Part shown: positions 1 through 64,000 of the stretch, piece after piece | Layout: each line of letters starts with the position of its first letter | How positions within the stretch are numbered: position 1 is the first letter of the stretch | Assembly (NCBI RefSeq): GCF_011751765.2 | Contig: NZ_CP061169.1 | Location: forward strand, 806,001-870,000 | DNA: 64,000 nucleotides | From: Paramicrobacterium chengjingii | GTDB lineage: Bacteria; Actinomycetota; Actinomycetes; Actinomycetales; Microbacteriaceae | Reading direction: 5' to 3' | Made by a program: the position numbers and the translations under genes | Notes under the pieces: generated by a model | The model's database searches: none | Told to the model about the DNA's origin: nothing | What the model saw: the letters and a program-made list of their open reading frames with translations, nothing else

Positions 1-138
1 CTCACGTACTTCCTTCTTGAAGATCTTCATCGACTCGCCGACGCTCTTGGCGAGGCCCGGCAGCTTTGGTGCGCCGAAGAGCAGAAGAACGATGAACAGA
101 ATGATGACGAAGTGCCATCCGGTGAGATTGGCGAGCAT
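1..138 (-). CDS. tatA: Sec-independent protein translocase TatA (partial, C-terminus beyond the window)
   Basis: Pore-forming subunit of the twin-arginine translocase, which exports folded proteins across the cytoplasmic membrane. The 46 visible residues begin MLANLTGWHFVIILFIVLLL, a single N-terminal membrane helix, then the FGAPKLPGLAKSVGES hinge and amphipathic helix typical of TatA/E. The ATG at 136-138 (minus strand) is preceded by a strong GGAGGT ribosome site. The acidic, flexible C-terminal tail lies off the left edge. It follows the FAD oxidase gene on the same strand. TatB is possible in principle, but the FGAPKLP hinge favours TatA. Confidence 0.88.
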   Translation of the reverse strand, partial: MLANLTGWHFVIILFIVLLLFGAPKLPGLAKSVGESMKIFKKEVRE

Positions 139-220
139 GGGGACCTCCACGTCGAAACGCTCAAGACTTAAGTCTTTCCAGCATAGGCGCTGAATTCGGT
201 TCTTGCTGGGAATCCGTGCG

Positions 221-1576
221 TCAGAACACTTTGCCAGGGTTCAGGATGCCCAAGGGATCAAACACCTGCTTGATCTGTCGTTGCAATTCCAACTGATCTT
301 CGCCGAGCTCGTCGCCGAGCCAGCGTTTCTTGAGAATGCCGATTCCATGCTCGCCCGTAAGCGTGCCGCCGAGTTTCAGCGCAGCCAGAAATAATTCGTC
401 GGCCGCTGCCCACACCTGGTCGGGCACGATGGGACCGTCAAAGATGAAGTTCGGGTGAAGATTGCCGTCTCCCGCGTGGGCAAGCGTGGGAATCGTGATT
501 CCGAACTTCTGCTCGATCGCGGCAATCGCATCGAACATATCGGGCAACGCTGTGCGCGGAACCGAGACATCTTCGATCAGCGTTGTTCCGAGCGCTGCGA
601 GCGATGGATGTGCGGCACGCCGAATGGCGAGGAGCTTCTCTGCTTCGTCGCGGTCGGTTGTGAGGTCAGCGTCTCCGCCAAGCTCTGTGATGATCTCGAG
701 TGCGCGATGGGCGTCTTCCGCCGCCCCGGGCCCATCGAACTGCACGGCGAGATGCGCGTTGCCCCGCCCGGCGAGCGAGCTGCCAGCGAACGCGTCGATC
801 GCGCGCAGCACCGACGGGTCGATGAGCTCCATCACGGCGGGCTGCAGACCCGCGGCCGTGATCGCGGCGGATGCTGCGGCAGCATCCCGAACACCGGGGT
901 AGAACGAAGCGATGGTCGCCAGCGTTCCGGGAACCTCCCGGCGAATGCGCACGGTTGCCTCAACGATGACCCCGAGCAGCCCTTCCGACCCGACCATCAA
1001 TGCGGTGAGGTCGAGGCCCGTGACGCCCTTGACGCTGCGATGGCCAAGCGTGAGCAGTCGGCCGTCAGGCAACACCACCTTCAGGCCGAGAACAGCATCG
1101 CGCGTTACGCCATACTTGGCGCACAGCAGTCCGCCCGCGTTCGTCGCGATATTGCCGCCCACAGTCGAGATCGCCTTCGACGCCGGGTCGGGCGCGAACC
1201 AGAGGCCCTGTTCGCCGAGAATCTCATTGAACCGGCCGTTCAGGATGCCGGGTTCGACGACGGCGAGCAGATCGGACTCGTTGATCTCGAGCACACGGTC
1301 CATGGCGAGTGTCGAGAGTACGATTTCCCCCGAGGCAGCGATCGCGCCGCCCGCGAGGCCGGTGCCGGCGCCTCGCGTCACGACGGGTGTGTGCGTCGCT
1401 GTCGCGATGCGCATGGTGGCCTGAATGTCTTCGATGGAGCGCGCGTTCACGACAGCCAGCGGTGCCGAGCCCGAACGGTGCCCCGATTTGTCGGCCCGCG
1501 CGGCGTCAAGCTGTGCGGCATCCGTTGATACAGCATCTCCGAGCGCGTCGATGAGCTGGGCGACGATGTCTGTCAT
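221..1576 (-). CDS. FAD-linked oxidase, glycolate/lactate oxidase GlcD-like
   Basis: A 451-aa flavoprotein of the GlcD / D-lactate dehydrogenase family, which oxidises 2-hydroxy acids to 2-oxo acids. The N-terminal PCMH-type FAD-binding domain shows VVTRGAGTGLAGGAI and STVGGNIATNAGG, the pyrophosphate-binding loops. The C-terminal FAD-oxidase domain shows HAGDGNLHPNF and ends GEHGIGILKKRW...LNPGKVF, as in GlcD. I chose the ATG at 1574-1576 rather than an upstream start because the upstream part overlaps the DUF2568 gene out of frame. The start touches that gene's stop codon, so the two are probably cotranscribed. Without GlcE/GlcF-like neighbours the exact substrate (glycolate, lactate or other) is open. 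Confidence 0.85.
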   Translation of the reverse strand: MTDIVAQLIDALGDAVSTDAAQLDAARADKSGHRSGSAPLAVVNARSIEDIQATMRIATATHTPVVTRGAGTGLAGGAIAASGEIVLSTLAMDRVLEINESDLLAVVEPGILNGRFNEILGEQGLWFAPDPASKAISTVGGNIATNAGGLLCAKYGVTRDAVLGLKVVLPDGRLLTLGHRSVKGVTGLDLTALMVGSEGLLGVIVEATVRIRREVPGTLATIASFYPGVRDAAAASAAITAAGLQPAVMELIDPSVLRAIDAFAGSSLAGRGNAHLAVQFDGPGAAEDAHRALEIITELGGDADLTTDRDEAEKLLAIRRAAHPSLAALGTTLIEDVSVPRTALPDMFDAIAAIEQKFGITIPTLAHAGDGNLHPNFIFDGPIVPDQVWAAADELFLAALKLGGTLTGEHGIGILKKRWLGDELGEDQLELQRQIKQVFDPLGILNPGKVF

Positions 1577-1577
1577 G

Positions 1578-1931
1578 TCAGTCGAGCTCTCGCCGCCCGT
1601 TGATGACGCCAGCGGTGACCGCAACGATGGCGAAGATCGCCGCAACGACAGGCTGTCCCATGTCCCACCACGCAAAGACCGCGGTACCCATGACGGCGAT
1701 CTCGACGATGGCTTTGCCGAAGACATCCATCTGGAACACCGCCTTGGGGGAGCGGAACAGCGCCCAGAGCACAATGGCGATCACGGGTGCTCCGATTCCG
1801 ACGACGACGTTCCAGGGCAGCTCGAAGCAGATGAAGCCCCACAGGCCAAGCGACACGAAGGCGAAGAGCTCGAGAACGAACCGAACGATGTCAATGACGC
1901 TGACGCGAACGGGCTCAGATGTTGAAGTCAC
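1578..1931 (-). CDS. YrdB/DUF2568 family small membrane protein
   Basis: A 117-aa protein with about four hydrophobic segments (FVLELFAFVSLGLWGFICF, VVVGIGAPVIAIVLWALF, IVEIAVMGTAVFAWW, VVAAIFAIVAVTAGVI), matching the YrdB-like DUF2568 family of unknown function. It starts at GTG 1929-1931 with no strong ribosome site. Its stop abuts the FAD oxidase start, so translational coupling is likely. Family assignment is from the sequence pattern; no biochemical role is known to me. Confidence 0.7.
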   Translation of the reverse strand: MTSTSEPVRVSVIDIVRFVLELFAFVSLGLWGFICFELPWNVVVGIGAPVIAIVLWALFRSPKAVFQMDVFGKAIVEIAVMGTAVFAWWDMGQPVVAAIFAIVAVTAGVINGRRELD

Positions 1932-1973
1932 AAGTCAAGTCTACGATGCCCCGTGGCATTGGCCGTTGCGATA

Positions 1974-2744
1974 TCAGTCGTCAGTGCTCGCTCCCTGAAC
2001 GCGCGACAGGAACGCTTGCGTCTCGGCCTGCTGTGGGTCATCGAAGATCTGCTCGGGCGGGCCGGCCTCAACGATGCGGCACTGCGAGAGAAAGATGACG
2101 CGGTCGGCGACCCGGCGTGCGAAAGACATCTCGTGCGTGGCCATGACCATCGTGCTCCCCGCCTGCTTCAGCTCACCGACGAGGTCGAGCACTTCGCCGA
2201 CCAACTGAGGATCGAGTGCGCTCGTGATCTCGTCGAGCAGCAGAAGTTCGGGCTCCGTCGCGATGGCGCGCGCGATCGCGACACGCTGCTGCTGCCCTCC
2301 CGAGAGTCGGTCGGGGTACTCGCCAGCCTTCTCTTCGAGGCCGATGCGCCGCAGCAGTTCACGCGCACGTGATTCGGCCTCGGCCTTTCCAATGCCGAAG
2401 ACATTGCGGCTCGCCAACGTGATGTTGTGCAGAACAGAGAGGTGGGGAAAGAGGTTGTAGTGCTGAAAGACGACGCCGATGCGTGCGCGCACACGATCGG
2501 CGTTCACCCTCGGATCGGTGATGTCGTCGCCCTGCAGGAAGATCTGGCCGTCATCGACGCGCTCGAGAAGATTGATGGTCTTCAGCAGCGTTGACTTTCC
2601 TGATCCGCTCGCGCCGATCAAAGCAACTACTTCGTGCTCGGCGACCTCGATGTCGATTCCTTGCAGCACGGCGGTGTCGTCAAACCATTTCTGTACACCG
2701 GTGACGCGCAGCACAGGCTTGGGCGTGGCAGGTTGCTCGCTCAT
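1974..2744 (-). CDS. Polar amino acid ABC transporter ATP-binding protein
   Basis: A 256-aa ATPase of the GlnQ/HisP family that powers uptake of a polar amino acid. It has Walker [12 protein letters not shown], signature [14 protein letters not shown], Walker B LLLLDEITSALDP and the switch histidine in MVMATHEMSF. The start at MSEQPATPKP (ATG 2742-2744) follows AGGACAGGT and overlaps the permease stop by 4 bp, so it is the third gene of a binding-protein/permease/ATPase operon. The substrate cannot be read from the ATPase. Confidence 0.92.
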   Translation of the reverse strand: MSEQPATPKPVLRVTGVQKWFDDTAVLQGIDIEVAEHEVVALIGASGSGKSTLLKTINLLERVDDGQIFLQGDDITDPRVNADRVRARIGVVFQHYNLFPHLSVLHNITLASRNVFGIGKAEAESRARELLRRIGLEEKAGEYPDRLSGGQQQRVAIARAIATEPELLLLDEITSALDPQLVGEVLDLVGELKQAGSTMVMATHEMSFARRVADRVIFLSQCRIVEAGPPEQIFDDPQQAETQAFLSRVQGASTDD

Positions 2745-3625
2745 ACCTGTCCTCCCATCTGCTCGCGGCGTTGTGCGCGTGCTGTGTACCAGTCGGTCAG
2801 CCTGATCATCGGCCATGACAAGAGCACGAAGAGGATGCCCGCGACAACGTATGGCGTGAAGTTATAGATGCTCGCAACTTCGATCTGCGCGGCGCGGATC
2901 GCGTCGACAGCGCCGAGCACCGAGATCAGACCAACGTCTTTCTGCATCGAGACGAAGTCGTTCATGAGAGCAGGCGTCACCTTGCGCACAGCCTGGGGCA
3001 GAACGACGAGCCGCAGGGTCTTCGAATACCCGAGCCCCAGCGATCGCGCGGCCATGCGCTGCGACGGGTGAACTGCCTCGATTCCCGCGCGCAGAACTTC
3101 GGCAACGTACGACGAATACGTCAGCGTCAGAGCGACGGTTCCCCACACCTGCATGGGCAGGCGATCGGTGAACCCGAGAGCGGGAATGCCGAACCCGACG
3201 AGGTAGAGAACAAGCAGAAGAGGAATGCCTCGAAAGAAGTCGGTGTAGATCGCTGCGCCAAGGCGGATCGGCGCGAAGACAGCGCCACGAAGCGTTCGTG
3301 CAATGGCAAGAAGGGAGCCGAAGATTCCCACGAGAATGGCGGCGAAGAAGAGCACCTGAATGTTGAGCCAGAGACCGACGAGGATGCTGGGAAAGGAGGC
3401 GATTGCCGTCTCGACGTCGAAGAACGAACGGCGCACGTCGTCCCAGCCGGGACTGTTGACGAGAACAAACCACACGACCACAGCAAAGACGATGGTGCTC
3501 GCCACGCTAATGAGAAGCGAACGGACTGTCTGTCTGCGTCGATAGGATCGCCGCTCGCGCTCGACGCGGCTCGGCTCAAGCCGAGCTGGGCCCGAAGACG
3601 TACTGGTATCTGCGTCGTTTGTCAC
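2741..3625 (-). CDS. Polar amino acid ABC transporter permease
   Basis: A 294-aa HisM/GlnP-type permease of the His/Glu/Gln/Arg/opine family. A basic N-terminal tail of about 35 residues precedes the first membrane segment (LLISVASTIVFAVVVWFVLV). The conserved cytoplasmic loop appears as EVLRAGIEAVHPSQRMAARS followed by LGLGYSKTLRLVVLPQA, the ATPase docking motif. It starts at GTG 3623-3625, with AGGAG upstream, 17 bp after the binding-protein stop. Only one permease gene is present, so it probably acts as a homodimer. Confidence 0.92.
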   Translation of the reverse strand: MTNDADTSTSSGPARLEPSRVERERRSYRRRQTVRSLLISVASTIVFAVVVWFVLVNSPGWDDVRRSFFDVETAIASFPSILVGLWLNIQVLFFAAILVGIFGSLLAIARTLRGAVFAPIRLGAAIYTDFFRGIPLLLVLYLVGFGIPALGFTDRLPMQVWGTVALTLTYSSYVAEVLRAGIEAVHPSQRMAARSLGLGYSKTLRLVVLPQAVRKVTPALMNDFVSMQKDVGLISVLGAVDAIRAAQIEVASIYNFTPYVVAGILFVLLSWPMIRLTDWYTARAQRREQMGGQV

Positions 3626-3642
3626 GAGGTGTGGGGATGCTC

Positions 3643-4488
3643 CTATGACAGGACTGTGGCGCCGGCGTTGTCAGCGAGCCACTTCTGGGCGAGATCATCG
3701 AGAGTGCCGTCCTCACGGAGTGCGTCGACAGCATCGGACACCGGGCCGGTGAGGGACGAGTCGTTCTCAAGCAGGAGAGCGAGCTTGTCTCCGCCGGCGG
3801 AGCTCTCGAACTGCCCGACGAGTACGCCGTCGTCGAGAACAGCATTGGCGTTGTAGAACGCCGTCGGCAAGTCGGTGACGAGCGCATCGATGTTGCCCGA
3901 GATGAGCGCCTGAACGGTGTCTTCGTTGCTGTTGAAGATAGCGGGATCCGTGCCGATCGCTTCTTTCACCGCGGCGATCGATGTCGACCCGGCTGCCACG
4001 CCGACTTTCACGCCAGCGAGGTCAGCGAGCGATGTGGCCTCGGCTGCGGGGCTTCCCTTGACACTCACGACGCCCTGCGTTGTCTCGTAGTAGGGCGACG
4101 AGAAATCGACTGCCTTCTCACGATCGTCGTTTGCCGAGAACTGTTGGATGTTGATGTCGAAGTCCTTTGGGCCGGGCGCAATCACCGTATCGAACGGTGT
4201 GCGGATCCAGACGACATCCGATTCGGCAAATCCCAGCTCGTCAGCGACGGCATAGGCGACAGCCGCCTCGAAGCCTTCGCCCGACTCGGGGTCGTCGTTC
4301 TCAACCCAGGGTGAATAGGCCGGCTCGCCTGTTGCGATCGTGAACTTCCCCGGCGTCACGGTCTCCAGGCCGGATTCGCTGCCGTCCGCGGCATCCTGAG
4401 GTGTCGACGCGGAGCAGGCGGACAGTGCGATCATTGTCGCGGCCGCGCTGGCAATGGCAAGTGATCGCAGAACGAATCGAGTTTTCAC
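3643..4488 (-). CDS. Amino acid ABC transporter substrate-binding lipoprotein
   Basis: A 281-aa SBP_bac_3 family lipoprotein. The N-terminus is basic, then SLAIASAAATMIALSAC, a lipobox with the lipidated cysteine about 26 residues in. Typical family features follow: GFEAAVAYAVADELG near the start of lobe 1, then DDREKAVDFSSPYYETTQGV, the conserved R-x-x-x-V-x-F-S-x-P-Y block. I chose GTG 4486-4488 because AGAGGAA sits just upstream; a GTG 30 bp earlier is also possible. First gene of the three-gene transporter operon. Ligand is probably a polar or acidic amino acid (inference). Confidence 0.9.
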   Translation of the reverse strand: MKTRFVLRSLAIASAAATMIALSACSASTPQDAADGSESGLETVTPGKFTIATGEPAYSPWVENDDPESGEGFEAAVAYAVADELGFAESDVVWIRTPFDTVIAPGPKDFDINIQQFSANDDREKAVDFSSPYYETTQGVVSVKGSPAAEATSLADLAGVKVGVAAGSTSIAAVKEAIGTDPAIFNSNEDTVQALISGNIDALVTDLPTAFYNANAVLDDGVLVGQFESSAGGDKLALLLENDSSLTGPVSDAVDALREDGTLDDLAQKWLADNAGATVLS

Positions 4489-4593
4489 GGGGTTCCTCTT
4501 CAGAAGCTGGGCGCGCACAGGGAAACGGCGCCACTGAGTAAGAATATCGTCGTCTGTCCTCCCCGCGTGCAGGGATGACGAATTGTTGCTCTG

Positions 4594-5016
4594 TCAGTCG
4601 GCAAGGCGCCAGTCTGCAAAGTCGAAGCCGGGCGTCACGAGGCAGCTGACGAGCACATCGTCGTCGCCGGGAATCGTGCGCTGCCAGCATCCGGCGGGAA
4701 CGAGAAACTGCTGGCGCGCATTGTCAGTACCGGGGGAGGCGAGGAGTGCTGTTTCGCCGGTCTCGCGCGGTGCATCGCCCGTGCCCCCGAGCTCCAGTCG
4801 CAGGGCACCGGGCCCGTGCCACATCCAGACTTCGTCTGACGTGACAACGTGCCAGCGCGAGTGTTCTCCTGCGGGCAGCCAGAAATGGATGAGCGTCGCA
4901 GCCGGGCGATCTCCGGCGGGCGTCGCGAGTGCATCGGGTGCCGTGAAGGTGCGACGGTACCAACCGCCTTCGGGATGCTGTTCAAGGTTCAGTTCACGGA
5001 TGGCGTCGAAGGTCAT
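4594..5016 (-). CDS. DUF985 cupin protein
   Basis: A 140-aa single-domain cupin of the DUF985 (Cupin_5) family. The opening LEQHPEGGWYRRTF and the later SRWHVVTSDEVWMWHGPG carry the family signature, and LVSCLVTPGFDFADWRL is the usual C-terminal strand block. The ATG overlaps the stop of the long fusion gene upstream by 4 bp, so both are translated from one message. The enzymatic role of DUF985 proteins is not established. Its coupling to the fusion gene suggests a sugar- or nucleoside-like small molecule, but that is inference. Confidence 0.85.
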   Translation of the reverse strand: MTFDAIRELNLEQHPEGGWYRRTFTAPDALATPAGDRPAATLIHFWLPAGEHSRWHVVTSDEVWMWHGPGALRLELGGTGDAPRETGETALLASPGTDNARQQFLVPAGCWQRTIPGDDDVLVSCLVTPGFDFADWRLAD

Positions 5017-8000
5017 GCTGAAGGTTCCTCTCTGCGGTAGACGGTCTCGCCCGCGACGATCGTTCGCCTGCAGGTGCCCGCTCCCGCCTCGACGAGTTGG
5101 CTGAGAGCCTCGCGCGGCGTCGTGTCGGTGACGTCGAAGAACGCCAGGTCGGCGAGAGCGCCGACGGCAAGCTGGCCGACGCGCTGCGTTCCGGTGCCGA
5201 GCCCGAGAGCATGAGCGCCACCCAGTGTGACCGCGTGGAACAGTCGTTGGTGCAGATCGCTCTCTGCGTACCCCTGCTCGCGTGCGATTCTATGCAGCTG
5301 CGCGACGTCGGCGAGCGGATCGAGGCTCGGCGATGACGACAGCGAGTCGGTGCCGACCCCGATGAGGTTTCCTTCGCGCAGGTAGGCGGCGACCGGCGGT
5401 GCGTCGAGCCCGATCACCTCGTTCGAGCGTGGGCAGAGGGCAACAGATGTTCCACGTGCGCGCAGCAGGGAGCGATCGCGCCCCGTCATGTAGATGCCGT
5501 GGGCAATGTGGCAGTCGGGCCCGAGCACGCCGAGCTGGTCGACGAATTGCGTTGAGCTCACGCCCACACCGCGGCTGCGCAGCGCCCGGAAGCTCTCGGC
5601 GTTCAAGCCCACCCAGGCATCGTCGCTTTCGACGTTCTCGTTCTCGAAGTGCGCTTCGGCCAGGTGGATGTGCAGGCGCATTCCCCGGTTGCGCACGACG
5701 TCGGGGATGTCGAGAAGCGGCTGCACCTCGAGAGAATACGGCGCGTGCGGTGAGACACCGACGCCGGGGGTTGCCGGCATGCTGTCGAGATCGGCGATCG
5801 CGGCGTCACGGCCGTGCGCCCGCCAGTCGGCGTTGCTCCACCCCATGACTTCCCAATACGCAATGCCGTGCAGTCCGGCGTCGTGCAGCGCCGACACCGC
5901 TTCGCGATCGGTGACGACGTCGGCGAGAGCTGTCGTGCCTGAGGCAACAGCGAGCCGCGCACCCTCGGCGGCGGCAGCGCTCCAGTCATGGGCGGCGCCG
6001 TCGCGGTCATACACCGTGTCGAACGCCGCGGCCCAGTCGTCGAACCCGTCATAGCGCCGAGTGGCCACGTCTGCCATGCGCGTGTATTGCAGGTGCGTGT
6101 GCGCGTTGACGAGCCCCGGTGTGATCACGCCATCCCAGTGCTCTTCGGCAAAGTCGATTCCGGCATCACGCAGCGACTGTAAAACCCACTGGCGCTCGCC
6201 GACGTGCAAAATCCTGTCTCCGCGCACGGCGATGGCTCCGTCGCGAATTCGCGGTGCGGTGACGGGGATGACCAGAGGGGCGCTGTACACCGTGACCGTC
6301 GCGTGAGTCGGGTCGTCCGCCGACGTGCTCGGTGCGCTGACAGCATCGCGTGAATAGCGGCTGCGCTCGGATGCAATCGGTGCTGTCGTCGGGGCATCAG
6401 AGGTTGTGGATGCTGCGACACCATGCCGCGCGCCGAGTGCGCGCAACGCGATCTCGTCCTCGCGCTTCGGCGCGAGCTCGTGCAGGCCCGGAGCCAGTGC
6501 CCGTGAGTCCGTGAGCGCTCCCGCAGCAACGAGCTGCTCGACGGCAGCGAGCTGGGCGGCGAACGACAGGTCCATAATCTCAATGGGATTGCCGCCGGCT
6601 GCCGTGTAGTTCACGCCATGGCCGTGCGCAAGCACGAGTACTCGGTGGTCTCCGAGAACCAGATCGCTGATCTGGGGACCGTGATCGTTCCACAACGCGT
6701 GCGGTGCATCGAGCTCGCCATCTGTCCCGCCCGCGACGGCGAACACGGTTTGGCGTGCCGCTGTGCTCAGCAGCTGTTCGTCGATCGTGCCGCGCACACC
6801 GGATGCTGACACCACGATGTTCGCACGGCGCACGCCCTCGGCTGCCGGCAACACCTCGAATCCATCGACCTCCGCAGCGAGCGCGCGCACGGGGTCGATC
6901 TCTGTCACGATCACCGGGGCTCCGAGCGCGCGTGCATGGCGGCACACGCCTTCGCCGACAGGGCCATACCCGAGCACGAGCCAGGTAGCGGTGAGCGGAT
7001 CGCACTCGCTGACGCCCTCAGTGCGTGCTTCGTTAAGAAGGTCGACAATGGCGAAGACGCACGTCTGCCCCGTGCCATACCTGTTGTCGAACAACGTCTT
7101 CACGCGAGCGTCATTGACGGCAATCACGGGAACGGCCAACTTCCCGGCGTGATCCATGTCGCGGAGCGGGCGCACGCCGCTCGTCGTTTCTTCCGCAGCG
7201 CCGCGCAGGTGAGTGAGGGCTTCCGGATGCTCGTGCACGAGCCGAATGAGGTGGGCGCCGTCGTCGATCAGCAGTTGCGGGTGCCAGCGCACCAGATCCT
7301 GTGCCTGCTCGTCGTCTTCGTCGGCCGTCGCATCGGGCGAGCCCAGCACGACGATGCCTCGTGCGCGCAGCGCTGCCGCAGCTTCGGGGTCCACCTCGTT
7401 CGCGGGTGCGAACACGCGCACGTCAGCGCCTGCGCGAGCCAGTTCGATCGCCAGCACAGCGGTCTTGGGCTCGAGCACCAGAACGATGCCGATGCGCACC
7501 CCGCGCACGGCGCCGCTTCCCGCGAGGCGTGACGCCAGCGCGCGTGTGACCGGCATCGCTCCCGCCGCCCAATCGATGCGCGTCGAGCCGCGGTCGGCAA
7601 GAAAATTCTCGTGAACGGGCGTGCTGCTTCGAGGCGGTGCGTGAAGAACCTCGGTGTCGATGATGACAATCTCGCCCCGCGTGGCGTGGGCGGCACGCAG
7701 TCCGTGCGGAAGCATCCGATTGCTTGCTGTGACGTGCGCTGCGGCTCCCGATGCGCTGCCCAGCGCACCCGCATCGTCGACGATGATCGGCGAGTGCGAT
7801 GCCGTTTCGCCGTGCGCTGCCGACGCGTCATCGAGCCATGTGTGCACTGTCGCATGCTCGGCATCGGTCAGCGCTTCGAGAAGAACGAGCACGTCGCACT
7901 CGTCGACGGCGACGTTGTGGCCGCCCATGCCCTGCACGATCGTCCGCAGCGCCGCGACGGCATCCTGCTGGCCCAGAATCGCGAACCGTGTTCCGGCGAT

Positions 8001-8099
8001 CAGCCGGTTCGTCACTCGGTTAAATGCGGTCAGAGTCGAGGCAGCGTGCACCCGGTGCTCGGCTGAGGGCGAGGGGGCAGAATCGTCGGGGAGCGGCAC
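5013..8099 (-). CDS. Fusion protein: divergent S-adenosylhomocysteine hydrolase-like module plus amidohydrolase
   Basis: A 1028-aa protein with two enzyme modules in one uninterrupted frame. The first (to about residue 560) resembles adenosylhomocysteinase: EETTSGV, then NDARVKTLFDNRYGTGQT near 327-344 (matching the substrate Asn/Lys/Asp/Asn block), and the NAD motif GYGPVGEGVCRHARALGA near 374. Canonical SAHH histidines are replaced: the GHFD position reads GGTD, the GHPSF position reads GGNPI, and the HMTVETAVL helix reads VLEPKTAVL. After a Ser/Thr/Ala-rich linker (about 560-610) comes an ATZ/TRZ (MtaD-like) amidohydrolase with GLVNAHTHLQY near 665, HIHLAEAH near 807, CPRSN, and GTDSLSS near 915. 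I chose GTG 8097-8099 because the upstream extension reads antisense through the preceding gene. A combined adenosine/SAH turnover role is attractive but unproven. Confidence 0.85.
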   Translation of the reverse strand: MPLPDDSAPSPSAEHRVHAASTLTAFNRVTNRLIAGTRFAILGQQDAVAALRTIVQGMGGHNVAVDECDVLVLLEALTDAEHATVHTWLDDASAAHGETASHSPIIVDDAGALGSASGAAAHVTASNRMLPHGLRAAHATRGEIVIIDTEVLHAPPRSSTPVHENFLADRGSTRIDWAAGAMPVTRALASRLAGSGAVRGVRIGIVLVLEPKTAVLAIELARAGADVRVFAPANEVDPEAAAALRARGIVVLGSPDATADEDDEQAQDLVRWHPQLLIDDGAHLIRLVHEHPEALTHLRGAAEETTSGVRPLRDMDHAGKLAVPVIAVNDARVKTLFDNRYGTGQTCVFAIVDLLNEARTEGVSECDPLTATWLVLGYGPVGEGVCRHARALGAPVIVTEIDPVRALAAEVDGFEVLPAAEGVRRANIVVSASGVRGTIDEQLLSTAARQTVFAVAGGTDGELDAPHALWNDHGPQISDLVLGDHRVLVLAHGHGVNYTAAGGNPIEIMDLSFAAQLAAVEQLVAAGALTDSRALAPGLHELAPKREDEIALRALGARHGVAASTTSDAPTTAPIASERSRYSRDAVSAPSTSADDPTHATVTVYSAPLVIPVTAPRIRDGAIAVRGDRILHVGERQWVLQSLRDAGIDFAEEHWDGVITPGLVNAHTHLQYTRMADVATRRYDGFDDWAAAFDTVYDRDGAAHDWSAAAAEGARLAVASGTTALADVVTDREAVSALHDAGLHGIAYWEVMGWSNADWRAHGRDAAIADLDSMPATPGVGVSPHAPYSLEVQPLLDIPDVVRNRGMRLHIHLAEAHFENENVESDDAWVGLNAESFRALRSRGVGVSSTQFVDQLGVLGPDCHIAHGIYMTGRDRSLLRARGTSVALCPRSNEVIGLDAPPVAAYLREGNLIGVGTDSLSSSPSLDPLADVAQLHRIAREQGYAESDLHQRLFHAVTLGGAHALGLGTGTQRVGQLAVGALADLAFFDVTDTTPREALSQLVEAGAGTCRRTIVAGETVYRREEPSA

Positions 8100-8105
8100 T
8101 CGCTC

Positions 8106-8135
8106 ATTGTATTGTGCGGGATTGTATTGTGCGGC
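8106..8135. repeat. Two-copy 15-bp tandem repeat ahead of the fusion gene
   Basis: Positions 8106-8120 and 8121-8135 read ATTGTATTGTGCGGG and ATTGTATTGTGCGGC, differing only in the last base. They lie in the 41-bp gap between the saccharopine-dehydrogenase-like gene and the fusion gene. On the minus strand each unit contains TACAAT, close to a -10 hexamer, the nearer one just 7-8 bp before the GTG. This could be a secondary promoter, a protein-binding repeat or chance slippage. Confidence 0.6.
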
Positions 8136-8140
8136 AGTCG

Positions 8141-9175
8141 TTACGCTGCAACGAATCCCGGCACATACTGTGCACCGCAAGCCTCCGCCAGCGTCGATCC
8201 GAAAAGCGCTGCCGGCGTGAACGCACCCGGCCGTCCCGACCCATCGAGCAGACGGCGCGCGATCTCGGCCGGCACCGTGCCGGTGAATGTGGAGGCATCG
8301 TCGACGCGAAGCCAGCCGTCGCGCACGGAGCCGTCTGACCATTCGACGTGCGCGTGGCCCCACGAGTACTCGCGAGGGCGGGGCCGGGCCGACACCGTTA
8401 CACGTGCAAGCAGTCGCTGGGCAACGGTGCGCAGCGGCGGAAGCGCCAGCAGTGCGGTTGCAAGCGGCAGCGCGAATCGAATGGGCCCCGTTGGCGCCAT
8501 GCTTGAAGCGGCGATCACCGTTGGCGCTTGGCTGTCGTGCCGGGCGGCCGCCACATCGCCGAGCGGCATGCTGGCTGTTGAGACGACTGTGCCGTCCGGA
8601 AGGGCGAGCCGCATGGGGTGGCTCGCCAGGGCGCTGCCGTGACGGTCACGGTAGGCCAGCCCGCTGACAAGTGACGTCGCAAGCGACTCGCCCACCTTTC
8701 CGGCCTCACTTTCCATCGACGGAATCATGTCGACGCGAACGCGCGCGGGTGTCGAGCGACCTTCGAGAAGCTTCACGAGGATGCTTTCAGATGCGGTGAC
8801 TCCGAATCCGGCGCCCGTCACCGCAGTCTGGCCCGCGGCGGCGAGCTCTGCGTCGCGATCGAGCAGAGTGTCGATCGCGCCCACGTCGTTGGCAATGTCG
8901 ATGTAGTGAACGCCCGTTGCGACGAGCGCGGCTGCCGTGTCTACGAACGGTGCGATGGTATTGATCACGATGGCCGGATGCTGTCGCCGAACCTCAGCGA
9001 CGATCGCGTCGATCGATGGGGCGACGACAGTTTTGGTGCCCTCAACCGCCGCTGCTGCCAGCGTTGCCGCGTTGCGACCGACGAGCACGGGCTCAATGCC
9101 TCGCTGTCGTAGCGCCGCTGTGATGTTCTGCCCGCTGCGGCCTGCGCCGCCCAGAACCCATACGTCATTGCTCAT
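8141..9175 (-). CDS. Saccharopine dehydrogenase-like NAD(P)-binding protein
   Basis: A 344-aa protein beginning MSNDVWVLGGAGRSGQNIT, a Rossmann G-x-G-x-x-G dinucleotide fold, followed by the family block AIVINTIAPFVDTAAAL and HYIDIANDVGA. This is the Sacchrp_dh_NADP / trans-acting enoyl reductase-like group, whose members act on varied substrates. The ATG at 9173-9175 has AGAAGGAG upstream. It is the first gene of the operon continuing into the SAHH-like fusion and the DUF985 cupin, and it is divergent from a TetR regulator across two palindromes. The substrate is unknown. Confidence 0.8.
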   Translation of the reverse strand: MSNDVWVLGGAGRSGQNITAALRQRGIEPVLVGRNAATLAAAAVEGTKTVVAPSIDAIVAEVRRQHPAIVINTIAPFVDTAAALVATGVHYIDIANDVGAIDTLLDRDAELAAAGQTAVTGAGFGVTASESILVKLLEGRSTPARVRVDMIPSMESEAGKVGESLATSLVSGLAYRDRHGSALASHPMRLALPDGTVVSTASMPLGDVAAARHDSQAPTVIAASSMAPTGPIRFALPLATALLALPPLRTVAQRLLARVTVSARPRPREYSWGHAHVEWSDGSVRDGWLRVDDASTFTGTVPAEIARRLLDGSGRPGAFTPAALFGSTLAEACGAQYVPGFVAA

Positions 9176-9190
9176 GGCTTGCTCCTTCTG

Positions 9191-9243
9191 TGATGACATC
9201 GCGTGTCATCACAGTAGCACCCTGATGGCATGCCGTGTCATCA
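9191..9243. promoter_or_regulatory. Paired TetR-type operators in the divergent promoter region
   Basis: Two 21-bp palindromes with 8-bp arms: 9191-9211 is TGATGACA-TCGCG-TGTCATCA (perfect) and 9223-9243 is TGATGGCA-TGCCG-TGTCATCA (one mismatch). Their centres are 32 bp apart, about three helical turns. They occupy the whole gap between the divergent dehydrogenase-like and tetR genes. The adjacent TetR protein is the obvious binder and probably represses both directions. Confidence 0.8.
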
Positions 9244-9257
9244 CGTAAGATGAGACC

Positions 9258-9818
9258 GTGAGCAGATGGGAGCCGGGTGCGCGCCGGAGGCTGGAGAAGG
9301 CGGCCTTCGAGCTCTTTGTCGAGCACGGATTCGCGGCGACGACAGTGCCTGAGATCACGGCGCGTGCCGGATTGAGCACGCGCACGTTCCATCGGTATTT
9401 CGCTGATAAGCGCGAGGTAGTCTTTGGCGGCGAAGATGTGCCAGCGGAGGCTGCCCAGGTATTGGCAGAGGCATCGCCGTCGGCCGAACCGCTTGACGTG
9501 ATCATGGGCGCGTTGCGTTCGTTCGCCGAGACGCGCTTTGAGGGCCGCCGCGACGAGCTGCGAATCCGGCGCGAGATCGTCAGCTCAGACCCGGGCTTGC
9601 GTGAACGCGACCTGCAGAAGCGGGAGACTGTGGGAAAGATCGTGCATGACGCGCTGTGCGCCCGCGGCGTGCCCGAAACTCGAGCAGCTCTGCTGTCTGA
9701 GACCTGCGTCACGCTGCTCTACGTCGCGGTGCAGGAGTGGCTCGCCCGCGATGACGAAACGCCCCTCGTCGATATCATCGCCGACGCGCTCGACACCCTG
9801 CGTTCAGCGCTGGCGTAA
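9258..9818 (+). CDS. TetR/AcrR family transcriptional regulator
   Basis: A 186-aa regulator with the canonical N-terminal helix-turn-helix: AAFELFVEHGFAATTVPEIT then ARAGLSTRTFHRYFADKREV. The ligand-binding half is poorly conserved, as usual. The start is GTG 9258-9260; there is no clear ribosome site, and the leader is very short after the second operator. Divergent from the dehydrogenase/fusion/cupin operon and most likely its repressor. The effector could be a substrate of that operon. Confidence 0.88.
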   Translation: MSRWEPGARRRLEKAAFELFVEHGFAATTVPEITARAGLSTRTFHRYFADKREVVFGGEDVPAEAAQVLAEASPSAEPLDVIMGALRSFAETRFEGRRDELRIRREIVSSDPGLRERDLQKRETVGKIVHDALCARGVPETRAALLSETCVTLLYVAVQEWLARDDETPLVDIIADALDTLRSALA

Positions 9819-9819
9819 A

Positions 9820-9919
9820 TGGTGTCGCTTCGATAGACGATGATCTTGTCGCCGCGCTCGGCGTCGTCAAATAACGTCGAGACTTGCACTCTCGCAACCT
9901 CAATGGCGACCCTTCTCAT
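9820..9919 (-). pseudogene. Fragment of a Phd/YefM-type antitoxin
   Basis: From an ATG at 9917-9919 the minus strand reads MRRVAIEVARVQVSTLFDDA followed by ERGDKIIVYRSDTI. This matches the N-terminal half of Phd/YefM antitoxins (V-x-E-A-R-x-x-L-S-x-L-x-D-x-x-x-x-G-E-x-x-I-x-R-x-G). After about 35 residues the frame runs antisense into the end of the tetR gene and loses resemblance, and no toxin follows. Probably the stub of a deleted toxin-antitoxin pair. The match is short, so chance cannot be excluded. Confidence 0.4.
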
Positions 9920-10104
9920 GGTGCAACCATCGAACCCGTGCTAAAAATGCGCAACGAGTCGACGAGGCTTCCGTATTATGCCCGTGAAGCGTGAGTCGTG
10001 CTTCATGTAAAACTGCCTGTGAAATTCGGTGGTCGCGCGATGATGGGGCATGGGATGTAGCGGGGGTTCCTTCGCATGGTGTGGCACGTGTGCGAGGGTT
10101 AGGT

Positions 10105-10995
10105 ATGGCTGATGATCGCGACCTAGAGTGCATCGTCACTCTCGCAGAAGAGCTGCATTTCGGCAGGGCGGCAGCCCGTTTGGGCACGGCGCAACCGGCC
10201 CTCACTAAACGCATTCAACGGTTGGAAGCAGAGTGGGGTGTTCAGTTGTTCACCCGAGGAAGGCACGCTGCCTCATTGACATCCGCGGGTGCTGACATTG
10301 TCCGTCATGCGAGACGTGTGCAGGGAGAGTATCGTGCCTTGCGTGTCACAGCTGCCAGTGTCGGCACGGGGCAGTCTGGGACTGTTCGGGTCGGTGCCGT
10401 CGGGTCAGCCTTCTTTGAAGCGCTGCCTAGAATATTGCGCCCAGTCCTTCAAAAGCTTCCCGGGCTCGTATTGAAGGTTGAGGAGTTGGAGACGCCCGAA
10501 CTTGTAAACGGGTTAGAGTCCGGCGAGCTGCAGATCGGGTTCTTGCGGCCTCCCGTAGCGGGCAGAATCGAGTCGCGAACTGTCTGGGAAGAGAACCTTG
10601 TGATTGCGGTTTCAGATAGTGACGTGCTAGCGCATGAGCAAAGCATTAGTATCGCGCAACTGGCGGAACGTGAGGTCGCATTCTTTTCTCGCAGCGCTGG
10701 CACCGGATATTGGGATCATGTCGCTGCACTCTTCTATGCAGCTGGTGTTTCGTTCCAACCGTCTGAGAGAGCAGAGCATGTTTCCACTCTTCTGGGACTG
10801 GTATCTCTGGGTAATGAGGTCACGATTGTGCCTGAAAGTGCACGCAATCTTGCCATTCCAGGGGTGAGGTATGTGCCGATGCGCGAGGAGGCAAAGTTGC
10901 CTCTTGCTGTTGCGGCCAGTCCGGTCGCGGTGAATCCTGCTGCACACGAGTTGATGGCACTGATTCTGGACGAGTTACCCGAACGGACCGAGTGA
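10105..10995 (+). CDS. LysR family transcriptional regulator
   Basis: A 296-aa LysR regulator with an N-terminal winged helix-turn-helix (ECIVTLAEELHFGRAAARLG, then TAQPALTKRIQRLEAEWGVQ) and a LysR substrate-binding domain starting near residue 90 (GTVRVGAVGSAFFEALPRI). I chose the ATG at 10105-10107, with GAGGGTTAGGT upstream, over an earlier GTG-like start at 9991. It lies 127 bp before an MHS-family transporter and an M24 peptidase on the same strand and probably activates them through the dyads at 11025-11077. Codon choice is less GC-biased than in neighbours, suggesting acquisition with the cassette. Confidence 0.9.
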   Translation: MADDRDLECIVTLAEELHFGRAAARLGTAQPALTKRIQRLEAEWGVQLFTRGRHAASLTSAGADIVRHARRVQGEYRALRVTAASVGTGQSGTVRVGAVGSAFFEALPRILRPVLQKLPGLVLKVEELETPELVNGLESGELQIGFLRPPVAGRIESRTVWEENLVIAVSDSDVLAHEQSISIAQLAEREVAFFSRSAGTGYWDHVAALFYAAGVSFQPSERAEHVSTLLGLVSLGNEVTIVPESARNLAIPGVRYVPMREEAKLPLAVAASPVAVNPAAHELMALILDELPERTE

Positions 10996-11024
10996 CTGGT
11001 GGGGCAGGCGGACGTCTGAATAAC

Positions 11025-11077
11025 ATTCCTTACAGGAATCACAGAGCCCTGAATCGATATTGGACGGGAATGGTCCA
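11025..11077 (+). promoter_or_regulatory. Candidate LysR-binding dyads upstream of the MHS transporter gene
   Basis: 11025-11039 reads ATTCCT-TAC-AGGAAT, a perfect dyad fitting the LysR T-N11-A rule. 11061-11077 holds a second dyad, TGGAC-N7-GTCCA. Both lie between lysR and the transporter gene, 46-98 bp before its start. Two dyads at this spacing are typical of a LysR recognition site plus activation site. No computed alignment supports this. Confidence 0.5.
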
Positions 11078-11122
11078 CCCGGGTAGCGTCAGGGAAAATC
11101 TGATCTTCGAAAGGACTCTCAG

Positions 11123-12418
11123 GTGAGTACTTCCCAAGCGACGAAGTCAGAGTCGACCACTTTGCGTCGGGCAATTCTCTCAAGTTTCGCCGGAACCAGC
11201 ATCGAATGGTACGACTTCTTCCTCTTCGGGTCTGCAGCAGCCCTCGTGTTTCCACGCGTATTCTTCCCAGAATCCGATCCAGCTACCGGGCTTCTATTTT
11301 CATTCATGACATACGGCGTCGCATTCGTCATGCGGCCATTCGGTGGAATCATATTTGGCCAGCTCGGAGACGTACTTGGTCGTAAGAACACGCTGATCGC
11401 CACATTGCTGATCATGGGTGTCGGAACCGTCCTCATAGGCTGCGTCCCTGGGTACGACACACTTGGGATCTGGTCTGCCGTGATACTTGTGCTCTTGCGA
11501 ATTGTCCAAGGCCTCGGCCTCGGGGGCGAGTGGGGCGGGGCCGCGACACTATCTGCCGAGCACGCCGATGGGGCAGGCCGTGCCGCGAACCGCGGACTTC
11601 TCGCCTCATGGATGCAACTGGGCGTGCCAGCAGGGAACCTGCTCGCCGTCGCCGCACTTTACATCATGGAAACAGTACTTTCCCCCGACTCTTTCATCGC
11701 CTGGGGTTGGAGAATCCCCTTCATGGCAAGTGCTGTACTGATTGTGCTCGGGTTCTGGATACGTGCGGCTCTTGCCGAATCACCCCTGTTTCTCGCGACA
11801 GAGAAGGAAAAGTCCCCGTTGCGGACGATGCTACGGACGCACTGGCGGCAAGTACTTATCACGATCGGCATTCGCATCGCGTCCGATGTGTCTTATTACG
11901 TTTTCGCAGTATTCGCGCTGTCGTACATATCCAACGTGTTGGGCCTACCGGCAAGCGTCGGTCTCATCGGTGTAATTGTCGGTTGTTCCCTTCAATTCCT
12001 TGTGATTCCCATCAGCGCTCAAATCTCCGACTCTGTAGGTCGTCGACCTGTCTATATCTTTGGGGCAGCAGCCGTCGGCATCTGGGCATTCGTGGCGTGG
12101 CCATTGATTGCAACCGGCCAAGTGGCTCTCGCGATTGCGGCAATCTCCATCGGTATCGCCGCCCAAGGGATCATGTACGGGCCCATGACAGCGTTCATCA
12201 CCGAAATGTTTGGCACAAAAGTTCGCGCGACCGGTGCCGGATTCGGATATCAAGTGGCCGGTATTCTCGGTGGTGCCCTCGCTCCCACCATCGCCCAGCT
12301 GCTAACCCAATGGTCACATAGCACGGTTACTGTCAGCATCTATGTCGCCATTACGGCAGCCATAGCGATCATCAGTTCGCTCCTTGCACGAGAAACAAGT
12401 GGAAAGGACCTGTCATGA
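11123..12418 (+). CDS. MFS transporter, metabolite:H+ symporter (MHS) family
   Basis: A 431-aa, 12-helix transporter. It carries the MHS hallmarks GTSIEWYDFFLFGSAAALVF in helix 1, RPFGGIIFGQLGDVLGRKN in the helix 2-3 loop, and RIVQGLGLGGEWGGA in helix 4. Relatives import organic acids such as shikimate, alpha-ketoglutarate, citrate or proline/betaine by proton symport. It starts at GTG 11123-11125 with AAGGACT upstream, and its stop overlaps the M24 peptidase start by 4 bp. Pairing with a peptidase suggests uptake of a dipeptide-like or amidated compound (inference). Confidence 0.9.
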   Translation: MSTSQATKSESTTLRRAILSSFAGTSIEWYDFFLFGSAAALVFPRVFFPESDPATGLLFSFMTYGVAFVMRPFGGIIFGQLGDVLGRKNTLIATLLIMGVGTVLIGCVPGYDTLGIWSAVILVLLRIVQGLGLGGEWGGAATLSAEHADGAGRAANRGLLASWMQLGVPAGNLLAVAALYIMETVLSPDSFIAWGWRIPFMASAVLIVLGFWIRAALAESPLFLATEKEKSPLRTMLRTHWRQVLITIGIRIASDVSYYVFAVFALSYISNVLGLPASVGLIGVIVGCSLQFLVIPISAQISDSVGRRPVYIFGAAAVGIWAFVAWPLIATGQVALAIAAISIGIAAQGIMYGPMTAFITEMFGTKVRATGAGFGYQVAGILGGALAPTIAQLLTQWSHSTVTVSIYVAITAAIAIISSLLARETSGKDLS

Positions 12419-13686
12419 GTCTTACTCAAGAAACTCTTGCACCTTCTTCAACGGCCGTCAGCCATATTCGTGAACAACTCCAGAAGAGAGGGCTTTCCGG
12501 TTATCTCGCGACCACGCCGTCAAACATTCAGTACGTGACGGGGTTCCGGAGTTATTTCGTTTCGGAATGGTGGCGGTTCCACGGAACTGTCCTCGCATAC
12601 GTCCCGGCCGACGCAAGTGAACGCGTTGTCCTTATCGTAGGAGATTTCGAAGCCGAAACAGCCCGGAAGTCCGCCCCCGATGTCGATATCATCACGTACC
12701 GGTTGTGGGTCGATCTTTCCACGGCATCAGAGATGAAGAAACCTGCCGACCCCGCGGCAGTGGTACGCCCCGAACAGTGGGACCCGGACGAACTTGATCG
12801 TGCTGTACACACCTGCCTCCAGGCCAACAACGTCGTCGGTTCCGAGCTCGGCACCGACTTGCCCTACTTGACATATGACACGTGGCAGCGGCTACAAAGA
12901 TCTGCCCCCCGAGCCTCGTGGGTTGACTTCAGTACCGACATGTACGACATCAGGCTGATCAAACAAGAGTGGGAAATTGATCACCTCCGCACCGCTGTGC
13001 AGCTCTCCGAACGTGGAATGATCGCAGCAATGTCGACCGCACGCGAAGGAATGACAGCTCAGGATATCCGCTGTGCCTACCAGGCCGGGGTCGCTCAGGC
13101 CGCACTTGGGAGTCCCCAGTTTGCGGGTTATACGGACAATTGGGTTTTGCCGACAATTGGCGGTTCGACGTCTGCAAGTTACGGCACAGCTGAGGGCGGC
13201 CTTCAGGACGGTGATCTGGTGAAGTTCGATTGTGGAACCACCGTGCACGGGTACCGAAGTGATGGCGGTAGGACGTTCGCATTTGGCGCTCCGTCGCAGG
13301 AAGCTGTATCTCTATACAAGGTTTTGCAGGAGGCTCAGAGTATTGCTCGTGATGCGCTTGTTCCCGGCGCTTTACTCAGCGATGCGTACACACGCTCGAT
13401 GGCGTTCGTGCATGATGCTGGATACCCGGCTTATAACCGCGGGCACGTGGGGCATTCCGTAGGAATAGACAGTTTCCACGAGGAACCCCCGTTTATCGGC
13501 CCGCACTCGGATGCAACGGTCCGCGAAGGCATGGTGCTGGCAATCGAAGTCCCAACCTACACACCAGATGTCGGTGCGATCATGATCGAAGACCTTGTTG
13601 CAGTCAGGGCGGACGGGGCTGAGGTGTTGCACACGATGGCGCATGAACTTACATTCGTCGATCCCGAAACCGGGTCTGTCCTTTGA
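12415..13686 (+). CDS. M24 family metallopeptidase (Xaa-Pro dipeptidase/creatinase-like)
   Basis: A 423-aa protein with a creatinase-type N-terminal domain (HIREQLQKRGLSGYLATTPS) and a C-terminal pita-bread M24 domain. Metal ligands are visible: two aspartates in VKFDCGTTVHGYRSDGGRTF, histidine in RGHVGHSVGIDSFHEEPPF, and glutamates in AIEVPTYTP and IMIEDLVAV. Relatives are Xaa-Pro dipeptidases, creatinase and ectoine/DMSP-type hydrolases, so the substrate is uncertain. Translationally coupled to the MHS transporter, hence probably cytosolic hydrolysis of the imported compound. A strong hairpin follows. Confidence 0.88.
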   Translation: MSLTQETLAPSSTAVSHIREQLQKRGLSGYLATTPSNIQYVTGFRSYFVSEWWRFHGTVLAYVPADASERVVLIVGDFEAETARKSAPDVDIITYRLWVDLSTASEMKKPADPAAVVRPEQWDPDELDRAVHTCLQANNVVGSELGTDLPYLTYDTWQRLQRSAPRASWVDFSTDMYDIRLIKQEWEIDHLRTAVQLSERGMIAAMSTAREGMTAQDIRCAYQAGVAQAALGSPQFAGYTDNWVLPTIGGSTSASYGTAEGGLQDGDLVKFDCGTTVHGYRSDGGRTFAFGAPSQEAVSLYKVLQEAQSIARDALVPGALLSDAYTRSMAFVHDAGYPAYNRGHVGHSVGIDSFHEEPPFIGPHSDATVREGMVLAIEVPTYTPDVGAIMIEDLVAVRADGAEVLHTMAHELTFVDPETGSVL

Positions 13687-13819
13687 GTCCTGAAACATCC
13701 ATATCTGCGTCATGGGACTCCTTGATGTGTACGCTTGGCGCTGACCGAGGTAATGGAGGATCTGCTGGAGCAATGCTCGCATGCGGTCAGAGAGTCAACC
13801 AAACCGACAGCGGGTCTAG

Positions 13820-13860
13820 GAGCGCAGGGAAGCATTCGGGTTGCCTCCCTGCGCTCAGTT
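13820..13860 (+). terminator. Rho-independent terminator-like hairpin after the M24 peptidase gene
   Basis: GAGCGCAGGGA (13820-13830) and TCCCTGCGCTC (13846-13856) form a perfect 11-bp stem with a 15-nt loop, followed by AGTTTGT. It closes the lysR/transporter/peptidase cassette. The remaining stretch 13687-13819 shows no gene. Confidence 0.75.
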
Positions 13861-13870
13861 TGTAATCGGG

Positions 13871-14110
13871 TCAGCCGATAGCAATCGTCCAGTCGCCGTC
13901 TGCTGTGACAGTGATGACCGAAAGGTCAGCGCTGACGGGAACGGTGCCGGAGTACGTGCCGATCTCATTGATGAGCAGACCGAATGAGAGGCTTTCGGCG
14001 GTGTCTTCCTGAACGATGAACTTGCCCGACCCGACATGGACGATAGTGGCGCTGGCCGCATCACCGTCATAAAGGTAGATGCCGTCATCTGTGCCCGATT
14101 CGGGAAGGGC
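13871..14110 (-). pseudogene. C-terminal fragment of a secreted or lipoprotein beta-domain
   Basis: The minus strand ends with a plausible protein tail: IVHVGSGKFIVQEDTAESLS, LLINEIGTYSGTVPV, and ITVTADGDWTIAIG before the stop. The NEIG-x-YSGT and WTI pattern is seen at the C-terminus of actinobacterial cell-surface proteins. Upstream of about 14110 the same frame runs antisense into the hsdR remnant and stops looking like protein, so only about 75-80 residues survive. The start is missing. Boundaries are approximate and the function is unknown. Confidence 0.45.
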
Positions 14111-14154
14111 CGGCGCTGCCGAAAGCGGCGAGGAATACACGCGACAGACCAGAA

Positions 14155-15212
14155 AGAGCGGCCTGTCGGCAAGGACGTCGACGAGGCGGCATCCGTTGCT
14201 CGTGAACTCTTGGCACAAGCTCGTGAATGCGTATCGGGCTACGACTGGAAGTCGGTGTACAAGGCAGGCGGCCCGAAGGCATACATCAATGCCGTCACGG
14301 GAGCCGTCGACTTTCTTCGTGACGTGACGAGTTCGCTCAATGCAGCGGAGCTGGGGGGAGAACACGTTGGCGGCGCGGTTCCGCAGCATCTTAAGTCGTC
14401 TCGCTCGAGTGTGGGCGCTCGCGTCTGGACGCGACAGCCTGGCCGATGTGCACTCTGAGATCAAGTTCTACGAAGAAGTGCGGGTATGGATGGCAAAGTA
14501 CGATGCCATGGACCGGCAGAACCGTGGCGAGCCTGTTCCCGAGGACATTCAGCGACTGCTTGCCTCACTCATCGATTCGTCGACGGCGAACGGGGACGTG
14601 CTCGATATCTACGAAGCCGCGGGAATGCCGAAGCCGTCGCTCGAAGACTTAACCTCGGAGTTCGTCGAGAAGACGCAGAAGGCGCGCAACCCGCAGCTCG
14701 CGATCGAGGCGCTGCGCGCCATGCTCGTCGACGAGTCAACGGCGGTGACCCGGCACAACATTGTGCGTCAGCGCGCCTTCTCGGAGCGCATCGCTGAGCT
14801 CATGAACAAATACACGAACCAGCAGCTCACGTCGGCAGAGGTCATTGCCGAGCTCGTCGCGCTTGCCAAGGATGTCGCGAAAGAGGCACAGCGCGGCGAG
14901 ACATTCGAGCCGCCACTTCGGTCAGACGAGCTCGCCGTCTATGACGCGATCGCTCACAACGAATCGGCTGTCAACGTGCAGGGCGAAGACACGCTCGCGC
15001 AGATCGCGCGCGAACTCGTGCAGGTGATGCGACGTGACGTGCGAACAGACTGGACGGTGCGCGACGATGTGCGAGCGAAGCTGCGCTCGTCGATCAAACG
15101 GCTGCTCGTGAAGTACAAGTATCCGCCAGACCAGCAGCCTGGTGCCATCAAACTCGTGATGGAGCAGATGGAGAGCCTTGCGCCAAAGTTCGCTGCCGAG
15201 CGTGCTGCATAG
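14155..15212 (+). pseudogene. Type I restriction enzyme HsdR, C-terminal remnant with frameshift
   Basis: The plus strand encodes the C-terminal part of a type I restriction-modification translocase/endonuclease subunit. About 14155-14350 reads VARELLAQARECVSGYDW and AYINAVTGAVDFLRDVTSS in one frame. From about 14358 the next frame continues LAARFRSILSRLARVWALAS, EIKFYEEVRVWMAKYDAMDR and VLDIYEAAGMPKPSLEDLTS, to the natural C-terminus KYKYPPDQQPGAIKLVMEQM. The frame change falls at a run of six G (14353-14358). The nuclease and helicase domains and HsdS/HsdM are absent. The left edge abuts an unrelated fragment on the other strand. Non-functional. Confidence 0.85.
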
Positions 15213-15307
15213 ACACGTTGGCCGCATGTTGTGGGCTCGGGCATGATCAGCATGTTTGGCGTCATCGTGAGCGTTTGCATGTCGGACGCCAGGGGGAAGA
15301 TAATTTC

Positions 15308-16232
15308 ATGAATGAGTTGCAACTCTTTAAATCGAGAGACGGCACGGTTTCGGTCGAGATTGTTTCCGATGGTGAGACCGTTTGGGCTTCACAAGCCCAG
15401 ATCAGCAACTTTTCGGCGTCGATCAATCTCGAATTTCCCGTCACGTTCAATCGGTGTTTCGTGAAGGCGAAGTGGACGGCGAAAGCAATATGCGGAAAGG
15501 GCATATTGCTTCTTCGGACCGACCGGTCACGTACTACAGCCTTGATGTAATTCTTGCAGTCGGGTATCGCACTCGCTCGGCGAGGGCAATCGAGTTTCGG
15601 CGCTGGGCTACCGATGTCTTACGCCGTTATCTGCTTGACGGCGCAGCTCTGAACGAGACTCGACTTGCCGAACTGGGACAGGTTGCTTCCATCCTCGCGC
15701 GTTCCGCTGACCAGCTGGCCTCCGGAATTGCTGAGGTCGTTGGCGCCTACTTGCCTGGCCCCGTGCTTCTACATGACTACGACGAAGGTTCGGTCACGGC
15801 CAACCCTATGACTGTTCCCGCGTGGACGCTGACCCTTGCGGAAGCTCGCAAGATAATTGCGGCTGTCGCAGCGGCGTTCCCCGACGACACCCTGGCTGGA
15901 CGTGAACGAGGTGATGCGCTGGAGGGTGCGATCGCTGCTGTATATCAGGGATTTGGCGGCCGAGACGTGTACCCGACCGTTGAGGAGAAGGCAGCGCATC
16001 TTCTCTACTTCGTTGTGAAGGATCACCCGCTCTCCGATGGCAATAAACGCAGTGCCGCGGCACTGTTCGTGTCGTTCCTCGCGCGAAACGAATTGCTTTA
16101 CGACGACTCCGGCAACACCCGCGTGACGAATAATGCTCTCGCTGCTATATCACGCTCCTCGTAGCCTCCAGCGACCCACGCGAAAAAGAGCTGATGGTGG
16201 CGCTGATTATCAAGATGCTCGAAACCGCGTAG
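15308..16232 (+). pseudogene. RhuM-Fic/Doc domain gene disrupted by two indels
   Basis: Starting MNELQLFKSRDGTVSVEIVS the sequence follows RhuM-type proteins. Near 15411 one base is missing (AACTTTT): the frame-1 continuation reads LFGVDQSRISRHVQSVFREG and YSLDVILAVGYRTRSARAIE. A Doc-like Fic motif HPLSDGNKRSAAALFVSFL follows near 16023. At 16147-16150 an extra AT moves the true tail, TLLVASSDPREKELMVALII to the TAG at 16232, out of frame. Correcting both slips restores one open frame of about 308 codons. RhuM-Fic genes commonly sit in type I restriction loci, consistent with the hsdR remnant next door. Sequencing errors are an alternative explanation. Confidence 0.8.
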
Positions 16233-16271
16233 CATCCGAAACCCATGAGCATTGGGCTGTGCGAGTGAGAA

Positions 16272-16700
16272 CTACCGTCGGACGAGAAGCTCGACCTCTA
16301 CGGACTGATGACGTTGGGCAAATGCCCGGTCAAGGGTTACAACTGAGAGGCCGCGAGCCTGAGCAAATGCTGCCAGGTAGTCGTCTGTCCACAGTTTGTG
16401 GCTTGTGTCGTCCCGTGCGGATAGCGTCCTCCACACGGATTCGAGGTTCGTAGGTTCCTCAAGGTGTATCACTCGGTCATCAGCTCGTAGACGATCGAGG
16501 ACGGACCAGGTGGCGCCCCGCGTGAGGGCGTCCTCGCGCATGATGCTCGGATTCGACAGCAAACGGAGAAGGCCCATCTCGGTGACTCGACAAAAGGCGA
16601 GTTCGGAGTCTTGCTGATCGAACCACGTTCGTACGGATGGATGTGCGACGTGGCGGCCCCAAGTGGCAGCGAGCCACACGCCGACATCCAGCAGCTTCAT
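16272..16700 (-). CDS. PIN-domain toxin, VapC family
   Basis: A 142-aa PIN-domain ribonuclease. Acidic residues expected of the Mg-binding site appear in MKLLDVGVW (Asp 5), RVTEMGLLRLL (Glu about 41), TDDYLAAFA and VVTLDRAFA. VapC toxins cleave tRNA or rRNA to arrest growth. Its start overlaps the upstream antitoxin stop by 4 bp, the usual antitoxin-first arrangement. Its own stop lies 39 bp from the end of the broken RhuM-Fic gene. Target RNA unknown. Confidence 0.85.
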   Translation of the reverse strand: MKLLDVGVWLAATWGRHVAHPSVRTWFDQQDSELAFCRVTEMGLLRLLSNPSIMREDALTRGATWSVLDRLRADDRVIHLEEPTNLESVWRTLSARDDTSHKLWTDDYLAAFAQARGLSVVTLDRAFAQRHQSVEVELLVRR

Positions 16701-16942
16701 CGAGCGTACTGTTCGTCATCGGACGCCAGGGCCGTGGCGATATCGTCCGGTGTGACATCAACTGTTGGCTCTGCCCCTGCGGCGATAAGCGGCAGAGAGA
16801 CCCGCGTATGTGCGTTCGTGTTGCCAGCGACTTCGCGGGAAACTGCACGCATCAGCACAACCTTGAGTGTCTCGCCTCGCTGTGCGGCTCTCACTTTGAG
16901 AGCGCGAAGCAGATCATCGGGGAGATCAATCGTTGTGCGCAT
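16697..16942 (-). CDS. Ribbon-helix-helix antitoxin, VapB family
   Basis: An 81-aa protein with an N-terminal ribbon-helix-helix (MRTTIDLPDDLLRALKVRAA) and an acidic C-terminal tail (VTPDDIATALASDDEQ) that should wrap the PIN toxin. The minus strand carries TGCTAATAT, an extended -10, ending only 6 bp before the ATG, with no ribosome site. The transcript is therefore probably leaderless and self-repressed. Cotranscribed with the overlapping vapC. Confidence 0.85.
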   Translation of the reverse strand: MRTTIDLPDDLLRALKVRAAQRGETLKVVLMRAVSREVAGNTNAHTRVSLPLIAAGAEPTVDVTPDDIATALASDDEQYAR

Positions 16943-16961
16943 AAAACCATATTAGCATCAA

Positions 16962-17666
16962 TTACGAGAGCCAGCGGTACTCGTACTCCGGACGGCCCGG
17001 CGTTCCATGGCGAGGCGACTTGGCCGCCTGCTTCATCTCGACAAGGTATTCGAGGTAGCGCCGCGCAGTGACACGAGACAGATCGAGACGGTCGCCGAGC
17101 TCCGTTGCCGAGAGCGACATCTTCGACTCACGCAGTGCAGCCGAGACAGACGTATAGGTCTCGTCGATCATGCCCTTCGGCAGCTTGCCCGGGGCGACGG
17201 TGCGCAGAGCGCTCAGCGCGTTGTCGATCGACGACTGGGTTGCCAGCGCTCCCGTGTCGCTGAGGTTCAGCTGAAACATGCGGTGGTTCTCGAGCTTCTC
17301 GCGAAAGGTAGGGAACGTGAACGGCTTGATCAGGTACTGGGCGACGCCCGTGGAGAGCGCTGCCTTGACGATCTGCAGATCACGAACCGCCGTGATCGCG
17401 AGGATGTCTGCCGAGTGTCCACGCTGCCGAATTCTATGGGCGACGTCGAGCCCATGAATATCAGTGAGATTCATATCGAGAAGGACAAGATCGACGGGGG
17501 AGCCATTTTGTGCCGCGGCATCCAGACGAGCGAGCGCGTCCGCGCCCGTGAGTACGACAGCATCCACCGTGTAACCCGGCACTCGACGAACGTAGTCGGC
17601 ATGAGCCTCAGCGGTGACCGGCTCGTCGTCGACGACGAGAACGCGCAACTCGCGATCAGCGTTCAT
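16962..17666 (-). CDS. Response regulator, CitB/DctR type
   Basis: A 234-aa response regulator. The receiver domain shows the acidic pocket VVDDEP (Asp 13-14), the phospho-acceptor Asp 64 in VLLDMNLTD, Thr 92 and Lys 114 in YLIKPFTFPTF. The C-terminal part has a helix-turn-helix (LSATELGDRLDLSRVTARRY) as in CitB/DcuR/DpiA regulators. It overlaps the kinase gene by 11 bp. Likely target is the divergent dicarboxylate symporter gene at 19506. Confidence 0.92.
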   Translation of the reverse strand: MNADRELRVLVVDDEPVTAEAHADYVRRVPGYTVDAVVLTGADALARLDAAAQNGSPVDLVLLDMNLTDIHGLDVAHRIRQRGHSADILAITAVRDLQIVKAALSTGVAQYLIKPFTFPTFREKLENHRMFQLNLSDTGALATQSSIDNALSALRTVAPGKLPKGMIDETYTSVSAALRESKMSLSATELGDRLDLSRVTARRYLEYLVEMKQAAKSPRHGTPGRPEYEYRWLS

Positions 17667-19347
17667 CAGGGGTCACCTCCGGCTCGACACCATTGTCGTC
17701 GGAGTGATCCGTCAGGGGAAGCGTCACGGTGAAGATCGCGCCGCCATCTGACTCGACGTCAAGCGTTCCGCCGAGTCGCTCGACGGCTTGGCGCACGAGG
17801 GCGAGGCCCAACCCGCGACCGCCGACATGGGATGCCGCATCTTTCGACGAGCGGCCCAGGCGAAAAAGCTCGTTCAAGGCGCCCGCGTCGACGCCGGGCC
17901 CCGAATCGGCGATCACAATAATCAACTCCGAATCGATCACCGAAAAATCTGCCCAGACGCGACGCTCATCCGAGGAAGCGGCAGCGTCGAATGCGTTGTC
18001 GAGGAGATTGCCCGTCACCGTGACAAGATCGCGGGCGTCGAGGCTGCCCGCAGGGAGTTCACCCGCTGCGGAGATCTGAAGTTTGAGCCCACGCTCATGG
18101 GCCTGTGCAGCCTTGCCGATCAAGAGCGCTGTAATGAACGGCTCGTCGAGCGATTGAACGAACTCGTCCGTGAGCCGCTGCGCGTCGCTCTGATCCTTCA
18201 CGGCGAAGTCGAGTGCCTCGCGTTCGCGGCCCAACTCGATCAGCGTCGCGAGTGTATGCAGACGATTCGCATGCTCATGGGTCTGGGCCCGAAGCGCCTC
18301 GGACAGCGTCTTCATCGACTGAAGTTCGCCGGTCAACGCCTGAATCTCTGTGCGGTCGCGCAAGGTGGCCACCGTGCCCATGCTCGCGCGCGGAGGGCGC
18401 CGAATATCGGCATCCGGTTGCGTCGCCTGCTGCTGGCTGATCACGAGCACCCGGTCGTGTGTGAGATGAATCTCGTCAGTGGCGCTGCGCCCTGACGCGA
18501 AGAGCTGGGCGGCAGTCTCAGGGAGATCGAGCTGGGAGATGTGTGTCGGCGTGAACTCGCTTGCCGGGGGCAGACCGAGTAGATCTGCCGCCTGGTCGTT
18601 GTAGAGCACAAGGTTGCCCTGAGCGTCGACGAGCACGAGTCCTTCGCGCAGCGAATGGAGAGCGGAATCGTAGAAGGCAAACAGGCTGCGGAGCTGCTCG
18701 GGTCCGTAGCCGAGCGTGACACGGCGCAGGTAACGGCTGACCGCCCACGATCCGAGACCGCCAAGCGCGATCGCCGCGAGCGCAATGATGAGCAACTCAG
18801 GAATCGCCGCAGCCTGAGTGATCGAGAGGGTCTCGAGCGTGACACCGACGGAGACCATGGCGGTCACAGTGCCCGATTCATCAAAAATGGGGACAATCGC
18901 CCGCACCGATGGCCCGAGAGTTCCCTCGTACTGCTCAACCTGGCTTCTGCCCTCGAGCGCTTCGTCGATGCTGCCGATGTACGGTTTGCCCAGCTGCTCA
19001 GAGTTGGGGTGGGTGTATCGCGTGCGGTCGCGATCCATGATCGTGATGAAATCGACCTTCGCCGTGGCGATGACCGTGAGCGCGTAAGGCTGCAGCGCGC
19101 TCGTCGGGTCCGCCGTGCCGACGGCATTGGTCACGTAGGGATCGTTGGCGAGGGTCTCGGCAATGCTCAAAACTCGGGATGCTGTCGCCTGCCGCGCGTC
19201 GGCACGCGCGGTGACGTAACTGGTGATGCTCAGTGCGCCGCACACGATCACTACCAGAACCAGCTGCGCGAGAAACAACCGTGCAGCGAGTGATCGTGGG
19301 CGATGGGAGGCGGTAGCCGTTGGGGCGACGCTGCCATGGAATCTCAC
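17656..19347 (-). CDS. Sensor histidine kinase, CitA/DcuS/DctS type
   Basis: A 563-aa membrane kinase. A first membrane helix (FLAQLVLVVIVCGALSITSY) precedes an extracytoplasmic sCache/PAS domain of about 130 residues (RYTHPNSEQLGKPYIGSI), a second helix (ELLIIALAAIALGGLGSWAV), and a cytoplasmic PAS. The H-box ALRAQTHEHANRLHTL is typical of C4-dicarboxylate/citrate sensors, followed by HATPase boxes NLLDNAFDAA, DSGPGV and GGRGLGLALV. GTG 19345-19347 was chosen because AGGAGGT lies upstream; longer starts are possible. Probably senses an external organic acid. Confidence 0.9.
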   Translation of the reverse strand: MRFHGSVAPTATASHRPRSLAARLFLAQLVLVVIVCGALSITSYVTARADARQATASRVLSIAETLANDPYVTNAVGTADPTSALQPYALTVIATAKVDFITIMDRDRTRYTHPNSEQLGKPYIGSIDEALEGRSQVEQYEGTLGPSVRAIVPIFDESGTVTAMVSVGVTLETLSITQAAAIPELLIIALAAIALGGLGSWAVSRYLRRVTLGYGPEQLRSLFAFYDSALHSLREGLVLVDAQGNLVLYNDQAADLLGLPPASEFTPTHISQLDLPETAAQLFASGRSATDEIHLTHDRVLVISQQQATQPDADIRRPPRASMGTVATLRDRTEIQALTGELQSMKTLSEALRAQTHEHANRLHTLATLIELGREREALDFAVKDQSDAQRLTDEFVQSLDEPFITALLIGKAAQAHERGLKLQISAAGELPAGSLDARDLVTVTGNLLDNAFDAAASSDERRVWADFSVIDSELIIVIADSGPGVDAGALNELFRLGRSSKDAASHVGGRGLGLALVRQAVERLGGTLDVESDGGAIFTVTLPLTDHSDDNGVEPEVTPDER

Positions 19348-19369
19348 CTGCGACCTCCTGATGTTCTCG

Positions 19370-19393
19370 ACGTGCACAAGCTTCGCACGTGCA
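19370..19393. promoter_or_regulatory. Direct repeats in the kinase/symporter divergent region
   Basis: ACGTGCA occurs at 19370-19376 and again at 19387-19393, 17 bp apart, in the 158-bp gap between the kinase gene and the symporter gene. Response regulators of this class often bind direct repeats, so this is a candidate site. The motif is short and unverified. Confidence 0.3.
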
Positions 19394-19505
19394 GTTCGCC
19401 CTGCGTAGAAGTCTCTGCGAACGATATGAACGCAACCGCGACAGCATCCTGCCTGGCAATCAGTATGGTCACGCATCAATTCCCCAATCAGACCGAGGAG
19501 TCGGC

Positions 19506-20864
19506 ATGGCAATGACGCCACAGAAACAGTCACCGCAATCAAACGCGGCCAGCCCGCGTGCACGGAAGAAAGACCGGACGCACTGGCTCTACATCTTCGT
19601 GATCGTCGCCGTCGTTCTTGGCGCCGCAGTCGGGTTGATCTTCCCTGAAGTGGGCCAAAGCCTCAAGCCGATCGGTACGGGGTTCGTCGCTCTGATCAAG
19701 ATGATCATCGCGCCGATCATCTTCTGTACAATCGTGCTCGGCGTCGGCTCCGTCGCCCGCGCAGCCACCGTGGGCAAGGTCGGCGGCATCGCCATGCTGT
19801 ACTTCCTCTTGATGGCGACGTTCGCACTCGCGATTGGCCTCGTCGTGGGAAACCTGGTGCATCCGGGCAGCGGCCTGCACCTCGAGCCGTACGAGGCGTC
19901 GAAGGGCGGCTCAGACGGCACAGTCGACTTCTTGATGAGCATGATCCCCGGCAGCATCCCCGTGCTGCCCACACTCGTGCTGGCGATTCTTGTTGGCTTC
20001 GCCCTGCAATCGATGGGCAAGGCCGGAGAGCCTGTGCTGAACGGCATCCGTCATATTCAGGCTGTGGTCTTCAAACTCATGATGATGATCATGTGGGCGG
20101 CCCCGATCGGCGCCTTCGGTGCGATCGCCGCTGTCGTCGGAGGCACCGGCTGGGCGGCGATCGGGTCGATGGCGATTCTCATGGGAACCTTCTACCTCAC
20201 CTGTGCGCTGTTCATCGTGGTCGTGCTCGGCAGCATCCTGAAGCTCGTCACCGGACTGAACATCTTCCAGTTGATGCGCTACCTTGCCCGTGAGTACCTG
20301 CTGATCTTCTCGACGTCGTCGTCGGAGTCGGCATTGCCGCGGCTCATGGCGAAGATGGAGCATGCGGGAGTCTCGAAGACGGTTGTCGGCGTCACTGTGC
20401 CAACCGGCTACTCGTTCAACCTCGACGGCACGGCGATTTACCTCACGATGGCGTCGATCTTCGTTTCGACGGCGATGGGCATGCCCATGGGCGTCGGCGA
20501 GCAGATCTCACTTCTGGTGTTCATGATCATCGCGTCGAAGGGCGCCGCCGGTGTTACCGGGGCAGGCCTCGCGACACTCGCTGCGGGGCTGCAGTCGCAT
20601 CGCCCCGAGCTGCTCGACGGCATGGGCGTGACCGTGGGAATCGACAAGTTCATGTCGGAATGCCGTGCGCTCACCAACTTCACGGGCAATGCTGTGGCGA
20701 CAGTGCTGATTGGCAAGTGGACGAAGGAGCTCGACTTCGAGCAGGCACAAGCGGTGTTTGCCGGCAAGCGTCCCTTCGACGAGCTGAGCCTCGAACCCGA
20801 TGCCCACGGGGACGAATCGGCGAACGACGCGGAGCCGGAGCGCGAGCTCGAGAACGTTCGCTGA
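19506..20864 (+). CDS. dctA: C4-dicarboxylate:cation symporter (DAACS family)
   Basis: A 452-aa transporter of the DctA/GltP family importing succinate, fumarate or malate with protons or Na+. Signatures are FVALIKMIIAPIIFCTIVLG early, the serine-rich reentrant loop FSTSSSESALPRLMAKME, and VTVPTGYSFNLDGTAIYLTM, the substrate and cation site. It starts at ATG 19506 with GAGGAGT upstream. It is divergent from the CitA/DctS-type kinase, which supports organic-acid induction. A glutamate/aspartate carrier is the main alternative. Confidence 0.9.
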   Translation: MAMTPQKQSPQSNAASPRARKKDRTHWLYIFVIVAVVLGAAVGLIFPEVGQSLKPIGTGFVALIKMIIAPIIFCTIVLGVGSVARAATVGKVGGIAMLYFLLMATFALAIGLVVGNLVHPGSGLHLEPYEASKGGSDGTVDFLMSMIPGSIPVLPTLVLAILVGFALQSMGKAGEPVLNGIRHIQAVVFKLMMMIMWAAPIGAFGAIAAVVGGTGWAAIGSMAILMGTFYLTCALFIVVVLGSILKLVTGLNIFQLMRYLAREYLLIFSTSSSESALPRLMAKMEHAGVSKTVVGVTVPTGYSFNLDGTAIYLTMASIFVSTAMGMPMGVGEQISLLVFMIIASKGAAGVTGAGLATLAAGLQSHRPELLDGMGVTVGIDKFMSECRALTNFTGNAVATVLIGKWTKELDFEQAQAVFAGKRPFDELSLEPDAHGDESANDAEPERELENVR

Positions 20865-20886
20865 CGCTCGCAGAGTGCAGGACAGC

Positions 20887-20920
20887 GGGTCCGGTGATCA
20901 CTCGGCGCGTCACCGGACCC
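20887..20920 (+). terminator. Terminator-like hairpin between dctA and the VapC gene
   Basis: GGGTCCGGTGA (20887-20897) pairs perfectly with TCACCGGACCC (20910-20920) across a 12-nt loop. It lies between two convergent genes and may serve both. There is no T-tract. Confidence 0.65.
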
Positions 20921-20956
20921 GGTCGGCGCCGTGGGGGCGCTGAAGTTCCTGGGCGA

Positions 20957-21388
20957 TTACCGTGCAGGGTCGAAAGAGTTCACCCCGGGGAACCGCGCAA
21001 ATCCACGGTCGGAGGTCGCAATTCGCGCACCGTGGGCCACGGCCGCTGCCGCGATCAGAGCATCGGGGACGAGATTCCCTCGGATCCCGTCATCGTCGAG
21101 GACGAATGAGTTGAGAGTGGTCCACATATCCGATGAGCTGCGAAGCCAGCGGGCGGATTGAGAATTCACGAGAGCCGTCACGAACGAGAGCGCGACAGGT
21201 GTCGGTGCGGGGTGGGCGAAGATGCTCGGGTGAGTGACGATTCTCACAAACCCTGAAAGCACTGGGTCGAAGAGTGCAATATCTTCGGGGCTGATCACGG
21301 CGCGCTCGAGCCATCGTGCGTATTCGCTGTGGCGAGGCGACTCCTCGTCGAATGCGTAGATCAGGACGTTGACGTCGGGCAAAATCAT
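20957..21388 (-). CDS. PIN-domain toxin, VapC family
   Basis: A 143-aa PIN-domain ribonuclease that begins MILPDVNVLIYAFDEESPRH, with the first catalytic Asp at residue 5. It has the central SGFVRIVTHPSIF and the C-terminal VPDALIAAAAVAHGARIATS followed by the last catalytic Asp. This is the MazF-independent, TA-linked VapC subgroup with a PDVNVL start. Its start overlaps the antitoxin stop by 4 bp. It is only distantly similar to the VapC at 16272, so the two pairs are not a local duplication. Confidence 0.87.
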   Translation of the reverse strand: MILPDVNVLIYAFDEESPRHSEYARWLERAVISPEDIALFDPVLSGFVRIVTHPSIFAHPAPTPVALSFVTALVNSQSARWLRSSSDMWTTLNSFVLDDDGIRGNLVPDALIAAAAVAHGARIATSDRGFARFPGVNSFDPAR

Positions 21389-21615
21389 CGGGCGTCATCC
21401 AAGACATCCCACACCGCGTTCTTGTCATCGACGTCGATGTGATAACCGCCGCTGCGCCACGTGGGCAGCGCACAGCGATGCTGTGGCAAACGTTCCGTCT
21501 CAAGGTGTCGTCTCAGTGATTCTTCGACAATGCTCGTGACCGTGCGATTCTCGTCAGCAGCACGCTTCTTGAGTTCTGCCATGAGCGCATCGGGCAGGTT
21601 CATCGTCGTCTTCAT
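21385..21615 (-). CDS. Ribbon-helix-helix antitoxin, VapB family
   Basis: A 76-aa protein. The N-terminal ribbon-helix-helix reads MKTTMNLPDALMAELKKRAA and DENRTVTSIVEESLRRHL. The C-terminal part (GGYHIDVDDKNAVWDVLD) should contact the toxin. I chose the ATG at 21613-21615; another ATG four codons upstream is nearly as plausible. Overlaps and precedes vapC, so one operon with likely autorepression. Confidence 0.83.
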   Translation of the reverse strand: MKTTMNLPDALMAELKKRAADENRTVTSIVEESLRRHLETERLPQHRCALPTWRSGGYHIDVDDKNAVWDVLDDAR

Positions 21616-21716
21616 ATTGCTGAGCATACCAGTGGATATGGCTATATGGTTCGCAGAGTGAGTGAGCTCATCACGCACGGCGAGCGACCGGATGCGAAGA
21701 GAGCAGCCTGATGCCG

Positions 21717-22883
21717 TTAGGCGAGGTCGTGATTACGCAAGGCCTGACCCATGCGCGTGATCGCGTCGCGCATGATAGGGCGCGGAGTCGCGAAGATGAA
21801 GCGGGCGCTGCCCACTCCGGCTGCACCGCATCCGCGGCCGTCTGTGACACCGACCCCAGCGTTCTCTGCGAAGAACGCGCCGGGGTTCTCGATGCCGAGA
21901 GCCGTGAAGTCGAGCCACCCGACATACGTTCCCTCCGGCCGGCTCATGGTGACGCCGGGCAGATGTTCTGAAACGAGATCGAGCAATTCGGCCCGGTTGC
22001 CGTCGAGGTAGTCAACAACATCGGCGAGCCACGGTTCTCCCTCGGTGTACGCGGCGATCGTCGCTGTCGCGCCCATCGTGGAGGCGCCGTGTGAAATCCA
22101 GTCTGCGTCGTCGAAGCGCTCCCGATCCGCGTCGCCAGCCACAATGAGCTGCGCGCACTTGAGGCCCGGAAGATTCCACCCCTTCGCGGCGGACGTTGCC
22201 GTGACGGTGTGCTGCGCGGCAGCATCCGTCACCGTGGCATATGACACGTGATCTGCACCCGGAAGAATGAGCGGCGCCCAAATCTCGTCGGCAAAAACAT
22301 GCCCGCCCGCCTCCTCAACAACGGCGCTCACCTCGGCGAGCTCGTCAGCAGCGAACACGCGTCCCAGCGGGTTGAACGGCTGGCAGAGCAGAAGAATCTC
22401 GCCGCCCTCGGCAAACGCGGCGCGCAGCGCGTCAATGTCGAAGCGCCAGGTTCCGGCGTCGTCGATCATCGGTACTTCGATGACCTCACGACCGATGCGT
22501 GGTGGTACGAAGAGAAACGGCATGTACGACGGAGTCGGCACGATCACCTTGCCCGCGGGGCTGGTCAGTCGCGTGAGCGTCAACTCGAGCGCGCGAAGCA
22601 CATCGGGAACAGCGATCACCCGGTCAGCGGGCACCGCGTAGCCCCGCGAGGCGAGAGCGGCCGCTGTCGCCTGCTGCACGTCGCGCAGCATGGATGCCGG
22701 GAGGTAGCCGAAGATTTGAGCGTCGACCGAGTCGCGCAGCGCCGACTGGATGGGCGCGGCAACCCCGAAGTCCATCTCGGCGATGAACGCGCCGATATCG
22801 ATTCCGGGTGCGATCCACTTGGTGGCGCCCGTTCGCTTCAGATCGTCGATGGTCAGCGCGTCGATGCGCTCGGCGAAAGTCAC
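21717..22883 (-). CDS. MalY/PatB-type aminotransferase (putative cystathionine beta-lyase)
   Basis: A 388-aa fold-type I PLP enzyme. It opens VTFAERIDALTIDDLKRTGA then WIAPGIDIGAFIAEMDFGVA, the M-D-F signature of the MalY/PatB branch. The PLP lysine is in TSAAKGWNLPGLKCAQL, and the C-terminus has the substrate arginine region GSARFIFATPRP. Family members cleave cystathionine to homocysteine or have regulatory side functions. GTG 22881-22883 is preceded by GGAGGTT. Thirteen bases separate it from purU upstream, so the two are probably cotranscribed. Confidence 0.85.
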   Translation of the reverse strand: MTFAERIDALTIDDLKRTGATKWIAPGIDIGAFIAEMDFGVAAPIQSALRDSVDAQIFGYLPASMLRDVQQATAAALASRGYAVPADRVIAVPDVLRALELTLTRLTSPAGKVIVPTPSYMPFLFVPPRIGREVIEVPMIDDAGTWRFDIDALRAAFAEGGEILLLCQPFNPLGRVFAADELAEVSAVVEEAGGHVFADEIWAPLILPGADHVSYATVTDAAAQHTVTATSAAKGWNLPGLKCAQLIVAGDADRERFDDADWISHGASTMGATATIAAYTEGEPWLADVVDYLDGNRAELLDLVSEHLPGVTMSRPEGTYVGWLDFTALGIENPGAFFAENAGVGVTDGRGCGAAGVGSARFIFATPRPIMRDAITRMGQALRNHDLA

Positions 22884-22896
22884 GGAACCTCCGGAG

Positions 22897-23778
22897 TTAC
22901 TTGAAGATGATGGTGCGTGCGCCGTCAAGAAGCACTCGTTTCTCGGCAAACCACTTCACAGCCTGTGTGAGAGTGCGGCTCTCTTCGTCTTGCCCGATGG
23001 CGACCAGCTGCTGTGGTGTCTGCGAATGGTCGACTCGAACGACGTTCTGCTCGATGATCGGCCCCTCGTCGAGGTCGCTCGTCACGAAGTGCGCCGTTGC
23101 TCCGATGAGCTTGACGCCTCGCGCGTGCGCCTGTCTGTATGGGTTGGCGCCCTTGAAACCGGGAAGGAACGAATGATGGATGTTGATGGCGCGACCTTCA
23201 AGAGCGGCACAGAGCTCGGGAGAGACGATCTGCATGTAGCGGGCGAGTACGACAAGCTCGATGTCGTGCTCGTCGACGGCATCGAGGACGCGCTTCTCGA
23301 ACGCCGCCTTCGACGCTGCATCGACGATGGGGAGCGATTCGAACGGCACACCATAGAACTCCGCGAGCGAGCCCAGGTCGGGATGGTTCGCGAGAATGAG
23401 CGGAATGTCGATGGGCAGCTGCCCGGCCCGCTGTCGAAAGAGCAGATCGTTGACGCAGTGGCCCGCTTTGGTTGCGAGAACGAGTGTGCGTGCAGGCCGC
23501 CCGACATTGTCGAGGTTCCACGTCATGCCGAACTTCTCGGCAACAGGCTCAAGCGCCGCCTCGAAGTCGTCGCGCGACGCCGACGACTGCACCTGAAGGC
23601 GCATAAAAAATCGATCGGTGTCGACGCTCGCGAACTGCTGGCTTTCGCTGATGTTTCCATTGGCGGCGACGATTGCGCCACTGACATCGTGAACAATGCC
23701 GGGCTTATCGGCGCACACGAATGTGAGCACCCAGTGGTTGGGTGATTCGTCCCTCACGAGGGCAGTGGCATGGGTCAC
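22897..23778 (-). CDS. purU: Formyltetrahydrofolate deformylase
   Basis: A 293-aa enzyme hydrolysing 10-formyl-THF to THF and formate, balancing the one-carbon pool. An N-terminal ACT domain (VLTFVCADKPGIVHDVSGAI) is followed by a formyltransferase domain with HHSFLPGFKGANPYRQAHAR and IGATAHFVTSDLDEGPII, containing the catalytic Asn/His/Asp positions. It starts at GTG 23776-23778. Length and domain order are normal for PurU. It complements glyA-folD later in the window functionally, though not in the same operon. Confidence 0.93.
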   Translation of the reverse strand: MTHATALVRDESPNHWVLTFVCADKPGIVHDVSGAIVAANGNISESQQFASVDTDRFFMRLQVQSSASRDDFEAALEPVAEKFGMTWNLDNVGRPARTLVLATKAGHCVNDLLFRQRAGQLPIDIPLILANHPDLGSLAEFYGVPFESLPIVDAASKAAFEKRVLDAVDEHDIELVVLARYMQIVSPELCAALEGRAINIHHSFLPGFKGANPYRQAHARGVKLIGATAHFVTSDLDEGPIIEQNVVRVDHSQTPQQLVAIGQDEESRTLTQAVKWFAEKRVLLDGARTIIFK

Positions 23779-23835
23779 CCCACAAGACTAACCAGTCGCG
23801 CTCGCGGAATGGGTGAGCGACTGATCAGCGAGCTA

Positions 23836-24210
23836 TCAGTTCGCCACCAGGTCGTCGTGCTCCGCACGTTTGAGAAACTCGCGCACGGTGTCGCGACTCT
23901 TCGACAGGGAGGAGATTCGGCACTCGAGGGCGCTGAGTTCGGCGGCAAGCAGCTCGGCAAGCTCCTGAGAACAGCTGACGTGGGCATCCGAGGCGCACGC
24001 CGCCTGTGTCTCGAGCACCACCTTCGCCAATCGTGTTGTGAGACCTGACTGTACGAGACCGCGAATCTGACGTGCGCGGCCGACGTCATCTTCAGAATAC
24101 GAGCGGTAGCCGTTCTCTGAACGCACCGGGGTGATGAGCTCTTGCTGCTCGTAGTAGCGCAGCATGCGCGTGGGGATACCGGTGCGCTTGGAGAGTTCGC
24201 CGATTTTCAC
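23836..24210 (-). CDS. MerR family transcriptional regulator
   Basis: A 124-aa MerR regulator: N-terminal winged helix MKIGELSKRTGIPTRMLRYY then EQQELITPVRSENGYRSYSE, and a C-terminal dimerisation coiled coil from about residue 80. Two cysteines (CASDAHVSC) sit where some MerR proteins bind metal or redox ligands. It is divergent from an MFS efflux pump whose promoter has the MerR-type 19-bp spacer, so it is probably its activator. Ligand unknown. Confidence 0.9.
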   Translation of the reverse strand: MKIGELSKRTGIPTRMLRYYEQQELITPVRSENGYRSYSEDDVGRARQIRGLVQSGLTTRLAKVVLETQAACASDAHVSCSQELAELLAAELSALECRISSLSKSRDTVREFLKRAEHDDLVAN

Positions 24211-24241
24211 AGTGTTTCCATTTGTGATTGGGTCCCCATGC

Positions 24242-24272
24242 TTGACATTGACATTAGTGTCAGAGTTTACGT
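24242..24272 (+). promoter_or_regulatory. MerR-type promoter with 19-bp spacer and dyad
   Basis: TTGACA at 24242-24247 is followed, after 19 bp, by TTACGT at 24267-24272. The spacer contains the dyad TGACA-TTAG-TGTCA. The long spacer with a central dyad is the hallmark of MerR-activated promoters. The -10 ends only 7 bp before the ATG at 24280, implying a leaderless or near-leaderless transcript if this is the promoter used. Confidence 0.6.
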
Positions 24273-24279
24273 TCAGGGC

Positions 24280-25533
24280 ATGTCAGAAACAAGAGCCGCG
24301 AAAATGGCCGAGTTGCCCGTCACGCGACCATCTTCATCAACCGGGGGTTTCCCCTTTGCCACGACCGGCATTCTGTCGCTCGTTCTCGCCGTCACGGTGA
24401 CGGCCGAATCGTTACCCGCAGCGATCATGCCCCAGATGGCTGCTTCGCTCGGTGCCAACAATCTTCAGATCGGTCTGCTTCTCTCCGCATGGGCACTCAC
24501 CGTGATTGTCGCCAGCATTCCGCTTGCGCGCTTCACACGGACTGTCGACAGGCGACTCGTGGTCGCCGGGTCGCTCGCTGTGTTTGCCCTCGGGAGCGCC
24601 GTTACTGCGATCGCTCCGACGTACGAGATCGCACTGCTCTCCCGGGTTGTCACGGCTGCCGCGCACGGGCTGCTGTGGTCCGTCGTCATCGTGTATGCGA
24701 CGGCGATTCTCGACAGCCGCCACCTCGGGCGCGGACTGGCTTTCGTCACGGGCGGCGTCACTGTCGCTCTCGCCCTCGGGCTTCCGCTCGGCGCGGCTCT
24801 CGCCCTCGCCGGCGATTGGCGCATTGCATTCATCGGCGTCGCGCTGATCGTCGCTGCACTCGCGCTTATCGTCGCGAGGTTACTGCCGCGTGTCGTCCCC
24901 GAAGCATCCGTTCCCACACTCGACATGCAGGGTGCTCAGAAGCGGGAACAGCAGAGAGACCCGACGCGTGCTCCGGTGGCGGCGCTCCTGGCCGCGGCGC
25001 TGATCTTCGCGTTGGGGCACTTCGCGCTCTTCTCGTACATCACGCCGTACCTGGCCAACGCGGCGAACTTCGACGAGGCGTTGACCGGACCGATGCTCGC
25101 TCTCTTTGGTGCCGCAGGGTTCATCGGCATTATCGTGAGCGGCTTGACTGTCGATCGGTGGCCGACGATTGCCCTTCCACTGACATTCGCGGGAATGGCG
25201 CTTGCCGTGGCAACGCTTGCCTTCGCGTCCGCCGTCCCCTGGCTTGTGGTTGCCGGTGTCTTCGTGTGGGGCGTTGCCCTGGGCGCCCTGTCGCCGCTCA
25301 TGCAGACCGCTGTGATGCGCACCGCATCGCCGCGGCTGCGCGCCACCGCAAGCGCGGCACTTGTCGTCGCGTTCAACGGTGGAATCGCCGCGGGGTCCTG
25401 GCTCGGAGGAGTGATCGAGAGTTCAGCGGGAACGACGATGAATGCCGGTGTTGCGGCAGTGACATCTGCGGCATCCGTTGTTCTCATTCTCATCGCGCAG
25501 AGACTGGCCGCACGCGCACCCAAACGGGAGTGA
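24280..25533 (+). CDS. MFS transporter, DHA1-like efflux pump
   Basis: A 417-aa 12-helix transporter of the AraJ/Cmr-like drug:H+ antiporter-1 group. ESLPAAIMPQMAASLGANNL in helix 1 and the helix 4-5 region RVVTAAAHGLLWSVVIVYAT are typical. I chose the ATG at 24280 (MSETRAAKMAELPV) since the longer frame reads antisense through the merR gene. Divergent from merR and probably induced by a toxic compound. It is a paralogue of the MFS gene at 27621; both have the helix 7 pattern A-L/F-Y-x-Y-I/V-T-P-Y/F-L. Confidence 0.87.
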   Translation: MSETRAAKMAELPVTRPSSSTGGFPFATTGILSLVLAVTVTAESLPAAIMPQMAASLGANNLQIGLLLSAWALTVIVASIPLARFTRTVDRRLVVAGSLAVFALGSAVTAIAPTYEIALLSRVVTAAAHGLLWSVVIVYATAILDSRHLGRGLAFVTGGVTVALALGLPLGAALALAGDWRIAFIGVALIVAALALIVARLLPRVVPEASVPTLDMQGAQKREQQRDPTRAPVAALLAAALIFALGHFALFSYITPYLANAANFDEALTGPMLALFGAAGFIGIIVSGLTVDRWPTIALPLTFAGMALAVATLAFASAVPWLVVAGVFVWGVALGALSPLMQTAVMRTASPRLRATASAALVVAFNGGIAAGSWLGGVIESSAGTTMNAGVAAVTSAASVVLILIAQRLAARAPKRE

Positions 25534-25542
25534 CCGAAACGC

Positions 25543-25582
25543 GGGCGGGCGCTGCGCGGCTCATGCCGCGCAGCGCCCGCCC
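25543..25582. terminator. Bidirectional terminator hairpin between the MFS gene and metS
   Basis: A perfect 17-bp stem: left arm 25543-25559 starting GGGCGGGCGC, right arm 25566-25582 ending GCGCCCGCCC, with a 6-nt loop. It lies between convergent genes, ending the MFS transcript on one strand and metPS on the other. Confidence 0.85.
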
Positions 25583-25596
25583 CGGTCGGCGCGATG

Positions 25597-25710
25597 TCAC
25601 TCGTCGTCTTTTTCCTCCGGATGCCGCATCAGGTGAACGATTGAGACGACCATGCCGCCCCACACCGTCACAATCGCGACGAGCATCATGATGATTGCTG
25701 AAGCGTTCAT
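25597..25710 (-). CDS. metS: Methionine/alanine importer small subunit MetS
   Basis: A 37-aa one-helix membrane peptide: MNASAIIMMLVAIVTVWGGM then VVSIVHLMRHPEEKDDE. It matches the MetS/MmpS-type small subunit of the actinobacterial MetPS system described in Corynebacterium. The ATG at 25708-25710 overlaps the metP stop by 4 bp and is preceded by AAAGGAC. The W-G-G-hydrophobic helix and short charged tail fit the family. Required, by analogy, for MetP function. Confidence 0.87.
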   Translation of the reverse strand: MNASAIIMMLVAIVTVWGGMVVSIVHLMRHPEEKDDE

Positions 25711-27395
25711 GACTTGTCCTTTCTTCCCCCGCGAGGCGATCGCTTCGCAGGCGTCTCGGCCTCTTCGTGCGCGTTGGCGGCGGCGAACTCGCCGGTCTCG
25801 GTGTCGTGGCGTGCAATCTCGGCCGCATCGATCTCTGGATCGAGAATTGGCGGGGAGACTGGCTCGCCATCGATGTCGGGATCGTGCAACGCTGACTTCG
25901 ACGACCACGGCAGCTTCGACAGCAGGTAGGCGATCACGACGAGTGCGATGGCCATTCCCCAACCGAAGACGCCAACAAACCACGTGGGCATGTCGCCGTA
26001 GCCTTCGGCAATGCGCGTCTGCAGCGAATCGATCAGGATGTAACCGAGGATGATCGGGGTGATGCCGCCCACGAACATCATCCACGTGCGGCCCATCTTC
26101 ACTGACGACGTCTTGTTGAGATGATCGCGCAGTTTCGGCAGCGCCGTGAACCCGGCGGTGAGGAAGATCACCACGACAAGGGCGACAGCGACGATGCCGA
26201 AGCTGTTGACGAACGCGTCAGTGACATCAAGCAGGTTGAGACCCGTTGTCGTGGGGAACAGCAGAATCGAGATGATCGCCATCGGAATGCCAACACCAAG
26301 CGTCGCGCCCACACGCGAGAGGCCGAGCTTGTCTTTGACAGACGAGATGACGACTTCGAGGATGCTGACCATCGACGTGAAGCCGGCAAAAACCAGAGAC
26401 GCGAAGAACAGCACGCCAAGAAGAGCCCCCGCCGGTGCCTGCGAGATGATCGCGGGGAAGCCGATGAAGGCGAGCCCGATTCCAGATGCCGCCACGTCGT
26501 CGACCGCTTGACCATTCTGCACGGCGATGAAGCCGAGCGCGGCGAAAACGCCGATGCCGGCAAGAATCTCGAACCCGCTGTTCGTGAAGCCGACGACGAA
26601 ACCGCTTCCGGTGAGGTCAGTCTTCTTCTTAAGATACGACGAGTACGTGAGCATGATTCCGAACGCCACGGAGAGCGAGAAGAAGATCTGCCCGTAGGCG
26701 GCGATCCAGATGCCGCTATCGGCCATCCGGCTCCAGTCTGGAGTGAACAGCGCTTCGAGGCCGGTGAGGGCACCGGGGAGGAACAGCGACTGCACGACGA
26801 GAATGATGAACATCACGAACAGCAGCGGAATGAAGACCATCGCCGATCGAGCGATGCCCTTCTGAACTCCGAACGCAAGGATGGCGATCGCCGCGACCCA
26901 GACAAGAATAAGAGGAATGAGCACGCCGGGAACAAAGGAGAACTGCACGTTCACCTCATCGGACACCTGCAGGAACTCTCCCATGAGAAACCCGGCCGGG
27001 TCGTCTCCCCATGCCTTCGTGACAGAGAACCAGGTGTAGCAGGCGGCCCATGCGATGATCACCGCGTAGTACACGGCAATGACGAAGCAGATGAGCACCT
27101 GCCACCAGCCGAACATCTCCGCTTTCTTGTGCAGGCGCCGGAACGCCATGGGCGGCGAGCCACGGAACTTGTGCCCGATCGCATAATCGAGGAACAGCAG
27201 CGGAATTCCCGCCGTGACCAGTGCGATCAGGTACGGCACGATGAACGCGCCACCACCGTTCTCGTAAGCGACATACGGGAACCGCCAGATATTGCCCAAT
27301 CCGACGGCGGATCCGATCGCCGCGAAGATGAAGGCATTACGGCCTGAGAAGGTCTCTCGGGTCCGAAGACCCAGGCCCGAAGATTTAGCTTTCAC
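25707..27395 (-). CDS. metP: Sodium-dependent methionine/alanine transporter MetP (NSS family)
   Basis: A 562-aa neurotransmitter:sodium symporter. Helix 1 has the family core FIFAAIGSAVGLGNIWRFPY, which forms the Na+ and substrate site, then ENGGGAFIVPYLIALVTAGI. About 12 helices are followed by a charged C-terminal tail of about 70 residues. It starts at GTG 27393-27395 with GAGGTGG upstream. Coupling to metS supports methionine/alanine rather than another NSS substrate. It lies between two paralogous MFS pumps. Confidence 0.9.
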   Translation of the reverse strand: MKAKSSGLGLRTRETFSGRNAFIFAAIGSAVGLGNIWRFPYVAYENGGGAFIVPYLIALVTAGIPLLFLDYAIGHKFRGSPPMAFRRLHKKAEMFGWWQVLICFVIAVYYAVIIAWAACYTWFSVTKAWGDDPAGFLMGEFLQVSDEVNVQFSFVPGVLIPLILVWVAAIAILAFGVQKGIARSAMVFIPLLFVMFIILVVQSLFLPGALTGLEALFTPDWSRMADSGIWIAAYGQIFFSLSVAFGIMLTYSSYLKKKTDLTGSGFVVGFTNSGFEILAGIGVFAALGFIAVQNGQAVDDVAASGIGLAFIGFPAIISQAPAGALLGVLFFASLVFAGFTSMVSILEVVISSVKDKLGLSRVGATLGVGIPMAIISILLFPTTTGLNLLDVTDAFVNSFGIVAVALVVVIFLTAGFTALPKLRDHLNKTSSVKMGRTWMMFVGGITPIILGYILIDSLQTRIAEGYGDMPTWFVGVFGWGMAIALVVIAYLLSKLPWSSKSALHDPDIDGEPVSPPILDPEIDAAEIARHDTETGEFAAANAHEEAETPAKRSPRGGRKDKS

Positions 27396-27620
27396 TTTCC
27401 ACCTCGTTGTTCGAGTGATGCAGTGTCACCATAATGCCGTGGTTCTCGGCGAAATCACAGCTTTCTGCGCCCGAATGGCGAAAATTGTCGACGATCGGCT
27501 CGTGACGTAGAATATTCGACGGTTCACGTTCCCCGTCGAGCCCTGGGCGCGCACATCGGCGCGAAGTCGAACTCAGGGGCGCAAGCATCCCCGAGTGAAC
27601 GCCGTTGTTGGATTCTTCCG

Positions 27621-28853
27621 ATGACTACCTCTCCCATTCCCATAGCTCCGCCCTCTGCGAGCATCCACACTGATCACCGTCCGTTCCCGTGGCTCGGGCT
27701 CATCCTGCTCTCTGCCGGCGTTTTTCTCGCCGTCACGAGTGAGGTGACGCCGACGGGCCTTCTGCCTGAAATGAGCTCGGCACTCAGCGTCACCGAAGCG
27801 CAGATCGGCCTCCTTGTGTCGATCTTCGCCTTCACCGTCGTGATCACGAGCGCTCCACTGACGGCGCTCACCGTCCGTCTGCCGCGCAAACCGCTGATCG
27901 TCGCCGTGCTCATCGTGCTCGGTCTTGCCAACCTGTCCACCGGCCTTGCCCCCAGCTACACGCTCGTCGTTGTCGCACGGATCGCAGGTGGGCTCGCGCA
28001 TGGTCTCTTCTGGTCGCTTGTTCCGGCGTATGCAGCGCGTCTTGTCTCGCGCGAGAACCTCAGCCGCGCGGTATCGCTGACGCTCGCGGGTGGCACACTC
28101 GCACTGGTGCTCGGCGTGCCCCTCTCAACAGCGCTCGGGCAGGCCGTCGGCTGGCGGTGGGCGTTCGTGGCTATTGCTGCCGGTCTGATTCTCGGTGCGC
28201 TCGCCGTACTGATCTGGCTCGCTCCCGTGTCACGTGACGTGCAGTCGAAACAGGATGCTGACGCGCCACGTCGCCGCGACGCCACAGTCATGCCTGTGCT
28301 GGTGATCTGCGTCACCGTTGCCATCATCATGATCGGCAACTACGCGTTCTACACATACGTCACGCCGTTCCTCATCGGACCCGTCGGAGTGCCGTCGTCG
28401 TTCATCAGCATCGCGCTCTTCGTGTATGGCGGTGCTGGCGCGATCGGCCTCGTGCTCACGGGAACGGTCTTCGCGCGACGCACGCGGCTCGGTCTCGTGA
28501 TCGGGCTCGCCGTCGTCGCGGCATCCGTTCTGGCCCTGTCCTTCACCGTCGGAGGGTTCTGGGGTTCGATGGTGGCGCTTGCCCTCTGGGGACTGTCGTT
28601 CGGCATGGTGCCGCCGCTGCTGCAGACGCGGATGCTGCAGACTGCGAGTGAGCGTTTTCGCGACGCTGCGAGCGCCATCTACACGACGGCGTTCAACGTC
28701 GGCATCAGCGGGGGAGCGTTCCTCGGCGCGATGCTGCTGCCGTGGCTCGGGGTGCAGGCGCTTCCGCTGGTCAACGTGGTGCTCACGCTTGTGGGCCTCG
28801 TCATTGTGCTCGCCGTTGTGCTGCGCGGGCGACGCCAGAATCGTTCACACTGA
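27621..28853 (+). CDS. MFS transporter, DHA1-like efflux pump
   Basis: A 410-aa 12-helix pump of the AraJ/Cmr-like group, with VTSEVTPTGLLPEMSSALSV in helix 1, the helix 4-5 region RIAGGLAHGLFWSLVPAYAA, and FYTYVTPFLIGPVGVPSSFI in helix 7. The ATG at 27621 has no strong ribosome site, and no regulator is adjacent. Paralogue of the gene at 24280. The 225-bp divergent gap to metP (27396-27620) holds promoters but no recognisable operator. Confidence 0.87.
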   Translation: MTTSPIPIAPPSASIHTDHRPFPWLGLILLSAGVFLAVTSEVTPTGLLPEMSSALSVTEAQIGLLVSIFAFTVVITSAPLTALTVRLPRKPLIVAVLIVLGLANLSTGLAPSYTLVVVARIAGGLAHGLFWSLVPAYAARLVSRENLSRAVSLTLAGGTLALVLGVPLSTALGQAVGWRWAFVAIAAGLILGALAVLIWLAPVSRDVQSKQDADAPRRRDATVMPVLVICVTVAIIMIGNYAFYTYVTPFLIGPVGVPSSFISIALFVYGGAGAIGLVLTGTVFARRTRLGLVIGLAVVAASVLALSFTVGGFWGSMVALALWGLSFGMVPPLLQTRMLQTASERFRDAASAIYTTAFNVGISGGAFLGAMLLPWLGVQALPLVNVVLTLVGLVIVLAVVLRGRRQNRSH

Positions 28854-28931
28854 CGCGCGAAAGTTCATACGTCAAAGTTGGCTCTCACACGGCCTCATAG
28901 AGACACATTTTGACCGACGAACGTCCGGCCG

Positions 28932-30989
28932 TCAGGAGCTCTTCGGCCAATCCCACCAAGGGACCCAATCTCTCAGGTCGACGCATGTGCTCCCGTCACC
29001 AGCCGTGTCGGTCACGGTGATCGTTGTGCCATACCAGGACTTCAGCCCGAGATAGATGAACACACCCTCGGTGAACGCAAGTGCACCCTCGCTGACTTCA
29101 CCGCTCACAGTGATCGTGTCGCCACCAGGCACGGCGATCTCGATCGTGATGTTGGTTCCCTCGGGAGCATTGACGGCTACTGAATCGAACTTCAAACAGC
29201 GCTCATGCCGCTGGTCCCTCCTGCACTGGTCATCGTCAACCCAATCTGCGTCGACGCCGGTTATGGCCAGGGGATCGCGAGGGCCCGAGACCGTTGCGGG
29301 AGCAGACGGAGCCGAGGTGCGGCCATTGATGCTCGCCGTAACCGTGACTGAGTACTCGACGGGCTCGAGGCCATCAAGCGTCAGCAGCCACTTTCCGTTA
29401 CCGTCTGCCTCCGTTGTGAACGTCAAGGTAGACGCGCTCGGTTCAGCCGCGGTGAAAGGTGAAGCGAGGTTTGCTGGCACTGAACTCGGGGAAACACTTG
29501 ATGTCGTCGACGGTGCGGTGCCCAACGACTGAGTTGATGACCCTGTCGATGACGTCGATGCTGTGTCCGCCGGCTCCGCGGTCGCCTCTATCGTGCTCCC
29601 GGGTGTGGCTATTCCGGATATCGCAGGGTCGGAGCCGCCGCTGCTTGGAGTGACGGAGATGTCTGTCGGTGCCGCGGGCGGCGCATCCGGTGCGATCGTC
29701 TCGTTATCGCCCTCGTTTGGCGGGGTGCTCTCGTCTGGGTCATCTGCAGGAGGTTCGTTCACCGGCGGGTTGTCAGCCGGCGGGTCATCCTCTGGCGGAA
29801 CGACCGGAGAGTAATCCTCGGCTGGCGGCTCGTCTGCGGGCGGAGCATCCTCGGGTGCATCGTCGTTCGGCGCGGCATCCTCGTCTGGGTCATCGATCGC
29901 CGGCGGCTGGGATGCAGCCTGCGGCGGCGATGTGGGATTCGTCTCGTTGCCCGGGAGAAGCGCGGGAATGAAGATCACCGCGGCAGCAACCGCCGCTGCC
30001 AGCACACCGGCGACAACGGTGCCGCCCACAGCGATGGCTCCGCCAGAAAGCCCGGATGCTGACGAGCCCGCTCCCGCGCCGCCTCCGCCGCTCCCCGCAC
30101 TGCCGCTTCCACCAGCTGCCGCTGCGCCTGCACCGGCCGCCGCGGGTGCGCCGACACCTGCAGCAACGCCCACTGGCATGGCCATGACTGCCGCGGTCTG
30201 ACCGGACTGCAACCAGGCCAGATACGCGCTGGCCCCCGTCGCCCCGATCGTCAACGGCAGAAGCACAAGAGCGATGCGTGAGCCGACGGCCTTCGCCTCA
30301 GCGACGACGATGGTGCACTTGGCGCACTCGTCGAGATGGTTGTCAAACCGCATTGTGTCGCGCTTTCCCAGCGCAGAGCGCGCATACGAGCCCATGCGCT
30401 CGAGGGTCCAGCGGCACTCTGATCCCTCAGCTACGGAATTAATGTGCGCCTGAATCCACGCTTGACGCAGTCCCTCTCGCGCCCGATAGGTGAGCGCGGC
30501 GACACTGTTTGCCTTCATTCCGAGCAGCGGGCCGATCTCGGCCGGTGTCATCTGTTCGACTTCGGAGTACCAGAGCACTTCCTGCCATCGGGTGGGCAGA
30601 CTGCGGTATGCCGTCGCCGTCAACCCGCGGTCGAGAGCAGCCTCAGTCGCAGCGTCGGTCGTTGACGGATCTTCGAACGACTCAAGAGTGTCAAGTGATG
30701 TCTCGCGCTTCTTGCGTCCCCACTCAGCCGCCGTATTGCGCAGGGTGGTGAAGAGGTACGGTCGAAACGCACCCTTCGGCCCCCCGCCCTTACGTACCGC
30801 CGTGAAGACGCGCACAAACGACTCCTGCACGAGGTCGTCGTGGTCGAGACTCGAGGTAATCGAGCGCGCAACGGTCAAGCCGGCCGCTGAATGTCGATGC
30901 CACAGCTCCGCATACGCCGACTCGTCGCCGTCGCGGGTGCGGGCAAGCAGGTTCGCGTCAGACGCGTCGCTTGCCTGGGCGCGAGACAT
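28932..30989 (-). CDS. Sigma-70 family (ECF-like) sigma factor fused to zinc-finger anti-sigma-like, membrane and Ig-like domains
   Basis: A 685-aa protein. Residues 14-95 are sigma region 2 (SLDHDDLVQESFVRVFTAVR) and 127-183 are region 4 (QMTPAEIGPLLGMKANSVAA). Next is a zinc-binding anti-sigma signature, Cys 192 ... His 218-x3-Cys 222-x2-Cys 225 (NHLDECAKC). A hydrophobic helix follows near 239-260, a Gly/Ala/Ser-rich stretch 270-315, a second helix 318-347, a Pro/Asp/Glu-rich stalk 353-425, and an Ig/fibronectin-like tail containing LTLDGLEPVEYSVTVTASIN. The sigma and anti-sigma functions are therefore in one membrane-tethered chain. Signal, topology and release mechanism are unknown. No separate anti-sigma gene is nearby. 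Confidence 0.85.
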   Translation of the reverse strand: MSRAQASDASDANLLARTRDGDESAYAELWHRHSAAGLTVARSITSSLDHDDLVQESFVRVFTAVRKGGGPKGAFRPYLFTTLRNTAAEWGRKKRETSLDTLESFEDPSTTDAATEAALDRGLTATAYRSLPTRWQEVLWYSEVEQMTPAEIGPLLGMKANSVAALTYRAREGLRQAWIQAHINSVAEGSECRWTLERMGSYARSALGKRDTMRFDNHLDECAKCTIVVAEAKAVGSRIALVLLPLTIGATGASAYLAWLQSGQTAAVMAMPVGVAAGVGAPAAAGAGAAAAGGSGSAGSGGGGAGAGSSASGLSGGAIAVGGTVVAGVLAAAVAAAVIFIPALLPGNETNPTSPPQAASQPPAIDDPDEDAAPNDDAPEDAPPADEPPAEDYSPVVPPEDDPPADNPPVNEPPADDPDESTPPNEGDNETIAPDAPPAAPTDISVTPSSGGSDPAISGIATPGSTIEATAEPADTASTSSTGSSTQSLGTAPSTTSSVSPSSVPANLASPFTAAEPSASTLTFTTEADGNGKWLLTLDGLEPVEYSVTVTASINGRTSAPSAPATVSGPRDPLAITGVDADWVDDDQCRRDQRHERCLKFDSVAVNAPEGTNITIEIAVPGGDTITVSGEVSEGALAFTEGVFIYLGLKSWYGTTITVTDTAGDGSTCVDLRDWVPWWDWPKSS

Positions 30990-31042
30990 TAGGCCGGCTG
31001 CTCCTCGGGTCGATTGTGAATGGTGGCTATTTAAGAGATGTC

Positions 31043-31067
31043 GACGACGTCAAATTATGACGCCGTC
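31043..31067. promoter_or_regulatory. Inverted repeat upstream of the sigma-fusion gene
   Basis: GACGACGTCA (31043-31052) and TGACGCCGTC (31058-31067) form a 10-bp dyad with one mismatch around AATTA. It lies 54 bp upstream of the sigma-fusion start. It could be an operator, or a promoter element recognised by the sigma factor itself, since CGTC is common in ECF -10 elements. Speculative. Confidence 0.4.
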
Positions 31068-31221
31068 GGCCATTCTCGACGAATGCGGTGAGAAAAGCCA
31101 CAAAAAGAATGTGGAAAGTCGCGTCATAATCTGCGTCGTTCGTCATCTCTCAGTGTGAAGGACATTGCAGTTGCTCTTCGGAACAGCTCAATGGACGCCA
31201 TCGTCCCTAGCGGTGGCCCGG

Positions 31222-31350
31222 GTGTCTCGCCTAGCGAGCACAACGGATACCTGGTGGGAGACCCGAACCCCACCGGGGTCCGACTTCGGGAGCACGCCAG
31301 CGAGGTCGGATGCGGCGGGGCGCGGTACCAAATGGGGGTAGCCGCGCTCC
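31222..31350 (+). ncRNA. Candidate structured leader RNA of the mrp operon
   Basis: Four consecutive strong stems can be drawn in a 512-bp gene-free gap. P1: GTG-CTCGC (31222-31230, one bulge) with GCGAGCAC (31234-31241). P2: GGTGGG (31253-31258) with CCCACC (31269-31274). P3: TCCGACTTCG (31279-31288) with CGAGGTCGGA (31301-31310), 10 bp with one G-U. P4: GCGCGG-TACC (31320-31329) with GGTA-CCGCGC (31337-31347). An alternative stem, CCCGAA (31262-31267) with TTCGGG (31285-31290) around a CCCC/GGGG hairpin, competes with P2 and P3, as in a switch. A fifth hairpin lies at 31390-31417, and mrpA starts at 31502. I recognise no known riboswitch class. No sequence comparison was possible. Confidence 0.5.
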
Positions 31351-31501
31351 GTCGCACTGGGCGGAACATCACTTTAACCACGCGGGCTTCGAAGATATTC
31401 CATATCGGGAATCTTCGCCGTGAGCGTCGTTTTTCACAGGAGTGGCCGGAGCGAACTCTATAGAATAAGGAGAAATCGCCCCCGACATTTCGGAGACGCG
31501 C

Positions 31502-34402
31502 ATGGCTGTGCTGTTGACTGCATTCTTGGTGCTGTCAATTGTCACGCCAAAACTCACCCGCTGGCTTTCTACCCGGGTATTCTTCGTCATCGCGCTGGTT
31601 CCGCTCTCGGCATTCGTGGTGACGCTGACGCAGACACCGATGATCATTGCCGGGGATGAAGCGCTCGAGGCGTACCCGTGGATTCCCTCACTGGGCATTG
31701 AACTGTCGTTTCGCGTGGACGCTCTCGCCTGGCTTCTCTCGCTCGTCGTCACCGGCGTCGGAACGCTCGTTCTGGTGTACTGCGCCCACTATTTTCGCGC
31801 CGATGAGCCAGGCCTCGGGCGATTTGCCGCCATCATGCTGGCCTTTGCCGGCACGATGTACGGACTCGTGATCAGCGACGACATCGTCGTAATGTTCATG
31901 TTCTGGGAGATCACCAGCATCCTGTCGTACCTGCTGATCGGTCATTACACGGGGCGTAAGGAGTCCCGCGGCGCTGCGCTGCAGGCGCTTCTCGTCACCA
32001 CGTTCGGCGGGCTCATCATGCTGATCGGCGTGGTGATGATGATTGTTGCGTCGGGAAGCACATCGATCGCCGCGATGGTGGCGCATCCGCCAGGCGGCGC
32101 GGCTGTCGCGACAGCTGTCATTCTGATCTTGATTGGTGCGCTGTCGAAATCCGCCATCGTTCCTTTTCACTTCTGGCTCCCCGCAGCAATGGCCGCACCA
32201 ACGCCCGTGAGCGCATACCTGCACGCCGCGGCGATGGTGAAGGCGGGTATCTACCTCGTCGCACGATTCGCGCCAGGCTACGCGGACTCTCCGGGGTGGA
32301 TGCCGACGCTCATCGTTCTAGGGCTGGCGGCAATGCTTGTCGGTGCGTGGAGATCTCTGCGGCAGTACGACCTCAAGCTCGTGCTTGCCTATGGCACGGT
32401 CAGCCAACTCGGATTCCTGATGGTGATTGCTGGCTTCGGAACGCACGACGCCGGGCTGGCCGCCGTTGTCCTTCTTCTCGCCCACGCTCTCTATAAGGCA
32501 ACGCTGTTTCTCGTCGTCGGCATCATCGACCAGCGCACGGGCACACGAGACTGGCGCAAGCTGTCGGGTATCGGGCGCCGAGCGCCCGTACTCATGATCG
32601 TCTCGGCCATCGCGTGCCTTTCCATGGCGGGCGTTCCACCGCTTTTCGGATTCATCGCGAAAGAAGCAGTATTCACTGCGTTTTTCGACGCGGGTCTTGC
32701 GGGCAGTTCCTGGGGCTGGGTTGCTCTCATTGGAACAGCGGTCGGCTCGATTCTGACTGTTGCTTACACGGCACGATTCTTCTGGGGAGCGTTTGCTCGC
32801 CGAGAGAATTGCGAGCCGACGCCGCTGCGCATGGAGGGCAACGGACTGCTCGTCTCGCCAATTCTGCTCACGCTCGGAACTGTTGTGCTCGGTGTGGTGC
32901 CAGGAGTGCTTGGCGCCCCACTGGGCGTTTACGCGGAGAGTTTTGCTGATGGCGGCCACGCTTACCTCGCGCTCTGGCACGGGCTGCAGCCGGCGCTCGC
33001 GATTTCGGCAGGGGTGCTCGCCATCGGTCTCGCGCTGTTCGCCGTGCGCACGCTCGTCGCTCGCATTCAAGACATGGTGCCCGACTGGATCGAGACGTCG
33101 CGCGGATACTGGTCGATCGTCAGCGCCGTCGACCGGCTGGCTGCGCGAAGCACGATCTTCGCCCAGCGTGGCGGGCTCTCGCAGTACCTCTCAACGATTC
33201 TCGTGGTGTTCGTCGCCGGCATGGTGTTCACGCTGTCGATGAACGACACCTGGCCCGACGGCATTCGGTTCTTCGATTACCCAGCGCAGGCGGTCATCGG
33301 GCTCGTCATGGTCATTGCCGCGATCATGGCGGCCGTCGTCGAGAAGCGCATGACGGCCGTGCTGCTCGTCGGCATCACCGGGTATGGGCTCGTTGCTTTG
33401 TTCGCACTTCACGGGGCGCCGGATCTTGCGATCACTCAGGGGCTCGTCGAAATGGCGACGATTGTGATCTTCGTGCTGGTGCTCCGACGGCTTCCGGTGA
33501 AGATCGCGCAGCACAACAAACCAGAGCAGAAGAAACGTCGAATGCTGATCGGCGGTCTCGTCGGTGTGACGATGGGCGTCGTAGGCATTGTCGCTCTTGC
33601 CGCGCGCCAGGCAGAAAGCATCTCTGCGCAGCTGCCCGACCTCGCCGTGAACGAAGGACACGGACGCAACATCGTGAACGTGATGCTCGTCGATATTCGC
33701 GCGTGGGACACCATGGGGGAGATCTCAGTGCTCGTCGTCGTGGCGACCGGGATTGCGAGTCTGCTCTTCGTGTCCGGGCGCATGGGCGCGATGCCGCGTC
33801 TCGACGGCGCTCGTGCCATGCGCCGATCGTCGCGCCGTCGTCACGTTGTACACGACCCGCTCGCACCCGCGCACGGAGACAGCGAGACTCGGCACACATG
33901 GATCTTCGCCGGCCGAACGCTGTCGCTACACCACCGATCGATCCTGCTCGAAGTCGTCGTTCGACTGCTGTTCCACCCCGCCATCATCGTGTCGATCTAC
34001 CTCCTCTTCGTCGGGCATAATGAGCCGGGCGGGGGCTTTGCCGGAGGGCTGCTCGCCGGACTCGCCCTCATTGCGCGCTACCTCGCCGGGGGCCGCTTCG
34101 AGCTCGCGGAAGCCGTCACCGTTGACGCGGGCAAGATTCTCGGCACCGGCATCCTGCTTGCCGTCGGTTCGGCTGTCGGCTCGCTTTTCTTCGGTGCCGA
34201 CGCGCTCACCTCCGCATACCTCGAAACCGACGTCGCGGTTCTCGGGCATCTGTCCATCGGCACATCCACTATCTTCGACATCGGCGTCTACCTCGTCGTC
34301 GTCGGTCTCATTCTCGACATTCTGCGCAGCCTCGGCGGCGAGGTCGATCGCCAGCTCGACGACGCCGAGGTCACCGTCGGCACACGAGGAGGTGCGGCAT
34401 GA
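31502..34402 (+). CDS. mrpA: Na+/H+ antiporter subunit MrpA with fused MrpB domain
   Basis: A 966-aa membrane protein, the largest subunit of the multisubunit Na+/H+ antiporter. The N-terminal two-thirds is NuoL-like, with FMFWEITSILSYLLIGHYTG (helix 5 Glu), IGALSKSAIVPFHFWLPAAM (helix 7 Lys) and VLAYGTVSQLGFLMVIAGFG. The C-terminal 150 residues, HRSILLEVVVRLLFHPAIIV and FVGHNEPGGGFAGGLLAGLA, are an MnhB/MrpB domain, explaining the lack of a separate mrpB. Start ATG 31502 with CGGAGA upstream. First gene of six overlapping genes (A/B-C-D-E-F-G). Gives Na+ and alkaline-pH tolerance. Confidence 0.93.
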   Translation: MAVLLTAFLVLSIVTPKLTRWLSTRVFFVIALVPLSAFVVTLTQTPMIIAGDEALEAYPWIPSLGIELSFRVDALAWLLSLVVTGVGTLVLVYCAHYFRADEPGLGRFAAIMLAFAGTMYGLVISDDIVVMFMFWEITSILSYLLIGHYTGRKESRGAALQALLVTTFGGLIMLIGVVMMIVASGSTSIAAMVAHPPGGAAVATAVILILIGALSKSAIVPFHFWLPAAMAAPTPVSAYLHAAAMVKAGIYLVARFAPGYADSPGWMPTLIVLGLAAMLVGAWRSLRQYDLKLVLAYGTVSQLGFLMVIAGFGTHDAGLAAVVLLLAHALYKATLFLVVGIIDQRTGTRDWRKLSGIGRRAPVLMIVSAIACLSMAGVPPLFGFIAKEAVFTAFFDAGLAGSSWGWVALIGTAVGSILTVAYTARFFWGAFARRENCEPTPLRMEGNGLLVSPILLTLGTVVLGVVPGVLGAPLGVYAESFADGGHAYLALWHGLQPALAISAGVLAIGLALFAVRTLVARIQDMVPDWIETSRGYWSIVSAVDRLAARSTIFAQRGGLSQYLSTILVVFVAGMVFTLSMNDTWPDGIRFFDYPAQAVIGLVMVIAAIMAAVVEKRMTAVLLVGITGYGLVALFALHGAPDLAITQGLVEMATIVIFVLVLRRLPVKIAQHNKPEQKKRRMLIGGLVGVTMGVVGIVALAARQAESISAQLPDLAVNEGHGRNIVNVMLVDIRAWDTMGEISVLVVVATGIASLLFVSGRMGAMPRLDGARAMRRSSRRRHVVHDPLAPAHGDSETRHTWIFAGRTLSLHHRSILLEVVVRLLFHPAIIVSIYLLFVGHNEPGGGFAGGLLAGLALIARYLAGGRFELAEAVTVDAGKILGTGILLAVGSAVGSLFFGADALTSAYLETDVAVLGHLSIGTSTIFDIGVYLVVVGLILDILRSLGGEVDRQLDDAEVTVGTRGGAA

Positions 34403-34878
34403 CAGCATCCCTCACCCTCGTCATCGTCATGGCGGTGATGTACGCGGCAGGTGTCTATGTGATGCTCGAGCGGAGCCTGACGCGTGTGCTCATCGGATTT
34501 CTGCTCGTGGGCAATGCCACAAACATTCTCATCTTCATCATGAGCGGGCCGAGCGGTTCAGCGCCCATCGTCGATGGGTCCACCACAGCGGATGCTCCCA
34601 TGGTCGATCCGCTTCCACAGGTGCTCATGCTCACGGCGATCGTGATCAACTTCGGCATCACCGCGTTTTTGCTCGCGCTCATCTACCGCTCGTGGTGGCT
34701 GGCCCGACTCGGTGATCGCGGAGACACGGTTCCCGACGATCACGCGACAGACACCGAGGAGAGCACGGACGCCACGTTCGACGCCGTCGACGTCGATGAC
34801 CAGGCGATCCAGGACATTCTCGACGCCAGCGATGAACACGTCGACGACACGCCAGACACGAAGAAGAAGGACAGATGA
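34399..34878 (+). CDS. mrpC: Na+/H+ antiporter subunit MrpC
   Basis: A 159-aa NuoK-like subunit with three membrane helices: LVIVMAVMYAAGVYVMLERS, LTRVLIGFLLVGNATNILIF, and LMLTAIVINFGITAFLLALI. The C-terminus carries an acidic extension of about 45 residues (DDHATDTEESTDATFDAVD) longer than in Bacillus MrpC. The start overlaps mrpA by 4 bp and the end overlaps mrpD by 4 bp. Confidence 0.93.
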   Translation: MTASLTLVIVMAVMYAAGVYVMLERSLTRVLIGFLLVGNATNILIFIMSGPSGSAPIVDGSTTADAPMVDPLPQVLMLTAIVINFGITAFLLALIYRSWWLARLGDRGDTVPDDHATDTEESTDATFDAVDVDDQAIQDILDASDEHVDDTPDTKKKDR

Positions 34879-36440
34879 TCGACTCCCTCCTTCCTCTCGT
34901 CGTCGCCATTCCGCTGCTTGGCGCGGCGGTCACGCTTGCGCTGGGCCGTCGCTCACGACTGCAGGTGATCGTCAGCACGGCAAGTCTCGTGCTGGTCACA
35001 TTGCTGAGTCTCGCGCTCATGTTCGACATCGACACGAACGGCACGGCAGTTGTGCACGTTGGAGGGTGGGAAGCTCCCTGGGGAATCGTGCTCGTCGCCG
35101 ACCGCCTCTCGGCGATCATGCTGCTGATCTCGGCGCTCATGCTTCTCGGGGTGCTCATCTTCTCGATCGGCCAGGGCATCGCAGACCAGAACGATGAAGA
35201 GACCCCGGTCTCGATCTTCCACCCCACGTACCTCGTGCTTGCGGCCGGAGTGTTCGATGCCTTCGTCGCCGGCGACCTCTTCAATCTCTACGTCGCATTC
35301 GAGATGCTTCTCTCGGCAAGCTACGTGCTGCTCACCCTCGGAGGAACGGGCGCGCGAATCCGGGCGGGCGTGACGTATATCGTCGTGAGCCTCGTCTCGT
35401 CGATCATCTTCCTCGCCGCGATCGCGCTGATCTACGGCGCGACGGGAACGGTGACCATCGCCCTCATCTCCGAGCGCATCCGGGATCTGCCGATGGACAT
35501 TCAGATGATCCTCTGTGTGGCGCTGCTGATGGCGTTTTGCATCAAAGCCGCAGTGTTTCCGCTGTCGTTCTGGCTGCCAGATTCGTACCCGACAGCCCCC
35601 GCGCCCGTCACAGCTGTGTTCGCCGGTCTGCTGACGAAGGTGGGCGTCTACGCGATCATCCGCACAGACAACGTGCTGTTCGTCGATGTTCCGCTGCGTG
35701 TGCCGCTGATGGTCGTTGCGTTCTTCACGCTGCTCATCGGCATTCTTGGTGCGCTCGCGCAGGCCGACATCAAGAGGCTGCTGTCGTTCACGCTCGTGAG
35801 CCACATCGGGTACATGATCTTCGGCATCGCGATCGGCGGCGTGCACGCGCTCTCGGCGACGATCTACTACATCGTGCATCACATTGCCGTGCAGACGACG
35901 CTGTTTCTTGCGGCCGGCCTTGTGGAGCGCGTAGGCGGTTCAACGTCGATTTCGAGGCTTGGGGGAGTGCTGAAGGCGTCGCCCATGGTAGCCGTGCTGT
36001 TCTTTATCGGCGCCATGAACCTGGGCGGCATCCCCCCGTTCTCGGGCTTCCTCGGCAAGGTGAGCTTGTTCCAGGCCGGGCTCGAGCAGGCGGATTGGCT
36101 CATTTACGTGCTGGTCGGCGCGGGGGCCGCAACGTCGCTGCTCACCCTGTACGCCCTCGTGCGCGTGTGGAACATGGGTTTCTGGCGCAGCCGCAACGAG
36201 GTGACCGGGTATTCGTCGCCTCTGCTCGCATCGCTGCGCGAGAGCCCCGACGACTCCGGCTCTGTCATGACGAAGAGCATCTCGAAGCTCATGCTCGGAG
36301 CGACCACCGGTCTCGTGGCGGTGACCGTCGCCCTCACCCTGCTGGCCGGGCCGCTGTTCGGCTACACAGACCGGGCAGCCGAGAATCTCAGCAACCCGGA
36401 CAACTACGTGAGCGCTGTCTTCGGGGAGGGGGAGCGATGA
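34875..36440 (+). CDS. mrpD: Na+/H+ antiporter subunit MrpD
   Basis: A 521-aa NuoN/M-like proton channel subunit. Family blocks include LFNLYVAFEMLLSASYVLLT (helix 5 Glu), AFCIKAAVFPLSFWLPDSYP (helix 7 Lys) and LLSFTLVSHIGYMIFGIAIG. About 14 helices, normal length. Overlaps mrpC and mrpE by 4 bp each. Works with MrpA as a second ion-translocating subunit. Confidence 0.94.
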   Translation: MIDSLLPLVVAIPLLGAAVTLALGRRSRLQVIVSTASLVLVTLLSLALMFDIDTNGTAVVHVGGWEAPWGIVLVADRLSAIMLLISALMLLGVLIFSIGQGIADQNDEETPVSIFHPTYLVLAAGVFDAFVAGDLFNLYVAFEMLLSASYVLLTLGGTGARIRAGVTYIVVSLVSSIIFLAAIALIYGATGTVTIALISERIRDLPMDIQMILCVALLMAFCIKAAVFPLSFWLPDSYPTAPAPVTAVFAGLLTKVGVYAIIRTDNVLFVDVPLRVPLMVVAFFTLLIGILGALAQADIKRLLSFTLVSHIGYMIFGIAIGGVHALSATIYYIVHHIAVQTTLFLAAGLVERVGGSTSISRLGGVLKASPMVAVLFFIGAMNLGGIPPFSGFLGKVSLFQAGLEQADWLIYVLVGAGAATSLLTLYALVRVWNMGFWRSRNEVTGYSSPLLASLRESPDDSGSVMTKSISKLMLGATTGLVAVTVALTLLAGPLFGYTDRAAENLSNPDNYVSAVFGEGER

Positions 36441-37039
36441 GCGACGCACCAGAGGTGAAACCCCCGGAAGAGACGTCGTCTGCCGGCGGACTCATCATTC
36501 TGAGCATCGGGCTCGTGGTGATCTGGATGCTGCTGTGGGGGCAGTTCACCTGGCTTTCGCTCATCACCGGAGTGTTGCTCTCCCTCGCCGTTTCGATCGT
36601 GTTCTATCTGCCTGCCGTCGACATGAGCATCCGGGTGAACCCCTGGTACACAGTCGTCTTCTTCGCCCGCCTGCTGTACGACATCGCACACGCGTCAATC
36701 GACATCGCGTGGCTCGTGCTGAAGCCACGATACGTGCCGTCGAATGCCATCACGGCGATCCCGCTGCGAACACGCTCGGACCTGATCATGACCTGGACTG
36801 CCGAGGCGATCTCCATCGTTCCGGGTTCGATCGTGCTCGACGTCGACCGCGAAGACTCCATTCTCTACGTGCACGTCATCAACGTGCGCACGCTGGCCGA
36901 GGTTGAGAAGTTCGAAGGCGAGGTGTTGCGCACAGAGAAGCGCATCGCCCTCGCGTTGGGCACGAAGGCCGATGTCGAGCGAGTTCGTGCGGGTGCTGCG
37001 GCATCCGTCACCATCGATCGCGGAGGTGAGGCGACGTGA
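36437..37039 (+). CDS. mrpE: Na+/H+ antiporter subunit MrpE
   Basis: A 200-aa MnhE-family subunit. Two N-terminal helices (GLVVIWMLLWGQFTWLSLIT, SIVFYLPAVD) precede the conserved ARLLYDIAHASIDIAWLVLK and SDLIMTWTAEAISIVPGSIV. The start at ATG 36437 overlaps mrpD by 4 bp; the longer upstream frame is only antisense-free read-through of mrpD. The cytoplasmic C-terminal domain is about 95 residues. Confidence 0.92.
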   Translation: MSDAPEVKPPEETSSAGGLIILSIGLVVIWMLLWGQFTWLSLITGVLLSLAVSIVFYLPAVDMSIRVNPWYTVVFFARLLYDIAHASIDIAWLVLKPRYVPSNAITAIPLRTRSDLIMTWTAEAISIVPGSIVLDVDREDSILYVHVINVRTLAEVEKFEGEVLRTEKRIALALGTKADVERVRAGAAASVTIDRGGEAT

Positions 37040-37308
37040 CAGTCATGAATACTCTCATCGGAATCGCCATCGTCTTGTTCACCGCTGGCGCGCTGGCTGC
37101 ACTCTATCGGCTGATCACCGGACCGACGCTGCTCGACCGCGTCGTCGCGAGCGATGTACTGCTGGTCACAGTGATGTGCGGGCTCGGGGCCGAGATGGCG
37201 ATCAACCATCACACGACGACGCTTCCTCTTCTGCTGGTTCTCGCGGCGTTCGCGTTTGTCGGTTCGGTGAGCGTTGCGAGGTTTATGGGGCGGAGGGATG
37301 ACACATGA
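37036..37308 (+). CDS. mrpF: Na+/H+ antiporter subunit MrpF
   Basis: A 90-aa subunit with three helices: IAIVLFTAGALAALYRLITG, the conserved PTLLDRVVASDVLLVTVMCG, and LLLVLAAFAFVGSVSVARFM. P-T-x-x-D-R-V-V-A-x-D is the MrpF signature. It starts at GTG 37036 and overlaps mrpE and mrpG by 4 bp each. Confidence 0.93.
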   Translation: MTVMNTLIGIAIVLFTAGALAALYRLITGPTLLDRVVASDVLLVTVMCGLGAEMAINHHTTTLPLLLVLAAFAFVGSVSVARFMGRRDDT

Positions 37309-37673
37309 GCGGTGATGTGCGTGACTGGATCACGATAGTTCTTGTGCTTGTCGCAGCGGTGATGTGCCTCGCGGCCGGCGTCGGCCTGCTGCGCATGCCC
37401 GACGTGCTCTCGAGGCTGCACGCCGCGACGAAGCCACAGATTCTGGGCCTCATCGTCATGATGGTAGACATCTCGCTCAACACGCCCGCCGTTGTGACGA
37501 TCACTCTCGCGATAGCGATCGTTTTCTTTCAGGGGATCACCGCGCCGATCTCCGCGCACATGGTGGGGAGATCGGGGTACCGTGCGGGCAGCGTGCACAG
37601 GGAATCGCTGATCCGCGACGATCTCGCGACGCGCATCGAACAGGCGGAGCGCAGCCAGGAGACCGAGACGTAG
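37305..37673 (+). CDS. mrpG: Na+/H+ antiporter subunit MrpG
   Basis: A 122-aa subunit with three helices and the MrpG signature GVGLLRMPDVLSRLHAATKP followed by LGLIVMMVDISL. Last gene of the mrp operon, overlapping mrpF by 4 bp. No clear terminator hairpin follows; the next 130 bp hold no gene before the vapC remnant. Confidence 0.93.
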   Translation: MSGDVRDWITIVLVLVAAVMCLAAGVGLLRMPDVLSRLHAATKPQILGLIVMMVDISLNTPAVVTITLAIAIVFFQGITAPISAHMVGRSGYRAGSVHRESLIRDDLATRIEQAERSQETET

Positions 37674-37808
37674 CGCGGTCGGCGCTGCTGTACACGTTGA
37701 CTGACACCTGTGTCGGAGATTGGCGAGCCTGGTCAGCAGTGACCCGCGTGATTCCGAGGTTGCCGGTCATCGTGCAGGCCAGATCTCCGAAACACGTGTA
37801 CATCGGCA

Positions 37809-38030
37809 GCCCGCGCAGGCGACATACTCACGAACCTTGACGACCTCCCCATTGAGCGGTGGTCATTCTTTGACGAGTTTCGGCGACGCGCACTCGACCT
37901 GCGAGACAAAGTCTCGACTCACGATGCCGCATACGTTGCACTGGTCGACGCTCTGGAATCTGTGTTGATCACGCGAGATGCGCGCCTCGCTCGCTTGGTT
38001 GGACACGATGTCAAGATCGTGGCGATATAG
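37809..38030 (+). pseudogene. C-terminal remnant of a VapC (PIN-domain) toxin
   Basis: In one frame ending at TAG 38030 the sequence reads LDDLPIERWSFFDEFRRRAL, DLRDKVSTHDAAYVALVDAL and ITRDARLARLVGHDVKIVAI, the last 65-70 residues of a VapC. It includes the third and fourth catalytic aspartates (THDAAYVAL, ITRDARLA). No start codon, N-terminal Asp motif or antitoxin is present upstream, and the frame loses similarity before about 37809. The rest of the gap 37674-38165 contains a palindromic repeat and nothing else recognisable. The remnant looks like the leftover of a deleted TA pair. Confidence 0.8.
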
Positions 38031-38065
38031 CGGCCAGGAGCTCGCCCTGCGACGATTGATCAAGG

Positions 38066-38136
38066 ATTCGGAAGTCTGAGCCCGGATGCGGCGTGTCGCC
38101 GTTCGACACACCGGTGACGCGAGCGTGTCTCCGAAT
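38066..38136. repeat. 71-bp palindromic element, copy 1
   Basis: Ends are ATTCGGA (38066-38072) and TCCGAAT (38130-38136). The centre is CGGCGTGTCG (38089-38098), a 5-nt loop, then CGACACACCG (38104-38113). Each half is ATTCGGA, 16 variable bases, CGGCGTGTCG (one mismatch in the right half). It lies between the vapC remnant and the deacetylase gene. Same layout as the elements at 54348, 55248 and 55578. Confidence 0.8.
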
Positions 38137-38165
38137 GCGTGAACGGTGCCACCGCCAGGATGCTG

Positions 38166-39323
38166 CTAACGCAGTTGCCGACCCTCGGCCCACACTCCGC
38201 GCACGTCGAACTCCGCGCCAAGCAGCACGGCATCTGCCGCGAAGCCTGGGCGCAGACTGCCGAGCGTTGCATCGAGGCCGAGTGCGCGGGCGGGAGCGCC
38301 CGTGACAGCATCCACAGCCTGTTCCATCGGCAGGCGCACATCGGTGACCGCTCGACGCAGAGCCTCGTCGAGCAGCAGCGTCGATCCGGCGATCGAGCCG
38401 CCCGTTGCACTGCCGTCATCGAGTCGCGCAACGCCAGACCTCACCATCACGTCGAGGCCGCCCAGTGTGTATGCGCCATCAGCGGCGCCCGCTGCAGCCA
38501 TCGCGTCGGTGATCAGAGCGACCCGCCCCGGAGCCTGGCCACACAGCATCCGCACGACATCGGGGTGCACGTGAGTGCCATCGTTGATGACCTCGAGAGT
38601 GACGTCGTCGCGGCTCAGCGCAGCGATGACAGGGCCCGGCGCGCGGTGGTGGATGCCGTTCATGGCGTTGAAAGCGTGTGTGAGAAGCGTTGCGCCCGCG
38701 TCGAATGCGGCGTTGGTCTCGTCGTAGTCGGCAGACGTGTGCCCAACCGCAACGCGCGCGCCCGCATCGACGAAAGCGCGCACGGCCTCGAGCCCTCCGT
38801 CGAGCTCTGGCGCGAGAGTAATCTGCCGCAGGGTTCCGTTGGTGGCCGCAAGCAGCGTCTCGATATCAGGCGGCGTCGGGGCGATGAGCAGCTCTGCCGT
38901 GTGCGCACCCTTGCGCCCCACATCGAGAAACGGACCCTCAAGGTGCGAGCCCAGAATTAGCGGGTCGGATGCCGTCAGATCGGCGATCACGCGTGCCCGC
39001 TGCGCAAGATCGTCAATGGATGCTGTCACGAGCGACAGCACGGAACGTGTCGTTCCATGAGCCCTGTGCACAGCCACCGCCGTCGCAATCGCGTCGGCAC
39101 CGTCATCGTACGCGGCGGCGCCTCCGCCGTGCCCGTGGATGTCGATGAAGCCGGGAGTCAGCCAATCGCCTGCCGCGTCGACGATCTCAGCGCCAGCCGC
39201 GCGTTCGCGCCACGCGTCGCCGGTGCCGGTCGCTGTCACGACAGCATCCGTCATCTGAACCCACGCATCATCGGTGACCGTGCCGTCGGTGACCAGTCGT
39301 GCTGAGTGAATGATGACTGTCAT
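38166..39323 (-). CDS. N-acetylhexosamine-6-phosphate deacetylase (NagA/AgaA family)
   Basis: A 385-aa amidohydrolase removing acetate from GlcNAc-6-P or GalNAc-6-P. Family motifs: LTPGFIDIHGHGGGA, LGSHLEGPFLDVGRKGAHT (metal Glu), VAVGHTSADY (His), THAFNAMNGIHHRAPG, and the catalytic Asp in ALITDAMAAAG. It overlaps the DeoR gene by 4 bp and is the last gene of the six-gene operon. Because the operon also holds an aldolase and a PfkB kinase and no GlcN-6-P deaminase of the NagB type, GalNAc-6-P (AgaA) is as likely as GlcNAc-6-P (NagA). Confidence 0.88.
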   Translation of the reverse strand: MTVIIHSARLVTDGTVTDDAWVQMTDAVVTATGTGDAWRERAAGAEIVDAAGDWLTPGFIDIHGHGGGAAAYDDGADAIATAVAVHRAHGTTRSVLSLVTASIDDLAQRARVIADLTASDPLILGSHLEGPFLDVGRKGAHTAELLIAPTPPDIETLLAATNGTLRQITLAPELDGGLEAVRAFVDAGARVAVGHTSADYDETNAAFDAGATLLTHAFNAMNGIHHRAPGPVIAALSRDDVTLEVINDGTHVHPDVVRMLCGQAPGRVALITDAMAAAGAADGAYTLGGLDVMVRSGVARLDDGSATGGSIAGSTLLLDEALRRAVTDVRLPMEQAVDAVTGAPARALGLDATLGSLRPGFAADAVLLGAEFDVRGVWAEGRQLR

Positions 39324-40108
39324 TCGGCGATCCTCACGTCGATGCCGCGCTCGGTGAACGCGGCGATTGCGTCGTTGTCTGCTCCGGCATCGGTAATCAG
39401 CATGTCGAAGGCGTCGAGCGGCGCGACCGAAGCAAATGCCCGGCGACCGATCTTTTGAGAGTCTGCCACGATCGCCGATCGCTTCGCGCGCTCGGCCATG
39501 AGCTGGTTGACGCGCGCTTCGCCTTCGTCGTGCACTGTCGCGCCTTGCTCGACGTCGATTCCGTTGACGCCGATGAATGCGATGTCGATGCTGAGCTTGC
39601 TGAGCATCTCGTCGGCGTAGGGCCCGGTGAGCTCATAGGAGCGCGCGTGTACAACACCGCCAGACACGACGACCTTGATGTGCGGGCGTAGCGCAAGTTG
39701 AGAGGCGATGTTGATGGCGTTTGTGACGACGGTGAGCCCGGCGTCGCCCTGCGAGTCGTGCAGGTCGCCGCGCGCGGCAAGCTCGCTCGCCACGGCAGTC
39801 GACGTTGTTCCGCCGCACAGCCCGACGACAGAGCCGGGTCGCACGAGTTCGCTTGCGGCGCGCGCGATTGCGGCCTTCTCATCGGCGCGCTGCCCACGCT
39901 TGTACCGCAGAGGAAGATCGTACGAGACGGAGTGCCCGACGGCGCCGCCTCGCGTGCGAGTGAGAAGGTTCTGCTCGGCGAGCGTGTCGAGGTCGCGTCG
40001 CACCGTGGCTGGCGAGACCTCGAGGGCTTCGACGACGTCGTCCACCTCGATCTGGCCGTTTTCGGCGAGTAGGTCGAGCACCGCCATGAGGCGCTCCGAG
40101 CGGTTCAC
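39320..40108 (-). CDS. DeoR family sugar-phosphate-responsive regulator
   Basis: A 262-aa DeoR regulator with an N-terminal helix-turn-helix (VDDVVEALEVSPATVRRDLD) and a DeoR C-terminal sensor domain with the phosphosugar fold (VVGLCGGTTSTAVASELAAR, MLITDAGAD). Embedded as the fifth gene of the amino-sugar operon with 4-bp overlaps both sides; a likely repressor of the operon (AgaR/GatR-like). Effector is probably an intermediate such as tagatose-6-phosphate (inference). Confidence 0.9.
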   Translation of the reverse strand: MNRSERLMAVLDLLAENGQIEVDDVVEALEVSPATVRRDLDTLAEQNLLTRTRGGAVGHSVSYDLPLRYKRGQRADEKAAIARAASELVRPGSVVGLCGGTTSTAVASELAARGDLHDSQGDAGLTVVTNAINIASQLALRPHIKVVVSGGVVHARSYELTGPYADEMLSKLSIDIAFIGVNGIDVEQGATVHDEGEARVNQLMAERAKRSAIVADSQKIGRRAFASVAPLDAFDMLITDAGADNDAIAAFTERGIDVRIAE

Positions 40109-40959
40109 GAGGTTGCTCTTTCGGGGGAGAGCGCGAAGAGCCGCTGCAGCCGCTCGGCCTCGGCAGACAGCGCGTCGCGTGCCGGTGCGAGGTACTTGCG
40201 CGAGTCGACGACAAAGGGATTGGCGGTGAGAAACTCGCGTACCGCGCCCGTGAACACCCCGTTGAGGTGCGTTGACACGTTGATCTTCGTCATGCCCGAG
40301 CGTACGGCGAGCGTGAGTACGTCGTCGGCGACGCCCGAGGAACCATGCAGCACGAGAGGAACATCGAGGGCGGCGTGCAGGCGAGTGATGAGGTCCAGAT
40401 CGAGAGCGGCGACTCGCTCGGTCATGGCGTGCGATGAGCCGACGGCGACAGCGAGGGCATCGACACCGGTTTCGGTGACAAAGCTCACCGCCTCGGCTGG
40501 GTCGGTGCGAACACCCGGCGCGTGGGCGCCGTCTTTTCCTCCGACCTCGCCGAGCTCGGCCTCAACGAACACTCCGGTGGCGTGTGCGTACTCGACGGTG
40601 CGAGCGGTTGCCGCGACGTTCTCGCCGTAGGGCAGCTTCGCACCGTCGTACATCACCGATCCGAACCCCAGATCGACTGCCTCACGGGTGAGAGCTTCGC
40701 TCTCGGCATGGTCGAGGTGCAGCGCGACGCTCGCGCTCGACTGCTCGGCGAGGGCGAGGCAGGCGCGCGCGACCGGAGCGAGAGCACCGTGATAGCTGAC
40801 GCAGTTCTGCGAGATCTGCAGAATGACGGGCAGCTGCGATCGTTCAGCGGCTGCGACGAGTCCCTCGGCCGTCTCGAGGTGGATCACGTTGAACGCGGCG
40901 ACTCCGGTGCGTGAGTGTACGGCATCGTCGATGATGCTGCGCGTCGGGGTGAGGGTCAT
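40105..40959 (-). CDS. Class II bisphosphate aldolase (tagatose/fructose type)
   Basis: A 284-aa class II aldolase of the KbaY/GatY/AgaY group. Zinc ligands are visible in VALHLDHAESEAL, EAELGEVGGKDG, VAVGSSHAMTE and PLVLHGSSGVADD. Members cleave tagatose-1,6-bisphosphate or fructose-1,6-bisphosphate to DHAP and glyceraldehyde-3-P. The neighbouring PfkB kinase and SIS isomerase favour tagatose-bisphosphate. It starts at ATG 40957-40959 and overlaps both neighbours by 4 bp. Confidence 0.88.
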   Translation of the reverse strand: MTLTPTRSIIDDAVHSRTGVAAFNVIHLETAEGLVAAAERSQLPVILQISQNCVSYHGALAPVARACLALAEQSSASVALHLDHAESEALTREAVDLGFGSVMYDGAKLPYGENVAATARTVEYAHATGVFVEAELGEVGGKDGAHAPGVRTDPAEAVSFVTETGVDALAVAVGSSHAMTERVAALDLDLITRLHAALDVPLVLHGSSGVADDVLTLAVRSGMTKINVSTHLNGVFTGAVREFLTANPFVVDSRKYLAPARDALSAEAERLQRLFALSPERATS

Positions 40960-41876
40960 GGTTTCTCCAGGGTGCTGATCGTCACGTCACGGGCAAGATC
41001 GGAATGAGAGTGATGGATGCTGCCGGCAAGCGGCATGAGCACGGCGGCCGCCGACCAAGCGACGGCACGGCGCAGCAGCGTATCGACGTCGACCTCGCCC
41101 TCGGCGAGATGCGCTGCGAGAGAGGCGACGGCGGCGTCTCCTGCCCCCGTCGGATTTCCCTGCAGAACACGGTCGAGACGCGCGTGGCGAATGGGAGCGT
41201 CGTCGCTCGGCACCGCGAGCATGCCGTCTTCACCGAGCGACACGACGATGGTTCCGGCGCCCAGGTGCTGCAGCGCCCGCGCGCCCGCGACGGGCTCGGT
41301 TTCGCCCGTCGTGTCGCGCAACTCGTCGCGATTGGGCTTCAGCAGCTGTGCGCCCGCGCGTGCCGCTTCGATCAGCTGCACCCCCGTCGCGTCGGCGATC
41401 GTCGCTGTGCCGGCATTGCGCGCTTCGGCGATGAGCTCTGCCGTCAGCGTCTCGGGTGCCTCGGGTGGGCAGCTTCCCGACACCACGAGGCATCGTGCGT
41501 GGGGAAGCCGCGACGTGACGACATCGTGCAGCTCTGTCCACACCGTGAGCGGCTGCGGGTTTCCCGACTCGTTGAGGATGGTCGTGACGCCGCTCGAGGT
41601 CTCGACGATTGCCGTCGAACGCCTCAGCGGCCACGGCGTGCCGACAAGCGAGTGCGGCACATCGTGCAGATCGGCGCTGAACGCGGACTCCGTCGCGCTC
41701 ACTGGAGCGATGGCGACGGCATGCTCACCCTGTTCGCAGAGCACGCGAGCAACGTTCACGCCCTTGCCGCCCGCACGAAGCTCCGCGGGGGCGACACGGT
41801 GAGTCGCTCCGGGTGTCAGTCGATCGAGCGTGATCGTCGAATCGAGCGCGGGATTGGGTGTGACCGTGATGATCAT
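40956..41876 (-). CDS. PfkB family 1-phosphofructokinase/tagatose-6-phosphate kinase
   Basis: A 306-aa sugar-phosphate kinase of the LacC/FruK branch: MIITVTPNPALDSTITLDRL, RAGGKGVNVARVLCEQGEHA, LKPNRDEL, and the catalytic GNPTGAGDAAVASL. I set the start at ATG 41874-41876 because MIITVTPNPA is the family N-terminus. In this operon it should phosphorylate tagatose-6-P to the bisphosphate used by the aldolase. A fructose-1-P kinase role is the alternative. 4-bp overlaps with both neighbours. Confidence 0.88.
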   Translation of the reverse strand: MIITVTPNPALDSTITLDRLTPGATHRVAPAELRAGGKGVNVARVLCEQGEHAVAIAPVSATESAFSADLHDVPHSLVGTPWPLRRSTAIVETSSGVTTILNESGNPQPLTVWTELHDVVTSRLPHARCLVVSGSCPPEAPETLTAELIAEARNAGTATIADATGVQLIEAARAGAQLLKPNRDELRDTTGETEPVAGARALQHLGAGTIVVSLGEDGMLAVPSDDAPIRHARLDRVLQGNPTGAGDAAVASLAAHLAEGEVDVDTLLRRAVAWSAAAVLMPLAGSIHHSHSDLARDVTISTLEKP

Positions 41877-42808
41877 GGCGTCTCCAGAACCGTTCGTGCG
41901 CGCATCGCCGCTCCCACAAGGCCGGCGTCCTGCCCGATGCTCGCGTGCATCAGCTCGGGGCGCCGATGGAAGGTGAGGTGCGAGTACAGGCGTTCGCGCA
42001 CCGGGCCGAACAGCGCATCGCCGGCCTGCGCGAGTCCTCCTCCGAGCACGATCACCTCGGGGGCGAGCAGTGCCGTCGCGTGCGATAGGCCGAGTCCCAG
42101 CGCGTCGAGCGCCGTGATCCAGATTGCCTCGGCATCCGCATCGCCTGCTCGTGCCCGCTCGAGCACCTCGCGTGCTCCGGGGACGGGCGCGGATGTGAGC
42201 TTGTTGTAGCGCCGGGTGATTGCCGCGGCTGACGCGATCGCTTCGAGGCAACCACGACCGCCACACGCACACGGCTCGCCGCCCGGCGCGATCACCGAGT
42301 GCCCGAGCTCGCCAGCGTAGCCCTCGCCTCCGTAGGGTTTGCCGTCGATGAAGATCGCGGCGGCGATGCCCGTACCGATAGTGACGACGAGCGCGTTGCG
42401 GTACCGGGACGCCGGGCCGAGGCGATACTCCGCTTCACCGGCGGCGCGGACGTCGTGCGTGAATGAGGCGGGCAGTCCGAACGCCCGCTCAGTGAGCTCT
42501 CTGAACGGCACGTCGTGCCAATTGAGATTTTCGGCGAACAGGCCGATGCCGCGTTCGTCATCGACGACGCCCGGTGCGATGAGTCCGACCGCTTCAGGGA
42601 CGACAGCTGGATGCTGCTCGCGCAGCGCCTCGCCCAGTCGGGCGATCGTCTCGAGCACTGCCGTCTCCGTGTGCTCAGCGAGCACCGGCGTCGGTGTGCG
42701 CTGCACCCCGAGAAGCTCGCCGTTTGCGGCGACGAGGGCGGACTTCAAATCGGTGCCGCCCACATCGAACGCCAGCACGGGAGCCCCGGGGCCAAGCAGC
42801 GACGTCAT
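41873..42808 (-). CDS. ROK family sugar kinase (possible N-acetylhexosamine kinase)
   Basis: A 311-aa ROK kinase. The N-terminal ATP-binding loop is VLAFDVGGTDLKSALVAANG. The catalytic region is ENLNWHDVPF with VTIGTGIAAAIFIDGKPYGG. The ROK zinc motif is complete (CACGGRGCLEAIAS). It starts at ATG 42806-42808, overlapping the SIS gene. No PTS genes are present, so a cytosolic kinase must make the hexosamine-6-phosphate; this protein is the natural candidate (AgaK-like). A glucokinase role cannot be excluded. Confidence 0.88.
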   Translation of the reverse strand: MTSLLGPGAPVLAFDVGGTDLKSALVAANGELLGVQRTPTPVLAEHTETAVLETIARLGEALREQHPAVVPEAVGLIAPGVVDDERGIGLFAENLNWHDVPFRELTERAFGLPASFTHDVRAAGEAEYRLGPASRYRNALVVTIGTGIAAAIFIDGKPYGGEGYAGELGHSVIAPGGEPCACGGRGCLEAIASAAAITRRYNKLTSAPVPGAREVLERARAGDADAEAIWITALDALGLGLSHATALLAPEVIVLGGGLAQAGDALFGPVRERLYSHLTFHRRPELMHASIGQDAGLVGAAMRARTVLETP

Positions 42809-43695
42809 GCGTCGAGTACCACCGAGCGCGTGAGGTTGCGTGGGGAGTCGGGGTCGAGCCCGGCGTTCAGTGCGCGCTGCAGTGCAACACGTTGGGCACG
42901 CACCAGATCGGCGACGGGGTCGACGCTCGCGTTCTCGAAGTGGGCACCGGCTGCGGCGACGCTGTCGGCGAGACCTGAGGGCGCGTCGCCGAACATCCAA
43001 CTCACGCGACCGGGTGCGGCGATGGAGATCGGTCCGTGACGGTACTCCATTGCCGAATATGACTCGGTCCACGACTGCGAGGCCTCGCGCATCTTCAGTG
43101 CTGCCTCGTGGGCAAGGCCCGTCGTCCAGCCGCGGCCGAGAAATGAGAACTGCTCGGCGTCGATGAGCCCTGCGGGAAGCTCTTCGGTGAGAATCTTCTC
43201 GGCATCGGCGATCTGAGCCGTCACGTCGGCACCGGTCGACTGGCGAAGGAATGTGAGCGCCGTCGTGGCAAAGCGCGTCTGCACAACCGACTTCTCGTCG
43301 GCGTACGGGAAAGCGATGACGTCGTTGACCATGTCGACAATGGGCGTCTCGGTGTCACCGATGATGGCGACGGTACGCGCGCGATCGCCCACGTACTGCA
43401 GAAGCTCGAGCACTTCGGTCGTTGTTCCCGAGCGCGTCAAAGCGATGATGGCGTCGTAGTCGCGGTCGACAAAAGCTTCGCTCGCGGCAAAGGCGTCGGT
43501 GATGCCGAGACCCGCTGTTTCGCGCAGCGCTGCGTAGGACTGTGCCATAAACCATGAGGTTCCACACCCGACGACGGCGATGCGTTGTCCTGCTGTGGGC
43601 AGTTTTGCCAGGTCGTCCTTCTGCGTGATCGCTCGCGACCACATCTCGGGTTGGCTGGCGAGTTCTTGGGCCATGAAGGCACCGGCGTCAGGCAT
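42805..43695 (-). CDS. SIS-domain sugar-phosphate isomerase/deaminase (AgaS/GlmS-C-like)
   Basis: A 296-aa protein with two SIS domains: AVVGCGTSWFMAQSYAALRE with LTRSGTTTEVLELLQYV, and GRGWTTGLAHEAALKMREAS with SYSAMEYRHGPISIAAPG, the GlmS-like active-site helix. Members deaminate or isomerise amino-sugar phosphates; AgaS converts GalN-6-P to tagatose-6-P plus ammonia. It starts at ATG 43693-43695 with AGAGGAT upstream and is the first gene of the operon. Shorter than E. coli AgaS but normal for actinobacterial relatives. Confidence 0.85.
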   Translation of the reverse strand: MPDAGAFMAQELASQPEMWSRAITQKDDLAKLPTAGQRIAVVGCGTSWFMAQSYAALRETAGLGITDAFAASEAFVDRDYDAIIALTRSGTTTEVLELLQYVGDRARTVAIIGDTETPIVDMVNDVIAFPYADEKSVVQTRFATTALTFLRQSTGADVTAQIADAEKILTEELPAGLIDAEQFSFLGRGWTTGLAHEAALKMREASQSWTESYSAMEYRHGPISIAAPGRVSWMFGDAPSGLADSVAAAGAHFENASVDPVADLVRAQRVALQRALNAGLDPDSPRNLTRSVVLDA

Positions 43696-43903
43696 ATCGC
43701 ATCCTCTCAATTGTGCGTGAAGATGATTATTGCACAGTAACTTCAATCAGTATCGATCAAATCTCATCCTCGACGCGCAGTCTAGTCTGCCAGCAGCCGG
43801 GCCAGCCCAGAACGGGTTTGTCTTTGGTGCCGCTGACGCGCTCTGCCTGTTCCACGCTCACGTCGCGGTGGCGAACAGCGTCCGCCACCGCGACGACGCC
43901 CGC

Positions 43904-44965
43904 TTACTCTGCCGGGCTGGATGTGCCGGTGATGGTGTTGTCCGTAAGATCGACTTCGCTGACGGTGAGATCTTCGTTCAGCACCCACGCCGTCGACGAG
44001 TCGTCGGAGTACGTGATCGCCTGTCGAGGTCCTGTGAATCCCTCTATCGTCGCCGTCACGGTGTTGGTTGCGGTGTCGACGACGGTGACGGTGTTCGATT
44101 CGAGGTCGCCGGTGAGCAGTATGGAGTCGTCAGGTGAGAGGGCGGCGCCATAGGGTTTCTCGCCCACGGCGATGCGTTTGATTGTCTCGCTTGTGGCAGT
44201 GTCGACGACGGATATCGTGTTCTCTCCACTGTTCGCGGCGTACAACCGGGTGCCATCGCTGTTCACGCTCACCGCTCGCACCATGTTGAAGCCCTCGATC
44301 TGATGGCTGATGGTGTTGTCCTGCGTGTTCACGGCTGTGACTCTGTCGCCCTTGAAGTTGGTGACGTACAGCGTCGATTCATCGTCTGAAAGCACAACTC
44401 CTTGTCGAGGCTGCGCAAATCCGGGAATGATTGATGCTGCCTGCTGGTCGTCGAGATCGACAACGGTGACTGTTCCCGTCGCCTGATTGTTGACGTACAA
44501 CGTGTCGCCCGCCTCGTTGAGCGCCGTTCCGAACGCCCCGGCGCCGAGCGGGAATCGATCCTCGACGTCGTGAGTGCTGAGCGACACCTGGTCGACGACC
44601 CCGAGCGTGCTGTCAGAGATGTAGAAACTGTCACCGTCGGGGGAGAACACGATGTTTCGAGGGGTGACATAGTCGGAGAGCTCCGCGGTTACCGACTGAG
44701 ACTCCAGATCGACGATCTCGACCCTGCCGGACTCCGAGTTGGACACCACGGCGGTACTCTCGTCGGGGCTGACGGCCATGGTGTTGTTGTGGATATCCCC
44801 GTCGAACGGCTCGGCGGCCTTTTTCTCGGTGCCATACGCTCCGAAACTCCCATCGGGGGCCGTGGGCGTATCCTCGGCGGACATCGCGGGGCTGGAACAC
44901 GCCGAGGTGGCGAGCATGGCGGCGAAGACGGAGGCTATGCTGAGGGATTTGATTTTATTTTTCAC
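43904..44965 (-). CDS. YncE-like beta-propeller lipoprotein
   Basis: A 353-aa secreted lipoprotein. The signal is VKNKIKSLSIASVFAAMLAT followed by SACSS, a lipobox. It then has about seven YVTN-type repeats of about 42 residues, e.g. MAVSPDESTAVVSNSESGRV, ALNEAGDTLYVNNQATGTVT and SVNSDGTRLYAANSGENTIS, closing a beta-propeller. GTG 44963-44965 was chosen because the long upstream frame has no signal. Probably anchored outside the membrane; ligand unknown. Monocistronic, between the amino-sugar operon and an amidohydrolase gene. Confidence 0.85.
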   Translation of the reverse strand: MKNKIKSLSIASVFAAMLATSACSSPAMSAEDTPTAPDGSFGAYGTEKKAAEPFDGDIHNNTMAVSPDESTAVVSNSESGRVEIVDLESQSVTAELSDYVTPRNIVFSPDGDSFYISDSTLGVVDQVSLSTHDVEDRFPLGAGAFGTALNEAGDTLYVNNQATGTVTVVDLDDQQAASIIPGFAQPRQGVVLSDDESTLYVTNFKGDRVTAVNTQDNTISHQIEGFNMVRAVSVNSDGTRLYAANSGENTISVVDTATSETIKRIAVGEKPYGAALSPDDSILLTGDLESNTVTVVDTATNTVTATIEGFTGPRQAITYSDDSSTAWVLNEDLTVSEVDLTDNTITGTSSPAE

Positions 44966-45068
44966 GGTTCCAGTCTTGGCTGGCCGATTGCGCGTCGGCT
45001 GAACGACGGGTAACCATTCTCGCCGGTCACATACAGATTCTGTTGCTATGGGGCGGCGTGCCGTACCG

Positions 45069-46295
45069 TCAGAATGTTCGGACGAGTCTCGCGTCGAGCA
45101 CGTGGCCGTTGCGCCAAACGGAGTGGATGCTGAGACTCTCGTCGATCCTGCGGGTGGGGTCGCCGTCGACAAGCAGAAAGTCCGCACGCAGCCCCGCTGC
45201 GATCCGGCCACGGTCCTTCAGCCCGAAGGCGTCTGCCGGTGCTCCAGTCGCACAGCGCAGACTCTCGGTCGCTGTCAGCCCTGCCTGAGTGAGCAGCTGC
45301 ATTTCATGGTGCACGCTTGCGCCGTGGGCGACTCCGCCGTGGCTTCGCACAGGGCGGCCAGCATCCGAGCCGGCCAGAATCGGGACACCGGCAGTGTGCA
45401 GCTCACGCACATTGCCTAGCACCGTCTCGAAATCGCCGTCCGGGTAGGTGCCGAAGCTTCCCTCTAGCGTCTCGCGCCAGACAGGTGGCAGCTTTCGCAC
45501 GACACGTGGGTCGGCGGCCAGCTCAGAGCCGTCGGCACCCAGCAAGGATCGGGAGACGACCAGACACGGCGTGATGAAGAGCTCTGACTCTTGGATGGCG
45601 TCAATCATGCGAGCATCGATTGGGCGGTCGATGAACAGGTGCGCGAGTCCGTCCACGCCGATCGCGATCGCCTGCATCGTGGCGTCATAGGTGAGGGTGT
45701 GGGCGATCACCTTGCGTGCACGTTGGTGTGCTCGTTTCACGCCGGCGCGCAGCGCTTCCGGGTCGATCATCGGCAAACCAGGATGCCCCATTACCGAGCC
45801 CTCTTCGATCATGATCTTGATGTAGTCGGCGCCGGCGTCGATCATGGCGTCAACGTGTCGCACGGCATCCTCAGCGGTGGTCACCGATGGCATCCGCCAG
45901 GCCGAGCCGTCACTCCACTCCTTCTTCGCATCCTCATCGACGAACTCGTTCGGATGCCCGTCTTCGGCCATCAGCGCCAGCAGCGCGGAGCGAACATCGG
46001 CACTCGTGGAGTCCGCGGCCACGTGTGTGCGCTGCGCCTCGGTCCAATACCCCTGCATCTCTATCTCGGTCGTCACACCGAAGCGCAGAGCGAGGCGCAG
46101 CGCCTCTGGCGATGTGTGGACATGACTGTCGATGAGGCCGGGCAGCGCGGTCGCGCCTGCGCCGTCGACAATCTCGGCGCCATGCGGAGCGCTCTCGCCA
46201 ATCGCGCTGATGATGCCGTTTGCGAGAGTGAGGCTTCGCTGGGGAAGCATGGTCTCTCCATCGAAAATGCGGATGTTGTCAATGTGTGTGTACAT
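45069..46295 (-). CDS. Amidohydrolase, imidazolonepropionase/prolidase-like
   Basis: A 408-aa metal-dependent amidohydrolase: ATALPGLIDSHVHTSPEAL (H-x-H), lysine in DYIKIMIEEGSVMGHPG, histidines in VIAHTLTYDAT and GLAHLFIDRP, and the catalytic Asp in ILAGSDAGRP. The architecture matches the HutI/Sgx9260-type dipeptidase and carbamate hydrolase group. ATG 46293-46295 has AGAAGGAAAG upstream. It lies 29 bp after a DHA2 efflux pump gene and is probably cotranscribed with it under the TetR regulator, suggesting detoxification of an imported or xenobiotic amide (inference). Confidence 0.83.
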   Translation of the reverse strand: MYTHIDNIRIFDGETMLPQRSLTLANGIISAIGESAPHGAEIVDGAGATALPGLIDSHVHTSPEALRLALRFGVTTEIEMQGYWTEAQRTHVAADSTSADVRSALLALMAEDGHPNEFVDEDAKKEWSDGSAWRMPSVTTAEDAVRHVDAMIDAGADYIKIMIEEGSVMGHPGLPMIDPEALRAGVKRAHQRARKVIAHTLTYDATMQAIAIGVDGLAHLFIDRPIDARMIDAIQESELFITPCLVVSRSLLGADGSELAADPRVVRKLPPVWRETLEGSFGTYPDGDFETVLGNVRELHTAGVPILAGSDAGRPVRSHGGVAHGASVHHEMQLLTQAGLTATESLRCATGAPADAFGLKDRGRIAAGLRADFLLVDGDPTRRIDESLSIHSVWRNGHVLDARLVRTF

Positions 46296-46324
46296 GGTGC
46301 TTCGCTTTCCTTCTGAGGTACGGT

Positions 46325-47788
46325 TCAGGCTGTGACTCGGGACGATTCAGGCCCGGCTGCGTCAGCGGCGGGGCCTCGTCGTAGCGGGATTTCTGTGATT
46401 GCGCATGCGGCCACGACACCCAGTGCGGAGATCGCGGCGGTGATTCCGAAGATCGTGGCAATCCCCTGCGCACTGCCTTCGGTGAGCGCCGCGGGAGCGG
46501 CATCGATCGTGTACGAGGTGTAGATCGACCCGAACACCGCGATACCGAGCGATCCGCCGATCGTTCGCAACAGCGTGACCGCGCCCGAGGCCGCTCCCAT
46601 GTCCTTCTGCTGCACGCTGTTCTGCGCGATCGTTGTCGTCATCTGCTGAGTGAGGCCCGAGCCGATGCCCATCGGGATCATGAAGGCTGCCGTCAGAGCA
46701 ATTGGCGTGCTGGCCGTCATCGTGGCAAGGAGTACGCCACCGACGGTCAAGGCGATCGAGCCGATTACCGGGAACACCTTGTACCGCCCAGTTCGGGTCA
46801 TCACACGACCGGCGATCTGCGACACGATCACGACGGGGATCATCATCGGTAGCAGTAGCAGGCCAGAAGAGCTTGCCGAGGCACCCTGCACGGTCTGCTG
46901 GAAGATCGGCAGGTACAGCACGCTGGCAAAGACGACGATTCCGCTCGTGAACGCGAGGATGGACGCCATCGTGAAACTGCGCTCTCGAAAGATTGCGAGT
47001 GGCAATAGCGGCTCTGCCGCACGTCGCTCCCACCACACGAATGCGACCAAAGCGGCTGTGAACACGACCACGAAAGCGCCCGTCTGCCAGGAGAGCCACT
47101 CGAACGTTTCGCCTGCCCACGAGGTGAGGAAGATCAGCGCGCTGACGGCGATTCCCAGCAGGGCGGCGCCGAGCCAGTCGATCTGCGCTTTGCGTTGCAC
47201 ACGCGGTATCCGCAGCGTCCACGCGACCCACGCCATGGTGAGCGCTCCCAGGGGAAGGTTGATCAGGAATGCCGAGCGCCAGCCGAATGCATCGGTGAGG
47301 AAACCTCCCACCAGAGGGCCGCCGATCGTGCCCGTTGCCACGATAATCGCCACCATGCCCTGATACTTTCCGCGATCACGAGGCGGCACGAGGTCGCCGA
47401 TGACAGCGAACGCGCCGACGGCGAGTCCTCCGGCGCCGATGCCCTGAACAGCGCGGGCGAGAATGAGCAGGATCATGCTTGGGGCCAGTGCGGCGAGGAT
47501 GGAGCCGACGATAAAAGCAGCAACGGAGATCTGGAAGACGCGCTTGCGACCAAACAAATCGCCGAGCTTTCCCCAGATTGGGGTGGTCACCGCTGTCGTT
47601 AGCGCATAGGCGGTTACGACCCACGACAGCAGCGAGGCGTCGCCGAGATCGCGAACGATTGAGGGAGCCGCCGTGCCGACGATGAAGTTGTCGAGCATGG
47701 ACAGCAGCAGCCCGAACATCACGCCCAGGAGCGTCATCCGGACGCGGAGAGGCGTCATCACGACTGGGGAAGGCGAAGAAGTGGTCAT
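46325..47788 (-). CDS. MFS transporter, DHA2 (EmrB/QacA) drug efflux pump
   Basis: A 487-aa 14-helix pump. Helix 1 has the DHA2 motif FGLLLSMLDNFIVGTAAPSI, motif A is WGKLGDLFGRKRVFQISVAA, and motif C-like GTIGGPLVGGFLTDAFGWRS lies in helix 5. The start MTTSSPSPVVMTP (ATG 47786-47788) is preceded by GGAGACC. Divergent from a TetR gene across three operator copies, the classic repressor/efflux arrangement. Exports hydrophobic drugs or metabolites. Confidence 0.92.
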   Translation of the reverse strand: MTTSSPSPVVMTPLRVRMTLLGVMFGLLLSMLDNFIVGTAAPSIVRDLGDASLLSWVVTAYALTTAVTTPIWGKLGDLFGRKRVFQISVAAFIVGSILAALAPSMILLILARAVQGIGAGGLAVGAFAVIGDLVPPRDRGKYQGMVAIIVATGTIGGPLVGGFLTDAFGWRSAFLINLPLGALTMAWVAWTLRIPRVQRKAQIDWLGAALLGIAVSALIFLTSWAGETFEWLSWQTGAFVVVFTAALVAFVWWERRAAEPLLPLAIFRERSFTMASILAFTSGIVVFASVLYLPIFQQTVQGASASSSGLLLLPMMIPVVIVSQIAGRVMTRTGRYKVFPVIGSIALTVGGVLLATMTASTPIALTAAFMIPMGIGSGLTQQMTTTIAQNSVQQKDMGAASGAVTLLRTIGGSLGIAVFGSIYTSYTIDAAPAALTEGSAQGIATIFGITAAISALGVVAACAITEIPLRRGPAADAAGPESSRVTA

Positions 47789-47822
47789 GGGGTCTCCAGG
47801 GGTACGTTCGATCACGTGAATT

Positions 47823-47882
47823 ACGAACACGTTCGTTACCACGGTATGCGAAAACGAACATGTTCGCAACGAACGTGTTCAC
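47823..47882. promoter_or_regulatory. Three-copy TetR operator between the efflux pump and its regulator
   Basis: Three related dyads: ACGAAC-AC-GTTCGT (47823-47836), ACGAAC-AT-GTTCGC (47854-47867, inner 12 bp perfect) and ACGAAC-GT-GTTCAC (47869-47882). The second and third have centres 15 bp apart; the first is 31 bp further left. They fill the divergent gap and are the likely sites of the TetR protein at 47907. Confidence 0.8.
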
Positions 47883-47906
47883 ACCCTCGCTCGATATGCT
47901 TGGGAC

Positions 47907-48602
47907 ATGGCATCCGAAGCACCGACCCGTAGTCGCCGTGAGCGTCCATCCAAGCCGGCCCTTTCACGGCAGTGGATCATTCAGGCGACCGTCGACATCG
48001 TGCGACGAGAGGGACTGGACAAGGCGACGATGCGCCGTGTGGCGCAGGAGCTCGACACCGGACCCGCGTCACTGTACGTGTACATTGCCAATACTGCGGA
48101 GTTGCACGCCGCGGTGCTCGACGAGCTGCTCGGCACGCTTGAGGTCTCAACAGGCGGAGACTGGGCTGCGCGGACGCACCGGCTTCTCGCCGACTATCGC
48201 ACGCTGTTGTTCTCATATCAGGGGCTCGCGCGGTCGGCCCTGATCATCCGCCCATCCGGGACGAACGCGACTATCCTCTACGACAACCTCTTAGGCCTGC
48301 TGCTCGAGGGCGGGATGGAATCCTCCCGCGCGTCCTGGGCGGTGGATCTTCTGCTTCTCTACGTCATCGCGAACGCGGCGGAGCACGCCTCACCGGAGCG
48401 TATCGGCACTGAACTGGCGAAGCGTTCCGACAGTGAGCGCGAACGCATCACCCATTCCATCCTCGATGCTGATCCCGCCGTGACCCCTCATGTCTCGCGC
48501 CACGCGGAGCAGATACTCGCGGGAACGCCAGCGCAGCGCTGGGATTGGGCGATCAACGCTCTGTTGGCAGGGTTCGCGGCGACGCCCGTACCGCCCACCT
48601 GA
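47907..48602 (+). CDS. TetR family transcriptional regulator
   Basis: A 231-aa regulator with HTH IIQATVDIVRREGLDKATMR then RVAQELDTGPASLYVYIANT, and a TetR_C-like ligand domain. The P-A-S-L-Y-x-Y/H-I pattern is like TetR/ActII-type efflux repressors. ATG at 47907, 25 bp after the third operator. Presumably represses itself and the divergent pump/amidohydrolase pair. Confidence 0.9.
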   Translation: MASEAPTRSRRERPSKPALSRQWIIQATVDIVRREGLDKATMRRVAQELDTGPASLYVYIANTAELHAAVLDELLGTLEVSTGGDWAARTHRLLADYRTLLFSYQGLARSALIIRPSGTNATILYDNLLGLLLEGGMESSRASWAVDLLLLYVIANAAEHASPERIGTELAKRSDSERERITHSILDADPAVTPHVSRHAEQILAGTPAQRWDWAINALLAGFAATPVPPT

Positions 48603-48656
48603 AGCCGCACCGTTTACTCAGTGCCCGCACCGCAGGTGCCAGACGAACGAGGAGCG

Positions 48657-50120
48657 TTATGCAGGGCCGTACTGGATGCCCGCAGCATCGAGGCGCGGCA
48701 GGAGGGCGTGCACCCGGGGCACGACGTCGCTGACGGCATCCGTCCACGCTAGATCGGCGACGGCGAGAACGCGCGGGAAGACCAGGGTGTCGATATCAGT
48801 TGCCGTTTCGATCGTCTCCGTCCACAGCGGTGCTTCGATTCCGAGGATGACGTTCTCGTCGACTCCGGGAAGGATCGTCGCTGGGTCCCAATCGGGGACA
48901 GCGGCGAGGGGCGTTGAACTCCCCGTCCAGTCAAGTCCGATTCTGAAGTTCGCCTCGGGCATGATGTCGAGGTACACGGCATTGGCGGGGGAGAGGACGA
49001 GCTGCCCGCCCTGCCGAACGATCGAGCGCGCCTGATCGGCGGATTCGCTTTCGGGCGTGACGTACCCCCAGTACTGGCCGATCGTGCCATCGGCGAGGTC
49101 GTCGCATGAACCGACCTCGTGCCAGCCGATCGGCAGCTTTCCGTGAGCCGCCGTAATGCGCGTCACGCGCGCGATGAACCGGCGGTAGTCGTCTGGCTGC
49201 GTCGAAAGTGACTCGTCTCCGCCAATGTGTAGATACGGCCCCGGCGTGATGGAGGCGAGGTGGCCGACAACATCGTCGATGAACTCAAAGACTTTCTCTG
49301 ATCCGGTGTCGACGGTGGAAAATCCCACTTCGGTGCCGTGGTAGGGCGTGGCAGTCACCCCAGACGGAGCCAGCTCCGGGTAGGCGACGAGTGCGGCATT
49401 TGTGTGCCCGGGCAGATCGATCTCTGGCACGACGGTGATGAACCGGGATGCCGCGTAATGCACGATCTGCTCATAGTCAGCGGTCGTGAGAAAGCCGCCG
49501 TCGCCGCCGCCCACTTGCGAAGCTGCACCAGCGCGTGTGAGCTCTGGCCACCCCGGAATCTCGATACGCCAGCCTTGGTCGTCGCTGAGGTGCAGGTGCA
49601 GATGATTGAGCTTGAACGCGGCAATCTGGTCGATCAATCGCATGATCGTGTCGACGCCGAAGAAGTGCCGGGAGATGTCGAGCATCACGCCGCGATAGGC
49701 GAATCGTGGTGCATCGACAATCGTGACGGCTGACACCTCCCAATCGATATGCGCCGGTGTGCGGGATTCAAGCTCTGGGGGGAGGAGCTGCCGGAGCGTC
49801 TGAATTCCAGCGAAGACGCCGGCGTCGGCCGGTGCATCGATGACGATCGTGCGGCGGTCGACAGTAACGCGGTACGCCTCGGCCGCATGCCCCGCTTCGA
49901 CTCCGTCGATGTTCGGATTGATCTCAAGCACGATGTCGCCTTCTGATGCCGCGCCCGATGACACAGTGAGCTCGTACCCGGTCGCCGGCTGCAGCACGCT
50001 CGCGAGATAGTCACCCAGCTCAGGACGGTCGGTGACGATGCGCGTGCCCTTCGTGATTGTGAATGAACCCTCGCTCTCGACGACGGAACGAGGCGCGGGC
50101 AGTAGCACAGATGACGACAC
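48657..50120 (-). CDS. Beta-N-acetylhexosaminidase, glycoside hydrolase family 20
   Basis: A 487-aa GH20 enzyme releasing terminal GlcNAc or GalNAc by substrate-assisted catalysis. An N-terminal GH20b domain (LLPAPRSVVESEGSFTITKG) leads to the (beta/alpha)8 barrel: FAYRGVMLDISRHFFGVDTI, LHLHLSDDQGWRIEIPGWPE, and the catalytic Asp-Glu in GPYLHIGGDESLSTQPDDY. No signal peptide is visible, so it seems cytosolic. GTG 50118-50120 has GGAGAAT upstream. It could provide free N-acetylhexosamine to the operon at 38-43.7 kb. Confidence 0.92.
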   Translation of the reverse strand: MSSSVLLPAPRSVVESEGSFTITKGTRIVTDRPELGDYLASVLQPATGYELTVSSGAASEGDIVLEINPNIDGVEAGHAAEAYRVTVDRRTIVIDAPADAGVFAGIQTLRQLLPPELESRTPAHIDWEVSAVTIVDAPRFAYRGVMLDISRHFFGVDTIMRLIDQIAAFKLNHLHLHLSDDQGWRIEIPGWPELTRAGAASQVGGGDGGFLTTADYEQIVHYAASRFITVVPEIDLPGHTNAALVAYPELAPSGVTATPYHGTEVGFSTVDTGSEKVFEFIDDVVGHLASITPGPYLHIGGDESLSTQPDDYRRFIARVTRITAAHGKLPIGWHEVGSCDDLADGTIGQYWGYVTPESESADQARSIVRQGGQLVLSPANAVYLDIMPEANFRIGLDWTGSSTPLAAVPDWDPATILPGVDENVILGIEAPLWTETIETATDIDTLVFPRVLAVADLAWTDAVSDVVPRVHALLPRLDAAGIQYGPA

Positions 50121-50180
50121 GGATATTCTCCAGAGACAGCGGGGATGTTCGTCGAGAGTCTACCGAGATAGTGTGACCGA

Positions 50181-50828
50181 GTGACCATTCATGCACCCCG
50201 CTTTCAGCCTCCGTCTCTGCGCGATTTGCGGGAGTCAGACCTGAGTGATCTGCTGCCCGGCGACCTTCGCGACGGCGAGAGTTTTCATGGCGCATCGCTA
50301 GCCGATCGAGACCTCGCCGATCTCACCTTCTCTGAATGCTCGTTCACCGATCTCGCCCTCGGTGGACTCGTGTGCCGTGGTGTTCGGTTTACCGAATGCA
50401 CGATCGTCTCGGCTGATGGCGCCACGATTTCTGCACCGTCGTCAACACTGCGCGACGTCGAAGTGAGCCACTCACGCGTCGGGTCGTTCGAGGGGCACGA
50501 CAGCCGTTGGAACAGCGTGCGGTTCACCGGGTGCAAGCTCGGATACATCAACCTTCGCGGCAGCAGAATCGCCGACGTTGTGTTCGAGGACTGCCAGATC
50601 GACGAACTCGATCTGGGCGCAGCAACGGCCAAACGGGTGAGCTTTCACGGGTGCCGCGTCGGCACACTCGAGGTGCAGGGGGCCGCGCTCAAAGACGTGG
50701 ATCTGCGTGGACTCGATCTTGCGCGCATCGTTGGCATCGACGGACTTTCTGGCGCGGTCATCGACGATGGTCAGCTTCTGCAGCTCGCGCCCTTGCTTGC
50801 GGCGCAGCTGGGAATCGAGGTGGTGTGA
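50181..50828 (+). CDS. Pentapeptide-repeat protein
   Basis: A 215-aa protein with degenerate pentapeptide repeats from about residue 45 to 190: DLTFSECSFTDLALGGLVCR, VRFTGCKLGYINLRGSRIAD, and VSFHGCRVGTLEVQGAALKD show the [S/T/A/V]-x-[L/F]-x-x period. These form a right-handed quadrilateral beta-helix. Some relatives mimic DNA and protect gyrase, but most have no known role. GTG at 50181. The DUF2332 gene follows after one base. Confidence 0.83.
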   Translation: MTIHAPRFQPPSLRDLRESDLSDLLPGDLRDGESFHGASLADRDLADLTFSECSFTDLALGGLVCRGVRFTECTIVSADGATISAPSSTLRDVEVSHSRVGSFEGHDSRWNSVRFTGCKLGYINLRGSRIADVVFEDCQIDELDLGAATAKRVSFHGCRVGTLEVQGAALKDVDLRGLDLARIVGIDGLSGAVIDDGQLLQLAPLLAAQLGIEVV

Positions 50829-50829
50829 C

Positions 50830-51816
50830 GTGCGCCCCCTCGATGTTGATAATCGCATGGACGTGTCCGCCCGATTTGCCGACTTCGCTCACCGCGAGGC
50901 CTACGGAAACTCCGAGCGCTATGACACGTGGTGCCGGGCGATTGCCGCCGACCACGACCTCTGTGCGCGGATCGCAGCACTGCCCTCACATAAGCAGCAG
51001 CCCAACCTCGTGCTCGCTGCGACGCGGTATCTCGGGGTTGTCGAAGTGCCGCCGGCGGAGTTTTTGGGGTGGCTTCGGAGTAATTGGGACGACATTTGCC
51101 GCGAGGTTCTCGCCCGGTCGACGCAGACGAACGAACCGGGGCGCACGGCGGCGATCCTGCCGCTGCTCGCGCAGATCGAAGGGCCGATCGCTCTCATCGA
51201 GGTGGGAGCATCCGCCGGCCTCTGCCTGTATCCCGATCGCTACAGTCACGTGTACGACGATAAGGTGCGCCTCGATCCGGCGGCCGGGCCGTCGACTGTC
51301 GTCACCCGCTGCACGACAACGGGAGATGTTCCGATTCCGACAGTGCTTCCTCAGATCGTGTCGCGGTCGGGTGTCGACCTGAACCCGCTCGACGTCGCCG
51401 ACCTCGATCACATGCGCTGGCTGCATGCGCTCATCTGGCCGGGGCAGATCGAGAGGGATGAGCGATTGGATGCCGCGGCGGCGATCGCCCGCGCAGACCC
51501 GCCGATGCTCGTGCGCGGCGACCTCAACGAGCGGATTGAAGGTCTTGTCGATGCTGTGCCCGACGGCGTGACAGCTGTTGTGCAGCACACAGCGGTGCTC
51601 GCGTACCTCGACATGGCCGGGCGCGACCGCTTCTTTGGGCAGATGTCGCGCCTGAATGCACGGTGGATCTCGTTCGAGGGGCGTGGCGTGTTTCCGCAGA
51701 TCGACAGGACGATTCCCGAGCGCACGCAACATCAGGAGAACCGGTTCGTGCTCGCCCTCGACGGGCGGGCACGAGCGTTCGCGACGGCGCACGGGCAGCG
51801 GCTTCACTGGTTGTGA
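50830..51816 (+). CDS. DUF2332 family protein
   Basis: A 328-aa protein of the DUF2332 family, common in Actinomycetota and of unknown function. Recognisable parts are VSARFADFAHREAYGNSERY, the central IALIEVGASAGLCLYPDRYS (a glycine-rich SAM-MTase-like strand) and DHMRWLHALIWPGQIERDER, and VVQHTAVLAYLDMAGRDRF. I prefer GTG 50830, with GAGGTGG upstream, to the ATG at 50857. Probably cotranslated with the pentapeptide-repeat gene. Confidence 0.83.
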   Translation: MRPLDVDNRMDVSARFADFAHREAYGNSERYDTWCRAIAADHDLCARIAALPSHKQQPNLVLAATRYLGVVEVPPAEFLGWLRSNWDDICREVLARSTQTNEPGRTAAILPLLAQIEGPIALIEVGASAGLCLYPDRYSHVYDDKVRLDPAAGPSTVVTRCTTTGDVPIPTVLPQIVSRSGVDLNPLDVADLDHMRWLHALIWPGQIERDERLDAAAAIARADPPMLVRGDLNERIEGLVDAVPDGVTAVVQHTAVLAYLDMAGRDRFFGQMSRLNARWISFEGRGVFPQIDRTIPERTQHQENRFVLALDGRARAFATAHGQRLHWL

Positions 51817-51866
51817 CGGAATGCACGTGCGCGACCTCTGTGCGAGCGCATCCGCTGTTATGCTGT

Positions 51867-52039
51867 ACCCGTCGCGACTGGCGTATTGACGGACGATTCC
51901 GATGAGCTCGCAGCTCGCGGATGACCCGACTCAGATGGGTCACCATTGGGGAGCGACGCTGATCCTCAGCATGGGATTTCCACAACGGGACTTCTCGCAA
52001 CTGGGGCGGATTCGGCCGCACGCCTGGGCCGATACGGGT
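51867..52039 (+). ncRNA. ZTP riboswitch (pfl motif) upstream of glyA
   Basis: The conserved blocks of the ZTP/ZMP-sensing pfl RNA are present: GTCGCGACTGGCG (51871-51883), TCACCATTGGGGAGCG (51939-51954) and GCACGCCTGGGCC (52018-52030), the last preceding the pseudoknot exit. P1 is closed by ACCCGT (51867-51872) with ACGGGT (52034-52039). An extra hairpin GATGAGCTC...GCGG lies in the variable linker. Position before glyA-folD is exactly where this riboswitch is known: it turns on one-carbon genes when 10-formyl-THF is short. Confidence 0.9.
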
Positions 52040-52071
52040 TTCACCCATCCGTCTGTCACAAAGGAGCCAGC

Positions 52072-53343
52072 ATGACCGATACGTTCAACGCGCCACTGTC
52101 GCAGGTCGACCCCGAGATCGCCGCCGTGCTCGACCACGAGCTGGGCCGCCAGCGCGACTACCTCGAGATGATCGCGAGCGAGAACTTCGTTCCCGTCTCG
52201 GTGCTGCAGTCGCAGGGTTCGGTGCTTACCAACAAGTACGCGGAAGGATACCCCGGCCGCCGATACTACGGAGGCTGCGAGTACGTCGACGTTGCCGAGT
52301 CGCTCGCAATCGAGCGTGCGAAGAAGCTCTTCGGCGCCGAGTACGCAAACGTACAGCCGCACTCTGGCGCTTCGGCAAATGCGGCAGTGCTCTCGGCGAT
52401 CGCCACACCGGGCGACACGATTCTTGGGCTCGAGCTCGCTCATGGCGGCCACCTGACGCACGGCATGAAGCTCAACTTCTCGGGCAAGCTCTACAACGCC
52501 GTCTCGTATGGCGTCGACCCCGAGACCTGCCTCGTCGACATGAACGTTGTGCGCGACAAGGCACTCGAGCACAAGCCGAAGGTCATCATCGCCGGCTGGT
52601 CGGCATACCCGCGCCAGCTCGACTTCGCTGCGTTCCGCGAGATCGCCGACGAGGTGGGAGCCACACTCTGGGTCGATATGGCGCACTTCGCCGGGCTGGT
52701 CGCCGCCGGGCTGCACCCGTCACCCGTTCCATACGCCGACGTCGTCTCATCGACTGTGCACAAGACCATCGGCGGCCCGCGCTCGGGGTTCATCGTCTCC
52801 CGCGACACAGCCCTGGCCAAGAAGCTCAACTCAAACGTGTTCCCCGGCCAGCAGGGTGGACCGCTCATGCACGTGATCGCGGCGAAGGCGACGGCGTTCC
52901 TTCTGGCAGCATCCGAAGATTTCCGTGACCGCCAGGAGCGCACGATCTCTGGCGCGAAGCTGCTCGCCGAGGCGCTCACCTCCGACGAGTCGCGTGCCGC
53001 TGGCGTCAACGTGCTCACCGGAGGAACCGATGTGCACCTCGTGCTCGCCGACCTGCGCGAAAGTGAACTGTCGGGTCAGGATGCCGAGAACCGCCTGCAC
53101 GAGGTGGGTATCACAGTGAACAAGAACTCTGTACCGTTCGATCCCCGCCCGCCGATGGTGACGAGCGGAATGCGCATCGGCACGCCCGCGCTCGCTACAC
53201 GTGGGTTCGGCGATGCCGAGTTCGCCGAGGTGGCCGACATCATTGCACTCGCCGTACGGCCGGATGCTGACATCGCCGGACTGCGCTCGCGGGTATCGTC
53301 ACTCACCCAGGCGTTCCCCCTGTACCCGGGCCTGCAGCAGTAG
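52072..53343 (+). CDS. glyA: Serine hydroxymethyltransferase
   Basis: A 423-aa PLP enzyme interconverting serine and glycine with THF/5,10-methylene-THF. Motifs: [40 protein letters not shown], and the PLP lysine in [17 protein letters not shown]. The start ATG 52072 follows AAGGAGC. It is controlled by the upstream ZTP riboswitch and followed 11 bp later by folD. Confidence 0.97.
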
Positions 53344-53354
53344 GGCCGCGGACG

Positions 53355-54236
53355 ATGACCGCGAAGACTCTCGACGGCAAGGAAGCATCCGCCGACATCA
53401 AAGCAGAGCTCACCGAGCGTGTTGCTGCGCTCGCAGCCAAGGGCGTCGTTCCTGGCATTGCGACAGTGCTCGTCGGTGCCGACCCCGCGTCGCAGCTGTA
53501 TGTGGGCATGAAGCACAGGCAGTCAACGGCGATCGGCATGAACTCGATCCAGCGCGAGCTGCCGGCCGACGCCACGCAGGAGCAGGTCGAGGCACTAGTC
53601 GACGAGCTCAACGCCGACCCCGACTGCCACGGGTATATCGTGCAGCTTCCATTGCCAAAGCACATCGACACCGACCGCATCCTTGAGCGGATCGACCCGG
53701 CCAAGGATGCTGACGGGCTACACCCTACAAATCTCGGACGGCTCGTGCTCAACGTCAACGGTCCGATCGACACACCTCTGCCGTGCACGCCGCGCGGCGT
53801 CATCGAACTGCTGTTGCGCAACGACTACGACCTGAAGGGCAAGCACGTTGTCGTCGTGGGTCGTGGTGTGACGATCGGGCGCTCGATCGGGCTGCTGCTG
53901 ACGCGGCGCGAGCTCAACGCGACGGTCACGCTCACGCACACGGGCACCGTCGACCTGCCGCACTACTTGCGGCAGGCAGACGTGATCGTTGCCGCGGCGG
54001 GCGTGAAGCACTTGGTCAGGCCCGAGGTCGTCAAGCCGGGAGCTGCTGTGCTCGACGTGGGCGTCACGCGCGAGGAGAGCGCCGACGGCGGCAAGGCGAA
54101 GGTCTTCGGCGACGTCGCCCCGGGCGTTGCCGATGTGGCGGGCTACGTATCGCCGAACCCTGGCGGTGTTGGTCCGATGACTGTTGCGCTGCTTATGACA
54201 AACGTTGTTGAGGCGGCTGAGCGCGCCGCCGGCTGA
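53355..54236 (+). CDS. folD: Bifunctional methylene-THF dehydrogenase/methenyl-THF cyclohydrolase
   Basis: A 293-aa FolD making 10-formyl-THF from 5,10-methylene-THF with [20 protein letters not shown] carries the catalytic Tyr and the Lys, [13 protein letters not shown] and [14 protein letters not shown] follow, and [20 protein letters not shown] is the nucleotide-binding loop (GRGVTIG instead of the usual GRSxxVG). Cotranscribed with glyA under the ZTP riboswitch. Confidence 0.96.
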
Positions 54237-54263
54237 CGTTATTCTGTGGTCGTCTCTGCCAAT

Positions 54264-54324
54264 GTGACACGCCGTAAAACGTCGCCATTGTCGGCGACCG
54301 ACGCGACAGTCTTCGGCGTGTCAC
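54264..54324. repeat. Inverted-repeat hairpin after folD
   Basis: GTGACACGCCG (54264-54274) and CGGCGTGTCAC (54314-54324) are perfect 11-bp arms around an inner GTCGCC/GGCGAC hairpin. It may terminate glyA-folD. The arm sequence is the same box as in the 71-bp palindromic elements but in the opposite order, so it is related without being a full copy. Confidence 0.6.
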
Positions 54325-54347
54325 CCTGCCGCGGGTTGCCGCGCAGC

Positions 54348-54418
54348 ATCCGGACATTGCGACGCGCTTGCGGCGTGTCGCACCCCGACACGCCGGGCTG
54401 CCACCGCTCGCTCCGAAT
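54348..54418. repeat. 71-bp palindromic element, copy 2
   Basis: Ends are ATCCGGA (54348-54354, one mismatch) and TCCGAAT (54412-54418). The centre is CGGCGTGTCG (54371-54380), 5 nt, then CGACACGCCG (54386-54395). The spacing within each half is again 16 bp. It lies 82 bp before the DUF402 gene. Confidence 0.85.
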
Positions 54419-54499
54419 GGTTGCACGAGGGCCGTCGTCTCTCGGTGTCGTTGTCCGTGGAGCCGTTTCTGCACCACGCCTGACTGCTAGCGTTGCCAA

Positions 54500-55183
54500 A
54501 TGGACGATGCACGGTCAGGCTCACCTCCACCGAACGAGTTACGATTCTCGCCTGATCAGTCGATCGCGTTACGCAGCGTCCGCGAATACGGTCAGCATGG
54601 CCGCGCTGTCGGCTTCGCCGTCGCTAGCTATGTCATTGTCGACGGCAACATTGTTGCTGTAGCGACACCGCCAGGCTCTGACATGCGCACCCGTTCTGGT
54701 GTGGGGAGCGGGCCCGGCCGACGATTGGTGCTCCCCGAGGACTGGGACGGAACGCACGACCGACGCGCCTGGACGGGCCAAACGGTTGTGCGTGTGCATC
54801 GCGCTGGTGAGCCGTGGTCTGTATGGCGTTGGCACGACGGCGACACCTGGGTCGGCGAATGGTATGGCAACCTCGAGACGCCGTGGGTGAGAACGACAAT
54901 GGGCTTCGACACGCAGGACTGGATTCTGGACGTGCTGTGTTCCGGGACTCCGGGAACGCGTTCGTGGGCTGTTCGCTACAAAGACGAAGACGAACTTGAG
55001 TGGTCGCTTGCCGTCGGAGCCGTTTCGTCGGAAGAGGTCGAAAGAACTCGAGAAGCTGGTGAGCAGCTCTCGGCGATCGCACGCAATGCGGAGTGGCCGT
55101 TCAACGCCGACTGGGACGCCTGGGCCCCGAGCAGTCCACTGCCGGTGGCGACGCTCCCTGCAGGGTGGAAACATCTCGACTGA
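54500..55183 (+). CDS. DUF402 family protein
   Basis: A 227-aa protein of the DUF402 (FomD-like) family, some members of which are metal-dependent nucleoside-diphosphate phosphatases. Family features: WSVWRWHDGDTWVGEWYGNL, TPWVRTTMGFDTQDWILDVL, the acidic YKDEDELEWSLAVGAVSSEE, and the closing W-x-x-W-x-P (DWDAWAPSSPLP). It has an N-terminal extension of about 60 residues. ATG 54500 has no visible ribosome site. Bracketed by palindromic elements at 54348 and 55248; codon use looks less regular than in neighbours. Confidence 0.75.
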   Translation: MDDARSGSPPPNELRFSPDQSIALRSVREYGQHGRAVGFAVASYVIVDGNIVAVATPPGSDMRTRSGVGSGPGRRLVLPEDWDGTHDRRAWTGQTVVRVHRAGEPWSVWRWHDGDTWVGEWYGNLETPWVRTTMGFDTQDWILDVLCSGTPGTRSWAVRYKDEDELEWSLAVGAVSSEEVERTREAGEQLSAIARNAEWPFNADWDAWAPSSPLPVATLPAGWKHLD

Positions 55184-55247
55184 GGGACGTCATCGAGATG
55201 CTGCGTGTGCGGCGAGGCCGCCTGTTGCTCGCTGTTCGTGTGCAGCC

Positions 55248-55317
55248 ATTCGGACTTCTGCCTGTGCGTGCGGCGTGTCGCGCGCGACACGCCGCAGCGA
55301 CCGCATCAGTTCCGAAT
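55248..55317. repeat. 70-bp palindromic element, copy 3
   Basis: Ends are ATTCGGA (55248-55254) and TCCGAAT (55311-55317). The centre 55269-55296 is a perfect 28-bp palindrome with half-site TGCGGCGTGTCGCG. Both halves keep ATTCGGA, 16 bp, CGGCGTGTCG. This is the most symmetrical of the four copies. Confidence 0.87.
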
Positions 55318-55577
55318 ATGTCAACGTCCCGTCGAACAATCCGCTGCCCCGATGGCGCACGTTCTTGGCAGATACGCACTGGTCGGTGTGGCGCTGGCCC
55401 TGTGACCCGGACGTACGTGGCCTGACGTCGGAGTTTCAGACGCCCACGAGAAGTGAGTTGCAGGAAGTGGCTATTGTGAGATGCTTCGAGGACAGCGACT
55501 TTCGGGAGTGCACTTCTCTATGGCTATGTGATCGGGCTGATGTTGGAACGCCGAGTGGACCTGGATCTCGTTCAGGC

Positions 55578-55648
55578 ATTCGGACGTTTCGTGACATCCT
55601 CGGCATGGCGGGCTCGACACACCGAGGGCGTGCACGAAACTTCCGAAT
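55578..55648. repeat. 71-bp palindromic element, copy 4 (diverged centre)
   Basis: Ends are ATTCGGA (55578-55584) and TCCGAAT (55642-55648), extended by GTTTCGTG and CACGAAAC, a 15-bp outer stem with one mismatch. The central boxes are CGGCATGGCG and CGACACACCG, two and one mismatches from the family box. It overlaps the ppc terminator hairpin. Confidence 0.75.
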
Positions 55649-55662
55649 CTGTGCACGCCCTC
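55624..55662 (-). terminator. Terminator-like hairpin downstream of ppc
   Basis: GAGGGCGTGCAC (55624-55635) and GTGCACGCCCTC (55651-55662) form a perfect 12-bp stem with a 15-nt loop, 19 bp past the ppc stop. There is no T-tract. The left arm is shared with palindromic element copy 4, so the two structures exclude each other. Confidence 0.7.
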
Positions 55663-55680
55663 GATGGTAAGGCAACGAAA

Positions 55681-58353
55681 TCAGCCGGTGTTCTGCAGCC
55701 CGGCCGCGACGCCGTTCACCGAGAGCAGCAGAAGATTGCGTGCCTGGTCGATCGTCGTCTCGGTCTCCTGCGTCGCCGTGCCGCGCAGCGTGCGCAGGGC
55801 GCGCAGCTGCAGCAGCGACAGAGCATCGACATAGGGGCTGCGTAGGCGCACTGCACGCTGCAGCACCGCGCGGTTCTCGAGCAGTTCTGTGGTTCCCGTC
55901 GCGATGAGCGCCCACTTGCGGGTGAGCTCCATCTCGTCGAGCACGAGAGCCGAGAGATCGCCGCGGTCGCCGAGCTGCAGGTACCGAGTGGCGATGCGCT
56001 CGTCGGTCTTTGCGAGCGACATCTGCACGTTGTCGATCATCGTTGTGAACAGCGGCCATTCGCGGTAGGCCTGCTGCAATTCGTCGCTGTCTCCCACGGC
56101 CTTGAGTGCGGTGCCGAGCCCGAACCAGCCGGCGAGGTTGATGCGCGCCTGCGACCAGGAGAACACCCACGGGATCGCCCGCAGGTCTTCAAGGGACTCG
56201 ACGGAGAGACCGCGGCGCGCGGGGCGCGAGCCCAGAGGAAGAAGGCCGACTTCTTCCTGTGGAGTGACCTCCGCGAACCACGGTGCGAAGCCGTCCGCAT
56301 GAATGAGTTCATAGAAGCGCTCTCTGCTCGCGGCATCCATCACCTGGGCGATGTCGGCGAACGCCGTAGCCGCTGTGGCATTGAGCTCGCCGTTCGACGG
56401 GCTTGACGCCAGTAGAGTCGCCGACGCAATCTGCTCGAGGTGGCGAAGCGCGATGATCGGGTTGCCGTACTGGGCAAAAATGACCTCGCCCTGCTCGGTG
56501 AGCTTGAACCGCCCATCGACGGAGCCGGGAGGCTGCGAGAGAACTGCCTCGTTCGCCGGTCCGCCGCCTCGGCCCATGGCTCCGCCACGACCGTGAAAGA
56601 GGGTGAGGCGGATGCTGTTGCGTTCGGCCCAGCGCGCAATGGCATCCTGCGCCTCATAGAGCGTGAGCGTTGCCGAGACCGGGCCGACGTCCTTTGACGA
56701 GTCGGAGTACCCGAGCATCACTTCTAGGTGACGATCAGTGGCTTCGAGCCGCTGCTTCACCTCGGGCAGCTCGATCATCTTCTCGAGAATCTCCGGGGCA
56801 TTTCGGAGGTCGTTGAACGTCTCGAACAGCGGAATCACATCGAGCACGGGAGTCTCGCCGTCCCCGAATGCGTAACGCGCGAGGCGATGAACGTTGGCGA
56901 TGTCGTCGACGCTCTGCGTAAACGAGATGATGTACCGCCGTGCAGCATCCACCCCATAGCGCGTCTGCAGCGCGCCGATCGTGCGAAACACATCGAGCAC
57001 TTCGTCGGTCATTTCGCTCGGCTGGGCACCGCGGTCGAGTTCGTCGAGCGCCTGGCGGTGCACCTTCGAGTGCTGACGCACCTCAAGCTCGGCCAAGTGG
57101 AAGCCGAAGGTCTCGACCTGCCAAATGAGGCCCTGAACTTCGCCGTAGGCGCTGCGTTTGTCGCCCGCGGCCACGAGAGAGCTCTGAACCGTGCGCAGGT
57201 CGGAGAGAAGCTCGTCTGGATGCGGGTAGGCGAGGTCGGCGTTGCGTCCACGCGTTGCGGCAATGCGCTCCGCGATCATCAGCATGACGCGGCGGTGCGG
57301 CTCGTTGGGTGAACGCGTGGCGATCTCGCTTGTGAGCTCGTCTGCGAGCGAACGCTGACGCTGCCAGAGTGAAAGCAGCTCAGCGCTCGCCGCGGTGTCG
57401 CCCGCGTCGAGCGTGAGCATGCGGCCAACGCGAGCGGCGGCACGCTCGAGCCCGAGCAGCACATGCTCCGACTGTATTGCCGCGGCCTGACGGGTGATCT
57501 TTGCCGTCACGTTGGGGTTGCCGTCGCGGTCGGCACCGATCCACGAGCCGAAGCGAACGAACGCGTGCGAGCGCGGTGGGAGCGTGCCTGCTGCCTTGCC
57601 CACGAGCCGGTCGTCGATGAGGCGGTAGATGCGCGGCATCGCCTCGAACAGTGTCTGGTCGAAGATGTTCATTGCCGTGCGCACCTCGTCGAGCGGCGTC
57701 GGCCGTGTCGAGCGCAGCGGTGCCGTGCGAAAGAGCACGTTCACCTCGGCGAGCAGCTCGCGCTTGTTCTCCGCCTGAACGTTCTCGCCCAATCGCGGGT
57801 CGTCGTTCTCGGCGACGAGTTCGCTGATGCGGCGTATCGACGAGGCGACAGCGCGGCGGCGCGCCTCAGTGGGGTGAGCGGTGAGCACCGGACGAAACTC
57901 GAGGCTATCGAGCATCCTCTGCGCACCTTCGTCGCCGAGCTCGCGCACGAGTGCGTCCATCGTCGAGGTGAAGGATGCTCCGACATCGTCGCTCGGTTCT
58001 GGATTGCGGCCCTGCAGCACGCGCACGCGATGCCGCTCCTCCGCAAGATTCACCAGGTGGAAGTAACACGTGAACGCGCGAGCAACCTCTTCTGCACGCT
58101 CGGAAGAGAACGATTCGACGAGGGCTTCGGCGTCTTCGAACGCCTTCACGTCTTCATTCTCGTAGGCATCGATCGTCAGACCGCGCAGCTTTTCGACGTC
58201 GTCGAGCAGGTCTGTGCCGCCGGTCTCGATCAGCACACGGCCGAGCAGTTCGCCGAGCAGACTCACGTCGGAACGGAGGGCGTCGGGAATCTCCATGTGG
58301 CGGGGAGCCTGGATGATCGAGATTGCTGATGTGGGGGGATAAGAATCAGTCAT
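55681..58353 (-). CDS. ppc: Phosphoenolpyruvate carboxylase
   Basis: An 890-aa enzyme that adds bicarbonate to PEP giving oxaloacetate (anaplerosis). Signatures: VLTAHPTEARRRAVASSIRR (catalytic His), GSWIGADRDGNPNVTAKITR, MLGYSDSSKDVGPVSATLTL (catalytic Arg/Lys region), LFHGRGGAMGRGGGPANEAV, and the C-terminal LLSVNGVAAGLQNTG. Full length and monocistronic, with its own terminator. Confidence 0.97.
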   Translation of the reverse strand: MTDSYPPTSAISIIQAPRHMEIPDALRSDVSLLGELLGRVLIETGGTDLLDDVEKLRGLTIDAYENEDVKAFEDAEALVESFSSERAEEVARAFTCYFHLVNLAEERHRVRVLQGRNPEPSDDVGASFTSTMDALVRELGDEGAQRMLDSLEFRPVLTAHPTEARRRAVASSIRRISELVAENDDPRLGENVQAENKRELLAEVNVLFRTAPLRSTRPTPLDEVRTAMNIFDQTLFEAMPRIYRLIDDRLVGKAAGTLPPRSHAFVRFGSWIGADRDGNPNVTAKITRQAAAIQSEHVLLGLERAAARVGRMLTLDAGDTAASAELLSLWQRQRSLADELTSEIATRSPNEPHRRVMLMIAERIAATRGRNADLAYPHPDELLSDLRTVQSSLVAAGDKRSAYGEVQGLIWQVETFGFHLAELEVRQHSKVHRQALDELDRGAQPSEMTDEVLDVFRTIGALQTRYGVDAARRYIISFTQSVDDIANVHRLARYAFGDGETPVLDVIPLFETFNDLRNAPEILEKMIELPEVKQRLEATDRHLEVMLGYSDSSKDVGPVSATLTLYEAQDAIARWAERNSIRLTLFHGRGGAMGRGGGPANEAVLSQPPGSVDGRFKLTEQGEVIFAQYGNPIIALRHLEQIASATLLASSPSNGELNATAATAFADIAQVMDAASRERFYELIHADGFAPWFAEVTPQEEVGLLPLGSRPARRGLSVESLEDLRAIPWVFSWSQARINLAGWFGLGTALKAVGDSDELQQAYREWPLFTTMIDNVQMSLAKTDERIATRYLQLGDRGDLSALVLDEMELTRKWALIATGTTELLENRAVLQRAVRLRSPYVDALSLLQLRALRTLRGTATQETETTIDQARNLLLLSVNGVAAGLQNTG

Positions 58354-58453
58354 CGTCTACCGAGGCTAGCGAGAGTTCGGGATATCTCGTAATTGAGGTG
58401 CGGTGTGTGACGACGCCACGCAGCGTTAAATGCCTCGATGAGGCTGGCGAAGG

Positions 58454-59625
<1,172 letters not shown>

Positions 59626-59629
<4 letters not shown>

Positions 59630-60819
59630 CGGGACTCCTTGACAGAAGAGGGCACGGATGCCGCGGGCTCGACGGGATGCGCCAGGTCGGCGCGCGCGAT
59701 CGCATCGCGCAGATTCTGTGCGGACTTCTCCGGCGGAATGTCGCCGATCCAGGCTCCCATCGCAGCCTCTGAGCCGGCAAGATACTTGAGTTTGTCTGCG
59801 GCACGACGCGGCGACGTGAGCTGCAGCATGAGCCTCACATCGTCGCGGGCCACGTTCGCGGGGGCCTGGTGCCATGCGGCGATGTACGGAGTGGCGGTGT
59901 CGTAGAGTGCGTCGACACCGCGCAGCAGGCGCAGGTAGAGACCGGCAAGCTCGTCGCGTTCGGCCGCAGACGTCTCGGCGAAGTCGGCGACGTGACGGTG
60001 CGGCAGCATGTGCACTTCGACCGGCCACCGGGCGGCAAACGGAACGAATGCGCTCCAATGATCGCCGCGCAGCAGCATCCGTTCGCCCGCTTGCTCGCTC
60101 GAGAGAATGTCGGCGAACAGCGTGGGACCGTACGAGTCGATGGAGTCGAGCAGGCTCTGGGTGCGTGGGGTGATGTACGGGTAGGAGTAGATCTGGCCGT
60201 GAGGATGCTGCAAGGTCACGCCGATCTCCACGCCGCGGTTTTCGAACGGGAAAACCTGGCGCACGTTCGGCAGAGCGCTGAGCGCGCGCGTGCGCTCGGC
60301 CCAGGCCTCGATGACCGTGCGTGCCCGGGTGCGGGTGAGCGAGCCGAAGGAGCCCTCGCGTTCGGGGGAGAAGCACACGACCTCGCACCGACCGACCGAT
60401 GTGCGCGTGCGCTCGATTCCGATGCGCGTGAGGTCGTAGAGTCCCCGCGGCTCGTCGGCATCGTGCACATGCGGCCCAAACGACGGCGATTTGTTCTCGA
60501 AGACGGCGACGTCGTAGTCGTTGGGTACCTCAGATGGATTCGTCGGGCTCTGCGGAGCGAGGGGATCGAGTTCGGCTGGGGGGAGAAAAGCACGATTCTG
60601 GCGCGCGGCGGCGATCGATACCCATTCACCTGTCAGTGGGTCTTGCCGCATCGACGCTGTTGCCGGGCGGGGCTCGGGGGTCCGAGAATCGGCGCGTCGC
60701 CCGGCGGGCAGTGTCGAATCGGGGTCGTCGAAGTAGATGATGTCGCGTCCGTCAGCGAGCTTGTGCGCCTGGCTGGTGATTCCGCCGGTGAGCTCTGCGA
60801 TGTGGGGAGTATGGGGCAT
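59626..60819 (-). CDS. galT: Galactose-1-phosphate uridylyltransferase
   Basis: A 397-aa HIT-superfamily transferase moving UMP from UDP-glucose to galactose-1-P. RQDPLTGEWVSIAAARQNRA is the N-terminal family block; GVTLQHPHGQIYSYPYITPR holds the active-site H-P-H. ATG 60817-60819 was preferred; a start 16 codons upstream is possible. Divergent from a DeoR regulator. No galE in the window. Confidence 0.93.
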
Positions 60820-60887
60820 GAGAATTTCCGAGTCTGCGTCTGTCGCGGCAAAGTCCCGCGCATCCACGAATCTAGCTCTTGCGTATT

Positions 60888-60907
60888 GATAAGTAAAGAT
60901 AAGTAAA
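60888..60907. promoter_or_regulatory. Perfect 10-bp tandem repeat in the galT/deoR divergent promoter
   Basis: GATAAGTAAA occurs twice head-to-tail at 60888-60897 and 60898-60907, in the AT-rich gap between galT and the DeoR gene. DeoR-family regulators commonly bind direct repeats of about 10 bp, so this is the likely operator controlling both directions. Confidence 0.7.
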
Positions 60908-60920
60908 CGAAACTACATAC

Positions 60921-61709
60921 ATGACGGATGCCGATTCCCTCCCCGCTGAGCTTCGCCGTGACCGCATCCGGGCTCGGCTTGACAAGCGCGGCTACGTTCG
61001 CGTCGCCGACATCGCCCGGGATTTTGCTGTCTCGAGCGTCACGGCACGCACCGATCTCGACGCGCTTGTCGAGGTGGGGGTCGCGCGGCGCGTACACGGA
61101 GGAGCGGTTGCTGCAAGCGCGGCGCCTGAAGTGTCCGTCGAGCAGTCAGTGCAGACGGGCGTTGAGTCAAAGCGCGCGATCGCTCGACGGGCCGCGGGGC
61201 TTATTGATGCGGGGCAGAGCGTTTTTCTTGACGTCGGGTCGACTGCGCTGGCCGTCGCCGAGGCATTGGTCGAGCGCACGGAGCTGCACGACGTTGTCGT
61301 CGTGACCAATGGGCTGTCAACAGCGCTGACTCTCGAGTCCGCTGTTCCGCGGCTCTCTGTCTATGTGACGGGTGGCGCGCTTCGACCGCTGCAGCACTCG
61401 CTCGTTAACCCCATGGGTCAGCAGCTCATCGAAAGCGTGCACGCTGACGTCGCGATCCTCGGTTGCAACGGTGTCGATGTGGTGGCGGGCGTCACAAACG
61501 TGAATCTGCCGGAGGCCGAGATCAAGCGCGCGATGGTGGCAGCATCCGATCGCGTGGTGATCACGGCGGATGCGTCGAAGCTGGCACGCGTCACCGTGGG
61601 GCACGTGGCAGAGCTGTCGCAGGTCGACACGATAGTGACGGATGCTGCAGCTGACGCCGCGACTGTCGAGGAGCTGCGATCCGCTGGCGCGGCCGTACTG
61701 CTCGCGTAG
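60921..61709 (+). CDS. DeoR family regulator, likely of galTK
   Basis: A 262-aa DeoR regulator: HTH RVADIARDFAVSSVTARTDL and sensor domain with VFLDVGSTALAVAEALVERT, VVVTNGLSTALTLESAVPRL and ILGCNGVDVVAGVTNVNLPE. Note T-A-R-T-D-L where most family members have T-[I/V]-R-R-D-L in the recognition helix. ATG at 60921, 13 bp after the tandem repeat. Probable effector is a galactose-pathway phosphosugar. Confidence 0.9.
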   Translation: MTDADSLPAELRRDRIRARLDKRGYVRVADIARDFAVSSVTARTDLDALVEVGVARRVHGGAVAASAAPEVSVEQSVQTGVESKRAIARRAAGLIDAGQSVFLDVGSTALAVAEALVERTELHDVVVVTNGLSTALTLESAVPRLSVYVTGGALRPLQHSLVNPMGQQLIESVHADVAILGCNGVDVVAGVTNVNLPEAEIKRAMVAASDRVVITADASKLARVTVGHVAELSQVDTIVTDAAADAATVEELRSAGAAVLLA

Positions 61710-61728
61710 CTTTCGCCCGCCACGCGTA

Positions 61729-61751
61729 TGCGGCAATTTCTCGGTGCCGCA
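61729..61751 (+). terminator. Small hairpin after the DeoR gene
   Basis: TGCGGCA (61729-61735) and TGCCGCA (61745-61751) form a 7-bp stem with a 9-nt loop, 20 bp after the stop. It is weak and lacks a T-tract, so termination is only possible. Confidence 0.4.
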
Positions 61752-61887
61752 CCCTGGTGAGAGACACCTGATGCGACCAATTTTTAACATTTAGTTGACA
61801 TTTAGGCGAGTGTTCCCCACCCCAATGGCAGCTCTCTCCACAATTGATTGACGCAAATGGAGATGTGTCAACCATGTGTCGAGTAAT

Positions 61888-61927
61888 TCAACATGAGGTT
61901 GACTTAACTTCAACACGTATTCATACT
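61888..61927 (+). promoter_or_regulatory. Promoter with overlapping dyad ahead of the amino acid ABC operon
   Basis: TTGACT (61899-61904), a 17-bp spacer and CATACT (61922-61927) make a housekeeping-type promoter 56 bp before the permease gene. A dyad TCAAC-ATGAG-GTTGA (61888-61902) covers the -35, a typical repressor position. Further TCAAC/GTTGA half-sites occur around 61795, 61868 and 61911. Confidence 0.55.
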
Positions 61928-61983
61928 CGTCCTAATCCCTTCGCGCGTTCTTCCGCAGGGGCCACTTACGACGAGGTAGTGAC

Positions 61984-62733
61984 ATGGACGAATTCCTTCA
62001 CACGTTTTTCGACGTGGACTCAATCCTGACAATCCTTCCGATCTTGCTGACCGAGGGGCTCACTAATACGCTCATCATCTCGGTGTCGGCGGTGATCGCC
62101 GGGCTCATTCTGGGCCTTGTGCTCGCGATGATGTTGATGTCGAGACTGTGGGTTCTCAAAGTCGCAGCACGAATCTACGTTGATGTGTTTCGCGGGCTTC
62201 CTGCGATCCTCACCATCAGTCTCGTTGGCCTTGGATTCCCGGCGGCTGGCATTCGCCCCTTCGGAACGTCACCGTTTGGCTACGCGATCTTGGCTGTGGG
62301 TCTCATTTCAGCGGCATACACCGCTGAGATCTTGCGGTCAGGCATTCAATCAATCGACAAGGGGCAGCTGCAGGCCGGTCGGTCGCTCGGTATGACCTAC
62401 TTTCACGCGATGCGAAAGATCGTTGTTCCTCAGGGCGTGCGCAATGTGCTTCCGGCACTGACGAATCGGTTCATCATCGACATCAAAGAGAGCTCACTTG
62501 TCTACCTTCTGGGACTTTCCGTTGGGCAGCGTGAACTGTACTTCATCGCCTATCAGCAGCAGGCCGTCACCTACAATTCGTCGGCCCTTGTCGCGGCGGG
62601 AATCTGCTACCTCATGATGACGGTGCCGCTCACCTACATCGTCAATGCCTGGGACCGCCGACTGCGAAGCGGTCGAACGCGTCGCCGGGCCAACTCTGTT
62701 CCGAACGAATCAGCGATGGAGGTCGCCAAATGA
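61984..62733 (+). CDS. Polar amino acid ABC transporter permease
   Basis: A 249-aa HisM-type permease. Motifs: [20 protein letters not shown] at the first helix, [20 protein letters not shown], and the docking loop [20 protein letters not shown] with [20 protein letters not shown]. First gene of a permease/ATPase/binding-protein operon, a different gene order from the system at 1974-4488, so it is not a simple duplicate. Confidence 0.93.
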
Positions 62734-63503
62734 GCGCAACGCTGCAGCCCACGAGTAATGAAACCGAGGCTGGCTACGCCGGCGTGCGGTTGCGGGACGT
62801 TCGAAAGTCATTCGGGCATACCGAGGTGCTCAAAGGCGTCGATCTTGACGTCGCGCCTCAAGAGGTCGTGTGCATCATCGGCCCGTCTGGGTCAGGCAAA
62901 TCGACCCTTCTGAAGTGCATCAATCTTCTCGAGCGACCGAGTGCAGGGTCCATCTGGGTTGAAGGAGTTGAGCTGACCGACCCGTCGTCGGACGTGAATG
63001 CGGTACGAGCCACCGTCGGCATGGTGTTTCAGCATTTCAACCTCTTTCCACACATCACGATTCTCGAGAACGTCACGATGGCTCTTCGAGTCGTCAAACG
63101 GATTTCGGCGAAGGAGGCAGAGAAGATTGCGATGCGTCAGCTCACCCGACTCGGCGTCGACAGCTTGAGTCATATGCGGCCTGCGGATTGTTCTGGCGGA
63201 CAGCAGCAACGCGTGGCGATCACGCGTGCCCTTGCCATGGAACCGAGAGTCATGCTCTTTGACGAAGCAACGTCGGCATTAGACCCGGAACTCGTCAAAG
63301 GGGTGCTTGACGAGATGAAATCCCTCGCGCTCGACGGAATGACGATGGTCGTCGTCACTCATGAGATGGCATTCGCCCGCGAGGTCGCCGATCGGGTTGT
63401 GTTCATGGATGACGGGCGCATCGTCGAGATCGGGCCGGCGAAGGAGCTGCTCGCGAATCCTCAGACCGACAGGCTCAGAGACTTTCTCTCGCAAGTTCTC
63501 TGA
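62730..63503 (+). CDS. Polar amino acid ABC transporter ATP-binding protein
   Basis: A 257-aa GlnQ/HisP-type ATPase: Walker [21 protein letters not shown], signature [15 protein letters not shown] (C-S-G-G-Q rather than L-S-G-G-Q), Walker [17 protein letters not shown], and the switch His in [12 protein letters not shown]. Overlaps the permease by 4 bp and is followed 47 bp later by the binding-protein gene. Confidence 0.94.
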
Positions 63504-63550
63504 GGGATTCGGAACACCTCTTCACAAACATCACAAGGAAGGCACGAAAG

Positions 63551-64000
63551 ATGATGCACGTACGAAGGATAGCGAGCACGCTTGCGCTCGCAGGGGCGAT
63601 GGCGCTCGTCGTTACTGGATGCTCCGCAGCGAATTCCTCGGGAACAGGCGATGGCGATGACAACCCGTACGGGCTCATGACGCCTGGAGTGATTCTGTCT
63701 GCGACATCAGGAGATCAGCCGTATTTCACGACAGTCGAGAATGGAGGGGAGCCCGAAGGGTTTCTCATCGACCTCAACGCAGAGATCACGAAACGCCTCG
63801 GACTGACGATCGAATATAAGCAAACTCCGACGGCCGGGGAGATTCCCGGACTGACATCGGGTCAATTCGATATGGTGACCGGCGGGTTCGGTGTTACAGA
63901 TAAACGAGAAGAAGCCGTGAACTTCTCGACGGCCATCTATTGGGACACGATTGCGCTGCTCGCGCCCAAAGACACGACAATGAGCGCGTTTGAGGATATG
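63551..64000 (+). CDS. Amino acid ABC transporter substrate-binding lipoprotein (partial, runs off the right edge)
   Basis: The first 150 residues of an SBP_bac_3 lipoprotein. The signal peptide MMHVRRIASTLALAGAMALV ends in a lipobox VTGC (Cys 24). The mature part shows GFLIDLNAEITKRLGLTIEY and TGGFGVTDKREEAVNFSTAI, conserved in lobe 1 of polar amino acid receptors. Start is ATG 63551 or the next codon, after AAGGAAGG. Third gene of the ABC operon; the C-terminal half is missing. Confidence 0.92.
   Translation, partial: MMHVRRIASTLALAGAMALVVTGCSAANSSGTGDGDDNPYGLMTPGVILSATSGDQPYFTTVENGGEPEGFLIDLNAEITKRLGLTIEYKQTPTAGEIPGLTSGQFDMVTGGFGVTDKREEAVNFSTAIYWDTIALLAPKDTTMSAFEDM

Follow-up and report, generated by a model that had tools for sequence, protein, structure and literature searches.

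A single frame of 1028 amino acids joins a module related to S-adenosylhomocysteine hydrolase (SAHH) to an amidohydrolase in Paramicrobacterium chengjingii, which raises the question of what substrate the two halves handle and which reaction the SAHH-like part performs. Within the window, i.e., the whole analysed stretch of 64,000 nucleotides, the frame runs from position 8099 to 5013 with a GTG start and no internal stops (Table 1). The two-module composition proposed in the initial annotation was borne out by the open frame and by Pfam matches to AdoHcyase_NAD (6e-21), AdoHcyase (2e-20), and Amidohydro_1 (1e-32). The first module thus passed the domain search named there as a check on SAHH kinship, also by matching the NCBIfam model NF004005 'adenosylhomocysteinase' with 301 bits (cut-off 275). 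Since the same fusion is likewise open in four close relatives (P0003–P0006, with identities of 90, 80, 80, and 67%; three named Paramicrobacterium and one Microbacterium sp.), it is very unlikely that the linker contains a sequencing error, and a frame or sequencing artefact was ruled out. The linker itself is predicted to be disordered (pLDDT <50). Most named relatives of the fusion protein are labelled adenosylhomocysteinase.

Table 1. Features of the fusion gene and its neighbours, in window positions.
Feature	Positions	Strand	Basis
Whole fusion gene, 1028 aa	5013..8099	minus	open frame and homologues
N-terminal extension, residues 7-160, probable relic SAHH NAD-binding domain	7620..8081	minus	model, hhalign, Foldseek/VIA
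SAHH-B module, residues about 164-561	6417..7610	minus	
V208-L-E-P-K212, nucleobase motif HxExK with Val at the His position	7464..7478	minus	alignments
His283 at the catalytic Asp131 position	7251..7253	minus	alignments
K334..D338-N339, corresponding to SAHH Lys186, Asp190, Asn191; 3'-oxidation site kept	7083..7100	minus	alignments
GYGPVGEG dinucleotide loop	6948..6971	minus	alignments
Gly458 at the His301 position	6726..6728	minus	alignments
Asn504 at the His353 position	6588..6590	minus	alignments
Ser/Thr/Ala linker, residues 562-597	6309..6416	minus	predicted structure
Deaminase half, residues 598-1028 (ligands H667, H669, H812, H867, D918; E815)	5016..6308	minus	Pfam, alignments
Cupin_5 (DUF985) gene, ATGA overlap with fusion stop	4594..5016	minus	
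Amino-acid-type ABC binding lipoprotein	3643..4518	minus	similarity; no NCBIfam model above cut-off
Amino-acid ABC permease	2741..3625	minus	TIGR01726 above cut-off
Amino-acid-type ABC ATPase	1974..2816	minus	similarity

That the fusion is unique to this genome was ruled out by the homologues, a survey of loci, and a tree of 63 hand-chosen rows. The search of other genomes proposed in the initial annotation recovered not only the same fusion (P0003–P0006) but also adjacent genes that encode one half each, in 75 of the 78 scored loci from the best 80 of 563 found by the patterns [LM][VI]LEPKTA[VA] and [IV]E[IV]MDLSF. The gap scoring chose the start nearest to the upstream stop and thereby favoured short gaps (49 of these 75 at -4). 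The fusion is a minor, repeated event. The underlying gene pair is conserved, has become fused in several forms, and was found in Microbacteriaceae, Demequina, Actinomyces, Bifidobacteriaceae, and one Clostridiales MAG, where it accompanies an ABC importer of the amino-acid type and frequently also a DUF985 cupin.

The SAHH-like module (SAHH-B) has the fold of S-adenosylhomocysteine hydrolases and matches their Pfam and NCBIfam models above cut-off. Every motif change listed in the initial annotation is present, including the loss of the catalytic histidines. Residue conservation was counted in alignment A2, which comprises 39 of 53 proteins found through words shared with the window protein and excludes P0002 (identical), six tandem A-B proteins, two frame-shifted and three chimaeric proteins, P0037, and P0041. 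It gives a fairer count than the loci set, which was found by motifs and additionally required EPKTA and KxxFDN (whereby L073 and L076 dropped out), so that in that set the conservation of E57, K59, K186, D190, N191, and in part of position 55, is a product of how the loci were chosen. His55, Asp131, and His301, which take part in SAHH catalysis (PMC4647836), are each absent from both sets (0/39 and 0/79), and His353 is likewise missing from every SAHH-B member aligned. The Asp131 position varies among members, some of which carry Ser, Thr, Ala, Gly, or Arg. The equivalents of Glu156, Thr157, Asn181, Lys186, Asp190, and Asn191 and the NAD-loop glycines are invariant in A2 (39/39), as are the Glu and Lys of the HxExK motif in these proteins, which were retrieved by sequence search and not picked by motif; the His of HxExK is absent and replaced by Val (35) or Ile (4). 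An ExK nucleobase motif characterises S-inosylhomocysteine-preferring, hypoxanthine-type SAHHs (PMC10978960). The closest structures to SAHH-B were the archaeal-type SAHHs 3x2e, 7r3a, and 7r37, and because a shortened C-terminus has been described for this type (PMC10978960), the missing Lys/Tyr tail, although truly absent as previously noted, is not the peculiarity it was taken for.

The first ~160 residues of the fusion resemble the remnant of an NAD domain from a partner, SAHH-A, which is still whole beside SAHH-B in other genomes. A free-standing intermediate (L036_4) supports this reading; Foldseek/VIA indicated a Rossmann fold, for which SAHHs and 2-hydroxyacid dehydrogenases are inseparable by fold alone. 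Where both copies exist, SAHH-A carries His55 in 8/9 and both His301 and His353 in 9/9 cases, with Glu at the Asp131 position in all nine and Gln at Glu156 in three. SAHH-A seems to have been lost in other lineages while SAHH-B stayed, which would be odd if the task were plain S-inosylhomocysteine (SIH) hydrolysis. A search with P0023 among 396 genomes of the phylum yielded at least 168 with a match at 1e-80, many of which spanned one half only. Among seven matched regions inspected, one (G426) contained an adjacent A and B pair and another (G436) SAHH-A only, and the others held different SAHH types or genes not resolved by the gene caller.

The claim that the amidohydrolase half retains all metal-site motifs was confirmed by a full site (HxH, H, H, D, and the catalytic E) in 21/21 A2 fusions and 16/16 proteins of alignment A3. 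Its fold falls among deaminases of 5'-modified adenosines (MTA/SAH/DadD/aminofutalosine), with nearly equal fold scores for guanine deaminases and triazine hydrolases. None of the NCBIfam models listed reached its cut-off for a curated deaminase family, the best being 5'-deoxyadenosine deaminase (101.7 versus a cut-off of 522). Just downstream of the fusion, an amino-acid-type substrate-binding protein (SBP), a HEQRo permease, and an ATPase are encoded side by side, the arrangement of a polar amino-acid importer, in which the permease alone passes a curated cut-off and the other two parts are placed by similarity. The SBP retains the presumed amino-acid anchors; in some genomes ECF and sugar-type importers take the place of the amino-acid type. 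The cupin gene occurs in 64 of the 80 loci (best 80 of 563), and the nearest solved structures to its product are all unnamed proteins. No known riboswitch was detected at the gathering score.

A separate canonical SAHH copy is present in the same genome as the fusion. Absence of a canonical SAHH is not rare in the family, as any AdoHcyase match was found in at least 128 of 150 Microbacteriaceae genomes. A housekeeping role of SAHH-B in removing S-adenosylhomocysteine (SAH) was mostly ruled out, since 20 of 22 genomes with SAHH-B as sole AdoHcyase-family match (the union of two sets sharing one genome) encode LuxS and thus would not depend on SAHH-B as their housekeeping SAH route. In the first set, of 18 genomes, nine were SAHH-B-only and eight of these had LuxS and MTA/SAH nucleosidase above cut-off. 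The second set consisted of 14 Leucobacter/Canibacter genomes, among which no other AdoHcyase match was found (0/14), LuxS was present in 12, and the nucleosidase model never exceeded its cut-off (0/14; weak matches in 13/14); two of these, Leucobacter cx-328 and Canibacter, had none of the three routes above cut-off. SAHH-B was the only AdoHcyase-family match in the four Bifidobacteriaceae genomes searched.

The reading that we prefer, at a probability just short of even, is an importer-coupled salvage of a 5'-thioether adenosine (e.g., SAH) by deamination and subsequent NAD-dependent cleavage. Its domains, motifs, operon, and conservation were derived from sequence, whereas for the identity of the substrate, the step order, and the direction we infer the following. 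The substrate, most likely SAH or a closely related compound, would be an extracellular 5'-thioether adenosine that bears an amino acid and is taken up via the amino-acid ABC transporter. The C-terminal half would strip the 6-amino group, converting adenine to hypoxanthine and yielding SIH or its like, which SAHH-B would grip through its Glu/Lys pair. Bound NAD would then oxidise the 3'-OH at Lys334/Asp338/Asn339, and the activated sugar would release the 5'-sulfur compound to give a sulfur amino acid and a purine nucleoside; His283 may stand in as base, at a position that is not constant among members. Because the ExK motif is invariant (39/39), the substrate of SAHH-B is probably already deaminated, which would make deamination the first step. 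The suggestion in the initial annotation that an adenosine-like nucleoside is handled in a coupled manner is supported, but its order of 3'-oxidation before deamination is not. Several findings count against the salvage reading. SAHH-B lacks His55, Asp131, and His301, whose counterparts were each essential even in AgmF (PMC8599513), and SAHH-A, which keeps more catalytic histidines, is the copy seemingly lost elsewhere. Further points are the LuxS genes of most SAHH-B-only genomes, the absence of a known riboswitch at the gathering score, the deaminase models below cut-off with nearly equal fold scores for guanine deaminases and triazine hydrolases, and the MetI/MetQ-like genes of G093, a single locus, none of which passes an NCBIfam cut-off.

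It is also conceivable, in line with an alternative offered in the initial annotation and though we would give it somewhat less than an even chance, that SAHH-B is a new NAD-dependent enzyme on the SAHH fold which oxidises C3' of a deaminated 5'-modified nucleoside and continues by a route without these three residues. The keto intermediate may then expel another leaving group, lose its base, or be released as keto product, and the enzyme may sit in an importer-deaminase-SAHH-B-cupin salvage pathway, of which no description was found in the literature searched. A changed reaction in which the 3'-OH of a hypoxanthine nucleoside is oxidised without 5'-elimination and hydration, leading to base loss (oxidative nucleosidase) or to release of a keto or unsaturated nucleoside, perhaps to the cupin, appears unlikely, even though free base is a known side product of SAHHs (PMC10978960). 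It would fit the full retention of the 3'-oxidation residues beside the full loss of His55, Asp131, and His301 in A2, the recurrence of the cupin gene, and the apparent loss of SAHH-A where SAHH-B stayed. However, the link from cupin to keto sugar is conjectural, and we know of no relative that runs such a changed SAHH reaction.

The same two steps might instead serve an imported substrate other than SAH, such as MTA, 5'-deoxyadenosine, aminofutalosine, a nucleoside antibiotic, or another 5'-modified adenosine. Enzymes of the deaminase fold group accept several substrates of this kind, the best deaminase model, albeit far below cut-off, is that for 5'-deoxyadenosine, and importer types are exchanged in some genomes; the retained amino-acid anchors and the MetI/MetQ-like neighbours in one locus with the deaminase but no SAHH-B (G093; none above NCBIfam cut-off, and accompanied by a sugar-type SBP and permease) speak against such a substrate, which we regard as improbable. 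Least credible is a catalytically dead SAHH-B that binds NAD and nucleoside and serves the deaminase as partner or regulator: several catalytic residues are lost and AHCYL-type regulatory paralogues exist in animals, but the invariance of the NAD-loop glycines and of all six substrate-site and 3'-oxidation residues would be unusual in a dead enzyme.

Should the module serve to salvage SAH-like nucleosides from outside the cell, as we prefer to think, it would constitute a nutrient route common to many actinobacteria; a different reaction of SAHH-B would represent a new use of 3'-oxidation chemistry. Adenosylhomocysteinase names feed metabolic models, and SAHH-B is so named though it lacks the known catalytic set. 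For Bifidobacterium longum BB-46, a gene named adenosylhomocysteinase, which may or may not be SAHH-B, has been proposed to convert SAH directly to homocysteine, a step that carried zero flux in the simulations (PMC8660834).

Compared with known systems, SAHH-B shares the fold, the NAD loop, and the 3'-oxidation site with canonical bacterial adenosylhomocysteinase, but has ExK in place of TxQ, no His at positions 55, 301, and 353, and a shorter module. AgmF of angustmycin A biosynthesis is an SAHH relative with tightly bound NAD and a nucleoside substrate other than SAH, whose activity was lost on each Ala change of His56, Asp129, Lys184, Asp188, and His299 (PMC8599513); SAHH-B has equivalents of Lys184 and Asp188 only and thus does not qualify as an AgmF-type dehydratase. 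Both halves of the fusion are close in fold to the enzymes of the pathway formed by DadD and SIH hydrolase in Methanocaldococcus jannaschii and by TM0936 and TmSAHH in Thermotoga maritima, in which SAH is converted to SIH and then cleaved by an ExK-type NAD-dependent SAHH (PMC10978960), and the logic proposed here is alike. The system described here differs in that its halves are fused or share an operon, that it is coupled to an importer and occurs mostly in genomes with another SAH route, and that its SAHH-like part lacks His55, Asp131, His301, and His353. New relative to that pathway are hence the fusion, the coupling to import, and a uniformly altered active site, the last of which possibly indicates a different reaction.

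Residue counts for the SAHH-like NAD-binding module of the fusion (SAHH-B, residues 164–561; canonical SAHH numbering) were obtained from 39 proteins collected by sequence search, independent of the motif. Glu and Lys of the ExK nucleobase motif were kept in all 39 proteins, as were Glu156, Thr157, Asn181, Lys186, Asp190, and Asn191. The loss of conserved SAHH histidines noted in the initial annotation extends to the whole set, with His55 replaced by Val (35 proteins) or Ile (4), His301 by Gly (39/39), and His353 by Asn (39/39); the position of Asp131 is occupied by His in 37 proteins, Arg in 1, and Gly in 1. The 79 SAHH-B modules in the loci set agree with this pattern, but they were selected by EPKTA and KxxFDN, so that Glu57, Lys59, Lys186, Asp190, Asn191, and partly position 55 are conserved by selection. 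In modules located next to or joined to the partner enzyme SAHH-A, the Asp131 position holds Ser, Thr, or Ala; SAHH-B of genome G426 has Met at His301. The other SAHH of the window's genome has HMTVQ and the usual GHPSF. According to Kusakabe et al. (PMC4647836), His55 of SAHH serves as base for the water, Asp131 acts toward C4′, His301 toward the intermediate, and Lys186 toward the 3′-OH; for AgmF, Ala at each of His56, Asp129, Lys184, Asp188, and His299 is described to abolish activity (PMC8599513). Koeppl et al. (PMC10978960) describe that HxExK homologues favour S-inosylhomocysteine (SIH) and that the Lys of this motif can contact inosine O6. Considered together with these published roles, the conservation pattern indicates that SAHH-B retains the residues predicted for base reading and C3′ oxidation and is missing those that handle C4′ and C5′. 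SAHH-B represents a widespread, SAHH-annotated family that has uniformly and specifically lost the catalytic set, fully keeps the redox set, and occurs in association with a deaminase and an importer, and there is a fair chance that it catalyses a new reaction.

A third SAHH-like group, distinct from the canonical enzyme and SAHH-B, was found in Microbacteriaceae (loci L031, L032, and L033; ~395 aa each). Its motif is HLDPK/HLEPK, and both the substrate block and the C-terminal hinge are altered (in L031, INDSPLKAIGENRHAVGQS and REPRGNSLESMDLGF, respectively). Locus L171 contains two SAHH-type genes side by side (484 and 391 aa), the latter with an HVTTE-type motif.

Both the fusion and its halves as separate neighbouring genes, for which the initial annotation had suggested a search, occur elsewhere. 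Fusions are present in Paramicrobacterium, some Leucobacter, Rarobacter, one Clostridiales Family XIII MAG, and unnamed metagenome proteins. Among 78 named loci with both motifs scorable, drawn from the best 80 of 563 (L073 and L076 were not scorable), 3 were fused and 75 had neighbouring genes, which overlap by 4 bases in 49 of the 75 cases when the start nearest the upstream stop is chosen, a choice that favours short gaps. By hand tally, 27 of the 150 Microbacteriaceae genomes searched contain at least one half, and 25 of these contain both. In a maximum-likelihood tree of 63 hand-selected rows, SAHH-B formed a single clade (51 rows, support 100/99) with fused modules spread over at least four places. 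Given this scattering, fusion probably arose repeatedly, as expected for a coupled pair; by itself, the fusion would be an ordinary rearrangement. The metagenome proteins P0028, P0029, and P0030, in which the deaminase continues into a PRPP-synthetase-like C-terminus with one shared junction and two different tails, are probably assembly chimaeras.

The helix–strand order of the first 160 residues of the fusion follows the SAHH NAD domain (predicted structure, compared by eye). A profile built from 32 extensions aligned over 47 columns where the NAD domain of SAHH-A begins (probability 61%, P 8e-5); its alignment to the corresponding part of SAHH-B was weak (P 0.002, probability 14%). In genome G116, a separate 230-aa gene overlapping the SAHH-B start resembles both the extension, over 53 columns of its profile (P 2.7e-11), and the NAD domains of SAHH-A (1.7e-6, 132 columns) and SAHH-B (3.7e-8, 67 columns). 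Compared with the extension profile, two unrelated control profiles gave values of 0.54 and 0.71. In G426 and G069, SAHH-A and SAHH-B lie next to each other as intact genes, and six database proteins (one named Acidimicrobiales) carry both in a single chain. The likely series leads from SAHH-A beside SAHH-B to an SAHH-A cut to its NAD domain, then to its joining with SAHH-B, and finally to the joining of SAHH-B with the deaminase. For the extension, comparison by fold alone did not separate SAHH from 2-hydroxyacid dehydrogenases.

The fusion is followed downstream by co-directional genes for a DUF985 cupin (overlapping the fusion gene by ATGA), an amino-acid-type binding lipoprotein, a permease, and an ATPase. 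Within the best 80 of 563 loci, the cupin was matched in 64. Of the 77 of these loci whose downstream sequence extends for 4 kb or more, 73 have all three transporter genes on the same strand, at most 6 kb downstream. In two Frondihabitans loci the transporter genes are found upstream, on the opposite strand, one locus has the ATPase alone, and the Rarobacter locus among these 80 has none. Three window genes around the operon were matched in 1/80 loci each. The importer type varies: an ECF transporter lies between SAHH-B and deaminase in G045 (G116 has a near-identical T-component gene in the same place), and a sugar-type ABC substrate-binding protein (SBP) and permease do so in G069. In the distant actinobacterium G426 (locus L168), the genes run SBP, permease, ATPase, SAHH-A, SAHH-B, deaminase. 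The persistence of the linkage while the importer changes suggests that substrate uptake belongs to the module's function. In another actinobacterial family, a 420-aa SAHH adjoins ECF transporter S, T, and A-like genes (L174; named by eye), an independent SAHH–importer link.

Coordinates of features in the window and in compared loci
Feature	Location	Strand	Remark
Gene near operon	window 221-1774		
Gene near operon	window 1578-1931		
Gene near operon	window 8141-9199		
NiCo riboswitch match	window 9094-9196	-	24.1 bits, gathering score 37; inside gene 8141-9199, at its 5′ end; probably a chance match
TetR-type regulator	window 9258-9818	+	Divergent from gene 8141-9199; best model MftR, far under cut-off
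G093 deaminase cluster	L043:64-12309		Deaminase of family without SAHH-B
SAHH with ECF genes	L174:7657-12220	-	
Paired SAHH-type genes	L171:8311-11025	-	

In the binding-lipoprotein family (12 aligned SBPs), Gln125-Gln126 is invariant, and Arg133 (12/12) and Asp216 (10/12) are kept, which we take to be amino-acid anchors. Genome G093, in which the search of 150 Microbacteriaceae genomes gave no SAHH-B match, encodes a member of the fusion's deaminase family (55% to the G116 deaminase). It adjoins MetI- and MetQ-like genes, which pass the Pfam cut-offs and fall short of those of NCBIfam. The cluster also contains two NtaA/DmoA-family FMN monooxygenases, one of the MsnO8 family on the opposite strand, a frame read by eye as an ABC ATPase, a permease and an SBP of the sugar type, and an adenosine deaminase; it looks like a cluster for sulfur-nucleoside catabolism. 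Together, the SBP anchors and these neighbours point to a putative nutrient of the 5′-thioether adenosine type that bears an amino-acid moiety, with SAH as the foremost candidate. Besides the window's own genome, LuxS was found in 20 and canonical full-length AdoHcyase in 8 of 31 genomes (a set of 18 plus 13 further Leucobacter/Canibacter), which fits a putative role in salvage rather than housekeeping. G165 (Leucobacter cx-328) and G171 (Canibacter) contain SAHH-B and had no canonical SAHH, LuxS, or MTA/SAH nucleosidase over cut-off; they are candidates for the module as sole SAH route, or for assembly gaps.

The initially proposed order, 3′-oxidation and then deamination, was not borne out, as the SAHH-like half carries a hypoxanthine-type reader. 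Since conversion of adenine to hypoxanthine is expected of the other half, deamination before the SAHH-B step would be the simpler order: the deaminase half (residues 598–1028) would act first, and the SAHH-like half would then take the hypoxanthine nucleoside. This order matches the DadD–SIH hydrolase pathway described for M. jannaschii and T. maritima (PMC10978960), in which deamination likewise comes first.
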